The notes under the pieces are model-generated. The model did not search any database. It was not told where the DNA came from and worked only from the letters and a program-made list of their open reading frames with translations. Below, in pieces: positions 1-64,000 of a stretch of DNA of 64,000 nucleotides. A program made the translations under genes and the position numbers. The first letter of the stretch is position 1. Each line of letters starts with the position of its first letter. Source of the stretch: Eutreptiella sp. 'Long Island Sound 2002' (lineage: Eukaryota; Euglenozoa; Euglenophyceae; Eutreptiales; Eutreptiaceae). Location: assembly GCA_964036045.1 (NCBI GenBank), contig OZ038378.1:45625827-45689826 (forward strand), given 5' to 3'.

Positions 1-1800
1 CCCGCAGGTGGCCAATGGAGAGATAATGGGTGGTGGCACCAATGAGGCCACTATCAGTATGGAATTCTGGGAGCATGAGCGCTTGAACCGCCCTGATTTG
101 GCGAGAAGAAGCACTCTATCCGGGAACTTCTATGTGGCCGACATTACAGATTGGGATATGGTCATGGGGTATGATTTCATGGTGGGAAACGCTATTGGAG
201 CCCTTCCCCATCGTGCAACGCTGGTCCCGGAAGATGATGACTGCCTTACATGGCTGTCCACGGACTATGCATGCGGATCATCCCAATGGAATGCTGAGGA
301 AGAGGATCGGATCGTCCGAGCGGTGCAACCTGTGGGTGCCAAGCCCAGAGGAGACCGCGGAGTTCAGCTCACGGAGTATGGAATGGCGCCGCAGGTGTAT
401 AACAGGATTATCCAGACGCTGGGAGCCGAAGCGCACGAGACGGACGGCTTTGCTTCCCGGGATGCCTCACTTTTGAGGAAGTGTAGGAGGCATTGGCATC
501 AAGGAGACTCAGCCTGGCACAGGCATTGGGGTTTGAAGGAGTTGGGGCCGATGTATTGGCATGGCTCCCTGGACAATACCAGACGTACGGTGGAGAAGAT
601 CGTCGCGGATAGGGGGAAGGGGATCCTGGTCATAACCAGCATAGGATCTACCCCATGTCCACTGGAAGGTCTCAAGTCGACGCTGGACTCCATCACCCTG
701 AAGGAGATGTCATTCGGGCCAGAGGAGGAGTTGTTCATCGACGCCAAGAGTGTATCAATGCCCTCCCCGGGTCAAGCGTGGGGTACCAAGGATTTCCTGG
801 TGGATGGGGCACAAGCCCAGCCCACGGGTGATGAAGCATTCATCCGCAGGGTTGAGGCGATGCCCATGCGGGTCATGTTTGAGCCAAAGGAGGGGACGGA
901 TCAGCCAATTGATGGCATTGACGTCCTGTCCCACGCCGAGATCGACCACGTCGTCAACTACATGCGGATGGGGATGCACAACCGTGTGGCCGCCAAGAAG
1001 AGGCGGGCCATGGTCACATCTCCGCATTGATGGGATGACAAGATGTTGGTCACCGGCAGGTACGAGAAGGATGAGCTCGTGGCGAGGGTCATGGATCACA
1101 TCGCGGACCAATATGATGGTCCGGTTGGGTCGGACCCGCCGACATGGGATTTTCCAAGAACGGGGGCCGGTGGCGACAAGAACTCGGTCGATGCCGCAAT
1201 CTTCCGAAGATTATCAGTCGGAAGCGCGCCCCACGGCATATCAGACAAGGAGAAGTCGGACTCGGACCCGGATAAGGCCTATACCGCAGTGCAGTCGGTT
1301 GTATCGATACCGAAGCAAGCGACTGAAGAGGCCCAGGAGAACCCGAAGGTCGCCGAGCTGAAGGAGTAGCTGATCAATGCCTATCCGCGGCTATTCAGCG
1401 GCGTCGCCAACAAGAACCCTCCAGATCGTGGGAAGTTTGGCACAGCGAGGATCAAGCTGAAGCCGAACCCCAAGATCTATCATCATCGGGAGTACCAACT
1501 TCAGGGCGATCGGGCCGAGGCCATGAAGAAGTTGTTGGCCAAGTTTATTGAGCGGGGCTGGATCGAACCCTCCGACAGTGAGGGGGCCAGCCAAGCCTTT
1601 ATCGTGCCGAAGAAGGAGAAGGGCGAGTGGAGGTTGGTGGTGGGATACAGGGGTTTGAACGAGCAAACCGAGTACGACTCGTACTCGCTTCCCCTGATTG
1701 ACAAAATCCTCCAGAAACAACAGAAAAAGCGGATCTTCACGGTGTTAGACCTGAAACACGGCTATCACCAGATGCCGCTACACCCGGACTCCAGGCCCTG
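1..1800 (+). pseudogene. Ty3-1 pol, left half: protease end, spacer, start of reverse transcriptase
   Basis: This is the left half of a Ty3/gypsy polyprotein, read in one frame from base 8 and cut by the window edge on the left. Residues around WDMVMGYDFM (near base 170) match the C-terminal flap of a retropepsin; the catalytic Asp lies outside the window. A spacer near bases 540-790 (YWHG, KGILVIT) recalls the Dam-like segment found in some protist Ty3 proteins, which is a weak inference. From about 1373 the reverse transcriptase begins: AFIVPKK, GEWRLVVGYRGLN, and motif A as FTVLDLKHGYHQ (near 1740). The frame has stops TGA at 1028 and TAG at 1367, then ends where a DNA transposon inserts at 1801. 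The downstream half resumes at 12217. It is a dead copy. Confidence 0.9.
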
Positions 1801-1841
1801 CACCTATGATTTTAGCAGCTGTTTTTTCCCAAAATTCAAAA
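1801..1841 (+). repeat. left terminal inverted repeat of the DNA transposon
   Basis: The first 30 bases (CACCTATGATTTTAGC... ending in TTTTTTCCC) match the reverse complement of 12187-12216 perfectly. After that the left arm has four A residues where the right has five, followed by TTCAAAA in both. The outermost CA may belong to the duplicated target TGCA rather than to the element. Confidence 0.93.
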
Positions 1842-1879
1842 AGTCAGCAAAAGGCAGACTTTCGCGGGCAATGACCTAC

Positions 1880-2240
1880 TATTTTGGTTTCTACGGCCCC
1901 AAAATAGGGGGGGGGGGGTTCCTCCTACCCGGATTTTGTCCAAAAAAATCAAAAAACCTGAAATTTGGCCCATTTTGGGGTATTTTTGCCTGCTCTGGGC
2001 TGGTCCTGCAGAACAGTGCTGCACACCAGTGTACCTGCCTATAGAGGATTTTCGACAGAAATTGCCCTTTTGTTGGGATTCTCTTGCCCCAAAATACGGA
2101 TGGGGGGGCTCTTCCCACCCGAGCTTTTTCCTAAACCATCAAAAACCCTGGAACTCGGCCTATTTTGGAGTACTTTTGTCTGTTGTGGGGTGGTGCTTCA
2201 GAACAGTGCTACACACCAGCGTACCTGTATCCTATAGTAT
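1880..2240 (+). repeat. left subterminal repeats, family 1 (two copies, about 185 bp)
   Basis: Two diverged tandem copies share the order: ccccaaaata, a G run, ttcctcctacccg or ttcccacccga, a stretch ending in ggccCATTTTGG or ggccTATTTTGG, and then cagaacagtgct followed by acaccag and gtacctg. One copy ends near 2045, the other near 2236. There is no coding signal. Subterminal repeats of this kind are common transposase-binding zones in large DNA transposons; that role is inferred here. Confidence 0.7.
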
Positions 2241-2339
2241 AGGCACAAAAATACCATGAAAAGAGGTTTTGTACCCAAAAAGACCAAAGGAAACCTTTTT
2301 TCTTTTATTCTGCACGCTCAAAATAGGAGAGGGGGGTTC

Positions 2340-2900
2340 CTCCTACCCGATTGTTCTCCAAAAATACACTGTTTTTGGCCACAAATTGGCAATTTTCGGC
2401 CATTTTTGGACTAAAACTGTTTTTTTTCTGTGCTGACGGCCCTGCAACACCCAATAGGTTGCTCCAATACAATTCCAAACACATTTCACTGGATTGGGCA
2501 CCCTAAGAATAGGGTATGGGGCCCTAAAACTCACGACCCCGGCTAAAAAACACTATTTTCGGCAAAAAATTGGCAATTTTTGGCCATTTTTGGGCGAAAA
2601 CTGTTTTTTTTTGTGCTGACTGCCCTGCAACCCCCGATATGTTGCTCCGATACAACTGCAAACACGTTTCAGTGGGTCCTTTCCGACGCCGGCGGTCGTC
2701 AATGATCTCACAAACCGTTCGCGCAGTCTTTCGGCAAAAAGTTGGCAATTGCTGGCCATTTTTCGGCGAAAACTGATTTTCTTTTTGTGCTGGCGGCCCT
2801 GCAACCCCCGATATGTTGCTCCAATACAACTGCAAACACGTTTCAGTGGGTCCGTCCCCGACCCCGGCGGTCGTCAATGATCCTACAAGACGTTCGTGCA
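2340..2900 (+). repeat. left subterminal repeats, family 2 (three copies, about 180 bp)
   Basis: Three tandem copies contain ggcaattttcggccattttt-like sequence, then aaaactg with a T run, tgctga..gccctgcaac, and ttgctccaatacaa(c/t)..caaacac(g/a)tttca. Copies start near 2385, 2565 and 2740. The second and third copies also share gcggtcgtcaatgatc. They are unlike the repeat family at the right end of the same element. Bases 2900-3171 hold no repeat or gene that I can see and probably include the 3' untranslated part of gene 2. Confidence 0.75.
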
Positions 2901-3171
2901 TTCAAATCCAAGGAACCACCAACGGTAATGAAAACAAAGGACAATCGCAACAAGCCGCACCACTCTGAGCATCTGAGCATCTGGTTCTCTCAATCAGTTC
3001 AACATCGCACAAAGTGCATAATGAACACAGAGCTCAGGCATCTGCACTTCCAGAGATATGATCCTGCCGTATTCACAAACACGGCAATAAATTTAAATCA
3101 CCAAACTCTAAACAGCACAAAGTTCTTTTTTGGGAGAGGGAAAAAAACAAAAGATATATATGCAGGCGCTG

Positions 3172-5010
3172 CTAATAGGGCCGGTACATTGGAAAACCAA
3201 AGGGCTGCATGCTGCTCATGGTCGAACAAAGCTGCTGCATGGGCTGCATGGGCATTTGGAGCTGGTGCATGTTCATGGCTGGCATTGGCATGGCCATGGG
3301 CATGGCAACTGGCATGTTCATTTGCAAAGGACCCATATGCTGCTGCTGGGCCTGCTGGTGCATCTGCTGGTGCTGCTGCTGCTGCTGCACTTGGGTCTGC
3401 ATCTGCATCTGCAGCTGCAACTGCTGCTGCTGCTGCTGCTGCTGCTGCCACTGCTGCTGCTGCTGCTGCTGCTCCTGCTGAAACACCTGCCCAGGGGGGT
3501 TCGAAGACACCTGTTGAGGCACTTGAGACACCTGCTGAGACATGTGCTCTCCTGAATCCCGTTTAACCCTTCCATTTTTTCGGGTATTTTCACTGTTTTC
3601 ACCTTGCCCGCGTTTGCGCTTCAGGGGGTTTGTTCGGTTGTGTTGTTGTTGGGTTGTTTGTTGCAGTGCAGCCAAGAGCCGCTGAACAAGGTCAGCCTCT
3701 TGTTTTACCGTCCCACTGCCCGTCTCTTCCTTCTTTGGCTGTTTACTTGGTGGGCTGTTGTTTTTATGGCCTTTTGGTTTTGGTTTTGGTTTCGGTTTTG
3801 GTGGTGGTTTTGGTGGTGGCTTTGCGGTCGAATTCCGTTTCGGGTTCGGTTTGGGTTTCCCATTGGTAGTGACAGATTCCTTCTTCACCGCTGTGGTACT
3901 GAGGTTTGTGATCTCAGGGAGACGTGTGCTCCGCCGACTGTCCTCATATGCCAGTTCACGCTTGGCCTGGTGCGGACCGCAGGACTGACACCTCTGAGGA
4001 AACTTGAAATAAATGCACTGCCCGGAATACAAACCTTCCATCCAGGTCTTCCCTGCTTCACAGCCCTGCTTGTCAGCCAGGGCAATTTCTCTGAGGCTGG
4101 ATTCTGAAAACCGTAGAAGGGATCTGAAGTCTGCCTGCCCTGCCGTACAGCAAAATGCACAGACGCCGACAACATCCCAGGAAGCCGGATTGGTAGGAAT
4201 CACGGCTAATACTAAAACAGTGACGCCCCGTTCAAGCTGGACTGTCCACCTGCCTGGGAACAGGGGCTGCCCTTTTCGCGACAGACCGGGACAACGCACA
4301 GTGGGCCTCCACAACAGTTGGGTGTGCTGCAGAACCGAAGCATCGCTTAGGCCGTCATACATCTGCACAGTGTCACCGTGCTGCAGGTCACTCCAGGTCA
4401 CACTGGACGGCCGTAAATGTTTGCTGATCCAACAGCTATCGTCGGGCACGAATGGTGCATTTTGCGGATTCGAGAATGGTACAGCAGCAAAAAAACTAAT
4501 GCCTGGACACAACTTTGGCAGCATCCAGTGCTTTTCAACTGGCAGAAACAAAGTGTCACCTGGTGACAGTGACAGAGGGGTTGCGCTGTACTGAATTGTG
4601 TCAAGAGTATGCATTACGCAAAAATGACTGGCCTCTCGGCCCAAGCACACAAGACAAATCATTAGCACGCTCTCCATGTTAGCCAGCTGACAGGGAACCG
4701 GACGATCTGTGAGCGTTATCACTTGGGCAGCACCGGGGCAAGCCATTCCGAGCACAGGGCAGATCCGCTCAAGATGCTTGATGATGTCAGCAGCAGGGAC
4801 TCCACAGGCCCTTGAGCCCCCAGTCACGTCGTACCACAGACTTCTGCCCAATTTTTGAATTGCGTCAATCAGGGGCTTCATCAACGCCAGCGGCACCCCA
4901 TTGGCTCTCTTCAATGGATCCTGTGGACGACAGAAGTGGAGAGAGATACAGAGGGGTACTGAAAATATCAGCATGAATACGTTCCAAAATCTACCCCAAT
5001 CCATAAACAA
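3172..5010 (-). CDS. transposon gene 2: Lys/Pro- and Gln-rich protein, 612 aa
   Basis: I do not recognise the family. The frame is open for 612 residues. Residues 1-29 (MFMDWGRFWNVFML...) are hydrophobic and could be a signal-like start, or an artefact of intron sequence. A pyrimidine-rich tract ending in CCACAG at 4921-4923 looks like a 3' splice site and would start the exon at 4920 with DPLKRANG in the same phase. The middle (to about residue 340) has scattered Cys residues, including CQSCGPHQAKRE. Next come KPKP and PPPKPPPK repeats, a basic stretch with NPLKRKRGQ and NGRVKRD that could be a nuclear signal, polyglutamine coded by CAG runs, and a Met/Gln/Pro-rich tail. The gene starts only 89 bases after gene 1 stops, on the same strand. 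A DNA-binding partner of the transposase is plausible but unproven. Confidence 0.6.
   Translation of the reverse strand: MFMDWGRFWNVFMLIFSVPLCISLHFCRPQDPLKRANGVPLALMKPLIDAIQKLGRSLWYDVTGGSRACGVPAADIIKHLERICPVLGMACPGAAQVITLTDRPVPCQLANMESVLMICLVCLGREASHFCVMHTLDTIQYSATPLSLSPGDTLFLPVEKHWMLPKLCPGISFFAAVPFSNPQNAPFVPDDSCWISKHLRPSSVTWSDLQHGDTVQMYDGLSDASVLQHTQLLWRPTVRCPGLSRKGQPLFPGRWTVQLERGVTVLVLAVIPTNPASWDVVGVCAFCCTAGQADFRSLLRFSESSLREIALADKQGCEAGKTWMEGLYSGQCIYFKFPQRCQSCGPHQAKRELAYEDSRRSTRLPEITNLSTTAVKKESVTTNGKPKPNPKRNSTAKPPPKPPPKPKPKPKPKGHKNNSPPSKQPKKEETGSGTVKQEADLVQRLLAALQQTTQQQHNRTNPLKRKRGQGENSENTRKNGRVKRDSGEHMSQQVSQVPQQVSSNPPGQVFQQEQQQQQQQWQQQQQQQQQLQLQMQMQTQVQQQQQHQQMHQQAQQQHMGPLQMNMPVAMPMAMPMPAMNMHQLQMPMQPMQQLCSTMSSMQPFGFPMYRPY
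3352..3480 (-). repeat. CAG repeat tract coding polyglutamine in gene 2
   Basis: On the plus strand this is an imperfect run of CTG triplets broken by CAC, CTC and CAT units. On the coding strand it gives glutamine runs with interspersed W, L and M. Two blocks of nearly pure CTG (about 3421-3447 and 3454-3471) are the likeliest to vary in length. Confidence 0.85.
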
Positions 5011-5099
5011 TGAAAGATTAGCAACATTAGCAAGAAATGGCCAAAATTAGTAAATCTATCACAAGCCAAGGGATGTGGTGGCAAGAAGGTTGTATACCG

Positions 5100-8000
5100 C
5101 TAATTGTCAGCTGGCAATTTCGGTTCATGCGTGTACCAGAGAGTTGGAGACAGCCAGCCTTGCCTCCACAGCCCCAACCAGAGCCTAACGTGCTTCATGA
5201 TCTCCACCAGCCCCACTGGGCATTTCCCTCGTGGGCGAGAGGGGCGTTTTTGCACGATCTTGGAGTGGGGCTGGTGGACATGCTCGCCCCCCTCCGATGA
5301 CATGCCCACGAGGTTGCCATGTTTGCGTAGCCGGGGGGTGTAGTGCTCCAGAAAGTAATGATTTGGGACTCCAAACCGGCGCAGGGGAAACCTGAGGTCG
5401 CAAAAGAGCTGGTGTGCTTCACGGCACATGTCATCACGCTGGTCAACACCCTCCGGACTCCAGCTGTTCAGCTGGACCATCAGAATCCGCATCAGTTTCA
5501 AATATCGGTGTATTGGGTCCTGCAGAACCTCACCGTTCCGTTTGACTGTGAGACCATTTGCCGTTCGTGGGAACAGATCAGCTAGGGCTTTCCAAAAAGA
5601 ATCCTCCTTCAGGATATCTTTCGTGACAATGTTCCGGGGTGACCAGTCCCTTTTGCCAATAGCTTCTTTGAAAGGTGGGTAGTATGGAAAGCGCGTAAAA
5701 TGTTTCTCCAAAATTGTCTTCAATTGGACAGTGTATTCCTCAGGCAGGTTTGCTCTGGTCCAGAACCACAGGGGGTGGATCACCCCGTTTGCCAACACGT
5801 GATTGTTGCAGTGGTGTACATCATACACGCTGTTGAGGCGACATTTCATGAGGCGAAAGAAGGGAGCGCAGCGTGAAGGGTAGTTGTGAAAATCCAGCAA
5901 AGGCTGCCGTATCCAATCAGGGTGCTTCCAGAGTTTTTTTGAACCATAGCACTCCACACAACAGCAATCTGCTGTTGGTGGAGGCGTCCCTGTGGTTTGG
6001 TAGTAGGCGGCATAATCAGGAGAAAAAACCAGCTCCATGCTTTCACCACCCCAGCCGCTCTCCAACGCCTTCTCAAGGGCAGGAAGCAGGTCCATGCGCT
6101 CAAACTGCGACGAGGTTGTGATGTGATCATCCTGGTCCAGGTATCTCGCAAGGGGAAGTTGCAGAAGGAGTTGGTGTGGCTGACGTGCTTGCGGTAGATG
6201 TACGCTCAGCACCGGGCATTTGCGGCGCCCATACATTTCATTGGCGTCAAAAAAGACGCAGAGCTGCGGGGTTCTGACAGCGTCATGCAGGCAGCCATGT
6301 GCTCTTGCGAGCTCCAAATACAGTGGAAGGGCGGTACTCGGGTCTAGGTACGCACCTACCGGTGTGGTAGCAATCCCCATGTCGGCCGTCAAAAGCTGCA
6401 TGAGTTTGGTCACGCCTGTCCTGTACACCCCCTGACCATTGCCATCATTATTTCTGCGCGCGCAAATGAAATCTTCCCATGTATCATGGGTCGTAAACTT
6501 TGCAATGAGGGTATCCCTCAATTGCTCAAATGTGGCCGGTCTTGCCCTCAGTCTGTCTCGATTCAGTGATCGCTTGACTGCATGCTCCGCAATCAGGTGC
6601 CCGCAATGCAACTGCTTCGCATACGACCTCACAAGGCTGCGTCTGTTGGCCAGAGATTTCTGTGAAAGCTGCCATTCAGGCAGTTTGGGCCGTCCCGGTC
6701 TGGAAGGTTCTAGCATCTTAGGAAAAAAAAACAAAAAACAGCCTACAGCAACGTGGCGTGGTATGCGAAATAGTTGCTACAACGCTGATTGGTGCCTGCA
6801 CCCAAGTACCGCCCTGCCACTGTATTTGGAGCTCGCAAGAGCACATGGCTGCCTGCATGACGCTGTCAGAACCCCGCACCTCTGCGTCTTTTTTGACGCC
6901 AATGAAACCTCGCATGGATCCTGTTCTCTGTTGCCAAGGCTTTGAAGAGTTGCTGATGTGGTGGCCGTTGGACAGGCAGATCATCCTACATTTTGCTGAG
7001 GGGTACAGTGACAGGAATGCAAAAACCTTGAGATGCTCTGTTTGCTTTCGGCTGAATGGTGGAGGCGGTGGAAGAGCGATAATGTCGGGACCCTCGCTTT
7101 CGATCTTGCGCTCTGATGCCGTGTTGACGTTTTGCGCTTGGCGGTTCTCGTGTCGCTTCTCTGCTTCCTCCCGTTCGGTGCGCTCCTGAAGACATGCAAA
7201 AATCTAAATCCTATCTCCGTCAATTGGAAAGAAATGAACACGATAGGTATGCACAGAATCAAGAGAGCGTTACTGCAGAACTTTGCATGGTTACCTTTTG
7301 CTGTTGCTCCTCATCCCCTTGCTTTTGACGCTTTGCCGCCTCCGCCTTCTTTCTGTCCGCCTCCTCTCGTTCGGTGCGCTCCTGGCGACATGCAAAAAAC
7401 AGAATCCTATCTCCGTCAATTAAAAAGAAATGAACTCGATACGTATGCACAGAATCAAGAGAGCGTTACTGCAGAACTTTGCATGGTTACCTTTTGCTGT
7501 TGCTCCTCATCCACTTGCTTTTGACGCTTTGCCGCCTCCGCCTTCTTTCTGTCTGCCTCCTCTCGCTCGGTGCGCTCCTGGCGACATGCAAAAAACAGAA
7601 TCCGATCTCCGTCGATTGGAAAGAAATGAACACCATACGTATGCACAAAATCAAGAGAGCGGTACTGCAGAAATTTGCATGGTTACCTTTTGCTGTTGCT
7701 CCTCATCCACTTGCTTTTGACGCTTTGCCGCCTCCGCCTTCTTTCTGTCCGCCTCCTCTCGTTCGGTGCGCTCCTGGCGACATGCAAAAAACAAAATCCG
7801 ATCTCCGTCAATTGGAAAGAAATGAACACGATACGTATGCACAGAATAGAGAGAGCGGTACTGCAGAAATTTGCATGGTTACCTTTTGCTGTTGGTCCTC
7901 ATCCACTTGCTTTTGACGCTTTGCCGCCTCCGCCTTCTTTCTGTCCACCTCCTCTCGTTCGGTGCGCTCCTGGCGACATGCAAAAAACAAAATCCGATCT

Positions 8001-9780
8001 CCGTCAATTGGAAAGAAATGAACACGATACGTATGCACAGAATAGAGAGAGCGGTACTGCAGAAATTTGCATGGTTACCTTTTGCTGTTGCTCCTCATCC
8101 ACTTGCTTTTGACGCTCTGCCGCCTCCGCCTTCTTTCTGTCTGCCTCCTCTCGTTCGATGCGCTCCTGGGGACATGCAAAAATCAAAATCTGATCTCCGT
8201 AAATTGGAAAGAAATGAAGACGATACGTATGCACAGAATCGTGAGAGCGTAACTGCAGAATTCCGTGTGCGCTCCTGGAAGGTTACCTTTTGCTCTTGCT
8301 CCTCATCCGCTTGCTTTTGACGCTTAGCCGCCTCCGCCTTTTTTATGTCCTCTTGTGCTCTGTCTCGCGTCTCCGCTTCCTCTGGTTCGGTGCGCTCCTG
8401 GGGACATGCAAAAATCAAAATCCCATCTCGGTCGGTAGGAGAGAAATTAACGCGATATGCATGCACAGAATTGAAAGACCCTAACTGCACAACTTTGGAA
8501 CGTTACCTTTTGCTGTTGCTTCTCATCCGCTTGCTTCGGTCGGTGCGCTGCCTCCGCCTTTTTTCTGTCCTCTTCTGCTCTGTCTCGCCTCTCCGCCTCC
8601 TCCCGTTCGGTGCGCTCCTGGGGACATGGGTTCTCTGCCTTTCTGGGCTTCTCAACCTGAGTGGCACGAAGTTACACAAAGCACCGAACTGTTGGCCTAT
8701 GAAGCGTGTCCCACCGGCCGAAATCCCAGCCAGCGATATTCACGGGTTGTGCCACCCATGCGGTGGGGTGATGGTCTATGTGTGAGTCACAAACATTTAA
8801 TGCACCGCAAGCAACAACATCAACAAGCATTGAACAGCAATAGATGCCTGTCGAATGCTGCTCATTGATATGTCCATAAGTTTGAAGCTCACTTGCAGTT
8901 TGTGCGGTGGAAACAGCTTTTGGATTGTGAAGCCTCCAGTCTTACTTCTGTCCTCAAGCGCTCGAAGAATCTCTGGTATCGTTTTGGAACTCATACCGCT
9001 AACACACAGGTTCTCGCAGAGTTTGATCAAATAATGTTTTGAGTAAGCACTTGCCTGCTTAAACAGCTCCATACGCGTCATATGCTCAGTTGCTTCGGCT
9101 ATTCTTGATGCCAACGCTTCCTCAGACACATCGGGTGACCTACTCTTTTTGGTATACTTCCTCAACTTTGGGGGCTTTGGTTTAGTTTTCTTGTTCTTTT
9201 CCTTTTTGGCTTTGGGTGTGCCACTTGCGCCATCCTCCGAGTTGTCGCCATCGTCACCATCGTCCTCATCATCACTACTTTCATTTTCCGAGCTCTCATC
9301 AGAAGGTGCCTCGCCGTAGTCGGATGTTTCATCACTCGGGACGTCACACCCATCGTTGAAGAAGGCAGGCAATCCAAGAGGAAGGGTTGGGAGGACGTCA
9401 GCGCGTTTAAACCAATAGAAGTAATTATTTGGGAACCTCATGCATAGGTCGTTCTTGTTTGGTTCCGGTATTTTTTTCGGTATAATCAGCATTCCGTACC
9501 AAAACAAGACCCGCTTTTCACCGGTTTGCACATTGGTGGACATGCCACATTTGATGTAATTGAAGGTCCCGACTTCAACACTTTGGTCTTCCTTAAGACA
9601 ATGCCCTGCAAGGAGCCTTTCTAGCTCCGGGTCCAAACTTTCGCAATTTTCCCATGCTCCGCCTTCTCCTTGTTCCGCCGCATCTTCCACGTCCCCCTTG
9701 CCTATATGACAATCGGCAGGCACCCAGGCTGGCATGTCAGGCTTTGGAATCACAACCTTTTTCTTCTTGGAAGGAGCCAT
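5100..9780 (-). CDS. transposon gene 1: ten-exon gene with a repeated coiled-coil exon, putative transposase
   Basis: I built this model from open frames and splice signals. Exons are 9780-8893, 8617-8507, 8397-8287, 8165-8079, 7969-7883, 7773-7687, 7577-7491, 7381-7295, 7185-7027 and 6716-5100. Every intron is GT-AG and phase 0, giving 1106 residues with no stop. Exon 1 (296 aa) has a basic N-terminus (APSKKKK), a conserved-looking core (RVLFWYGMLIIPKK), a Ser/Asp/Glu-rich stretch and a Lys/Pro-rich stretch. Exons 2-9 each start ERTE(R/P)EE and form a charged coiled coil. Exon 10 (538 aa) has Cys/His clusters (CCCVEC, HHCNNH), acidic candidates in VFFDANE and a late SSEGGEHVH, which resembles an RNase H-fold transposase layout. 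That role is inferred from position in the element. A stop-only reading of exon 10 would start at 6734. Confidence 0.65.
6236..6355 (-). repeat. inverted duplication, arm 1 (inside exon 10)
   Basis: This stretch codes DPSTALPLYLELARAHG through VFFDANE on the minus strand. It is repeated in reverse orientation at about 6791-6906. The central 95 or so bases differ at only about three positions. Confidence 0.88.
6791..6906 (+). repeat. inverted duplication, arm 2 (inside the last intron)
   Basis: A plus-strand copy of part of exon 10, located in the 310-bp intron between exons 9 and 10. In a gene 1 pre-mRNA the two arms would pair over more than 100 bases with a loop of about 430 bases. Confidence 0.88.
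7027..8617 (-). repeat. tandem exon array (8 exons, 196-bp core period) inside gene 1
   Basis: Eight consecutive exons start CAG|GAGCGCA, and the first seven end AAG|GTAAC. Exons 2 and 3 are 111 bp (37 aa), exons 4-8 are 87 bp (29 aa), and exon 9 keeps the same start but runs 159 bp into new sequence. Introns between the 87-bp exons are all 109 bp and nearly identical, so exon and intron were duplicated together. Each unit is a multiple of three in phase 0, so gaining or losing a copy leaves the frame intact. The module reads ERTEREEADRKKAEA and ends in QQQK. Confidence 0.85.
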
Positions 9781-9954
9781 TGCTTAGCCCTGTGGGTTGT
9801 ACCAAAGGGAAGTCACATTTTGTCGCCATGCATGCTCCCATGACCATTCGTTCACCCTTAGTTCACTATCTTTTCACCCTTTGCTCACCCTACCTAGGAA
9901 GGCATAATACACACAAAAAGCACGCAACAAGGGCATGAAGGCAGTAAGACAATC
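9781..9954 (-). promoter_or_regulatory. probable promoter and leader of transposon gene 1
   Basis: The only unique sequence between the gene 1 start codon and the right repeat array. It contains TCACCCTTTGCTCACCC-type repeats on the plus strand. No clear TATA box is visible, so the promoter could lie in the array itself. The assignment rests on position only. Confidence 0.35.
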
Positions 9955-11690
9955 GTTGCTTACGTATGAACCATATGGAAATGGACCACAAACGGTGCAA
10001 AATAGGGCCAAAAGTACCTCAAATGTTCATCGCTCATCCCATTCTTATGCACATAGTATCATATTTTATGTACAACGATGACACACGGAGAAAGAAAATT
10101 CTCAAATGGCTCAAATAGTTCCAAGCCTACCTATGAACCATATGGATATTGGATCACAAACGGTGCAAATTAGGGCCAAAAACACCTCAAATCTTCATCG
10201 TTCATCCCATTCTTATGCACATACTATCATATTATATGTAGGACCTATCATACAAATGCTTACAATAACAACCTAAGCCCCAAACATGTGTGTGTACGGT
10301 GATAGGCACGCAAAAGCCCACCTATGACCCATATGGAAATGGACCACAAACGGTGCAAAATAGGGCCAAACACACCTCAAATGTTCATCTTTCATCCCAT
10401 TCTTATGCACATAGTATCATATTTTATGTAGTTCTTATCATTCAAATGCATACAATACCAACCCAAGCGCCAAACATGTGTGTGGACGGTGATAGGTGAT
10501 CAAAACCCTACCTATGAACCATATGGATATGGAGCACAAATGGTACAAAAACGGGCCAAAAACACCTCAAAACTACATTGTTCATCCCATGCTTGTGCCC
10601 GTAGTATCATATTTTATGTAGTTCTTATCATTCAAATGCATACAATACCAACCCAAGCCCCAAACATGTGTGTGGACGGTGATAGGTGATCAAAACCCTA
10701 CATATGAACCATATGGATATGGAGCGCGAAAGGTGCAAAAACGGGCCAAAAACACCTCAAAACTACATTGTTCATCCCATTCGTATGCACATGCTATCAT
10801 ATTTTATGTCGTTATTATCATTCAAATGCATACAATACCAACCCAAGCCCCAAACATGTGTGTGGACGGTGATAGGTGATCAAAACCCTACCTATGAACC
10901 ATATGGATATGGAGCGCAAAAGGTGCAAAAACGGGCCAAAAACACCTCAAATCTACATCGTTCATCCCATTCTTATGCACATACTATCATATTTTATGTA
11001 GTTCTTATCATTCAAATGCATACAATACCAACCCAAGCCCCAAACATGTGTGTGGACGGTGATAGGTGATCAAAACCCTACATATGAACCATATGGATAT
11101 GGAGCGCGAAAGGTGCAAAAACGGGCCAAAAACACCTCAAAACCACATTGTTCATCCCATTCGTATGCACATACTATCATATTTTATGTCGTTATTATCA
11201 TTCAAATGCATACAATACCAACCCAAGCCCCAAACATGTGTGTGGACGGTGATAGGTGATCAAAACCCTACCTATGAACCATATGGATATTGGACCACAA
11301 ACGGTGCAAAATAGGGCCAAAAACACCTCAAATGTTCATCGTTCATCCCATTCTTACGCACATACTATCATATTATATGTAGGACCTATCACACAAACGC
11401 TTACAATAACAACCTAAGCCCCAAACATGTGTGTGTACGGTGATAGGCACGCAAAAGCCTACCTATGAACCATATGGAAATGGACCACAAAAGGTGCAGA
11501 ATAGGGCCAAAAACACCTCAAATGTTCATCTTTCACCCCATTCTTATGCACATACTATCATATTTCATGTAGTTCTTATCATTCAAATGCATACAATACC
11601 AGCCCAAGCCCCAAACATGTGTGTGGACGGTGATAGGTGATCAAAACCCTACCTATGAACCATATGGATATTGGGCCCCATGGTGCATGA
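9955..11690 (+). repeat. right subterminal tandem array, ten copies, 190-bp period
   Basis: Ten copies of a unit beginning (c)ctaYctatgaaccatatgg start near 9961, 10129, 10318, 10508, 10698, 10888, 11078, 11268, 11458 and 11648. The first spacing is about 168 bp and the rest are 190 bp. Shared blocks include gggccaaaaacacctcaaa, ttcatcccattc, tatgcacat, tatcatatt and ccaaacatgtgtgt. Copies at 10698 and 11078 are almost identical, as are the pairs 10508/10888, 10129/11268 and 10318/11458, so larger blocks have been duplicated. The recurring CCTATGA core is also the outer part of the terminal inverted repeat. Short open frames here are repeat artefacts. Confidence 0.93.
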
Positions 11691-12174
11691 GAAAGGGATG
11701 AATAGCCTAGAATAAAGGCAAAACATCGCTTGTCATGTAGGCTTCTACCAATGGTGATGACAATTTGTTCATATATCACCTCTATACCACCTCTTACAGC
11801 CCTGTAAGGCCCTCTATATGGCCTCCATAGACCCTAAAACCATGTAAAAAAGTGGTTTTTGGGTAGAGAAGCGTGAAGTTCTCCAAATCTGTGCCTGCCA
11901 ATCTGGATTTCTTTAGGTCAGCAGCAAGGTATTTATCTCGGGAACACACTCATGCCTTTACTTTGCTTCCAACTGCGAAAAAAAGTGGACTTTTTGGCGA
12001 TTTTCTATTGCGCACGGCGGTCGGTAATCTGAAACTCGCGTACGCGGCAGTTGCTGACAGTTTATCTGCGGCTCCAGCTTCAGCGACAGCATAATTTTAA
12101 TAAAAATTTGAGAAAACATAAAAACAACAGTACTACTGTGTACAGTTTGATATCGCGGTTCTGAAAATGCATGA
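11691..12174. other. right inner flank of the DNA transposon, no gene seen
   Basis: AT-rich sequence between the satellite array and the right inverted repeat. I see no coding signal. The last repeat fades near 11690. Confidence 0.6.
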
Positions 12175-12216
12175 TTTTGAATTTTTGGGAAAAAACAGCT
12201 GCTAAAATCATAGGTG
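12175..12216 (-). repeat. right terminal inverted repeat of the DNA transposon
   Basis: Reverse-complement partner of 1801-1841: a 30-bp perfect match at the outer end and about 41 bp overall with one A-run length difference. It is followed directly by gcacagcg, the resumed Ty3 reverse transcriptase sequence. Confidence 0.93.
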
Positions 12217-14970
12217 GCACAGCGATGTCGACCCCTCGGGCCCATGCAGTGGAAAGTGGTGCCTATGGGCGCCAAGAATGGCAACGCCGCCTTCCAGCGC
12301 ATGATGGAGGACCTACTCGGTCCAGTCCGGGATTGTGCCGACCCCTTTGTGGATGACATCATCATCTGGTCCGGCACGGAAGACATGACTGAGGACGAGC
12401 TCATCGAAGCGCATGAGAAGGATCTGCGCCGAGTGCTCAGCGAGCTGGACAAGCCCACCAAAGCCTCACTCTTCGTGAAGGAAGTGGAGTTCGCGGGTCA
12501 CGTGGTTGGTCACGGGCAACGCCGTCCCATGCCGGGGAAGCTGGCGTCCCTGCACCACTGGGAGAAGCCCCAGACCATCAGCGAACTCCGGTCCTTCAAG
12601 GGGTTCTGCAACTACTATTCGGGCTATGTCCGAATGTATGCAGAACTGTCGGGGCCCCTGCACAAGATGCTGCAGGTGGGCAAGTTCGATGGCCAGAAGG
12701 GGAGCAAGAAGAAGCTTGCCTGGACCCCTGAGGCCGAAGATGCGTTCAGCTGCCTGAGGGAGTGACTCCTGGGGCAGCTGGGGCTATTCCTGGTGGACCC
12801 AGACAAGGGATTCGTGTTACGGACGGAGGCCTCGGACTATGCTGTAGGGGCAGTCCTCGAGCAGATCCGGGACGACGGGTCGCACGTACCCGTGGCATTT
12901 TGGAGTCGGATCCTGGCCGAGGGCCAACGTCGAACCTGGACCACAAGGGAGAAGGAGATGTACGCCATTGTCTGTGCGCTCAGGAAGTGGTCTGGCCACA
13001 TTGGATTGCAACCGCTGGTGGTTTGTACGGAACATCAGTCCCTGCAGAGCTGGCACAGAGAGCACGTCGACACCCCCTCGGGACCGGCGGCAAGGGGGGC
13101 CTGATGGCATGAGACGTTCGCCAAGTTCGACCTCAGCGTCCTATACGTCCCGGGGAAGGACAACACTGTGGCAGATTGCCTCAGTCGATGGGCCTACCCC
13201 GCAGGCAAGGCCTGGATGGACATATCCAGCCATGGAGACGCCGAAGAGACCAAGGAGGCCAAGCGCATCATCCAGATGGAGAAGACCATGGAGCAAGAGG
13301 GGGTCAAGTACTTTGTGGTGATGGCCAACTGTACGGCCCTTGCCAAGTTCCGGGGCGCCCGAGTCCATGCTACTCGAGAGGAAACCCTAAAGCAATGGAT
13401 GGTGGCCCCTGTAGAGCTAGTCAGGTCGGTGCTCGAAGAGGACTGGTCGGATGACTATGCGGCATCCGAGCACTGGAGCAAGTACTGGAATGCCGTGAGC
13501 GCCCTGTCGGACGACGAATGGCCCGAGGGCTTGACCGAGGATGGGGATAAACTATTCATCAAGGACAAGCTATTGGTCCCTGAGAACCGAATGGAGGAGC
13601 TCATTGACCACTGGCATAACGCCCAGCTCATGCATCCTGGTCGGGACAAGATGCAGCAGGACCTGGAGTGGCGCTTCAAGTTCCCACCGGGGTACTACGC
13701 CATCGTGGACAAGTACTGCAGCGACTGCGCCCTGTGTCGGGCCACGAAGAGCCCCAACAATTCCACAGCGGGCAACCCGGTGTATACGGCTATACCGGAG
13801 GCCCCTATGCGGTCCGTGGCCATGGATGTGTTCGCCATGCCGGAGGTCACCGTGGAAGGAGAGACCTACGACTGTGTCATCCTGGCGGTGGATAGGCACA
13901 GCGGGTATATCGTGGCGGTCCCTGGCAAGAAGTCCAAGAAGAAGGACATGAAGGACAAGCATGGAGTGGGTCTGCAGGCCAAGACCGTCGCCAATGCCAT
14001 GATCAGGCATTGGCTGACGATTTTTGATGTCCCAGCTGTCATCTGCAGCGATCGGGGCAGTCAATTTGTGGGGACGTGGTTCAAGACGATGTGCAAGCAC
14101 ATGGGGATTCGGCACGCCAAGACCGTGGCGTACCACAGCCGGTCGAATGGCCGGGCTGAGGTGGCCGGGCAGCAGATGTTCGATAGGTTCCGCCAGCTGC
14201 ACATTGACGAACCAGGCCGGAACTGGTACAATTCGCTGTGGAGAGTACTCCAGGCGTACCACGACCTTCTGGGGCCCACTGGACTGTCGCCCCATTGTAT
14301 CCTGTTCCTACGGGATCGAGTGTCATGCACTCTCCCGTGGTTGAACAATGGCAAAGTGGCCCGGGATGCGAACGCTATGATGGCTGAGGCGGACGACACG
14401 GCGGCCAAGGTGTGCAAAGCACTTCAGGACAAGCATGAGAAGAGGGCCAAGTACTTCAAGCAGGGAAAAGTCCAGAAATATACTCTCTAAGACACCGTAT
14501 GGGTGGAGCGGCACCGCAAGGATGTCCTGTCCAGGCATCGGCAGGCGTCCTGGTATGTGCAAGGGGTAATCGTGCGGAAGGTCGGGCAGGATGTGTATGC
14601 AGTTCGTGTGGGGGATAACAAGATCCTGGACCGCGACCATACCCAGCTTTGTCCCCGAGCACCAGACCCCAGCTGACGTCCCGTCACCTTTGAGTTCACA
14701 CCCGGAGATCTGGACTCGGATGACGAGGGTGAGGACGACGACTTCACCACCGAGAGGATCCTGACGGACAAGCCGGACCCGGGGACTCCTGGGGGGAGGC
14801 TTTACAAGGTCCGTTGGAAGGGATTCGCCGCATCCAGGGATTTGTGAGGGCCTCCGAGCAGCTTTTTGCCGAGGTACACCACGGTCTGGATGGAGTATCT
14901 GACGAAAAAGAACATTTCTTTGGATGTCAAGGACGTGTTGGTCCATTTCGTGGCTGCAGTAGCACCGTAA
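12217..14970 (+). pseudogene. Ty3-1 pol, right half: RT, RNase H, integrase, chromodomain
   Basis: This continues the polyprotein broken at 1801. Reverse transcriptase motifs are QWKVVPMGAKNGNAAFQ and the catalytic FVDDI (near 12347). RNase H starts near 12817, but its first catalytic aspartate appears as glutamate (RTEASDYAVG). The LSVLYVPGKDN motif follows near 13130. The integrase has the HHCC finger (HWHNAQLMH...CSDCALC, 13610-13740) and all three catalytic residues: VAMDVF (near 13827), CSDRGSQF (near 14050) and NGRAEVAG (near 14160). A chromodomain (TERILTDKPDPG, LYKVRWKGF) lies at about 14750-14950. Stops are TGA 12763, TGA 13102, TAA 14488, TGA near 14674 and TGA near 14845, and one frameshift sits near 12235. 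It is inactive but well preserved in frame. Confidence 0.93.
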
Positions 14971-15364
14971 TGGATCCCCCCTGACATTTTTGTCTGTTTC
15001 TGTGCTTGGGAGACGGGCAAGGGCGTTCATCTGGGGCCTTTTAGGCCTTGATTGGCCATATACCCCCTTCACTCGATCTCCACATATATATTTCATTGTG
15101 GTATACTTATTTAGGTCTACCGACGACGTTTCTCTATCTTTGATCCCCTTGGTCCATGTTGTAGATCGAGAGGTGACCGGATATGGTGTAGGGCACCGAT
15201 TATGAGTGTCCTCACCCCTCACTTGGGGCATGGGGGACGCCTACGACGTGTGTGGGGCCTCCATGTGTCCTTGGGACATTGGGGGGGGGTTGTGGAGCCC
15301 ATTGGGGTCCTCCCGTCCTCTCTTCAATGACTTCCGAGCGGGTACAACGCTCTGAGAAGGGGGG
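14971..15364 (+). other. Ty3-1 3' untranslated segment with polypurine tract
   Basis: There is no gene here. The segment aligns loosely with 25060-25365 upstream of the Ty3-2 right LTR: ctatctttgatc, then cctcccgtcctct, then tccgagc. It ends in a polypurine tract GAGAAGGGGGG at 15354-15364, directly before the LTR start TGAAGCCGG. That order is expected for the second-strand primer of an LTR retrotransposon. Confidence 0.7.
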
Positions 15365-17338
15365 TGAAGCCGGTTTGGACCCCCGTGGCCATCTTTGGGT
15401 CACTTGGGGTGTGTATCTATGTGCCGCCAAGCGGCCATTGGCTGATATCGTACTCTCCCATCTACCTGGCCTAACCTGATGTGATAGTGTGATAGGTTTG
15501 GCCATTCTAGCTATGAGCGGCCATATTCAATACAGAGGCGCCGCCGGCTGAGATTTATATATCAGAATATCAGGAATCAACAGGGTTTTTCTATCATAAT
15601 GTTTCCGCAATCTTTCAGCTTTTCGTTCTGATTGTCAATGTATCGGCGACTGTCAGTTGGCTCGCGATTTTGCGGTAACCCATGGGTTAACTGTTATTTG
15701 CAAATATTTTCGCGGAAACCCCGATGAAGGGTCAGATTTCATCAGTAAAGGGTTCGTTGCTTCCGCAACTTTCATGTTATACACTCGCAAAGTTAATCTG
15801 ATTTTTTCAGACTTTCAGAATCGGATTTTCGACTTCGACATCGCCGCACTTGATATGATGAATCTCGAGTGGTCCTACATTTTTCCCCGATCACGAATCA
15901 ACCTTCCTTTTGTTGTCTCCTTCATTTTTCTTGGGGATATAGTCGAAAAAAAAGTGATTCGTGAGGCCACTTTGATAAATCATATCTCGGACTCGCCCCG
16001 GGGATTATCAATTTTGAGAATTGGGTTGGAGCTGCCTTGGTCTCAACTTAGTTTAGCGAGCATCAAACGCCCTTGATGTGTACACATGCCCGGTGTAGCT
16101 AGGGATAATGGTCAACAGGGTAGAAAGTGATATATAACTCTTGGACGGTGCAACCGAATATTTGAATGCGACTTTCGAGTGTAACACATGAGTGTTGGTG
16201 TTGCATAGAAACTTATCTTGGGTTCCTACGTATTTTTAACGTGAAGTTATGTCCATGGAGGGGCATGGCATATCATGGTGGGAGCCACTTTTTGAGGGTA
16301 TGTGTTATATGCATGGTATGTGCTTCGCTATGCTCACGCCCATGTTATATATCTCCGTTTGTAGGAAGATATATGGAGTCAGACGTGGCAAGGGCTTCGC
16401 GCATGTCCCGATGGTGAGCTCCATAGCGCTAGACTAAGTCTACCGCTCATATAGTGCATGTGGGAAGGCTTACGGAGCAACCCACAAGCGCCACTATTAA
16501 TTTTCCCATTTTCATGGTGCGTGTTGGGAGGAGGTTTGAAGGTGCCCCTATGCGTCCAGGTGGGGATCAAAGTGGGGGGATTGTTTGCAAATGGTCGCAA
16601 GCAATTGTGTTTTGAATCATATGTTGATTCCATGGGTGAGCGAAGTTATATACTATTGTAATTATCTTGAATCTGGCATTATTTGCATGTTTTTGACCTC
16701 ATTTTATGCTCATTTTTGTATTTGAAGTGCTCAACTGGTCGGCTAACAGTAAAGTGTCTAGAGATTAGTGAACTATGGTATGTTGCTTATATGTTGGCAT
16801 TTGCTTCGGTGTTGCACCTCACCATATGCCTGATGACGTGGTCACTTTGGCGTGGCACACAAGGCCTCACAAACTTAGGTCTCAAATTCATGAGTTGACT
16901 TGTGAAGCATGTCATGTACATAACCGGAGGGGTTTCGGAGCCAATGATGGGATATTCTCCGGCATGAATCTTTGGTCTATATCACCCTTGTATATTACCC
17001 CCCGGATTGACACATGCATGGTGTATTTGAATATTTGCCTTATGCATTTTTGAGTATATAATTAAATTTTGGGCACTATGGTGTGATTTGCCTGATTTTG
17101 CTAGGTTATGAGGTCACCTTCATGGGGCAGTTCTCCAAGCCCAATCAACACCAAGTCCAACCAAGGTTACGTCAGGGTAGGGCAGGGTCCTGAGTGCTAC
17201 TATAGGCCATGACATGCCACCTCCTTCTTTGGGCTAGGATGTAGAGGCTTGGGAGAGAACACATTTTTGTAGTTTATGTAGTGACTTTTGACACATGGCA
17301 TTTAGCCATCTTATTTGACTGGGGTCAGGGCATCATGT
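15365..17338 (+). repeat. LTR of Ty3-1 (about 1.97 kb)
   Basis: It starts TGAAGCC straight after a polypurine tract and ends just before a TGGCGAG primer-binding-like sequence at 17339. Ty3-2 shows the same arrangement at 18231 and 19942. The matching left LTR would lie outside the window, so length and ends are inferred from signals rather than from a pair. Open frames inside are short and unlike any family I know. The start and end do not form a TG...CA pair. Confidence 0.6.
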
Positions 17339-18230
17339 TGGCGAGTCAAGGGAAGGTCCTGAGTCAAGGGAATGAGGGTCTATGGCTGTGAATGTGTACG
17401 TCTGCATCTTTCTCCAACTTTGCTCTATTTGTGTTCATATGCCAATTTCAGGGCTTCCTCTTTGGTGCAATTCTTGTACATGCCCACGCCCGTGTCTCCA
17501 AGTGCACCATGAGACAACCGGCGTATTGAAGGAAGCCCTCAGTGTGGAGTGACTGGATTTGGATTGTACTCGGGAGTGGGTCATTGCAAGGGTCTTGTCT
17601 GAAGGAGCCTATTTTTCTATTTTTTGTGGGAAATTGTGCAGGATAGGGCAAGAGCATGCAGACCCTGGTGAGGAGCGAGACCCTAGGAGTGACGGGTTAT
17701 GGTGGAAGGGGTACAGCAGGGGCTGGTCCTGGCAGGGACCTTCATTATGGTAGCAGAGGAGTACCTGCCCCCTACCGCCGCACCGGGGACTTGGGCCCTC
17801 ATGAGCCCTGCCGAAGGACGCCGCGGGTTCAGATCGCGGAGTCCGTCGAGTCGACGCCGGACTGGGAAGCCCGAGAAGAACAATAATGCTCAGAACGGAG
17901 AGCCCTTGCAGGACAGTGGCTAGACATGGAGGACCTGGCCTCCATGTGTGAAAGGTTGTGCCTGACGGCTTTCTGTTGCCCTGGGCTAGCCGTTTCCCAT
18001 TCGTCTCCGCAGTGCCGGTTTTTACTTTCCGGCGGCGGCTTGTGTGGGTGGACCGCCACAGTTGTTGCCGGGCGTGCGGTGGCCCTTTGCCGGTGTGTGG
18101 CGGGCTGGTGCGGTTCCTTCCGGGGTGTGCTCTGGCTTGATTTGGTTAGACCCTCGGTTGGCGTCCCTTGCTTGGTGTTGTGGTGTCTTCTGGTGCGCAG
18201 TGCTGCGTCGTGTTGTGTTTTGACGTGCTG
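17339..18230 (+). pseudogene. truncated gag leader of a tandem Ty3 copy
   Basis: After the LTR comes a primer-binding-like site TGGCGAGTCAAGG, then a leader, then a Gag N-terminus from 17656 (MQTLVRSETLG, then AGAGPGRDLHYGSRGVP, RTGDLGPHEP). The same residues occur in Ty3-2 from 20881 (MEALVRSRTMG, AGAGPTDLLYGSRGVP, GSLGPDEP). The frame stops at 17884, and the fragment is cut by the Ty3-2 left LTR at 18231. The order pol, LTR, leader, gag means two copies once shared this LTR head to tail. The G/T-rich end (17950-18230) has no recognisable coding. Confidence 0.65.
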
Positions 18231-19941
18231 TGAAGCTGGTTCAGATCCCAATTGGGTGCAGTTTTCTATTTTTGAGCGATTTTCGCGATTTCAGCGATTT
18301 CGGATATAATTTCAGGAGAAGTCCGAAATTATATTATTTAGGAACCACAGGATGGACGTTTTAACATTTCTTGTTCGGACCAGGCCTGCTGTGTGTGCGC
18401 GTGCCCTTCTCGTGTTCCTGTTGGCGTGCTCCTGCTCTGTGTTCCTCAATGCGGGCCAATCGTCTGAAAATTCTTCCCAACGGGTGCTAATAGTGTTAGA
18501 TCTATCACGTGGAAATTGAAATCACTTATCCAACCGGAGGAAATCTATGTGACAGCCATAGTACGTACGTTGATCGCTTCTGTGTGCAGTGTTGAGGGAG
18601 TACCTCCGGGGAACCCAAGACCGTCCTTATCTCTGCTATGGTGGTATGAGTAGTCACAGCAAAACCTACCAGTCACATGGTGTGTCTTCCGAAGGGGACG
18701 AGAGGTGAGTCCAAGGGAAGCACAGGTAGGCGCACCGGAAGGGAGGAAAGTACGTCGGTCGTTGCTCCGCAATACAAAGCAACTTCTCATTCTTTGACTT
18801 ATCATTTGTTTGCTTTACATATGTCATGACAACTTGATCTCCCATGGAATCAGAGAGGGTCAACCTTTGGTGACTGTGTGTGTTGAACATGTGGTGTGCA
18901 CGTGCTATGGGTGAACATGCTAAAGGGGGAGAATTGCACTTATGCCCTCGTTGTTAACCTCTCATTTGCTGTCTTACTCCGGTGACCTTCGGTGAATTCA
19001 TGGCATTGGTTGAACACTTCGGTGAATTCATATCCTCCGTCGAACACGGTTGGTGATCCACTATCCCTCCTTTGTCCACATGAAGTATGTCATTGCATGA
19101 GGATAGCTCATTTGATTCGGCAATTGGGTGTAGGGATAATCCTCAATCTATGTTGTTGATTCTCACTTCAAGGGGATGCATGCCTTCATGGGTCATGGCT
19201 AGGCGAAAGTCTCTCTCCATATGCATGCTCCCATGGGTCATGGCTAGGCTATGCACTTGGGATTGGGTTTTGGTGAGGTCAGGTTCTCCCTCCTGGGCCA
19301 TGGATTGGTTAGGTTCTCTCTCTTCGGCCATGGATTGGTTAGGTTCTCTCCCCTGGGCATGGATGGGGGAGGGTCTCTCTCTCAGGGCATCGACTGGGGC
19401 GGGACCATCTCTCTCAAGGCCTGGATTGGGGCGGGACCATCTCTCTCGGAGGCGGGACAATCTCTCCTTGAAATAGGACAATCTCACCATGTGTCAGGTG
19501 TGCTCTCTTTCTACCCGGGATATCTCTCCATGCGCTCTCTCTGCGGGCTGGGTCTAGGTCTCTTCATGTGACCCCGAGCATCTTCTTATCCAAGCACTCT
19601 TACCCAATCTCTCTCCAAGTAGCATGCATTGAATTGGTTCGGTGTCACACGAACATAGAATTAGGCAATATTGGTTTCACATGTCCATGTGTGGATGGTT
19701 TCTAATGCACATGACGATTGTGGTTGCCTATGCCATTGGGTCCCAAGCAATTAGGCACCAAGTGGTGGGGGCGAGTGGCATGTCCTAGCATGTGACGGCA
19801 TGAGACGTGTGTCGTGTGTCGGCTTTACATTTTGTTTGTGCCTTTGGTTTGTGATACTCTAACCGCGGGAGCCCAGCAGTTGGTATGCAGCATACACTAA
19901 ACAGGTGAGGTTTGGTGGGCTGGCCCTTCTTGATGTCTTGT
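18231..19941 (+). repeat. Ty3-2 left LTR (about 1.71 kb)
   Basis: It begins TGAAGCTGGTTCAGATCCC and matches 25366-27011 along its whole length with scattered substitutions and small indels, for example around ttcggatataatt, gaaccacaggatgga and gttggtatgcagcat. Inside are short local repeats of catgggtcatgg and ggccatggattggtta (19190-19350). Similarity to the partner ends at about 19942. Confidence 0.88.
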
Positions 19942-19955
19942 TGGCGAGCAGCAAG
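19942..19955 (+). promoter_or_regulatory. Ty3-2 primer-binding site
   Basis: TGGCGAGCAGCAAG sits directly at the end of LTR similarity. Its complement ends in CTCGCCA, as expected for the 3' end of a tRNA with CCA. The tandem gag fragment has TGGCGAGTCAAGG in the same place (17339). The tRNA identity is not known to me. Confidence 0.6.
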
Positions 19956-20880
19956 TAAACCCGCCAAGTCCATTCACTTGCTGGCCATTGTGTATGTTCT
20001 TGCTAAGTGATAGGCACCCGGCCTCCGGTGTGAAGTACCGAGGCATTGCCAGCATGATGATATATGGACTGTGTCACACACGCCAATTGTGAGGTATTCC
20101 CATGAGGTCACTCTCCTGACTCATATTTGGTGATCCTCATTGCAAGCTCTTTACTTGTGATCATTGGTGATTCATGAGTGTGGACAAGTCATGTTTGTGG
20201 CCATGCCGTACTTTGTGTTCCTGGAGGCCATGATGTCACACCTGATCCACGGTGGGACATTCCTCATATTTGGAGCTCATGTTTCTCAATTCCATTTTTT
20301 TTGCCGTCTTGTAGGCAAGGGTGAGGATGGGCCATGTGGACCAAGCTTATGTTAAATCCGATGACGCCATGGTATCGTGTATCATTTCTCTGTGTTCCGC
20401 CATGTGCCATATGGACCTCATTGATCTCATTTTGTCGCGCATGACCCCGTGAATCAATGTCATTTTCCTTAATGTGGCGAATCGAGGTTGTTGGCATGGC
20501 GTCATATGTCCGTAGTTCGAATGTGCATGGTATACAAAATCGATTCCCGGAGTAGGGATGCAACATCGTCCTCGATAATCGCATACTCTATTCCAGGGCT
20601 TCACTTATACTTCTGTTTCTGCCTCTCTCTTTGCCCGACACCGTCCCATTTGTTCCCGTCTCCATGATCTTGTCCATGTATTGATGAGGTCACACTCAAC
20701 TCCATTTGGTGATCGATTATTTGGACTGCACTGGTCAAGTTCACTCGATTGTATTCATCAAGTGTTCCAACTTTATTGCAAGGGTTGCCAACGGGTGTAC
20801 ATGCGGGATTTGTTTGGATTCTGTGGTCAGGGGTTACCAAGGGTACCCTCAGGAATTTTGGACTTTGGATATGGTGAAAC
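19956..20880 (+). other. Ty3-2 leader, no gene seen
   Basis: About 0.9 kb between the primer site and the conserved gag start at 20881. Open frames are short and not conserved in the 17339-17655 leader, apart from a weak match around attgcaagggt. Confidence 0.5.
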
Positions 20881-23800
20881 ATGGAAGCACTGGTGCGGTC
20901 AAGGACGATGGGAATCACGGGAAAGAGGGTGGAGAAATCGGGTATAGGCGGTAGAGCTCGCACTATGGCAGGGGCTGGTCCTACAGACCTTCTTTATGGT
21001 AGCAGAGGAGTACCTGCCGCCTACCGCCACCAAGGGAGCTTGGGCCCTGATGAGCCCCGCCCAAGTGGACCCCGGCTCACCATTGTTGAAGCTCGAGAAG
21101 AAAGAAGACACTCGGAGAGGAGACCGGTTACCGACATGGAGGACATCGTCACCTTTTGTGAAGGATCATGTGGTAAATGTTGTCATCTCCGAGTACCTGC
21201 GGAAGAATCAGACGAGGTTACGAGTTGCAGCAGCGGCTCAAAGACTAGGCGCTACCGCAAACGTGGCCGTAACCGTCCCAGGGGGATGCGGAAACGGCGA
21301 TGGAAATGACGCCGAGCCCCGTCCGCCGGATGTCCAGTGCTCCGTCAAACTCCGAGGGATATCATACTTGTTACCCTTCGGATGATGCCGTCGCAGAGCC
21401 AGATTTTCCGGCGGGGCGGTTGCATACCGCCCCAAAATCCTGAACTTGCTCATGACGCAGAAGGGGAATCATTGCCGCAAAGGGCAGCCACCCCCATTGT
21501 CCCGAGGCACACGGGCGATGGTGAAGAGGTGACGAGGATGGACGGTGACGCGACAAGCGACACCGTCATGGGTAGAGGAGAAGAGCGTGGGGCTCCGAAG
21601 AAGCTGCCACGGGATCGTGCAGGAGATGACCGTCATCCTCACGAGGACATCAAGAAGGCGGCGTGCGGGCAAGCAGGGAGTGGACATCACTGCCATTGTC
21701 ATCATGTGGACTTCCTCATTCGGAAGTTTTCCCTGGGTGGGCCAAGACGCCCTTATTCAGAAGATCGACAAGTTGGATGACACCAACTCCAGAATGCTTG
21801 AGGACCAGGCGATTCCCGACAACAATCTAAAGACGATTCGATCAGATCGAGAGGACTACGAGGCCAAATTGGACAACATGATCAAGTACTTGGAGACAGT
21901 TGGGGACAGGACGAGGGAGTTGGAGAAGCGTGGAGGAATCCCAACGCCCGTCCCGGGACTAGGCGCCGACCTGCCACGGGATACTGCCCCAGAGTCGTTG
22001 CTGAGACGGGTGACGACCTTGAGGACAGCAGCAGAAGGAGTGGCGCCCATGGAGGATCCCATGGAGTCGGCGCCTTATGGGCCGCCACGGGTTGACCCCT
22101 CGCTATTGAGGCACATCCCACTATTTTCGGCGAGTGTCACGCTGGGGCAGAAGACGCCGGTAAAAGGCTCAGGGATTGGTACGCCCAAGCAGGATGCCCG
22201 TGGGGAGACCGTTGAGATCGACATGAGTAGTCCTCCAGGCGCGGCGACGTTCGACGCCAGAGCTGCCTATGCGGCACGTGTGGACGAAGAAGCCTCGAGG
22301 TCAGCGGCTCGCCGGGATGGTTCAAGTGGAGGAGCGTTGGATCCATGGGTGATGAACCCGCGGTCGGAAATATAAACTATGGGAGGAGCTGAGCCCCGGC
22401 CGCATGAAGACATGAAAATCAGGGGTGTATATTCCCAGTCCCCAGGCAATGGGAGTTCGGGAGGAATCCGCCTCGGGGGCGCCATCGCTTCGGATGTTGG
22501 GGATGCCGTGAGGCCCGAAGACCTTCGGGGTGTGAAAATTCCCTACTACGACGCCAATCCTGCCAATCTTGACGACTTCATCCTCGACTCGGAAGATTTT
22601 GCCCAGGAGGTCGTGGGTGAGATGCCGCAGGATGCCCGTGACAAGTGGGCATGTCGCACTTTCCCACATCGTTTGGCTTCGGAGCTAAAGGCAAATTTAC
22701 GTGATCAAATTCGGGAGAAGAGGATCAGTACGGAGGAGCGATGCCTCAATTAGTTGGAGCAAGAGGAAAGAGTTGATGCTCCAAACCAAAAGTAGGACGA
22801 TCTTTGGTCAATACCCCTCAACTTGGAGCGTGGGGAATTGCGGCTGAGGGATGGGAGGAGGTATCTCCGAAAGTACCGCCGGCTTCTGAAGCAAGTGGAA
22901 GATTGGTCCAAATCAAGCGAGATTCTTGATCTCTTGCGAGATGTACTGCCATCGTACTGGAGAAAGCGTGTGGAAGACGAAGAACAGAAACGGGCAAAGA
23001 AGCGATTGGCTGTACGTATTATGTCGCCGGAAGTTCAGCATCCTCGTATCATGGAATATTTCCGGAGGAACCTGGGAGAGCCCGACCGGATGATCTCCAT
23101 GAAGAATTCGGTCTACGTGGAGGTGTTAGGGGACACGGCCGGAGGACGTTTGCTGAGGCTCAACAACGTGGAGTGGAGACGTGGGGAGAAGCTGCGGATG
23201 CAGATGATCCCAGCCCACATGAGCCTGGACTCAATAGTTCAATATGTGAGCGTGGAATTGAAGCTTATTTCAAAGAACGAGGCTCACATTAAGGACCGTC
23301 ACGGCAATGGGAATCTGCGCTGCGACGATCGGAATCTTCGCGCCATCCAATAAGATCGGACAGTCAGCGGAGACGGAAGTCAAGATCCAGGGTCCGAGGA
23401 TGGAACGACGTCATCCGGCGGGGAGTACATGACACAAGAAGATCGTGAAGATGCACGTTTCCTCGCGTTTGTGGCCCACAACACGAAAGCGTACTGTCAT
23501 GACGAGGGCAAGTGGAGGAAAGCACCACCCCGTCAGGGAAAGGAGCCGCGGAGAATTGGGAATCCCCTGTTGAGCTTTAGCGAGTACCGGCGGGAACATG
23601 GTGGGTGTTGGATCTGCTATGGGAAGGGGCGATCCCATAAGCACGACCACAAAACCCATGCCGTCCAGGTGGGAGACAACAAAATCCTGGATCGGGACCA
23701 TAGACAACTCTGACCACGGGCGCCGGATCCCAGCGGGCGAGCGGTGACGTTTGATTTCAGGGCGGGAGACTTGGACTCCGACGGTGACGGTGAGGAGGAT

Positions 23801-24032
23801 GACTACACCGCGGAGCGAATCCTAACGGACAAGCCGGACCCCGCCACGCCGGGGGGGAGGCTATACAAGGTTCGTTGGAAAAGATTTGCCGCTTCGCGAG
23901 ACTGGTGGGAGCCCCCGAGCAGTTTTTCTGCCGAGGTATACCACGGTGTGGCTTGACTACCTCAAGAAAAAGGGGATTAGTCTAGATGTCAAGGATGTCT
24001 TGGTGCATTTGATCATGCACGAACGCGATTGA
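20881..24032 (+). pseudogene. Ty3-2 Gag fused to a chromodomain tail
   Basis: The N-terminus (20881) matches the tandem copy at 17656. One frameshift between about 21060 and 21300 leads into the main frame. From 21770 this frame has a predicted coiled coil (QKIDKLDDTNSRMLEDQ and on). A capsid-like helical region follows (22540-23200, IPYYDANPANLDDFI, EYFRRNLGEPDRM), then a zinc-knuckle-like CWICYGKGRSHKHDH (near 23615). At 23665-23670 the frame passes straight into VGDNKILDRDH, the segment that follows integrase in Ty3-1, and then the chromodomain ERILTDKPDPAT, LYKVRWKRF, WWEPPSS. In-frame stops are TAA 22373, TAG 22751, TAG near 22793, TAA 23351 and TGA 23711. A one-base insertion near 23927 shifts the last residues. 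Confidence 0.85.
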
Positions 24033-25365
24033 GTGCCTCCCCCTTCACCCTTGACGCGATTGTTTATTTTCGCTTTATTTGCCGCATGGATCCACATACC
24101 ATGGCTCGATACCTCCCAAGTACCCCCCACCCCTATTTCCTTGACATGAGACGGGCATATGGAACCAAGATCAGTCTTGGATTGTGTTCAAATTTTTCCA
24201 TTGTGCACAATCGGTCGCCGCTTGCTCAGGAGATTCCTACGGATCAAGATTTGTCAAGGCCCACTCATCTTCGCTATTTTTTTGGTTGAGCTTTTGGTAA
24301 GTGCATCAGCGGGAGCGACACCCCCGCTATATGGGATCGTTCGTGGATTTCTGGGTTTGAATTCCAGGGTCTACGGGGCATATGAAGTTGATATTTTTTT
24401 TTCGGATTCCCTCACCCACGTTGCTTTGTTGCTTTGTTTTTGCTATTTTTTTGAGCGATTGCACCTATTTGGAGGTTGCCAGACGCAATGTCGACCACCA
24501 ATTGTGCTAAATCCCTCCACAACTACTACTTCCATTTTTAGCACACCACGCTCCATTTTTAGAACACTTGCGCTATTTTTAGTTGCAAAATTTCTATTTT
24601 TAGAACTCCACCCTACCGGCCTTGTTTCGCGTTTTGTCCGTGACCCCGCAGCGTCCGAGTAGCTGTCGTTGTCGCGTTGGTGAGGTCGGTTTCCCTCCAG
24701 GGTCCTTCAGTTTGGAGATCTCAATTTTTCCCCTGCGCTTTTTTTAGTAACAAATGTTACTTTTTTCAATAGAAAATTGTTTTCTCATTTCTCCGAATTT
24801 TTTGGCACCTTGGGACCATCCGACGAGATCCATGACCTTTTTTTCGCAAACCGGACGTGATGGCGACGTCCGTCTCAGCTCATCTTGCACTCGGAGTCCG
24901 ATGACTCCGAAAATGGTTGAATAAAAAAATTCGGAAAATTTTTCTCCAAAAAAAAATTTTTTTTTCCCTGAATCTCTACACTTGTCATGATGCATGATGA
25001 CCCCCCCCCAACGCCAATGTTTCCCGGAGGTGGTCCATTACTCTCATGTCTCCTGGTGGGAGTGCGGGTCATGTGAGGGGTTCATGCTGTGCATGTCAAG
25101 CTTCATATATCTGTTTGTGGTCTTTTTATGTAGACCGGTCAACGACGTTGCCTTTGTCTATCTTTGATCTGCCGAGCCTATGCTTTTAGGTTTAGTGGTG
25201 ACAGGAGGGAATTCATTCTGCTGAGTTCTTTCATTCCTCCCCCCTATTACTTGGGTGGGTGGCCACGGTGTATGCGGTACCCTCCCACCTTGCGGGGAGA
25301 GCCTAGAGATCCTCCCGTCCTCTTTTTGTCTTTCCGAGCAGGTGACAATGCTCTCGTAAGGGGCG
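24033..25365 (+). other. Ty3-2 3' untranslated segment
   Basis: No gene is visible. It contains repeated short (c/t)atttttag(a/c)aca blocks (24530-24610), long A and T runs (24890-24970), and a stretch from 25060 that aligns with the Ty3-1 3' segment. It ends AAGGGGCG before the LTR start at 25366. Confidence 0.55.
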
Positions 25366-27011
25366 TGAAGCCAGTTCGGATCCCAATTGACTGCAGTGGT
25401 CTGTTTTTGAGCGATTTCCGCGATTTCAGCGATTTCGGATATAATTACAGGAGAATTCCGAAATTATATCATTTACGAACCACAGGATGGAGGACTTAAC
25501 ATTTCTCTTTCGGACCAGGCCTGCTGTGTGTGCGTGTGCCCTTCTCGTGTTCATGTTGGCGTGCGCGTGCTCTGTGTTCCTCAATGCGGGCCGATCGTCC
25601 GAAAATTCTTCCCAACCGGTGCTAATAGTGTTAGATCTATCATGTGGAAATTGGAATCAATTATCTAACCGGAGGAGATCTATATGACAGTCATAGTAGG
25701 TACGTTGATGGCTTCTGTGGGCAGTGTTGATGGAGTACCTCTGGGGAAACCAAGACCGTCCTTATCTCTGCTATGGTGGTATTAGTAGTCACAGCAAACC
25801 ACCAGTCACATGGGGTGTCTTCCGAAGGGGACGAGAGGTGAGTCCAAGGGAAGCATAGGTGTGCGCACCAGAAGGGAAGAAAGTACGTCGGTCGTTGCTC
25901 CGCAATACAAAGCAATTTCTCATTCTTTGACTTATCATTTGTTTGCCTTGCATATGTCATGACAACTTGATCTCCCATGGAATCAAAGAGGGTCAACCTT
26001 TGGTGACTCTGTGTGTTGAACATGTGGTGTGCACGTGCAATTGGTGAACATGCTAAAGGGGGAGAATTGCATTTATGCCCTGGTTGTTAACCTCTCATTT
26101 GCTGTCTTACTCCGGTGACCTTCGGTGAATTCATATCCTTGGTCGAACACGGTTGGTGATCAACTATCCCTCCTTTGTCCACATGAAGTATGTCATGGCA
26201 TGAGGATAGCTCATTTGATTCGGCAATTGGGTGTAGGGATAATTCTCAATCTATTTCGGTGATTCTCACTTCAAGGGCATGCATGCCTTCATGGGTCATG
26301 GCCAGGCGAATGTCTCTCTCCATATGCCTGCTCCCATGGGTCATGGCTAGGCTATGCGCTTGGGATTGGTCTTTGGTGAGGTCAGGTTCTCCCTCCTTGG
26401 CCATGGATTGGTTAGGTTATCTCTCTTCGGCCATGGATTGGTTGGAGCTCTCTCTTGGGCATGGATGGGTCAGGGTCTCTCTCTCAGGGCATGGACTGGG
26501 GCGGCACCGTCTCTCTCAAGGCCTGGATTGGGGCGGGACCATCTCTCTCGGAGGCGGGACAATTCCTACTTGGGATAGGAGAATCTCACCATTTGTCAGG
26601 TGTGCTCTCTTTAATCCCAGGATATCTCCCCATGCGCTCTCTCTGCGGGCAGGGTGTAGGTCTCTTCATGTGACCCGGAGTATCTTCTTATCCAAGCACT
26701 CTTACCCAATCTCTCCCCAAGTTACATGCAATTAGGCGATATTGGTTTCACATGTCCATGTGTGGATGGTTTCTAATGGACATGACGATTGTGGTTGCCT
26801 ATGCCATCGGGTCCCAAGCAATTAGGCACCGAGAGGTGGGACCCAGTGGCATGTCCAAGCATGTGAGGGCATGAGACGTGTGTCGTGTGTTGGCGTTACA
26901 TTTTGTTTGTGCCTTTGGTTCGCGATACTCTGACCGCAGGATCCCAGCAGTTGGTATGCAGCATAAACTAAACAGGTGAGGTTTGTGGGCTGGCCCTTCT
27001 TGATGTCTTGT
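25366..27011 (+). repeat. Ty3-2 right LTR (about 1.65 kb)
   Basis: Direct repeat of 18231-19941, beginning TGAAGCCAGTTCGGATCCC. It is slightly shorter because of small deletions, for example where 19010-19050 and 19630-19660 have extra bases. The match ends near 27011, where the sequence changes sharply to G/T-rich DNA. Confidence 0.88.
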
Positions 27012-30000
27012 TCGCGTTGTGTTGTTCTGTGCCGTGCTGTGATGCGCGCTGCTGGGCCGCGCCGTGTTGCGCCGTGTCGCGCCGTGGTGTGCCGCTCTGT
27101 GCCCCGTCACTTCCCGTCGTGCTGTGGCGTGTTGTGCTTTGGGGTGCCTTGTCGTGTTGCGTTGCACTGTGGTGCGCTGCGGTGCGGTGTGCCGTGCTGC
27201 CTCGTGTTGTGCGGTGGTGGGTTGGTGGAGGTTAGTCTGGCCCGTGTCGTGGTGCGGAGTGCGGGTCAGAGCGTGGCTGGTTGGTGGCTGGGGGGTGCGG
27301 TCAGATGTGGGTGGCTCGCTGGGTCCGTTCCGTGGGGGTCTGGGTGTGCCGCTCGGGCCGGTGGGTCGGGTTGGTGTCTGTGGGGTTGCCCTCCCTGGGG
27401 GCCTGTGCCGTGGACCCGTGTCCTCTGGGGGTGCCGGTTCCTAGCCCTGGGCGCTGTGGCCGTGCGTTTGTCCTCTTCCGGTGCCTTCTTGTGACGTGGT
27501 CCTTGTGGTGGCCGGGATCGTTGCCTGGCGGTGAGGGCGTGGTGGTGGGCTGCGCGGCGGTATTCTCAGTGGCTTCCTCTGTGGGTGTAGCTCGTTCTTC
27601 CTGTGCAGGAGTGCCCTCCCTCCCCTGTGAGGTTTCAGGTGGCTGGTGGGCGTGAGCCGGTGTGATCCGTATGGCGTCCGATTCGCGCTTCGGCGGCATG
27701 TGTTGGGGGCGTGCGTCCCCGGGGGTCGTGTGGCGTCCGCTGGGGGTGGGGGGCACTGGTCTCTCCGTCGTGGTATGACCTTCTTTCGTGTGGGTCCTGG
27801 TGCCCGACGTGATGTCCCTCTTCCGTGCGCCCCGGTCTCTGTTCCCTCCCCTTCCTGGATCTTGGGTGGTTTCCTGCTCCCACATTGTGTGGCTCCCGGT
27901 GCCCTGTCCCTATGGGCACCTGCCTGTCACCTTGGGCGCTTCCGTGCCCCCCGGCCAGAGTGTCCCTTTCTGCCCCTTGCCCTCCCCTTGCCTGTGCCCT
28001 TTCCCTTCCCCGTGTGGTGGTTCTGGGGTGGGGGGGGGGGCGCCGCTGACCAAGGCCTGGAGCTGGGTGGCCCGGAGCCATTGGCGGAGGGTTTGGGGGG
28101 TATAGGGGGGGCGGAGGCCCTGGACCTCGTCCCGGAGGACGGCCTCCCATGCCGCCTGCGGCATGATGGCCTCCGGGGCGGCCTCGTTGGGGTCGGCAGG
28201 GGTTGCGGGTGTGTACCTTTTCCGAGGTGTGCACCATGCACACCCCTTCTCCCCTTCCCGCTCCCCCGACCGGCTTCACCCAGCGGCTGAGCTCCTGCAA
28301 AGCGGGGGCAGACCACCAGGCGAGCTGGGCGGGGGCATGGGGGGAGGGAGGGGTCCGAGCTCAAGGTCCTGGAGTGGCGGGAGGAGGATGTGCACCTGCG
28401 GCGGTGGCGGGCGTGGAGGCGCCTTTGGGAGCGGGTGCGGCGGTGGCGGGGGCTGGGGGTGGAGGACGGATACGGGCGACGGGGGGAGCGGGAGCCCAGG
28501 TGGGGCCTGTGGGGGGAGGGGGTGGGGGACATGGGGCGGCGGTGGTGTGCTTGGCGGCGCCCGGGGGAACGGGAGCGGCGGTGCCGGGGACTGGGGGTGG
28601 GGTTCGCGTACCGGGGGAGGGGGGAACGGGAAGCCCGGTGGGGCTCGTGGGGGGAGGGGGTGGTGGACATGGGGCGGCGGTGGCGCTCGTGGTGGCGCCT
28701 GGGGGAGCAGAGCGGCGGGAGCGGGGCCCCGGGTGGTAGTAGTGGCGCCTTGGGGAGCGGGAGCGGCGCAAGTGAGTGGTTGAGGGGCGGTGGCGGTGTG
28801 GGGAGCGTGAGCGCCGGGGGCGGGTGCGCCCTGCGGGGGGGGAGCAGGAGCGCCGCCGTTTGCGGGACCAGGCCTCGTCGCTCGAGTCGGGCCACCCAGG
28901 AGGTGTCGGCGGGTTCTTGGGGGCCTGGCGCGGCGCTGCCTGGTACTGGGGAGGGGGGGGAAGTCCTCCGCCCTCCCTGGATCCGCCACGTAGGCATGCG
29001 GCGGCGGCAGCGGCTGGTGGTATGCATCGAGTCACTGTCCCTGGTGGGGTTGGGCCCGGGGGGCCCCTTCTGGCTGGACGTGGTGGCCGGGGGGATACAG
29101 TGCCTATGTACGGGGGGGGTGGCCCCTGGTGGTAGGTGGGGTATGGGGGTGGAGCGCCCGGTGGCTGCCATCCCATACGCTGGTGCTGCTCCTGCACGGG
29201 GGGTTGTGGCCCGGTGGGGTAGGGTGGTGGGGAGTGGTAGTGCTGGGGGTGGTGTTGTTGGTGGTGGTGGTGGGGCCGCTGGTGGTGGTGGCGCTGGTAG
29301 TGGTGGGGCTGGTACTGTGGGTATGGCCCGAGGACCCCTTGTGGATATTCCGGTCCTCCTGCCGGGGATGGGGAGTCGGGCATCGTGTGTAGTGCCTGGG
29401 GCCGTATTGGTTGGTGGGCGGCGGGGGCGGGTTAGGGGCCGGGCTTGACGGTGATTGTGGTCGAGGGGTCTCAAGTCCCTGGGTTGGTTTGGCCGGCGGC
29501 GGTGGTGGTTTTCGGGGGATGGATGACGGGGCGCTTGAAGATGGAGATGTTGACGAGGGTTTGGACGGGGTCGTGTTGGGTGGCCGCCTCTGTGGTCGCG
29601 GCGCCCGCTAGTTGGAGGGGGGCGTGGGTTGTGGTGGATGGGAGGTCCTGGCTCCGGTTAGGGTTGAGGTTAGGCCGGTGTCGCTTGGGTTTGTGTCGTT
29701 GCATTTGTGGTGCTGTGGGCTGCGTGGGGTGGTGTTGGTGGCGCTCGTTTGGGCGCCGGCTTGGGTTTGGGGTCAGGTTTTGGTTTGGGGTTCGGTTCGA
29801 GGTTGAGGAGGACCTTGGTCCGGAGGTGCGTGGGCGCCGGTGCCGGGTCGGGGGGTTTCATGGTTTGCTGCCGGGGTGCCTGGGTTGCCTGTCTGGGGGT
29901 CAGGGGGTCCCCGGTAGTCTGGCGTGCGGCCGCAGCTTTGGCTTTTGCCGTGGCCTTGTGGATGAGGTGGGCGGGGAGGAGGGGGTCGATGGATGAGGTG

Positions 30001-31118
30001 GAGGACCTCGATGAGGCTGGGGACGGGGAGGAAGTGGTTGATTTTAGGGGACGCGGGTTGCGCTGTGATGCGGGCGGTCGCGGGTTTGTGGGCTGCGGCT
30101 TCTGCCGGTGCCACGGCAGGGAGGATGGAGGGCATGTCCTCAGGCTGTAGGTTGAGGGTGGGTGGCTGGGGGGGCCCGGCCGTTACCTGGCAGCCCGGCG
30201 GGCTGATCTGGTCGGCAGCGGTGGGGGATGGAGGCGCGGGGCTGTGGCCTTCTCCTTCTGGGCTTGGCTGGGCCGGGGTCCTGCAATGTCTGAGGCTGTG
30301 TGGGTTGGCGTCCGCGGGGGGAACAGTTCGTGCGGGCTGCAATCGGGGGCCGGGGGGGGATGGGCCTGGGTTTTCTGGGGTGTGCGCGGGGGGCGTGTGC
30401 GGGCCAGTTGACGGGGTGGACGTGCCGCGGGGTGTGGGGCTCCCCTCGGTGGGTGTGTGCGGGTTGTCGAGTGTGGGGGTTGGTGAGGGGTGTCCGGCGG
30501 GTGGGTCCGTGGCGGGCGTGTGCTGTCGTTTGGGCGGTTGGGGGAGGCCTGTGTCGCGGAGCCCGGGGGTGCGCGCGATGGTGGGCGTGTGTGCGTGTCC
30601 GATCGGGCAGCGAGAGGGGACGGCATGGGCAGGGATTGCGCGGTGGGGTGTGTTGTGTCGGTGTATGTGTCCGCTTGCAGCGGCGCGCTTCCGTGGTCAG
30701 TTGTAGGCTGGGCGGTTTGGAGGAGAAGCTTGCCGTCTTCTGCTGCCGCGGCAAGGAATTCGCAGATGAGCTGGCGTATTTGGTGGACCTCTTGGTCAGT
30801 GGTGGGAAGGGGGTATGCTAGCTCTGAGCTAACACCCACGCGACTGAGGACCCTGTGAATGGCGTGGTACCCGCAGGTGAGGGAGTGCTGTGTCCGGGCC
30901 TGCCTCGATTTGTGTGTGGGCGGTGGGGATGGCCCAAATCCAGGGCACTGTCCCCGTGGATGGCGAGCTGCGCTGGATCTATTGGGTCAGGCAGAGCATG
31001 GCCAGTCCCAGGTGGTAGCCCGCTTTCCCCGAGGTGATTGGAGCCAGGGCGCGGGCTGGGGGCTTGTCCCCCGGCTGGAGGACGCCCCTGAGGACCCTGT
31101 GCGGGGTGGTGGGGTCCC
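27012..31118 (-). other. proline-rich minus-strand frames downstream of LINE A
   Basis: The minus strand is C- and A-rich and open in several frames, so open length alone means little. Two stretches look most protein-like. One is 30839-30183, beginning MGVSSELAYPLPTTDQEVHQ and then becoming Thr/Pro-rich. The other is 29383-28361, with an HHYQRHHHQ-type stretch, PPPYPTG repeats, and an Arg/Ser part (RKRRRSCSP, RRSRSPHRH). These could be a Pro-rich accessory frame of LINE A, an ORF1 of a neighbouring copy, or noncoding sequence. No domain is recognised. Plus-strand frames here are shadows. Confidence 0.35.
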
Positions 31119-31930
31119 CTACTGCCCCTGGTGGGGCGTCCCTGGGGCGAGCATGGTGTCTGTCCCTTTGACGAGCCATTGCGGGCCGGGGCACGTAGCT
31201 GTAGCGGCCACCACGTAGTAGTGCCCGCGCTTGGGGACTGTACACCAGACCTCCGGCGGGGGTTGGTCAGTGTCTGTAGGTGGGGGAGGGAGGTTGTCGT
31301 CTGGGGTGCTGAGGACGGCGGGGCAGAAGGCGGTGTCGCGGGTTGGTGCGGTGGCCTGTTCCCATTGCTCCGGGTAATTCGGGTCCGCTGGGTGGTCCTT
31401 CTCCGCTGGGGCTCGTCGTAGGCGTATGGTCCCTGGACGTGTGACGTTGCTGTCGGTGTCGTGTGTCAGAGCCTGGCCCCACTCGATGGGGGGGATCCAG
31501 ACGTGCTGGCCCTGTGTGTGTTGGCGGGATTGCCGGAGTACGAGGTCTACGATGGCCTCGTGGAGGCCCATACCAGGGGCCGTCAGGTCCAGGAGGCCTT
31601 TGACGGTCAGCTTGGTGCAGTCCTCTTGTAGGCGGTACCAGCCCAGGGGAGTGCTCAGGGCCCTGGCTTGGAGGGTTGCTCGGAGGAGGTTGGGGTCGCG
31701 GATGGTGGTCGGTGTTAGGGGGGGGGTGCCCCGGGTCCGGGGGGGGCGGGCTGGGTCGGTTGTCGGCGTCCTGCGCGTCCACGTCGACGTACGGTTGGCC
31801 CTGGTTGGGCTCGGCCGGGCTGGGCCGTGCCGGCTCGCTTCTTGGGTGCGAGGTGCACTTTGGGGTGCTTTGGTGGTGTCTTGGAGGCCTGGGGACGGCG
31901 ATGGGGGGCGTGTGCGGGGCGCGGAGTGGG
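31119..31930 (-). pseudogene. LINE A post-ORF2 frame, conserved in LINE B
   Basis: Beyond the end of the RNase H frame, residues such as KLTVKGLLDL, GMGLHEAIVDLVLRQSRQ, VWIPP and NYPEQWEQATAP recur in LINE B at 63700-63980 (LTVKALWDL, GLYEAIVDLLL, IWIP, DHPEQWEQAIAP). Conservation of protein, not only DNA, supports a real coding region downstream of ORF2. The clearest open stretch is 31571-31119. The function is unknown. Confidence 0.55.
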
Positions 31931-33246
31931 TTATCGGACGTCTGAGTCATGCACGGCATGGTAATGGATGAGACGCTGCATGTGTTTCCTGGTGGTGGGG
32001 TCGGTGAGTTGTTCCGCGTGTGTTAACAGGAGGTGTTTGCGGTGTACCAATTGGGCCGCTGCTCTGCAGACTGCTTCTAGCTGGAAGTGCGCTGCTACCT
32101 CCGTGGGGCTTTCCGTGTGTTTGGCGAGGTGTCGGTGTAGGGCCTGTGTCACCGCCTGTCTCATGGTAGCTTCTTTGACCAGGGAATCCCTGAAGAGGTG
32201 TTCGGTGGCCTGGTGTGCGTGGCTGTGGGTTGGCCAGCCTTCGTGGGTTGGCCAGCTTGTCGTAGGGTTTCTGCCGGGGGCCAGCCCACTAGCGTGTCCC
32301 TGCCTGTATGGAGGGGGCATTTCTTGAAGTGTTCCCAGTCCTCCGGGGTGCTGTGGTCGCAGGGGCAATGGGTGGGTTCTTTCGGGACGTGGATGTGCTT
32401 GCGGGCAAGCCATCTGGCGACCCTGGTGAGGAATGGTAGTTGCTCCCTGAGAAGCTGGATGCGTCGTTTTTGGAGGTGGGCTGGGACGTTTGCTGGGCGC
32501 AGTGCTGAGTGGTAGAGGGGGATTTGCAGTTTCCCCTCGAGCTCCTGGATGTGTGCCCGGCTGTCCGTGTCGCCGAGCACGCGGGCGAGATGTTGGATGG
32601 GGCTTGGGTAGTGGTATGCTCTGTCGTGGGAGGAGTAGGGGGCGTCCTCTGGTACCCAGTCCGGGGTCTGATGGGGCTCCAGTTTGGGGGGTATGTGTTG
32701 GAGGTGTGTGTGGTTTTTGCCGAGGTCTGGGATCTGGAGGGTTGGCAGGTGCGTTGTTCGCTGGTGTACTGCCTGGTTGTCGACCCTACCATTTCCGTGT
32801 TGGTGCCTGTGGGACTCTTGTTTCACGATGTGGAATTGGACGTAGGGGGGAAGGCTGCAAAGGGCTTTCCAGGGCAGCAGTGCCTGGGTGCCGAGGCTCG
32901 TCGCGGTGGCTTTGTGGAGTGGATGCCTTGCTATGCGGAGGAGCAGGTGTGTGTCGACAGTGGCGTCTACCACGAACCAGACCCGGACGATGTGCGGGAG
33001 GTGGGCGGGTAGGTTGGCCGCGATTTCAGCGATGGCGTCGGCCATGGCCCCCAGCTCCCTGTGGGAGGATGCCCCATAGGTGCTGTGGCCCGTGTGGTGG
33101 TCCATGAGGTAGTGTCCCCAAGTGTGGGTTAGCTGCAGGGTAACCCCCCCGGTGATGGGCGTGAGGGCAGATTTGCCTGAGGCGTCGGTGAGGAAGAGCC
33201 GGTCCGCCGGTGATGGTTGTGGGAGGCGGCATGGGTTCATGGGCAG
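31931..33246 (-). pseudogene. LINE A ORF2, 3' part: RNase H and C-terminal Cys/His motif
   Basis: From 33246 downward the frame reads MNPCRLPQPSPADRLFLTDASG. RNase HI residues are visible: the first Asp in LTDASGKS, Glu in SHRELGAM, Asp in VVDATVDTH, and a final Asp in GNGRVDNQAVHQ. Next comes a CPCDHSTPEDWEHFKKCPLH motif, a common C-terminal finger in LINE ORF2. A frameshift near 32230 moves the end into the frame closing at 31931 (AEQLTDPTTRKHMQRLIHYH). LINE B carries the same residues at 62070-63350. The upstream half resumes at 40067, beyond the LTR element. Confidence 0.9.
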
Positions 33247-33251
33247 GTAGG
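33247..33251. repeat. target-site duplication GTAGG, left copy
   Basis: GTAGG directly precedes the left LTR of the inserted element and recurs at 40062-40066 directly after the right LTR. LINE B, which lacks the insertion, has only one corresponding stretch. Confidence 0.93.
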
Positions 33252-33920
33252 TGTAATAAGTCAGGGCATTTGGGCCTCTCAGAAGCTTTCTGGAGGATCT
33301 ATACTAGACCTCTCCAAGCTTCAAGATCCTAAAACACTAGGATATTTGCTCATATTTGGCTTATATTCCAAGCCTATAGCTTACTGCTAGAGTCTACTGC
33401 TCTTAGGTACACTACAGAGAGCAGAGATCTAGGATACATTAGTAGCCATACATGAATAATCACATCCCATATGCTTATAATGTGATTTAATCATGTTTTA
33501 TAGCATTTTAGAAGGTTCTAATGTATTAGAAGCTATTTTGAAGCTATTTGGAAGCTTCAGATGGCCTGTCGCGACTGTCGCCGTCTTTTGCCGCCGACAG
33601 CAATTTACGTAATGTTGACAAGGCCTGTGATAAGATAGACTACTCAGAAAGTTGCTAAAATATAGGTTTTCTTGCCTTTTTAATGAGAATTTATTGTTAT
33701 ATCAATTTTCTTGTTATTTAGGCATGTGAACCCGTATTACTGGACCAGCCAGTTGGTCCAGCTCAATGTTCGTTCACGACTTCGTCTTCTTGCTGTTGCC
33801 TGTGTCCTGTACTTGCCAACAAGATCAATTGTAATGGAGAACATTGGAAACAATTTGATTTTTAAGTGCAAGACAAGGAAAATGGGTTTTCTATATGCAC
33901 CCAAGCACAAGCATATGACA
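33252..33920 (+). repeat. left LTR, 669 bp
   Basis: Begins TGTAATAAGTCAGGGC and ends GCATATGACA. It contains a TATA-like box near 33698 and a hairpin TGGACCA...TGGTCCA at 33741-33760. A 72-residue open frame near the end is also kept in the right LTR but resembles nothing known to me. Confidence 0.95.
33698..33745 (+). promoter_or_regulatory. putative LTR promoter and transcript 5' end
   Basis: TATATC at 33698-33703 lies 38 bases upstream of ATTACTGGAC (33736-33745). Those ten bases are exactly complementary to the first ten bases after the LTR. If the element self-primes, 33736 would be the transcript start and the start of R. The spacing is a little longer than usual for a TATA box. Confidence 0.5.
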
Positions 33921-33930
33921 GTCCAGTAAT
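33921..33930 (+). promoter_or_regulatory. putative self-complementary primer-binding site
   Basis: GTCCAGTAAT starts exactly at the first base after the left LTR and is the perfect reverse complement of 33736-33745 inside that LTR. It does not begin TGG, so it does not look like an ordinary tRNA site. Confidence 0.6.
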
Positions 33931-36900
33931 CTGAAGTTCCAGCAGGTCGACGACGACGAGGACGACGAGCAGCAGCTGGGCCAGCGTACGCTGTTCAAGT
34001 AAAGTGAGTTCCTTGCTTGAATTTATCAAAAAGTTCAAGAAACTTTGAAGTTTTGAAGGTATACTTCCTCCTATGGTCAAAGAACCTTTAAAAAAATTCG
34101 AAGACTGGAGGAGCGTAGCGTGAAGCGACCTCTACGCAAATACGACGACGCCAGAGGCTTCAGGAGAGTTCGAAAAGGCGTCCAGTGGGTTTTTTTATTG
34201 AGTTTGGTGAAGATTTTGAAGGATTTTAACTTAACAAGAAGTTTCAAAAAAGTGGTGAACTTGGACTACACAAAGCGCTTTGCCAGAGCTTCAGCGACGA
34301 CGACGACGACTTCTACGACGACGACGTGTTGCGAGAGCGCTGCCAGCGAGCTTCTGCAGGCTCTCTTGAGGCTCTTTGAGGCCTAGAGCCATTGATTGTG
34401 TGGCTTTTGTTTGCTACATTTTGCATGCTTGTTGTTTTGCATCTCAAGGCTTTACTTCTCCTTGCTTACGGTCCCTCTGGTTGACCCTATGTCAAGGGAA
34501 GGGGCAACAGCGACGGTCCGTGACTATAAATCCCCACCCCAGTCACTGTGCACCGTCCTTGGAGCCCAAAAGCTTTGATTTCTTCATAATTTCTTCCATC
34601 TCTTTCATCTATCACAAGGCCAAAAATGTCGAAAATGGCCTACTTTATGTTACGCATAACTACGCGCCAGTGCGTCGAATGGCGCCAACTAAAGCGCTGT
34701 TGTAAAGTAGAGAGCGCTAGCTTCCAAATGCGACTCTCACCTTGTTTCAACTCCTCGGGGGCGATTTTCTGTGATTTTTTCAGAATAACCCATGGATCAC
34801 TTTTTGCCCAACCATCAAAAACACCCCAAAATGACATTTGGTGTTTTACACATATCTTCGCGCCACTGCGCCGAAAAAATCTGAACCAAGTATTCTTCGA
34901 AAGTAGACACTGGTACGCTTCTATCCTCCACCTCACTTCTTTGTACTCAATTTTTTTGCCATTTTTCACATCTCCAACAAAGTCAGCCATGAACCACACC
35001 CCAAAAACCCTCAAAAGTGCCTTTTGTGCTTTCTTCATATCTCCCAGAGAAAATAGGTTTGAGGCTCGACATCATTTTTCTGAACAACACTGAAGTATGT
35101 GCTTTCTAACCCTGAGTCGTTTTTATTTTCAGAAAATAAGAATGGCTATGGTAAAATTGCAACAAGTTACCACACAAACCACTTGGTGAAAAATCATGCA
35201 AAATGGTTTCGGAGGTTTAATCATTTCTCTGAGACTATGGTGCGTTCGAACCTGAATCAAGGTGTTTTGTAAACACTGGAGTACGAAAAATGTTTACTTC
35301 GAATTTCTGTGGTCAAGAATGGATTTTTCCCATGGTGGTTAACTTAGTGCATGAAAGCATGTTTTCAATTTTTGTGTTCATGAATCTACAAGAAAAAGAC
35401 CTTTCTCAGAGCTTATGGTGAGTTGGACAGTCATCAAAGCTGTTTTGGAGAGGTAATGGTGTCTAGTTTGCAGATATTCAATCCTTGGATTTTGTTGAAA
35501 ATGGGATGACAGTGAAAAAGTTCAGTTTCCTTATGCTTTTTTAATCGTTTTTCAGCATGTGTGTCATGTGAGATTCATGTGTCTCCCCCCAACTTCTATT
35601 CATCTGAGCCTATGATGAGTTGGGGCAACATCAAATGTGTTTCGGAAACCTGAGGACATGCCCTCCACAGTGCAGACATTATCTCTCTGAGATCTTAGCA
35701 ACATTGTGGGGAAAAAAGGCGCAGAAGTTGGGCATTTTCGAGGAAAACAAGGTTTCTGGTCATTGTTTTGCAAAACCATTCGCGATTTCTGTGGTCTTCT
35801 AACCTTGAATCATTGTATGATGTTGCAGTTTGTGATTGTTTGCATCAGTTTTGATTCATTCTGACTAGGCTTAGCCTAGGTAGAAAGGTAGATACCTTAG
35901 AATTACTTTAGACAGGCAATAAATAGTGAAACATTTTGTTTTTTTTTTGGGCCATGAAACAAACTTGGCCACAATCATTAACAGACCGTTTGCGACCGCC
36001 ACATTCACCGTCCAAGCCTTTTCCTTCGACTCCCCAGGCTGAGTGGCTCAGTTCGGCTGGCCCGTTGTCATGGGGACAAAGAAGGCGTGGGGCTTGTTGC
36101 CACCAGGGAGTAGGGAGGCGAAAGACGGGTGTGAGCGGAAGGCGGAAAGAAGACTCAATGCAGGAGCACCCAAGGGAAACATTAAAAGACCGCATTTGAC
36201 CAAACCATTGGCATTGACCTCTCTCGGGGTCCTTGTGACCATCCTCCGATGAGAGAGGTTAGTGGTGGTAACTGGTCGCGGAAGAAGCTTGCAAAACTTA
36301 CTTACTCTTACTTACTTACTCTAGCTAGCTAGCTAGCTAACTAGCTAGTGTAGGAGGTGCATTGATGTTATGATATTACCCTAATGCTAACGGTTGCATA
36401 TGCAACTTAATGTCTCCGGTCCTCCCCCTGTAGGGCAGGGTGGTGAGGAGAAGTGCCGCAAGGCGCTGGTACTGTAATAGAGGTAACCATTCCAGTAGGT
36501 GCAGGCCGGAATGTTAGCATGCAATGCCATTTAACTGATTTTCATCTCTTTACTGAATTACCTGACACAGTTCAATGTAGTTCTAAGCACGGTCCGTGCC
36601 GTCTCATGGGTTGCCGAGACTCTGCATAGACTGCATGACTTCTGGTCACGGTCCGCCACTCATACATGTGCTGGGACCCTTTCCGGAAGCCTGAATTTGT
36701 CAAGCTGTTTCATTTGAGCACAATTGCATTTGAGCTAGGAAGTGATTTGTCCTCATTTCACTCTACCATGCATCTCATCCTTCCCTGCATGGCCGTCACG
36801 GCAAGCGTTTGACTAGTGACGTATTCTACTCTCCATTCGGATTGCATTTCATTCATTTCGTTCAAAAGGGTCACTCATTCATTGTATTTCACTTTGCAAA

Positions 36901-39382
36901 TCTTACATTTCATACTTAGTGCATTACTTCCTTATTGCAAGGGCTTGCCCATAACGCTCAACATGCAATATGGTCCGTAATTGATCTGCCCTTCGTAGTT
37001 CTATGAGCACCTTTTGCTCAATAGACCCCGAGTTTTGGATCGCAGCGACGAACAATTCATTCGTGTCCACTCAACTTTTGTTGATTAACTGCAAGTTGTG
37101 AGGAATGAATCTCTTTTCCAACCCTCGCGATCATTGACCTAGGTCATTTGGTCTAAAGAGCTAGTTTATCCTCAAATTTGCTACCGAACCACTACGGGTA
37201 CGTTCCGCTTCGTTAACTTTCGTTGGATCGCCTGGTACAGCCTCAATTACTGGGTTTGAGAGCGCTCCATTGAGTGTCCGTAGTCTACAACATTACATTC
37301 TCTATCCCCCCGACCAGACCATCAGCATGACAAACTTACTTGGATTTTTCACACATTCCCTCCCTCATCACACCACACATACAACCCACACACAAACACA
37401 TACCATGAACCGTTTGATTATTCCATTTGTTCTCTTTGGATATCACACTCTGAGGAATTGTTGTAGTACCACATCCATCAAATTTTTGCCTATGAGCCAA
37501 TTTCTAAGTCATTTCCTTCGTGTAGATAGTCAGTGTCCGCTTACAAGAGCCGGCATTGGTCTCACCCCGCCACGTCTTTGTTGTGTAACACAAGTGAACA
37601 GGTTTAAGCTTGGTCACTTAGCCTGTGACTTGGCTAATGCATTCCGCGATGTGTTAGTGAAGAGCCCTACGCCGGTAGCCACCGAGACCAGCGGTGCACT
37701 ACGGTAGGCTCATTGAAAAGGATTATCGAAAGGTATCGAAAGCCTACAGTAATGGGCTTCTACCCTCGCGCGGGTAGATGAGTACTTTCCCTGCAGTGGG
37801 ATAGACCCCTTCTCTTGCGGTAGAGATAGATGACGGAGTTAAGCTCCCAGAGGATAGCCTGAATCCTGCAATTCAGTTGAGCGGAATTCACTCGTCATGT
37901 AGGAAGACAGGCCCCCGCACGGATGGCTTTGTACAACCATCTGCTGGGCAAGGGGCTCGCCATAATTGGTCTTCCGGTAAGGTACAGAACACACTTTAAC
38001 TACAATAGCATTTTTCGGAGATTTACTACTTCCACTTGTTTGAGACAACCCGACAATGATACATTTCGCGTATGAGGCAGTGGCGACCCTCTAGTCGTGT
38101 AGGATATCCGTTGGCTCGCACTAGAGCTGAACGGCGTTCCATGAAAGATCCGACCTTTCAATTTTTTTTCACTTATCACTTACCTACTTCATTTCCAACC
38201 AACCCCAGGGGACCAACCCACCCCTACCCGTGAACCCAACCCCTACATGCACACGTACAATTCATTGGTTTTGTCATCTTTAGCACTTGCCACAACCCAT
38301 ACGTCTTGTTTCTCTGAATTTACATGATGAACACACTTCTACATTTTCACTTCTTCGTGCAAATTATTTGCTTTGGTAATTTAAGTCATTTGGGACATGT
38401 CTACACAAATCAGTATTCCCGCTAGCTTCATATCTCATTAGATTCCTGTTGGCTATGTCCTATTGAGAAACATGGTTCATATGCTCTGCGGCCCAGAGCA
38501 TTTTTCCGTGATGGAATATTGATTCTTTTGTACATGATTGCTAAGCTTGTTATGTAACTGACGTTTCAGCTTTGTTTTTAGAGATAGCTAGAAAGTATGA
38601 GTAAAAGGTTGGTAATGACGGACTATATCTTTCAACGTTTTTTTGGTTGAAGTATTAGTATAAATCCTCATACCCCCAGACGGATCAATCCCCATGGCCG
38701 GGATAAGAAAGAGCAGATCCGGGTCAGATGATGTCTACTCATCGTGACTGCCACCCCCCCCCACACACTATGAGTTATCCCTACCCGCTAAACTAATCAA
38801 CAGTTGGTCATTACCGATGCTGCCTCGCTTTCTCTGTCCATGTAATGCAGGCCAAGAAACCCATTGCATCAAATAGGTACCAATGCATCCATTGCATTAG
38901 GTAGCCACATGTAACGCGTCCGTTGAGTAAGGTGGTATATCCTCTCTTTGGATGACGAAGACAAGCCTGTCAATAGACAGCTTGGGCAGAGCTTGAATTT
39001 CCAGTTTAACCCCACATGTTACATTTCATTCTCAATTGTGATTGATTTTCCGTATAGCTCATTGTAATTTATACGTCTACATCCAGGTGTATTACCCTTA
39101 CCCTCATTGTTTGCCTGAAGATTTAGGTTATCATTGTTCATACTTTGTATGCTAGCCTTTTGCTTAGTGTTTCTCATGTTTCATTTTGAGCCCTACCATA
39201 CCCAAGACTTAGGAACTTTACCCTCTTAGGTGGAGATACATCTTTACCTCTAGGAAGGGGGTACTAAAACACTACATTAGACACTCAGAACATTCAATAT
39301 GAGCGTTCCTTATGCCCATACCCCTCCTTATGTTAGATTATCAGCTTGTCATGAACATTCTTAGCGAATGTGCATGAAGCTT
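33931..39382 (+). other. internal region of the LARD-like element, no recognisable gene
   Basis: Notable content is GAC/GAG triplet runs at 33949-33972 and 34296-34326; three diverged copies of a roughly 190-bp unit near 35230, 35415 and 35610, each with tctctgagactatggtg-like sequence; a CTAG tetranucleotide run at about 36320-36350; and a long AT-balanced tail. The frames near 34120-34386 and 37270-37707 show no known motif. I see nothing that codes for retrotransposon proteins. Confidence 0.7.
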
Positions 39383-39392
39383 AGGAAGGGGG
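39383..39392 (+). promoter_or_regulatory. polypurine tract
   Basis: AGGAAGGGGG abuts the first base of the right LTR, the standard position of the second-strand primer. Confidence 0.88.
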
Positions 39393-40061
39393 TGTAATAA
39401 GTCAGGGCATTTGGGCCTCTCAGAAGCTTTCTGGAGGATCTATACTAGACCTCTCCAAGCTTCAAGATCCTAGAACACTAGGATATTTGCTCATATTTGG
39501 CTTATATTCCAAGCCTATAGCTTACTGCTAGAGTCTACTGCTCTTAGGTACACTACAGAGAGCAGAGATCTAGGATACATCAGTAGCCATACCCGAATAT
39601 ACACATCCCATATGCTTATAATGTGATCTAATCATGTTTTATAGCATTTTAGAAGGTTCTAATGTCTTAGAAGCTATTTTGAAGCTATTTGGAAGCTTCA
39701 GATGGCCTGTCGCGACTGTCGCCGTCTTTTGCCGCCGACAGCAATTTACGTAATGTTGACAAGGCCTGTGATAAGATAGACTACTCAGAAAGTTGCTAAA
39801 ATATAGGTTTTCTTGCCTTTTTAATGAGAATTTATTGTTATATCAATTTTCTTGTTATTTAGGCATGTGAACCCGTATTACTGGACCAGCCAGTTGGTCC
39901 AGCTCAATGTTCGTTCACGAATTCGTCCTCTTGCTGTTGCCTGTGTCCTGTACTTGCCAACAAGATCAATTGTAATGGAGAACATTGGAAACAATTTGAT
40001 TTTTAAGTGCAAGACAAGGAAAATGGGTTTTCTATATGCACCCAAGCACAAGCATGTGACA
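39393..40061 (+). repeat. right LTR, 669 bp
   Basis: Same length as the left LTR, with about 11 substitutions, for example catacccgaatat for catacatgaataa, and GCATGTGACA at the end. No indels were seen. Confidence 0.95.
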
Positions 40062-40066
40062 GTAGG
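40062..40066. repeat. target-site duplication GTAGG, right copy
   Basis: Directly follows the right LTR. Beyond it the LINE A sequence resumes with cggaaattgccgagg. Confidence 0.93.
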
Positions 40067-42829
40067 CGGAAATTGCCGAGGCCCGTGGTGAGGTGCGCCA
40101 CCGGGGCTGTGGGCTGCAGGACAGGGGTGGCGTACACCCCTATTCCTTTGGAGATGATGTGTTTCGCTTGGGGGGGCATGGCTATGAGTCCCTGTTCCGG
40201 TTGTCCTTGTGTGAGGTGGGAGTAGATGTAGTGGAGGATGTAGGTTGTGTCTGGGTCTAGGTCGTGGCATGTGAGGGTTTGTGTTCGGTGCTCCGGTGTG
40301 TGACAGGAGTGTTGGAGCAGATAGTAGGGGTGCTCGTGGTTGCCCGTTCTGCCTGGTTCGTACATGCTGTAAGGGATGGCGACCCCTGCCGGGTCGGGGC
40401 GGGGCCAGGTGGGCGTAGTGGTGAAGAGCCATTGGGGTGTGTGGTCGGGGTTCCATGCTACCGTGGAGTTCGCGTCGGTGCGGTAGAACCATGGGGCCAC
40501 CGATGCGTAGGCCTGTGGTGGTGGGTGGGTCGTTGGGTGGGTGTGGTGGCTTGCTATGAGGTGCAATACGGGTCATTGCGTGGTTCGTGCATCGGGATCA
40601 CAGGCCCAATATGTGCGTTGCATGCTCTGCAGGGGAGTCATCGGGGACCTTTGGTAGGTCTCGGGCGGTCATCTGGTGCTTCGGTATGCACCATTTTGCC
40701 CCGTGGTGGATGACGGTGGTCTGCGTGGGTTTGGCTTCATTCAGGGCCAGTAGTAGGGTTAGTGGTGGGACTGCGTCCGTCACCGGGGAGACGGGTTCGT
40801 GTTTCAAGCCGCTGGGTGCGTAGGGCGGTGTCGCTGGGATGGGTCGGGGGTGCTGCTTTTTGAAGTCTCGGTAGGCTGCTCGCATGTCTGTGCTTCCTGG
40901 CAGAGGGTGGCCCACTGCTCGTGCCTTCTGCGTGAGGTACTGGTGGAAGAGGTGGTATTTCTGCCATTCTGGAAGTTGTAGGAAAGGAGTGTGGTGTGCT
41001 CTGCTGTGGTGACGGACCCGCATTTGTGAGAGGGTGACGTATACTACGGTGATGGAGGCCCCAACGAGGTCTATGGTGTTGATGGTGCCCTTTGGGTGAT
41101 GGTGGAGGTCCCCGCAGAGGACCGCCAGAGGCCCTTCCTCCGAGAATGTGTTGTTGGTGAGTGTGGCGTGGTGTGGGGATGGCAGGAGAAGCTGCAGGTG
41201 GTTCCACAGGCACGTGTTCATGTCGCTGGGCTTGCCCGTCTGGTGGAGTATCCAGCGTGGGCATATGTTGCGGGCCCGTTGTGCGGCTTGGAGGTGGATC
41301 GTGGCGACCTCGCGGACCTCCAGCGAGTGGTTGTGGGTCATGCGGTGAAGGAGGAGCGCGGTGTGTCTGGCGTAGGCCGCTTTCACCTCGTCCTCTATGG
41401 CGTCCCCATAGTGGGGCCATGCCGCCCGGATGGCGCGGTTAGGTATAGAGGTGGGCCAGCCCCCGTGTGCTGCCCATGCCTTGGTACGGCGCGTGTTGCT
41501 GGTTGGAGGGCGGTGGTGGGGTGTGGCAGGTGGGATGCCTGGAAGCCTATGGAGGCGTTCAAAACCCCGGTGAGGTAGTACGCCAGGCTCTGGTGGGACA
41601 GGGAGAGGGCCTTGGTGGTCGAGGACGCATATCGCGGGAGATGGGCGAGGTGTGACTGCAACTTGGGAGGGAGGGTGGCGTCCTCAGGGTTGGTGGCCTG
41701 GATTACCCCCAGGTGGGTGGTGGTTGTCACGACTTGCATGGGGGGTCCTTGTGGCCCTAGGGTGGGGGATGTGGCAGACCCCTTGATTATGGCCACTGAC
41801 GTTATGGGGTGGACGATGAGGTTGTTTCAAGAGAGGTAGGAGATGGTCACGTCCAGTAAGTCGTTGGCCTGCTGGGTGACCGGTGGCCCAGGGTCTCGGG
41901 GGTGGGGTTCGTGTGGGGTGTGTGTGACCGTGAGGTTGGTGTCGTCCGCGAAGCCCAACAGGGGGGAGAGGAGGGGGTAGGCCACGTAGGCCGGGTAACC
42001 CTGCTAGATTGTGAGGGCCAGAGGGAGCGTCACGAGGAGGTACAGCAAGGGGCCTTCTGCTCCTCCTTGGAGGACTCCGCTGCCTGGCTCAAGGAAGGGG
42101 GTGAGGCCTGCTCCAGTGCGGACCATGTATTTGCGGGTGCGGATGTAGCCGGAGGCGAAGTTGTAGAAGGGGAGACCCAGGTGTTTCCAAGCTGCCTCCA
42201 GAAGGAGCAAGGGGGTGTTCGGGAAAGCTCCTTTGACGTCGAGTGAGGCAATGATGAGGGCTACCAGGTCCATGTTGGCGATGGTGTCCTGGAGGAAGAT
42301 GACCTCGTGTGGGAACCGGCCTGCGATGGCCCCCCAGAGGCTGGCGGGTATGTGGGGGTCCAGGTGGGGGCGGATGCGGCGTAGGAGGACGGTCCAGACA
42401 ATTTTGACCTCTGTGACTGCACAGACTATGGGGCGCCGGTTGTCCGGGTTGGCCCAGTCCCCCTTTTTGTAGAGGGGGCGGACAATGTTTGCCCAGTCTG
42501 GTGGTAGGGGGGTTTGCCCCTTGACAATGTCCCAGAGGCGGTGGGCGAGGATGCGGAGGATGTGGGCGGGGAGGTGGCAGTATGCCTCCGCAGGGAGGCC
42601 GTTGTAGCCTGGGGTTTTGTGTTGCCGGAGACTGTGGATGGCCCTCCGGACTTCGTGGATGGTGAAGGGGCGCTTTTCCAGTGGCCTCCTCTGGGCGTGG
42701 TTGAAGACCTGAGGGAGGCGGTAGATTTTGGCCTGGGTGTCCGTGTCCAGTGTGTCTTGGGTGGGCGTGTGTTGTTGGAGGAAGCCGTCTAGGGTGGCTT
42801 GGAGCACGTTGGCCGGGTCGTTGGTGAGG
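40067..42829 (-). pseudogene. LINE A ORF2, middle part: reverse transcriptase and connector
   Basis: The minus-strand frame from 42846 carries LINE reverse transcriptase motifs in order: KTPGYNGLPAEAY, PLYKKGDWANPDNRRPI, motif A ASLDVKGAFPN (catalytic Asp), motif B SGVLQGGAEGPLLY, and motif C GFADDTNL (near 41950). Stops are TAG at 42004 and TGA near 41832. A one-base frameshift near 41496 moves the connector to the frame ending at 40598. Another frame carries 40566-40070 (KHIISKGIGVYATPVLQP), which leads into RNase H once the LTR element is removed. It is a dead copy, but all three reverse transcriptase catalytic positions are still readable. Confidence 0.88.
42816..42829. repeat. 14-bp target-site duplication, left copy
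   Basis: GGTCGTTGGTGAGG, identical to 43215-43228. The two copies flank a 385-bp segment. Confidence 0.85.
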
Positions 42830-43214
42830 TAGGTAGGTAGGTGCACTCGGTCGTGGAGAGGCGCCCCATGGTTCCCCCTGGCGTCGCCCCTGTGACGAAC
42901 AGGAAGAGGCTCCGCGCGTGAAGAGGGGAGGCGGCTTACATCCCGCTAGACCTGACTGTTGGCCCCCAACAAAGCGGCCCCGGGCAACACCGGGAGGGCT
43001 GATCGCCGCCAGCGTGACGTGCTTGTCTCGCCGGGAGGGTGTGCCCCCGTGCTTGCGCACGTCCCCTCCTTTGGGCGGAACCCTAGGGGTTCACCGGACT
43101 TCCTGGCGTATCCCGTTCCCAAGGCATGCATGCATGTTCTTGGTACTAGGGTTCCGAGGCGCTTGGGTGTCGCACGCTCCGCCTCGAGTCCCAAAGCAGC
43201 GCAGGCCTTAGGAT
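42830..43214 (-). mobile_element. SINE-like 385-bp insertion in LINE A ORF2
   Basis: Flanked by a perfect 14-bp direct repeat. On the minus strand it ends in an ACCT tetranucleotide run (plus strand taggtaggtaggt), as in SINEs with simple-repeat tails, so I orient it on that strand. I do not find convincing pol III A and B boxes. Insert plus one duplication copy is 399 bp, a multiple of three, so endonuclease and reverse transcriptase remain in the same frame. A stop at 42946 lies inside the insert. Alternative reading: a short retrocopy or a domain-sized duplication. Confidence 0.65.
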
Positions 43215-43228
43215 GGTCGTTGGTGAGG
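43215..43228. repeat. 14-bp target-site duplication, right copy
   Basis: GGTCGTTGGTGAGG, partner of 42816-42829. On the coding strand both copies encode LTND, at the join between endonuclease and reverse transcriptase. Confidence 0.85.
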
Positions 43229-44480
43229 GAGCTGTCCTCCTGTCCGACTGTGGTGATGGTGCGGTGGCCGGTGTTGGTCATGGCTTCGCTGAAGTGGCAG
43301 ATGGCCTTGTAGGGGAGTTCATGTTGCGCATACCGTTCTCGTTCTTGGGCGATGTGCTGTTGCCTGTGGATGTGCCACTGCACCAGGTCTGCCCTGATGT
43401 GGGCTATCTGCGTCCTGCAGTGGTGTATCTGGCCGCGGGTTTGGGGGGTGTCGGTGTGGAGGAGGCTCGCCAGTTGTTGCTTCGCATGCCAGAGGACATG
43501 GAGCATGTCCCCTAGGGCGGTGGGACGTCGGTCATCGTCAGTGTGGGGGTGTTGCTGGAAGCCGCAGGCGACGGCGGCCGTGCGCATGGCTGTGAGTAGG
43601 TTGGTGGGGTCCGGTTGGATGCGCCAGGCGCGGTCTCTGGCCCTGTGATATTGGGACCAGGCCTGTTTGTTGTTCAGTGGGGGCATCCTCAGGGGGGGTG
43701 GTAGGCCTACGTCCGCATCCTCCGGGGGGCTGGGGGGAAGGTTTGGGATGGTGAGGCGGATGTGCAGGGGGCTATGGCCTCTGGGTACCAGCGGGAGGGG
43801 CCCATATGCGGCCTCCGCCCGGATGATGGTGGTGGGGTCGCCATAGCATACGTCGATGCGGGAGGGGGCCGCAACTGCTTGGCGGGGGAGGTGGGATGGT
43901 TGGCCTTCGAGGTTGGCCATCAGTTCCACGAGCCCCAGCATTTCGTCGGTGTCGCGGACTGCATGGTTCTGGGGTCTGGCCTGTCGCCCTCGGTCCCCTG
44001 GGGTGGGCGCGGTGTTCATGTCGCCGATGATGATTGTGGGGGCGAGAATGGCCATCTGGCAGTATGCCTCAGCAGAAGCTTGGAGGAAGGGTTCAGTGGC
44101 GTTGCCGAAGGGGACGTCGGCGTTGATGATGTTGAGTTGCAATCGGTCCCCGACGACCTCGTGGACACCTAGCCTCCCTGCGATGCTGAGATGGTGGACG
44201 ACGTGGACGTGGATGCCAGTTCGGGCGTACAGGAGGGTCCCTTTGTGCCAGTAGCGTTCGTACCCTTTCCGGTCTGGAGTGTGTAAGGGGGTGGTTTCTG
44301 GGGGGTCGTCGCATTGTAGGCCTTGTTCCTTGAAGGCGAGGAGGTGGGGAACCCACTCCGGCCCCTATGCCTTCGGGAGCACCTGGAGGGCGCTTGTGGC
44401 GTCCCTGGAGTATGTGACGGCCGGGTAGTTGAGGTGGAGGGTGGCCTCGGTGGGGGCGGGCCGGGGCTGTGGAGGCTTGT
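43215..44480 (-). pseudogene. LINE A ORF2, 5' part: apurinic-type endonuclease
   Basis: The frame holds HLLAFKEQGL (the LLQE-type Glu), RLQLNIINADVPFG, the Asp-Asn pair in IIIGDMNTAPTP (near 44025), SRIDVCYGDP (near 43855) and the C-terminal catalytic His in RGHSPLHIRL (near 43765). These are the usual motif positions of LINE endonucleases. One in-frame TAG lies near 44367. The segment after 43700 is the helical linker to the reverse transcriptase. The start of ORF2 is not clear; coding continuity begins at about 44480. Confidence 0.85.
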
Positions 44481-47400
44481 GCCCTCGGCCCTTGCCCCGT
44501 AAAGGAGGGGGACTGGGGCCTGGGGACTTTTTGCCTGGTGTTGGGCGCTTGGGTAGGCGCGGTGGGTGAAGGCCTTGGCTCCACTCTGGGGGGAGTTCCC
44601 CAGTGTATTTGGTGCCTCCGTGGGCCTTGTTCTCGTCGGTGCGGAGCCAGATGGGGTGGGCGCCTGGTGAGCTCCAGGATGTGGCCTTCTGGCTTGTCCG
44701 GGGCGCTGCTGCCTTGGTCTAGCTCCTTTTGGCGTTGCCAGATCACCCGGATCTGTGGCCCCCCGTTGTCCCCCAGGTCGTTGAGGCGGTACTGGATTGT
44801 GCCCTCACACCAGATCCAGTCGCCCGTGTGGTCGTTGCAGAAGGGCTGCTGGACCTTCGCGCCTTTTTCGAATCCTGGGTACGCCTTGGGTGGGGGCGGT
44901 GCTGGTGGTGGGAGGGAGGATGATGAGGATGCCTGGTCCGGGTGAGGTGGTGGTAATGATGGGAAGGAGGATGACGAGGATGCTTGGTCCGGGTTTGCCG
45001 GGGGGGTCAGGGGGGTTCGGGGGGTTGGGAGGCTGCTGCTTTCCTGGCCTGGTTGGGAGCGGGTGCGCCCCTTTTCCGTCTCGCTCGCTTAGGTGGTACC
45101 GGAGGTGGTGGGGCTGGGGGGGCGTGGGGTTGGAAGAAGGGCTGCGTAGCCTGCTGGGCCGGATCCCTTAGCGGGGCTTCTGCCGGCGTTTGCATGATCG
45201 CTTTCGCGTGGCTGCGCGTGAGGTCGGCGAGCTTGCGCACGGTCTCCGGGGGGTCGGTTGGCCATGGCATGCGGCCGGGCTGTTGTCGAAGGAGTGGTGG
45301 AGGTGGTAGTTCCTCATGGCCTTGGCCTGCATGACCGAGGCCTCTGTGGGTTCTGTTGTGTCTAGGCCTTTGGGGGACCCTTGAAACCAGTAGAGTGCTG
45401 TTCCGAGGGCTTCCTACAGGGCGCCTTCGCGGCCTGTGAGGGTGGTGGCCTGGAGAAGTCGATGCTGGCCTTGCTGGGGTTCTTCCGGGTCTATCTCCGG
45501 TGTGTAGGCCTGAGCCACCATGAGGACTCCGTGTGCCCAGTGGAGGACCCACCACTCGGCGTCCGCTTTGAGGATGTGGATGGCGGGATGTTGGGGGGGG
45601 GTGTCCAGTGTGGCTAGTTTTATCCTGGAGCGGTGGAGGTATGGGGTCGCCCTGCGGCTTAGGAGTTGACCGACGTGGAGGGGGTTGATGGAATCGTTCG
45701 GGCTTTGCGGTGATGGGGGCATCGCGGGATGGCTGTTGGGTCCCAGTGGTGTTCGGGGGCGGCGAAAGTGTATAGGGTGGCGGTGATGATGCCCCTCCAG
45801 AACGATGTGGCGCTCCGCGCTGAAGTTCATTTTGGTAGGTGGGCTGTGGGGCCGACGGTGATGTGGGCCAGGGCACTTTGGTGGGCCTTTTTTCCCCCTG
45901 TCTGGCGCCTGCATCCGTTTGTCCCCCGGGATGTGCTGGTGTTGGTGTTTTGGTGGGGGCGGTCCCAGGGCGAGGGACTCCACTCCGTGGAGGGGGATGG
46001 TGTGTTCCGTGGACCTGTTGGGCAGGATGTATATGCCCGGGTCCCCCGGTACGGTGCCCGGGTACATGATGCCCGTGATGGTGGGGGCCGGGAGCGGTTG
46101 GCGCAGGGGCGAGGTGCTTGGGGTGCAGCAGGGCGGGTCATGGTGCTCACACCGGGGGTGGTTGATGCCGTACGGTGTGATGTGCACGGCGAAGGGTCCG
46201 ACGGCGCGCTGGAGCTTGTGGGGTTGGATGTTGTTGAGGCGCGCCACCGCCCGTGTGTGGGAGCGCCCTTCGCTGATCCACACGGCGTTTGCCCGTGACG
46301 CCGCTGGGTTCAGGCAGTCCGTAATGATGCCTGTGATGGTGCGGTTGTGGGTGGCATCAGACACTCTGGCGGGGGGGGCGCTGATGCGGGGGATGGTGTG
46401 GTCGTTGTGCAGGGTGCGGGCTGTGCGCCTTGCATCGTGTCGGGGCTGGGCCTCCTGGGCAGGGGGGTTTACGCCTGTGTGTTTCGGCTTCTTATTGGGG
46501 CGGTCTGCCGTTTTGAAGGGGGTGGGCCAGGAGGGGGCGTGATGGAGGGTGGGGTGTGGGAGGTCCGTTCGTGTTGTCCACGTGTATAGGGTGGTTGCAG
46601 TGGCCTCCTCCGCCTGTATGGTGTATCGCTCGTCGTTTCGGCAATGGGTGACGAGAACCTTTGGGGGCCGTCAGCTCATACACCTGTGTGGTCCGGGGGA
46701 GATGGCGGGTGATGGTGATCTTGGCGGCGTCGTTCTTGCGGGTAGTGGTGTCGGGGATGATGTAGTGGGTCGCCCATTCGTCGTGGGGGGTGTGCTCCAT
46801 CGTGTCCAGCTTGAGTGGGGGGTGGATTGGTTTCGGCAATGGGGGCTTTTCTTGGGCTTTCACGTGGGGCGCCACTTTTGTTTCGACCAGGTATTGCGGG
46901 CTCCAGGTTTCCGGGGCCCCTACTTGGGTGGCTGCCGCTGCTGCGTCCTGGAGGAGGGCGGTTGTGTTGTTGTCTAGGGGGTGGGGGGCCCGGTTGGGGG
47001 GGGAGGGTGTCGTGATCTTGGTATGCCCACCCAAAGGTGTAGCCTCGTTCGGTGTTGCGGAGCGGGGTCTGGGTCTGGGCTTGCTGAATGGATAGCGCGG
47101 TCTTGATGTCCTCCGCTGCTTGTGGGTTTATGGGTGTGGCGTACGCCCATAACCCGGGGTGTGTATGCCGTGCGGTGCTTGGCCTACTCCTCGTACCGGG
47201 TGGAGGGTGTGGTGGGTGCGCATGAGCGCTGGCTGTTCCTGGAGGAGGTCCCCCCGGCAGTCCTCGCACCGTTGCTGCCAGGTGTGTGTGTGGTCGCTTG
47301 GGGTGGGGTAGGTGATGACAATGGCCTGCCATGGGGTGGGGCCCGGATGTACCGTCATAGGTGCCGACGATGTTTGCGGGGGTATGTGGACGGGGTCTTT

Positions 47401-48190
47401 GTCCGTTGGTGTGATGGTGGCATCCACTTGGATGGTGAGGAGGAGGTGGTAGCGGTCCGTTGGTAGTGTCCAGGTGGTGGTGGGTTCGATGATCGGATGG
47501 GGGCGGATGGTCTGGAGCTCCGGTGTGATTTCGTCCCATCGGAGTGTGCCGTTGTGAACCGCCCATTCCCGCCGCTGGTTCGGAAACCCGTTGCGGTCCG
47601 GGGTGGTGCAGTGCTGTGGGGGGAGCTCCATTGTGCTGATGGGGTGGCTGAGGGGCTCTGTGCGGGGGCTTTCCTGTGTGGTTGTTGGGGATGGTGCCTG
47701 GAGCATTTTTTCGTCCGTTTGTTGTGGGGCTTTCGCTTCCTGCAGTTCTGCGCTGATGGTGGCGAAGACGTCTGGGAGGGTGGGGGAGGCGGGGGGGGTG
47801 GGGTGCCGGATCGTTCCAGATGATGTGGTACTCCTCTGGGTTCTCGAGGTTTTGCTGTATGGTGATGGCAGCGGTGGCGTCGTCTTCAGGTGTTCATCAG
47901 TGTGGATTGTGGTCGAGGGGGTGGAGGGTGATGGTGTGGCGGTGTTCTCAGCTGTGGAATGCTAGGACGGCGTGGAGGCCGTGCCTGGTGTCCCCGGGCG
48001 GGTGAGGGTAGGTTTCGGCTGCCGCTTCCAGGAAGGCGTCCACAGTGCCTTTCCAGGTGTCTTCCCAGAGAAAGTCTTCGTCCGTGCCCGTCTCGTTGTC
48101 GTTCCTTTTCTCCTGCTTCCACACCTGGAGGGTCGCGTGGTCTGCTGGGAGGTCTCGTTGGATGGACTGGTAGTACTGCTCGGCGTCCAT
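44481..48190 (-). pseudogene. LINE A ORF1 region
   Basis: The likely start is 48190 (MDAEQYYQSIQRDLPADHAT, then WKQEKRNDNETGTDEDFLWED), which reads like a real N-terminus before stopping at 47948. Further protein-like pieces occur at 47706-47128 (NGTLRWDEITPELQTI), 47034-46492 and 46364-45414 (ADAEWWVLHWAHGVLMVAQAYTPE), with stops and frame changes between them. Near 44893-44730 comes YPGFEKGAKV, then GDWIWCEGTIQYR and IRVIWQRQKE, which has the spacing of a small beta-barrel (Tudor/SH3-like) domain. The protein is Pro/Thr/His-rich overall. No RRM or zinc knuckle is evident. Confidence 0.55.
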
Positions 48191-48399
48191 GGGGGCTTAG
48201 GTGCCGGCCAGTGTGGCGTAGATGTCCTTTGAGGGGGGGGCGGTGGGGGCGTGGCAGCGTTGTCGGGCTCCTTTTGCTGGTGTTCTTTTCGTTGTCCCAG
48301 CAGTGGGCTGCAGCGCACCTCCTGTCGCGGGAAGCGGGGGGGCGGTGTGGCTGCGGTGTTGCGGAGCGGTGTACAATAGGGTGGGCGACGTGTGCGGGT

Positions 48400-51300
48400 G
48401 GTGTCGTGCTCGCTCTGCTGTTCCATTCCCCGCGAGCCCTGAGCCTTGGGGAGTGGTGGTGATGTTGGTGGCCAGGGTGGTGTGGGTGTTCGAGTGGGTG
48501 ATGGTGCCGCTGGCAGTGCCGTTGGTGAGGGCGGTATAGGCTTTGGTGTAGGTGAGGTTGGTGGAGGGATCGCGTTAGTTGATGGTGAGGTTGGTGGGTC
48601 AGCCAGTCACTGCTGTCGCTGTTGCCGTCGCCGGTGGTGTTGGTGCCTCTCTTGGCGTTGTGGACGCTGATGGTGAGGGTGGTGGTTCGTTTGGAGATGG
48701 TGAGGGTGACGTATGGGGCCATGGTGTTGCCGGTGGCGTCGATGGTGAGTGTGTTGTCCCTGGCCATTGGGGGCGTAACGTATGTGGGCCAAACGTGGCG
48801 GTGGTGGCGATGGTGCTGTAGATGATGGGTGGTGTGGCCGATGTCGCCGCTGGCAGTGGAGGTGTGTTAGGTGCTGTGGTGGTGAGGGTGGTGTCGGCGA
48901 CATTGGGGTGCCTCGGGTGGTGTACTGGTTGATGATGGTGGAGCTGTTCTTGGTCCGTGGGTAGACCCCGTCCAGTGGTGGTGGTGTTGGTGGTGTCGAC
49001 GTTAGTTGAGGCGGTTGGTGATGCCAGGCTCCTGGCGTTGCGTGGGGTGGTGGTGGCGCTGGTGAGTGCAGCTGGTGCCGTGGGCGGCGGTGCCAATGAC
49101 GGTCCAGGCGGGTGTGCTGGTAGTGATGCCGACAGCGTGGGTGCGGTGGCGGCAGTGATGTGGACGCTAGTTCGTCGAGGTTGGTGGCGGTGGCGGCGGG
49201 GGCACTGTTGGTGTCTTCCCGGGTGTCAATGACACCGATGCTGGGTCGGCGTAGGTGCTGCTACCAGGTGAGGGCCCGGGTGCGGGAGGTCTTTGGGCTG
49301 TTGTGGGCGCTAAGGGCTGGCTTTCCTGCTGGTGCTGATCATCATCTTCTGGTCCTGTTGGTGATGGGTGGCCGTTCCCGGTGGAGGGTGATGTCGCTGG
49401 TTGGGTTACCGCGCGGTTGTTGGTCCAGGTTTTGGGTATAGGTGTGGTTTAGGGTGCGGCGTTGGCGTCATTGGTGGCTGTCGCCGACGGTGGGTGGTGT
49501 GACTGGTGGTGGCGGCGCTGGTGACAGTGGTAGTGGGGGTGCCGGTTGTTGGTGAGGCTGCCGTCGCCGGTGTTTTGGTTGGTGCTGGTGATGGTGTTGC
49601 TGGTTGTGCAGATGGTGGGGGTGTAGGCGATGCCGGTGTTGTTCGTGGGACAGAGGATGGGATTGGGGACCCGTATTCAGGTGGTGGCGTCGCCGGTGGC
49701 ACGGTTTGTGAGGGTGATGTGGGCTTCGTCGATGGTGCTGCTTTCGGTGGTGTTGCTGAGGGCAGTGCGGGTGTTGTAGGCCACGTCCTGGTTGTTGGTG
49801 CCTGCGGTTCGCGGTTGCACGTGGTGAACCGGGCTATGCCGCCAGTGAGTTTGGTGCAGGTGGTGTCGGTGACGGTTCGGCTGATGCCGTTGATGCGGGC
49901 TGTGTGGTTGTCGTGTCAGGCGTTGGTGGCGTTGGTGACGCTTATGATGGTGTGTTGGCGGTTGGTGCTGGTGGTGGTGCTCCGATGGTGAGGGTGCCTG
50001 AGGCGCTGGGTGCGGCTCCTCTTTGTCGGGTTATCTCCTTGCCACTCATGGCAGAGGGTGCCGCTGGTGTCTCTGCTGGTGAGGGTGGTGGATGTGATGG
50101 TGTTGTTGTGGTCGTTGGTGCTGCCCGGGGTGGTTGTTGATGATGCTCCGGGTGATGTCGATGCTGCGGGTGGTGATGCGAATGGTGAGGGTGTTGTAGG
50201 TAAGCGGTCCGTTGCCCTGTGGTGCTGCTGGCATTGATGATGGTGGGCTTAGTGCGTGCTGTTGCTACCCCTGGCTTGGGGCCCGCAGGGTGGCGCTGGT
50301 GGCGTTTGTTTGCCAGTTCTGCTGGCGTCCTTGGTGACGCCGACAGTGGGGGCGCCGTACGTATTTTTTTTTGCCGGGGTCGTAGTGGTGATGGCAAGGG
50401 TGTTGTAGGTTACGTACCTTGGCACGTCGTTGGTGGGGTTGGTGGTGGTGTGGATAGTGCTCTGGGTGTTGGCGTCGTTGGTGTTGCCGACAGTGAGGGT
50501 GTCACAGGTGATACCTGGTGGTTCACGTGTCCTCCGGTGGTCTAATGGTGTTGGTGTTGTTGGTGTTGGTGCTGGGTGCGGCCTGCCCTTGGGTGGTTGG
50601 CGGTGCCCGGCGTGCTTCTCCTGGCGCGGGGCCCGGCGTGCTCTGGTGGTTGCCTGGTGGTCGGTTGGCTAGCGGTCCTGGTGGTGCCGGTTGTCTCTGG
50701 TGTTGGGGTAGTTCCTTCAGCTGTCTTTGGGTTTGTAGTTGTAGGTGATGCACCGGTTGTAGTCGAGGGTGTCGATGCTGTGGGTGGGTGGTGGTGTTGC
50801 TGTGTTGCCGGTGTCGGTGGTGCTGGTGACGGTGTTGGTGAGGGCCCCGCAGGCGGGGCTCCGGGTGTTGGCGCCGCCGGTGATGCCGATGGCGAGGGCG
50901 TTGTAGGTCATACCCTGGTGGATGGTGGTGTTCTGACGGTGCCGAGGGGTTGGGACCTCGCCACTCCTGGCGGAGGTTCCCCTGGGCTTTGCTGGCCGGT
51001 GTGTTGGCCCGGGCGGTGTTGGCCGTGCCTGGTGTAGGGGCCCTCCTTGGTGTTATTGATGCCGATGGTGTTGCAGGCGTTGTACCGGGTCGCGTCGACG
51101 TGGTGGCTGTGGTTGACGCTCCGGGTTGCTGTCGCTGAGGTCTCGCTGTCGGTGATTCCGGAGGCAAGGCCGTTGCGGGCGTTGCTACGGTTTACGGCGT
51201 CTCTGATGTTGCTGATACTGCTGGTGGTTGGTCTGGGTTCGTGTGTGGGCGGTCAGTGGCTTTTGTTCGGGGGTGGGCTGCCTTTGTTCCCGGGCGGGCG

Positions 51301-52230
51301 CTGGCTGGTTCCATTGGCTCTGACGGGGAGGGTGTGCAGTAGGTGGTGTGGGCCGCTGGTGATGCCGTTGGTGAGAGTGTTGCAGGCGATGCCCCGGGTG
51401 ATGTCGTCGGTGAGGGTGGTGTTGGTGGCACCGGTGGTGTGGGTGCCGCTGGTGACGTTGTTCTGAATGGCGTCTTGTGCGATGCTTTGGTGGCGAGGGT
51501 GTTGTTGTTGATGGTTCCAGGCGTGTGCCCTTGTCTCCTCTGGCGGAGGCTTGGTGGTTTGCTGGTTTACCGGTTGTGGTGGCGTTGGTTGCCTCTGGTG
51601 CCGGAGGCTGCAGGTGGAGACGCTGATGGTGAGGTGGTGCTGGCGATGGTGTTGCTGATCCGTTGGCCTGGCTGGTGTAGGTGTGGTACCTGGTGTTGGT
51701 GTGCGTAGGTGTCGTACGTGTTGGTAAGGACGGCGGCGCTGCCAGTGATGGTGATGGTGAGGGTGTTGTGCTGGCATGATTGTTGGTCGTGTTGGTGTTT
51801 CCGATGGTCTGGATGCTGGCGGTATTGGCTCTGGGTGCGGGTCGCAGGGTGACGCGGGTGTGGTCGTTGGCCGGTGTTGGTTGGCCTCTTATGTTGATTT
51901 GATGCTGGCGAGAGTGTCTTACGTGTTTCGCTGGGTGCTGGGGCTGCTGGTGTTGCCGACAGTGAGGGCGTTGCGCTGGACCATGAGGGTGCCGTCGTTG
52001 ATTTACTGGGTGTCCTTGCCCCCGGTGTCTCCTTTGGCTCCGGGTTTTTCTGCTGGTGAGGGTGTTGTGGCGTTTGGTTTGGGTGGTCTTGGTTTGGGTG
52101 TTGGTGGCGGTGCTGGTGTGGGTGTCCCTGTTACTGGTCCTGGGTGTGGCTTTTGGCTTCGGGCGTGGTTGGTCGTTGGGTGTTGCTGGGTGTGGGCGCT
52201 CGCCACCCCTGGCTGAGGGCCTGGTGGGTG
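48400..52230. repeat. degenerate G/T-rich repeat tract
   Basis: About 3.8 kb of plus-strand sequence dominated by variants of gtggtgatggtgagggtgttg, with recurrent blocks such as gagggtgttgtaggt (50190, 50397), gagggcgttgtaggt (50896), ctcctggcgg and gctggtggtg. The periodicity is irregular, roughly 60-110 bp. All long open frames here on either strand are consequences of the composition. It lies upstream of the LINE A start and could be a LINE 5' region. Confidence 0.7.
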
Positions 52231-53290
52231 CTGCTGGTTGGTCTACCCTTGTGTCCTAGTGGTGTTTCTGGCGGCCCTGCAGCTCCCCTGGCGGAGGGTT
52301 GCTGGGCTCTTGTTCTTTGGGCTTTCCTGTGTTGTGTGCGTTTGTGGTGCGCGCTTTGATGTGTTGTGCACATTTTTGGGACTCGTGTTGGTTGCGGCTG
52401 TGGCGATGTGTGTATTGTGCGCGCGCGGGCGTGTGTGCAGTGTGTTGGTGGTGCGTTTGGGTGCCTGTCCTCGCCTCTCCGGCCTTGTTATGGCGGCTCA
52501 GTGTGGGCGCGGGGCTGTGTGTCGTGGCTGCTCCCCCGCCCTGGCTGTGGGGCCCGGGTGTGGTTCCCCGCCACCCCCTTTGTGTGCCCCCCCCCCTCTT
52601 TCTCTTTGCCGCGTCGCTTGGGGTGCTGTTCCCCTGGTACCTTGCCCGGGCCTACCCGGGCTGTGGTGGGTGTGCCGTGGGGCTGGGTGGGGGGGGGGGG
52701 AGGGGTCCTTGACGCTAGCTCGGGTCCCTTCCCTTGTTGTTTCCCCTCGGGGGGGCCGATGCTTGCACTCCCCGTCAGGGTGTAACTCTGTTGTACGGGC
52801 CATCCATTTGCACCCGCTCGGTACAAATGGTCCTTGCTCCGTAGCCAGGTACTGCAGCTGTTCCCCACACCGGGGTCGGGTACACTGTAGGTCGCAGGGG
52901 AGTCCTTGCGGGACAGGCGTGTCTCTTGCCTGTCCCCATGGACGGTGTGCCCTACCCGCAGCCCCTCTCTGGGCCCGAACCGCAGTACGTGCCGTGGGGA
53001 GGAGTGGGGGGGCGCATTGGTCACTCCACCAGGCTGGTGCCACCGCGGGACGCTGACGAACGGTCCCCGGCGTATACCACCTTATTGCGTGTGCTCAGGT
53101 GAAGCCGATACCGTCACCAGGGGGGCCTCGAAACCCCTGAGGTTGGCTCCCTGGCCTGCGCCCCCGGTGGGCCCCTTTTGTCCCGCCCCCCCTTTCGCGG
53201 TGTGGTTTGTGGTGGTGGATTTCCCGTCTCTCCTGGGTGGGGTGGGGTGGTGGTGGTGGGGGGGCGGCTCCTCGCCGACCCTGGCCGAGT
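52231..53290. other. G/C-rich spacer between repeat tracts
   Basis: Less repetitive than its neighbours. It contains poly-G and poly-C runs (52570-52590, 52685-52705). A short plus-strand frame near 52938-53100 begins MDGVPYPQPLSGPEPQYVPW and looks protein-like, but it is under 60 codons. I cannot support a gene. Confidence 0.4.
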
Positions 53291-55690
53291 TGCTTATGTG
53301 CGTGTCCCCGCCACTCCTGGCTGAGGCTCGCCGCTGGTGGCGGAGGGTGGTCCCTCGCCACTCCTGGCTGGGGGTCTTGGGTGTGGCTCCCCTCCACTTC
53401 TGGCTGGAGTTCTCTGGTGTTGGTGTGGGGGTCGGCCTTCGCCACTCCTGGCTGAGGGTCAGCTGGTTTGTTGGGCGTGGTCCCTCGCTTCTGGCTGAGG
53501 GTCCTGGGTGGGCGTTCCATCGCCACCCCTGGCTTGGGGCCTCGGGTGCGGTCCCCCGCCACTCCTGGCTGGGGGGCCCGCTGGTGTTGGTGGTGGGTGG
53601 CCCCTCGCCATTCCCGGCTGAGGGTCCTGGTTGCGGTTCCCTGCCACTCCTGGCTGGGGTCTGTCGGCTGCGGTGGGGGGGGTTTCCGCGGGTCTGGTTT
53701 GGGGGTTTGCCGTGTTGTGTGTGTTCGTCGCGGGGCGCGTGCTGGTGTGTGCGTTGTGTGTTTGTGGTGATGGCCTGGGTGTGGGTGTGTCTGTGGTGTG
53801 TGTTGGTGCGTGTGTGGCGTGTGGCGGTTGGTTTCCCTGGCTGGGGCTTGTGCCTGGTGTAGGAGTGGGTGTGGCTGGTGTGTGTTGTGGGTGGTCCCTC
53901 GCCACTCCTGGCGGAGGTTCCTGAGTGCGTTTTCCCGCCACTTCTGGCTTCGATTCGCTGCCGGTGGTGGTGGGTGTTTCTCGCCACTCCTGGCTGGGGT
54001 CCACTGGCGGTGGTGGTGTGTGGTTGCTTGCCAGTCCTGGGTGTGGTCCTGGTTGCGGTTCCCCGCCACTCCTGGCTGGGGTCCGCCAGCCGCGGCGGTG
54101 GCCCTTTCTGTGGGGTTGGCCTGGGGGGTTTCTCGTGGTGTGTGTGCTTGTGGCGCGGCGCGTGCGCACGTGGTGTCCGTGCTGGTGTGTGTGTCGTGTG
54201 TTCGTGGTGGTGGCGTGGGTGTGGCTTGTGTCGTCCGTGTGTGGGTGTGTGTGTGTGTGTGTGTGCGTGTGTGGTGTGTGGCGGTTGGTTTCCCCAGCTG
54301 GGGCTTACCGCTGGTGTGGGTGTGGGTGTGGCTGGTGTGTGTTGTGGTTGGTCCCGCGCCACTCCTGGCGGAGTTTCTTGAGTGCGATTCGCCGCCACTC
54401 TTGGCTGGGTTTCGCTGCTTGTGGTTGGTGCTCCTCGCCACTCCTGGCTGAGGGCCCCGGGTGCGGTTCCTCGCCAATCCTGGCTGGGGTCCGCTCGCCG
54501 CGGTGGTGTGTGGTTGCTTGCCACTCCCCGCTGCGGGTCCTCGTTGCGGTTCCCCGCCACTCCTGGCTGGAGGGTCCGCTCGTGGCATTGGTGGGTGGGC
54601 CCGTGCCACTCCTGGCTGAGGGTGTTGGGTGCGGTTCCCCGCCACTCCTGGCTGGGGTCCGCCTGCCGCGGCGGTGGGTGTTTCCGTGGGTTGGGGTTTC
54701 CAGTGTTGTGTGTGCATGGGTTGCAGCGTGTGTGCGTGGTGTCTGTGCTGGTGTGTGTGGTCTGTGTTTGTGGTGTCTGTGGTGGTGGTGGTGCGGGTAT
54801 CGGTGTGCCTTCGGCGTGCGTTTGTGTGTGTGTGTGTGTGCGTGTGTGGTGTGTTGGAGGCGTGTGGTTGCCGGTCCTTGCTTCCTTCGGCTGTTACTGG
54901 GGCTGGTGGGGGTGTTGCTGGTGTTTGCTATGGTTGGTCCCTTGCCACTCTTGGCGGATGTTCCTGTGTGTGACTCCCCGCCACTTCCGGCTGGGTTTCG
55001 CTGCCGGTGGTGGTGCGTGCTCCTCGCCACTCCTGGCTGAGGGCCCCGGGTGCGGTTCCCCGCCACTCCTGGCTGGTGTCTGCTGGCGGCGGTGGTGTGC
55101 GGCTCCTTGCGACTCGTGGCTGGGGCCTGCCGGTTGCGGTGGGGTGTGTTGTGGGTGGGGGTGTCCCTTGTCCTGAGTGTTTGCCGTGCGTGTGGCTGCG
55201 CGCGGTGGCCGTGCTGTGTTGTGCGCTGCGTGTTTGTGGTGTCCGCGTTGTTGGTGGTGTGGTGTGGTGGTGTGGCGTGGGTGTGTCTCTCGCGTGCGCT
55301 GGTGTGCGTGGTTGCGTGTGTGTGGTTTGCCGGTGGTCCGTGGTTTGTTGTCCCCGCCTCTTTTAATCTGCTGCAGCTGGTGTTCGTGTGGGTGTGGTTG
55401 GTGTGTGGTGTGGCTCCCCCGCCGCTCCTGGCTGAAAGACCTGGGTTGTGTGCCCCGCCACTCCTGGCTCGGGTCCGCCATTGTGTGGTGGTGGTTGGTC
55501 CCTTGCCACTCCTCGCTCAGGGGTTTGGTTGCGGGGCCCCGCCACTCCTGGGTGGGGTTCGCCGCCGGGTGCGGTGGTTGGTCCCTCGCCACTCCTGGCT
55601 GAGGGCCGTGGGTGTGGTTCCCCGCCACTCCTGGCTGGGGTCCACCGGGTGTGGTGGTGGGGGCCCGCTTGCCACCCCTGGCTGTGAACG
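53291..55690. repeat. minisatellite with CGCCACTCCTGGCTG core and roughly 0.5-kb higher-order units
   Basis: The core CGCCACTCCTGGCTGRGG recurs every 40-80 bp, with variants such as cgccacttctggctt and cgccaatcctggctg. Blocks of core repeats alternate with G/T-rich spacers rich in gtgtgtg. Four larger units can be followed, starting near 53665, 54080, 54657 and 55125 with ctgccgcggcggtgg-like sequence. Each runs through a gtgtgtg spacer, then gcggaggttcctgagtgcg, gtttcgctgcc and gtggtgtgtggttgcttgcca. Minus-strand PQPGVA and SQEWRG peptides are simply the translated repeat. Confidence 0.85.
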
Positions 55691-55984
55691 CCGTAGTGCC
55701 CTTCTCCTTGGCCCTGGTGTGTGTTTGTGTGCTGTGTGGCGCTTCGTGTTGGTGTGGGTGGCGTGCGGGTTTCTGGTTGCCGTGTGTGTGCATGTGTGTG
55801 CGTGCGGTGTGTGGTTTGTGGGGTGTGTCATACCTTGGTTGGTTCTCTTCGTTGGTTGGCATGGTTGTCGTCAAAAAGCAGAAGAAAAGCAAAAGGAGAG
55901 ATCCTGTAGATGTGTAGCAGAAATGCGTGATATGCGAATGTGAAATACATACCACTCTATTTGTCCCACCGCGCATTTTTCCCC
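55691..55984. other. spacer, no gene seen
   Basis: G/T-rich at first, becoming balanced after 55860. Nothing recognisable. Confidence 0.5.
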
Positions 55985-57120
55985 CTGTAGAGAGAGAGCG
56001 TGTGCAGGCCCTTGGGGGGTTGGTTGGGTGTGGGGCGGGTGCGGCGGTCCTACCTCTCCTCTTGTGGCTCTTGTTTTTGGTTCCCATTTAGTCTCGTTGC
56101 GTGTTGTGCCTTGTGTCTCTTTTTTTTCCCGTAGCGTCCTCGATAACATACCTCTTTGCCTTGTGTTTTCCCTATAGAGAGGGCGTGCAAGGGTTTTTTT
56201 TTGCGGTAACATACTTGCCATACCTTGTGCAGCTCCTCGTTGTCATCCCCCATGGAGAGAGCGTGTGCATGTTGTGTGGGTGGGGCGGGGGGTGGGGTAT
56301 CATAGGATGTTTCTCCTTGACCGTGTTCCCGTCTTCTTGTACCTTGCGGGCGTTTGGCGTCGCATGGTTTCTTGGCTGTGGTTTGTGTTTGTTCACTTCT
56401 GTATGCATGTGTGGCCCCCTTCGCGCCCTTCTTCGCAATTCTAACATACTTGGATTCCACGTTGTGGGGGTGGTGCGGGGTGTATGGGCTCTTATTATAC
56501 TTGTTCGCCATACCATTGTTTCCCCGTGTTCTGTGGCCATCTCTTCTAGCGAGAGCGTGTGCATGGTGTGTGGGTGGGGCGGGGGCTGGAGTTTCATACC
56601 ATGTTTCTCCTTGACCTTGTCTCCGTCTTCTGGTGCCTTGCGGGATTTCAACGTCTCATGGTTTCACGGGCGGCCTTTGTGTTTGTACGCTTGTCTATGC
56701 GTGCGTGGTCCCTTTGGTGCCCTCCTTCGCACTTTTAACATACTTGGTGTCCACCGGTCCACACCTATGCTTACGTTGCGGAGTTGGTGCGGGGTATATG
56801 GGTTCTTAATTTAGTTGTTTGCCATACCATTGTTTCCCTATGCTCAGGGGCCGTCCCATACACTTTGCCTTTTTTTTTCCGTCGTCTTGTACCTCGCGGT
56901 GCTTGGACTCTATGGAGGAATGGGGATATGGGTGTGGTTCCCGTTGGCACGCATGCTTTATGACGTGCGTGGTGGTTTGTTGTTGATTTTTGCGTGCGGT
57001 GTTGTCCCTTTGGCGCCCTCCTTCACAACATACTTTGTTTTCCTCACCTACACATGTGTAGCGGGGGAAATGTAGGATGCATGGGGTCGTAACATACTTG
57101 TTTGTCATACCTTTGTTTCC
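55985..57120. repeat. tandem repeat of about 290 bp, three to four copies
   Basis: Copies start near 55988, 56262 and 56552 with gagagcgtgtgcatg(t/g)tgtgtgggtggggcgggg or close variants. They continue through tttctccttgacc, cgtcttct, accttgcggg, catggttt and ccctTCGCGCCCTTCTTCGCA-like sequence to aacatacttg. A more diverged copy runs from about 56840 to 57110. Repeat-derived frames are not treated as genes. Confidence 0.8.
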
Positions 57121-57500
57121 CCTGTGGTCCGTTGCCGCTGGCGTGTGGTCTTCCGTTGTTCGCGTGTGGTGATTTTTCGTGCTTTCTTTGTTTTTGGTTT
57201 TGTGCCTCCCCTTTTGTTTTGTTTCCCCTCCCTTTTTTTTTTGACGCGCAAAAGTCAGCTAGCTCCTATGGCACGCGATTTGGTAAGTGGTTCTGGGCAC
57301 GCAACGCTCAAATTCTTTGTCGTCCTGGCTCGCTTGTTCTTGGCGTTCTGTGTTTGTCCTAAGTTTTGCGACCTTGCCAAACAGCGGCGTACAACTTTTT
57401 TGCGGGGTTTCTGAGGTCGGAAGAAACGATTTCTCTGTTTTTTTTGTCTGCTGTGCGTCTTCTTCTTGGGTTTCTTTTTCCTGCTAAATTGCGCTACACC
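57121..57500. other. spacer, no gene seen
   Basis: T-rich sequence without repeats or coding motifs that I recognise, ending where Ty3-3 pol begins. Confidence 0.5.
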
Positions 57501-58126
57501 CGCGAGGAATTCTGAGACATATCCGTGAACGTGAACTGAGCCGACAAAATGGCCAACGGCGACCTACCAGTTTCAAGGTTCGTGACCTTGTATTCGTTCA
57601 CCATTTACGCCTACCCTCCTTGCCTCGCAACTGCCTACAGAACCCCTATTTTGGGCCCTATTGTATCATCAGGATAGATGGATCTAGAGTCCATGTCAGG
57701 TGCAGTCCACGTCTAGGTGGTGAACTGCTTTGTGCGGGTAAGCAGTCCAGGCACTATCACTCCCCTGATGATTTGTCCTGGGATGAGTGGCTCCTCAGGG
57801 ACAGTGAGGTTGAGCGTATCGACCTAGAGAAGGCTGCCAGCCCTCAGGAGGCAGACGAACTCGAAGAGATGACTGCCAATGAGATGGCAGTCGATGGCTA
57901 CTACGTGGCTGCAGGTATTGCCTGCGACGAGTACAAACAGGGCTTGAAATTTTTGACCCTGTGGGATGGATATTGGCTATCTGAGGCGACCTGGGAACCT
58001 ATGTCCGCCTTTATACAGCCAGATGGCAGTATCAACCCCATCTTTCGCTCCTGACTCGACGGGAACAACGAGGGACAGCTACTAACCCGTGCTGAGACTC
58101 TGTCACAACGGAAGAAGAAAAACTGA
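57501..58126 (+). pseudogene. Ty3-3 pol C-terminus with chromodomain
   Basis: The frame from about 57505 reads ILRHIRERELSRQ, FKVRDLVFVHH, then PYFGPYCIIRIDGSRVHV (the GPY/F module that follows integrase), RHYHSPDDLSWDEW, a Glu-rich linker, and a chromodomain at about 57900-58010 (YYVAAGIACDE, FLTLWDGYWLSEATWEP). One in-frame TGA at 58052 is followed by more residues (EGQLLTRAETLSQRKKK) before the final stop near 58126. Integrase and everything upstream are missing, so the copy is 5'-truncated or was broken by rearrangement. It belongs to a different Ty3 family from Ty3-1 and Ty3-2. Confidence 0.85.
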
Positions 58127-59500
58127 TCTCCTTGTGCCTATCTATTTACTGTTTTCTAACCTCCCAGGGGCGGCGAGGACTCTTATGATGATAGCCAACC
58201 CAACTCAGTGTGTGCCAGGACAGGTTGATAACTCCTGTAGAGCTCCAGGTACGGTGAATGTACTAACTCCCACCCTCAGTCGGGTTCGGCACTCCAATCA
58301 CCTACACATCCGCTGCTTGCGGAGTACTGCTCCTACCCTGGCTGTGCCCTGCAGTTCCATGCTTATGGTTACCAGTGTGAGCCAGATGGCCGCTTATTAG
58401 GTTTTTAGGCACCCAACGAGTGTGTGCCTCGTTGACCATGTGTTGCATGAGAACTGCCCTGATGTTATGACCTTTGGGAGCCAACAAGGAGCGTGGCTTT
58501 CCACTCCAGGGGGGGCTGACAAGCAAGGTGCTGTGAAGCAAGGTGTGTCCACCCTCCTTGGGGACAAGCGTGCCCACAGTTAGGACCCCTGACTGGTCCA
58601 GACCCATGCAGTTCTACCCTTCCTTACAGAGTTACCATACCCCTAAGTGTGCTACGTATGTCCGTATGTGTCTCACTTCACTCCCCGGCGTGGCTCCCGG
58701 AGACCGGGCTTCGCTGACCTCGGACAGAAGGCCCCAATCAGGTACTATTACCACTTCTATGGCGCCCAATTTCTGTGCTGGCGCCTATCCTTTGAGGAAG
58801 ACAGCAAAAGCCCTACCTACTCGAGGGGAGGGGTGGCCAAGTGTGCTAAGGGCATACAAAACGCCCATTTCTCTAAGAGCCAAAAGCTAACTCACAACCC
58901 TCCCCATGAGGAAAAGCACGCGGGACAGGAGACACCACTACACTACACTCACTAACGCCAGCACCAGCCTTCGAAGGCAGTGTGAGCACAACCGCACTCA
59001 GTCTCTACCAGGCTTGCTGACCCTAACCCCTACACACGCTACTGGGTGGTCAAGAGAGAAGCAGTCTTGAGCCCTACTGGCTCTCCTGTGAGATTACAAG
59101 AGAAGACAGCGCCGCTAGGCAACTGTGGTCTGCCAGGGACGCCCTCGCGCGTTTCCCTGACAGGGCGTGGAGGAGAGGAGTGCCGTGTGCATAGCGTGTA
59201 GTAAGGGTTGTCCTTGAAGATGTCGTTCACTGACCCAACTTGTTTGTGTGATCTGCCACCTTTTTAGCTTGGGCAGAAAAATCCAAAGTCGCCGAAGGCA
59301 ACTGCTGCTGCACCAATCACCCTAACCTTGCCCACCTGAGAACAAAGGCTGAAGAAGACTTGGTTAGCGGCTGAGGAACCTAACCAGCCCCCACGTATTA
59401 TACGCTTCTTAGGCGAGAAAAAAATACACTGTCCTCTAACCGAGCGGCAAGCAAGCAAACTTAAGGACTCCGCCCCTTCTCTTATAGAATGTAGGGTGGG
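58127..59500. other. anonymous sequence downstream of Ty3-3
   Basis: This is probably the 3' untranslated region and LTR of Ty3-3, but no second LTR is available to prove it. A plus-strand frame at 58647-58955 (RYYYHFYGAQFLCWRLSFEED) looks protein-like without a known motif. I see no other gene. Confidence 0.35.
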
Positions 59501-61290
59501 GCCCTGGGTAGCCTAAGCAGGAGTTATACCGTGTGCACATCGCGTGGCCTGCATCCCTCTAATGCATTGTGCATATGCAGGGAAGCAAGACGAGGGACAA
59601 CAATATTTTCCCCACATTAACCCACCACAACCAATCATCGCATGACTCAACCAGGAGGCGAGCTCCTCCTGTGCTTACCTACCTTACTCACAACGCACCA
59701 TGTTAATGCCGAAGGGAACACAAACGCAAGGACAACCCTAAGCGTTTAAACACCCCTGCGGCGAGTTATAAACAACCCTAAACGATCAGTGACTCGTGTG
59801 TCATGCATGCCATTCTGACCTTGTTTCCTGCGAAAGAAGGAAGGGAACGGGGAGCAACTGCACAGCGTAAAACAAGCGTAAGCGTTTTAAGCAAACCACG
59901 GGAACAGGAGCACGAGCAAGCACTTTCCTTTCTGACCTGTGAAGAGAAGAGAAGGGTGGATTGGGGCACAGGTAAAGCGCCACAGCGTGTGAATGCCTGG
60001 ATGGGGCACAGGGATCGCAAGCACAGTGTATACACTAACCCTACCTGCGCGCTGTGTGCTCCATTCGTTTCACATACCTTTCATTTCCGTTTTGACCTGT
60101 GCAGAGCGAAGGAAGTGAAAGCCCAAATTCCCAACGAACGCAACGGTGACAACCCTAGCATTTTAGTGAAACAACCACCACGAACCCAATGCATCCGTGT
60201 GACATGACACTAACATACCTGAGAGGTGGGTTGTCCACCTGCTCTGTTGTGTGGGGTTCTGTACAATATGTTTTCCTAAAGTTTATAAAATTTTAATGCA
60301 ACTGTCAAAACAATTTCCTTTAAAAGCTTTAAAACCCACGGCTCATACCTTTTTTTTAAGGAGCAAATTTCGCTTGCGCAAAACTTTTTCGGAGTGCGCT
60401 CCTGTTGCGCTTGCCTTCTACTTTAGGTTTTAGCCTAAAAATGACGGTTTCTCACGTCGTTTTGTCAATTTTTAGCGATTTGACTTCTTAAATTGCTAAC
60501 CGTTTCGCTAAACCACAGGATTCACTCCCTTTTGGGTCCATTTTCTATTTTTTTCAGGTCCTGGAGTTTTGTGCCCTCCATTGGGAGTATTGCTCCGCCC
60601 TGGAATTTGGTCAGGACGTTCACTAAAACGCTCTTTATACAGCGATAGCCGTCCGCATTAGAGCGTTCGACTGTACCCTAGTGGGCAAGCATGTGTGCTC
60701 TAGAGAGGGAGTCCTGGGTTCAAACACCACTACCCCAAAATTCCACCACACATTTCCACCGCACGCTGGCGCCTTTTGAGGAATGCCCCATCAAACCGAC
60801 ATCATTCACGGTACATTACACTGTTATTCAAGGGTACCTACAGTGTGATAGGCTTCTATGAACTGATGGAAATGTCTTTGGCTGGTTTAATGCATTTTCC
60901 GAGGTAATGTTTGGGAAATTTGAGCCTTTTTCCTTGGTCCTACTAGTTTGATCAACTAGTACTCCAGGGAAAAGTAAGAAAACGTCACTGGCATGTTATT
61001 CTTGGAGGGCTTGATCCAGGCCAAGCCCCCCCTACAAGCCTTTTGTTGATGCTGAAACTTACTTAATCATTTTTATCTGTCTTTTAAGGTTTCAAGTACA
61101 GTCTCTCGAAGTAACTAGCGTTATAGCCCTAGCCCCCCATGAAGTTCACCCCCACCACTCAACTGAGCGGAGGTATCTTCCTTCAGGGAGGTTATACCGA
61201 AATAAAGTAGGCACTTCATGCCTAAGGGCTTGTAGGTTAATCCTAGTGGTCCCCAACCTCAAGACTCCTACACGCAACTGATTCTACCAC
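59501..61290. other. AT-rich intergenic sequence, no gene seen
   Basis: No coding region can be supported. The only item of note is a tRNA-like stretch at 60643-60737. Confidence 0.5.
60643..60737 (+). ncRNA. tRNA-like relic (pol III A/B box-like)
   Basis: TAGCCGTCCGCATTAGAGCG resembles a D-arm with an A box, and GGTTCAAACACC, about 65 bases later, resembles a B box. The acceptor stem does not pair and the T stem is poor. A tRNA pseudogene or SINE head is possible, and so is chance. Confidence 0.2.
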
Positions 61291-61373
61291 TTATTGTGTT
61301 TCTACTTTTTAACTGTTTCTAAATTCAGTTGCTTGGCCATGCTGGCCAAGTCATATTCTGTGTCTGGCCTACC

Positions 61374-61975
61374 TCATATGCCCCAGATTCCTAACCAAAT
61401 CCATTTCATCCAAAAGAGTGCACATGAAGTGCTTGATGCTAACTTGGAGACCAGAGTAATGTCAGGGTTCACATAAAAATCATTTGTTTTATCCAATTGT
61501 GATGGAATCTTTGTAGTTAAGCCTGCTTTGTCTATCTGCAGCCCTTCTGTGATACACCAGATTTCAAAACTATTCATTGATGCGACCCACATCCTATTCT
61601 TGCTCTACTTGCTGCTTTCGTTCTATTTTTCAACACCAAAACCTGCAGGATTTCATCAAAACTATTAGGGCACTAATCAAGGACAGCTTTCTCAAAGTAA
61701 GCGGGAGTTTTAAAGTCGGTGTTCTCCATTTTGAGTGATGATTGTAGAAGAAAGGAGGCGTCGTCTAAGATGGTGACCAATAGACGGAACGTATGCCAAT
61801 GGTGGTTTTGTTGATAGGAAACCCAAGTTTCTAGACCATAAAGAGTTGTGAACCGGATAGTCTGGCGAACGTGCGCAAATCGTTGCACAGCGTTTACCTG
61901 GAGGTATTTAGTGATCTTGAATCTAATGTGATGTTGTCGCGGATCAAGATTATAACATTGAGTTGTTCTGTCTAC
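61374..61975 (-). other. weak minus-strand coding signal beside LINE B
   Basis: Minus-strand frames at about 61975-61673 (FKITKYLQVNAVQRFAHV, TTLYGLETW) and 61592-61374 (MNSFEIWCITEGLQIDKAG) have natural-looking composition in ordinary GC sequence. LYGLETW faintly recalls the LYGxETW motif downstream of some LINE reverse transcriptases. There is no firm family, and a relic is possible. Confidence 0.2.
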
Positions 61976-62069
61976 GCCACCCCCATCCTGCAGCCCAGGA
62001 ACCCGGTGGCGCACATTACTAAGGGCCCCGGCCACATACGCCGACCTGCCCATGAGCCGCTGCCGCCTC

Positions 62070-63350
62070 TTACAGCCATCACCAGCGGACCTCGTCTTCT
62101 TCACGGACGCCTCAGGGGAGTCCGCCCTCACGCCCATCACCAGGGGGACGACCCTGCAGCTAACCCACGCCAGCAATACTACCACATGGACCACCACACC
62201 GGCCACACCACCTACGGGGCCTCCTCGCACGGGGAACTGGGGGCCATGGCAAAGGCCATCACCAGACTTGTAGCTACTCTGCCCGCCTACCTCCCACACA
62301 CCGTCGGAGTCTGGTTCGTGGTGGACACCACTGTCGACACACACCTACTCCTCCGCATAGCACGACAGCCACTCCACAAGGCAACCGCGACAAGCCTCAG
62401 CACCCAAGCGCTGATGCTCTTGAAAGCACTACGCACCCTTGCCTGCCTACTTTCAACTCCACATCGTGAAGCAGGAGTCCCACACGCAGCAGTACGTTAA
62501 CGGTAAGGTTGAAATGCAGGCAGTACACCAACGCACCACACACCTGCTGGCCCTCCAGGTGCCAGACCTGGAACCGCAACCACACACACCTTCAGCACCT
62601 ACCCCCGAAAAACAGAACCCCATCAGACCCCGGACTGGGTACCAGAAGACGCCCCCTACACCTCACACGACACAGTCTATCCCTACCCCAACCCAATTCA
62701 AAACCTTGCCCTAATACTCGGCGACACCGTCAGCCGAGCACACGTTCAAGAGCTCCAAGAGACGCTGAAAGTCCCCCTGTACCACTCAGCCCTCCACCCA
62801 GCGTCTGTCCCAGCCCACCCACAAAAGCGGCGCATCCACCTCCTCAGAGAGCAACTACTATTCCTCACCAGGTCGCCCGGTGGCTGGCCCGCAAGCACAT
62901 CCACATCCCGGAGCAACACAACCGCTGCCCATGTGACCACACCTACCCGGAAGACTGGGAGCACTTCGAGACATGCCCCCTCCATGCGGACAGGGACACA
63001 CTAGTAGGCTGGTCCCGAGCAGAAACCCTAAAGCAACACGAAGGCTTTCCAACGCACAGCCACACACACCAGGCCGCCAACCACCTCTTCAGGGATTCCT
63101 TGATCAAGGTGGCCACCATATGAGGGGCGGTGACACAAACCCTGCTGCAACACCTCACCCAACACACGGAAGACCCGATGAAGGCAACAGAACACCTCCA
63201 TCTAGAGGCAGTCCGCAGAGCAGCAACATAAATGGCGTGTGGCGAACGGCTCCTGTTGGCACACACGGAGCAACTCACCGACCCTACTGCCAGGGAACGC
63301 ATGCTGCGTCTGATCCATTATCATACCGTACATAACCCAGATGTGCACTA
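62070..63350 (+). pseudogene. LINE B RNase H and Cys/His motif fragment
   Basis: The RNase H residues are spread over three frames because of indels: 61871-62500, then 62439-62714, then 62509-63123. The Cys/His motif lies near 62930-62980. Stops near 63121 (TGA) and 63230 (TAA) and the final stop near 63350 correspond to positions in LINE A. Confidence 0.8.
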
Positions 63351-64000
63351 ACCTACTCAACACCCCGCACACGCCCCCCATCTCCGTCCACAGGCCTCCA
63401 ACACACAACCTGCATGCCCCAGAAGAATGCCAACAGCAGTACCCCCGCTCCACAGGCACCCGTGACACCAAGGGACTACCTGCCTCTCACCCACGACAAC
63501 ACCCGACACCGCCCAAACCAGCCACGCACGCTGAGGACCACGAACACATCAACGTAGACGCGCCAGACCTCGACAGCCGCCAGACCTCCCCGGACCCAGA
63601 GCACCCACCTGTCACGCCAACCATCATCGCAACCTCAGCATCCTCCTAGCAGCCCTCCAAGGCAGGGCCCCGGACACCCCCCTGGGCCTGTACGTCCTAC
63701 AAGAGAGCTGGACCAAGCTCACTGTCAAGGCCCTCTGGGACCTCGCCACCCCAGGGAGAGGTCTCTACGAGGCCATTGTGGACCTCCTTCTCTGAAGGGC
63801 ACGCCAAAACACGCAAGACCAGCGCATCTGGATCCCTTATTCCAGTGGGGCCAAGCCCTGACACACGACACCAACACCCACGTCACCCGCAAAGGAACCA
63901 CGCCCCTTCAACAAGCCCAATGGGGGAAAGGACCACCGAGCAGACCCGGACCACCCGGAACAATGGGAACAGGCCATCGCACCCGACCGCCACACCGCCG
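63351..64000 (+). pseudogene. LINE B post-ORF2 frame
   Basis: A Pro/His/Thr-rich stretch is followed by TPLGLYVLQESWTKLTVKAL, GLYEAIVDLLL and DHPEQWEQAIAP, matching LINE A at 31700-31350. It is interrupted by a stop near 63795 and by frame changes, and is cut by the window end. Confidence 0.6.

Follow-up and report, generated by a model that had tools for sequence, protein, structure and literature searches.

Elements of the CACTA type have subterminal repeats in which the terminal motif is reiterated near the ends, and the length of a target-site duplication (TSD) reflects the distance between two active sites on the target DNA. EnSpm/CACTA, Mirage, Chapaev, Transib, Plavaka, ESTA and Lanisha are grouped into a CMCT clade (PMC12730594). 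The ancestor of RAG1 belongs to this clade. Traits given there for the clade are C(2)C and H(3-4)H motifs between the second D and the last E, 5'-CA..TG-3' termini in most cases and TSDs of 2–5 bp, and CAC..GTG ends are reported for EnSpm (PMC12730594). In mouse RAG1 the corresponding residues are D600, D708 and E962, with zinc residues C727, C730, H937 and H942 (PMC4914335). Other lineages are described with different duplications: 7–8 bp for KDZ (Kyakuja, Dileera, Zisupton; PMC12730594), TTAA, that is 4 bp, for Kolobok and piggyBac, none or 1–4 bp for PHIS (PMC10045372), and 6–7 bp for Dada, which inserts into small RNA genes (snRNA/tRNA) and whose representative Dada-U6_DR has 8963 bp, 11 exons, 1402 aa and the residues D567/D635/E811. 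PMC3706591, PMC9587614 and PMC10799480 were also consulted.

Ends of the element and its insertion site

The element described here occupies positions 1801–12216 (10,416 bp) of the window, the 64,000-nt stretch of Eutreptiella sp. 'Long Island Sound 2002' DNA that was analysed (contig OZ038378.1, positions 45,625,827 to 45,689,826). A first-pass annotation had described a large DNA transposon nested in a decayed Ty3 element and placed its ends at these bases; our data agree with this description, and the ends are right to the base, since other genomic copies end at the same positions. The termini are 5'-CAC...GTG-3', and CAC..GTG is found in all 15 insertions with two recognisable ends. The left terminal inverted repeat (TIR; 1801–1842, plus strand) begins CACCTATGATTTTAGCAGCTG and the right one (12175–12216, minus strand) ends ...CATAGGTG. 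Matching repeats of about 41 bp had been noted; they measure 42 nt, are 93% complementary and are identical over the outermost 34 nt. When searched with up to three mismatches, the terminal 21-mer is present in the window at the two TIRs only, and in 0 of 100 shuffles. All 20 left ends fetched from other copies (L004 and L005 among them share flanks) carry CCTATGATTTTAGCAGC, preceded by CA in 19 and by TA in one.

The host Ty3 reverse transcriptase (RT) is interrupted as proposed: Pfam RVT_1 positions 1–90 are matched on the left and 114–204 on the right. Once the two flanks are joined, they find matching Ty3 copies without the interruption in L031 and L034. Elsewhere in the window, remnants of a non-LTR retrotransposon lie on the minus strand (42004–44364), with an endonuclease (PF03372, E = 6e-6) followed by an RT (PF00078, E = 2e-4, under its cut-off), and region 53000–56000 holds GC-rich imperfect tandem repeats with periods mostly of 36–85 bp, in which several frames are open.

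Target-site duplication

Insertion at this locus duplicated a single G, the left copy of which (1800) is placed by the Ty3 relatives that L031 and L034 carry without an interruption, and the right copy (12217) by flank comparison. The right end was found for 16 of the 20 fetched left ends and, as L004 has the flanks of L005, these represent 15 independent insertions. Three copies that match the element over 437–472 bp only (L007, L015, L018), with the right end absent from the 22 kb examined of each, were left out of the TSD count; so was L019, whose right end was not found and for which 1.3 kb lay outside the sequence examined. The base outside CAC and the base outside GTG are the same in 13 of the 15 insertions, while re-paired left and right flanks give a mean of 4.2 matches and reached 13 in 0 of 10,000 trials. 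Longer flank matches extend over two bases in 2/15, three in 1/15 and four or more in 0/15, and the duplicated base is variable, with A, C, G and T all seen over the 15 target sites.

Uninterrupted relatives, 79–96% identical, are available for seven of the 15 insertions (L001, L002, L005, L010, L012, L013, L016). We joined the flanks less one base and compared them with the sequence examined: with exactly 1 bp taken out, six of the seven align across the junction free of gaps. In L001 and L010 a single alignment gap lies away from the junction, and L012 has one extra T beside the right end. No empty site was present in the sequence compared for the other eight, among them L011, which fits a duplication of 2 bp (GT) and not of 1 bp. 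The empty-site alignment suggested in the first-pass annotation, together with the flanks, refutes the 4-bp TSD (TGCA/TGgCA, or else 3-bp GCA) read there from this locus: the duplication is 1 bp long, and TGCA is due to chance sequence at this one site. A 4-bp NCAC duplication, considered because L001 and L002 both show CAC after the first flanking base, was rejected, as the other insertions lack CAC there. Among the literature matches listed, a 1-bp TSD is not described for any DNA transposon of eukaryotes; the range given for PHIS reaches 1 bp (PMC10045372).

Gene structure

Two long open reading frames (558 and 624 aa) lie on the minus strand. Their exonic stretches count 509 and 583 codons (the latter including the stop), whereas the longest open stretches were 286 and 307 when each was shuffled 1,000 times. 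The initial description of two intact genes stands as far as these long stop-free frames are concerned, whereas their separation is doubtful: a single model on the minus strand, from 9780 to 3172, combines 11 exons into 1,659 aa with no stop, the two frames being connected across intron 10 (269 nt). All 10 predicted introns are GT-AG and phase 0, with splice sites picked by hand to hold the frame. One predicted gene explains this arrangement most simply and fits better than two, and in the related family B (see below) locus L033 has a GT after LLE at about the matching place, as for the one-gene model.

In this model exon 1 (8893–9780), which starts MAPSKKKK, encodes the N-terminal region, and exons 2 (8507–8617) and 3 (8287–8397) encode a charged repeat. 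Exons 4 to 8 (8079–8165, 7883–7969, 7687–7773, 7491–7577 and 7295–7381) each encode a 29-aa repeat and lie in 196-bp tandem units, in which the repeat exon takes up 87 nt and the intron 109 nt. Exon 9 (7027–7185) is followed by exon 10 (5190–6716), with the proposed catalytic core, and by exon 11 (3172–4920, stop codon included), which encodes the C-terminal part with a basic, Q/M-rich tail. Starts of repeat exons number 7–9 in 13 of 18 other copies, four in L019, two in L011 and none in three truncated copies. As the number of 196-bp units (7161–8640 in the window) varies between copies, the length of the charged repeat segment would differ as well.

Copies and age

The genome searched comprises 2,280,300,865 bp in 2,205 contigs, with the window in contig C1. 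Search within it revealed a multicopy family, with copies that have the same ends at unrelated sites. The best 40 of 1,022 first-look candidates for the left end were scored and are 95–100% identical. For full-length exon 10 the best 84 of 1,429 candidates, the window's included, were scored; they are 94–100% identical and 64 of these 84 have no stop, decayed copies being under-represented because only the best candidates were scored.

Twelve exon-10 sequences, including the identical pair L004 and L005 (one insertion), differ on average by 0.86% at synonymous and 0.73% at non-synonymous sites (ratio 0.86). Changes confined to a single copy are 37 non-synonymous and 11 synonymous, and shared ones six and one. 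The pattern is, as judged from these sequences, that of a young burst whose copies have been drifting after insertion, and these copies do not show selection on the protein. The recent activity and intact coding capacity suggested at first reading are therefore upheld: by its synonymous differences the element is young, and by its many stop-free copies it is apparently intact. One copy contains several stops and differs by about 8% in the largest block that matches (4,172 bp), more elsewhere, so the family predates the burst. Another, L002, is a deletion derivative of 1.07 kb that keeps both ends. No relatives were found by search in viral and bacterial/archaeal contigs.

A proposed catalytic core

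Profile and PDB searches (Pfam, NCBIfam, PDB), proposed earlier for exon 10 along with structure prediction, gave no credible match for the protein; exon 10 has no Pfam match up to E 10, and single-sequence structure prediction reached a pLDDT of 35. PDB matches to DPH3-type proteins and a nitroreductase look spurious and were rejected. The earlier statement that no transposase motif can be placed is thus correct for profile matches, but the spacing of residues allows us to propose a DDE-like core. Exon 10 contains QLCVFFDANE (D725), MELVFSPDYA (D802), CCCVEC (C821/C824) and YDVHHC (D867/H870), followed towards the C terminus by NHYFLEHY (H1021/H1026) and SSEGGEHVH (E1043/E1046). From D802 on, local spacing is that of RAG1: +19 and +22 from D to the two Cys, +5 from His to His and +20 from H1026 to E1046. 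The Glu context is also alike, SSEGGE at E1046 and ASEGNE around E962 (chain text) sharing SEGxE. In contrast, the first D–D interval is 77 residues here (D725–D802) versus 108 in RAG1 (D600–D708), and the distance from the second D to the E is 244 versus 254.

The arrangement D-18-C-2-C followed by H-4-H-19-E was found in a fraction of 0.0002 of 20,000 exon-10 shuffles, a generous figure because the exact spacings were set after the residues were seen. On its own, H-4-H-19-E is found in 5% of shuffles. Exon 10 has two such matches, one at H869 and one at H1021, and family B lacks the one at H869 (YDLSHC). A 50-mer of RAG1 scored 30 against the window protein, where shuffles have a mean of 29.7 and 2,265 of 5,000 reach the score, and its best match is at 855–874 rather than at E1046. 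With the family B piece the 50-mer does match SSEGGE, but as high a score is obtained by 1,115 of 5,000 shuffles.

Family B is about 30% identical and was found in L033, L047, L048 and L049; genome-wide, scores were computed for the best 150 of 830 candidates. The alignment of L048 spans the core (tblastn E = 7e-43, in a search of three short sequences). In both L047 and L048 the residues at the positions of D725 and D802 are D. A Cys stands at +19 and the next at +21 by a hand count across a stop, which gives C-x-C where C-x-x-C was expected. The YDVHHC of the window reads YDLSHC or, in L047 and L048, YDVSHC. HYFLAH (H-x4-H) is present in L033, L048 and L049, L033 being without the D725–D802 stretch. 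Four in-frame GT-AG introns can link HYFLAH to SSEGGEH in L033, giving H-to-E distances of 20, 21, 25 and 28, and the choice of a 93-nt intron gives 20, as in the window. All four family B copies read are broken, and they therefore support residue conservation only. A 1841-aa frame in this family (C4:140195683) was rejected, as it runs into N.

At least 19 family B matches are listed within about 3.6 Mb (G000:C6, ~110.0–113.7 Mb), which suggests local amplification. Beside the family B piece of L049 (G000:C6:113370900-113372200) lies a short tandem repeat that reads RQSNAEPDGKAMQSP-like in all three frames of the strand.

Subterminal repeats and an inverted exon copy

Repeats are found near both ends. 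On the left they occupy 1857–2900, in units of ~174–190 bp; on the right a plus-strand array (10126–11668) consists of 8.1 copies of a 190-bp unit and contains the terminal 8-mer ACCTATGA seven times, where 0.084 would be expected in 9800–12170. Beyond the right end of the element the 8-mer occurs once in 51.8 kb, and it has 5–7 sites in 14/14 other copies with the right end found. We infer from this that its copies in the right array are candidate internal sites for the transposase.

Intron 9 contains an inverted partial copy of exon 10 (6792–6907, plus strand), derived from 6236–6351, which holds the D725 codon. In the RNAfold model of the window, this piece and exon 10 form the two arms of a stem with 110 bp paired. 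Of 19 copies examined, all 14 that keep that part of exon 10 have the inverted piece, 10 of them with a second, shorter one; 52 nt are left of it in L012, and L011 and three truncated copies have none. Such a stem, if formed in the pre-mRNA as modelled, could be a source of small RNAs against the transposase.

Discussion

We favour, with a probability of about 65%, the reading that this is a young DNA transposon of class II, perhaps CMC/Transib-like, whose one spliced gene would encode a giant DDE-type transposase and which inserts with a 1-bp target stagger. Its ends, copy number and youth, the 1-bp TSD, the uninterrupted target relatives and the open coding sequence are all directly observed; splicing, DDE chemistry and cut-and-paste movement over another route we infer. 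The transposase would recognise the ends through the CACCTATGA terminus and, putatively, the ACCTATGA copies of the subterminal array, would assemble via the charged repeat segment and would attach both 3' ends to target phosphates separated by one base, which gap repair would then duplicate. The element may work like a CMCT element. A bolder proposal, which we would sooner doubt than accept, is that it represents a superfamily-level eukaryotic DDE lineage related to Transib/RAG1 and CACTA, which would cut its target with a one-base stagger below the range of the clade and carry an intronic inverted copy of its catalytic exon able to make dsRNA against its own transposase.

An unlikely but serious alternative is a transposase of the C/DxxH group (hAT, MuDR, P, Kolobok, Dada) with D867-V-H-H870, between the second D and the last E, as its signature; the RAG1-like spacing would then be a coincidence or reflect shared ancestry of transposases with a helical insertion. 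The DxxH is indeed kept in family B, and Dada is likewise large and intron-rich with a DxxH after the second D. Set against this, the Cys pair, the His pair and the Glu sit at RAG1 offsets. The Dada duplication of 6–7 bp in small RNA genes also differs from the single base found here; the seven sites with uninterrupted relatives are other sequence than small RNA genes, and no Rfam match or tRNA was found in the window. Nor is there a TTAA 4-bp duplication, as in Kolobok and piggyBac.

The very short duplication and the lack of a significant match to any DDE family might also point to insertion by a recombinase not of the DDE kind, site-specific or otherwise, with an overlap of 1 bp left behind. 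We consider this improbable in view of the long symmetric inverted repeats, the absence of a fixed base at the 15 target sites and a candidate D-D-E set of which family B retains a part. CAC..GTG ends and a 244-residue D–E interval are, to our knowledge, not traits of PHIS elements, and sequence comparison provides no Pfam match for exon 10; a divergent PHIS-type element (a relative of PIF/Harbinger, ISL2EU or Spy) therefore has very little credence with us, even though 1 bp falls in the stated range of this group (PMC10045372).

If the favoured reading of a CMC/Transib-like transposon is true, a young, many-copy CMCT relative with a 1-bp duplication would show how far target geometry can shrink. 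If its core is CMCT-like, Pfam profiles miss the lineage, and its annotation is probably incomplete. With so many stop-free copies of exon 10, biochemical tests are practical.

The affinity of the core to CMC, Transib and RAG1 is suggested by C821/C824 and H1021/H1026, which stand at RAG1 offsets; in family B the His pair is H(4)H and the Cys pair C(1)C. The CAC..GTG ends are those reported for EnSpm and agree with the CA..TG termini of most CMCT elements. Unlike CMCT members, the element has a TSD of 1 bp (13/15 insertions, 6/7 empty sites) rather than 2–5 bp, shows no significant transposase similarity (Pfam, PDB, RAG1 50-mer) and possesses an extra DxxH and amplified 29-aa repeat exons. We do not file it as a CMCT member because its duplication falls outside 2–5 bp and significant similarity is lacking. 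KDZ elements differ too, with TSDs of 7–8 bp versus 1 bp here. As in CACTA elements, the terminal motif is reiterated near the ends, though here in a 190-bp tandem array, on one side and with ACCTATGA as the motif.
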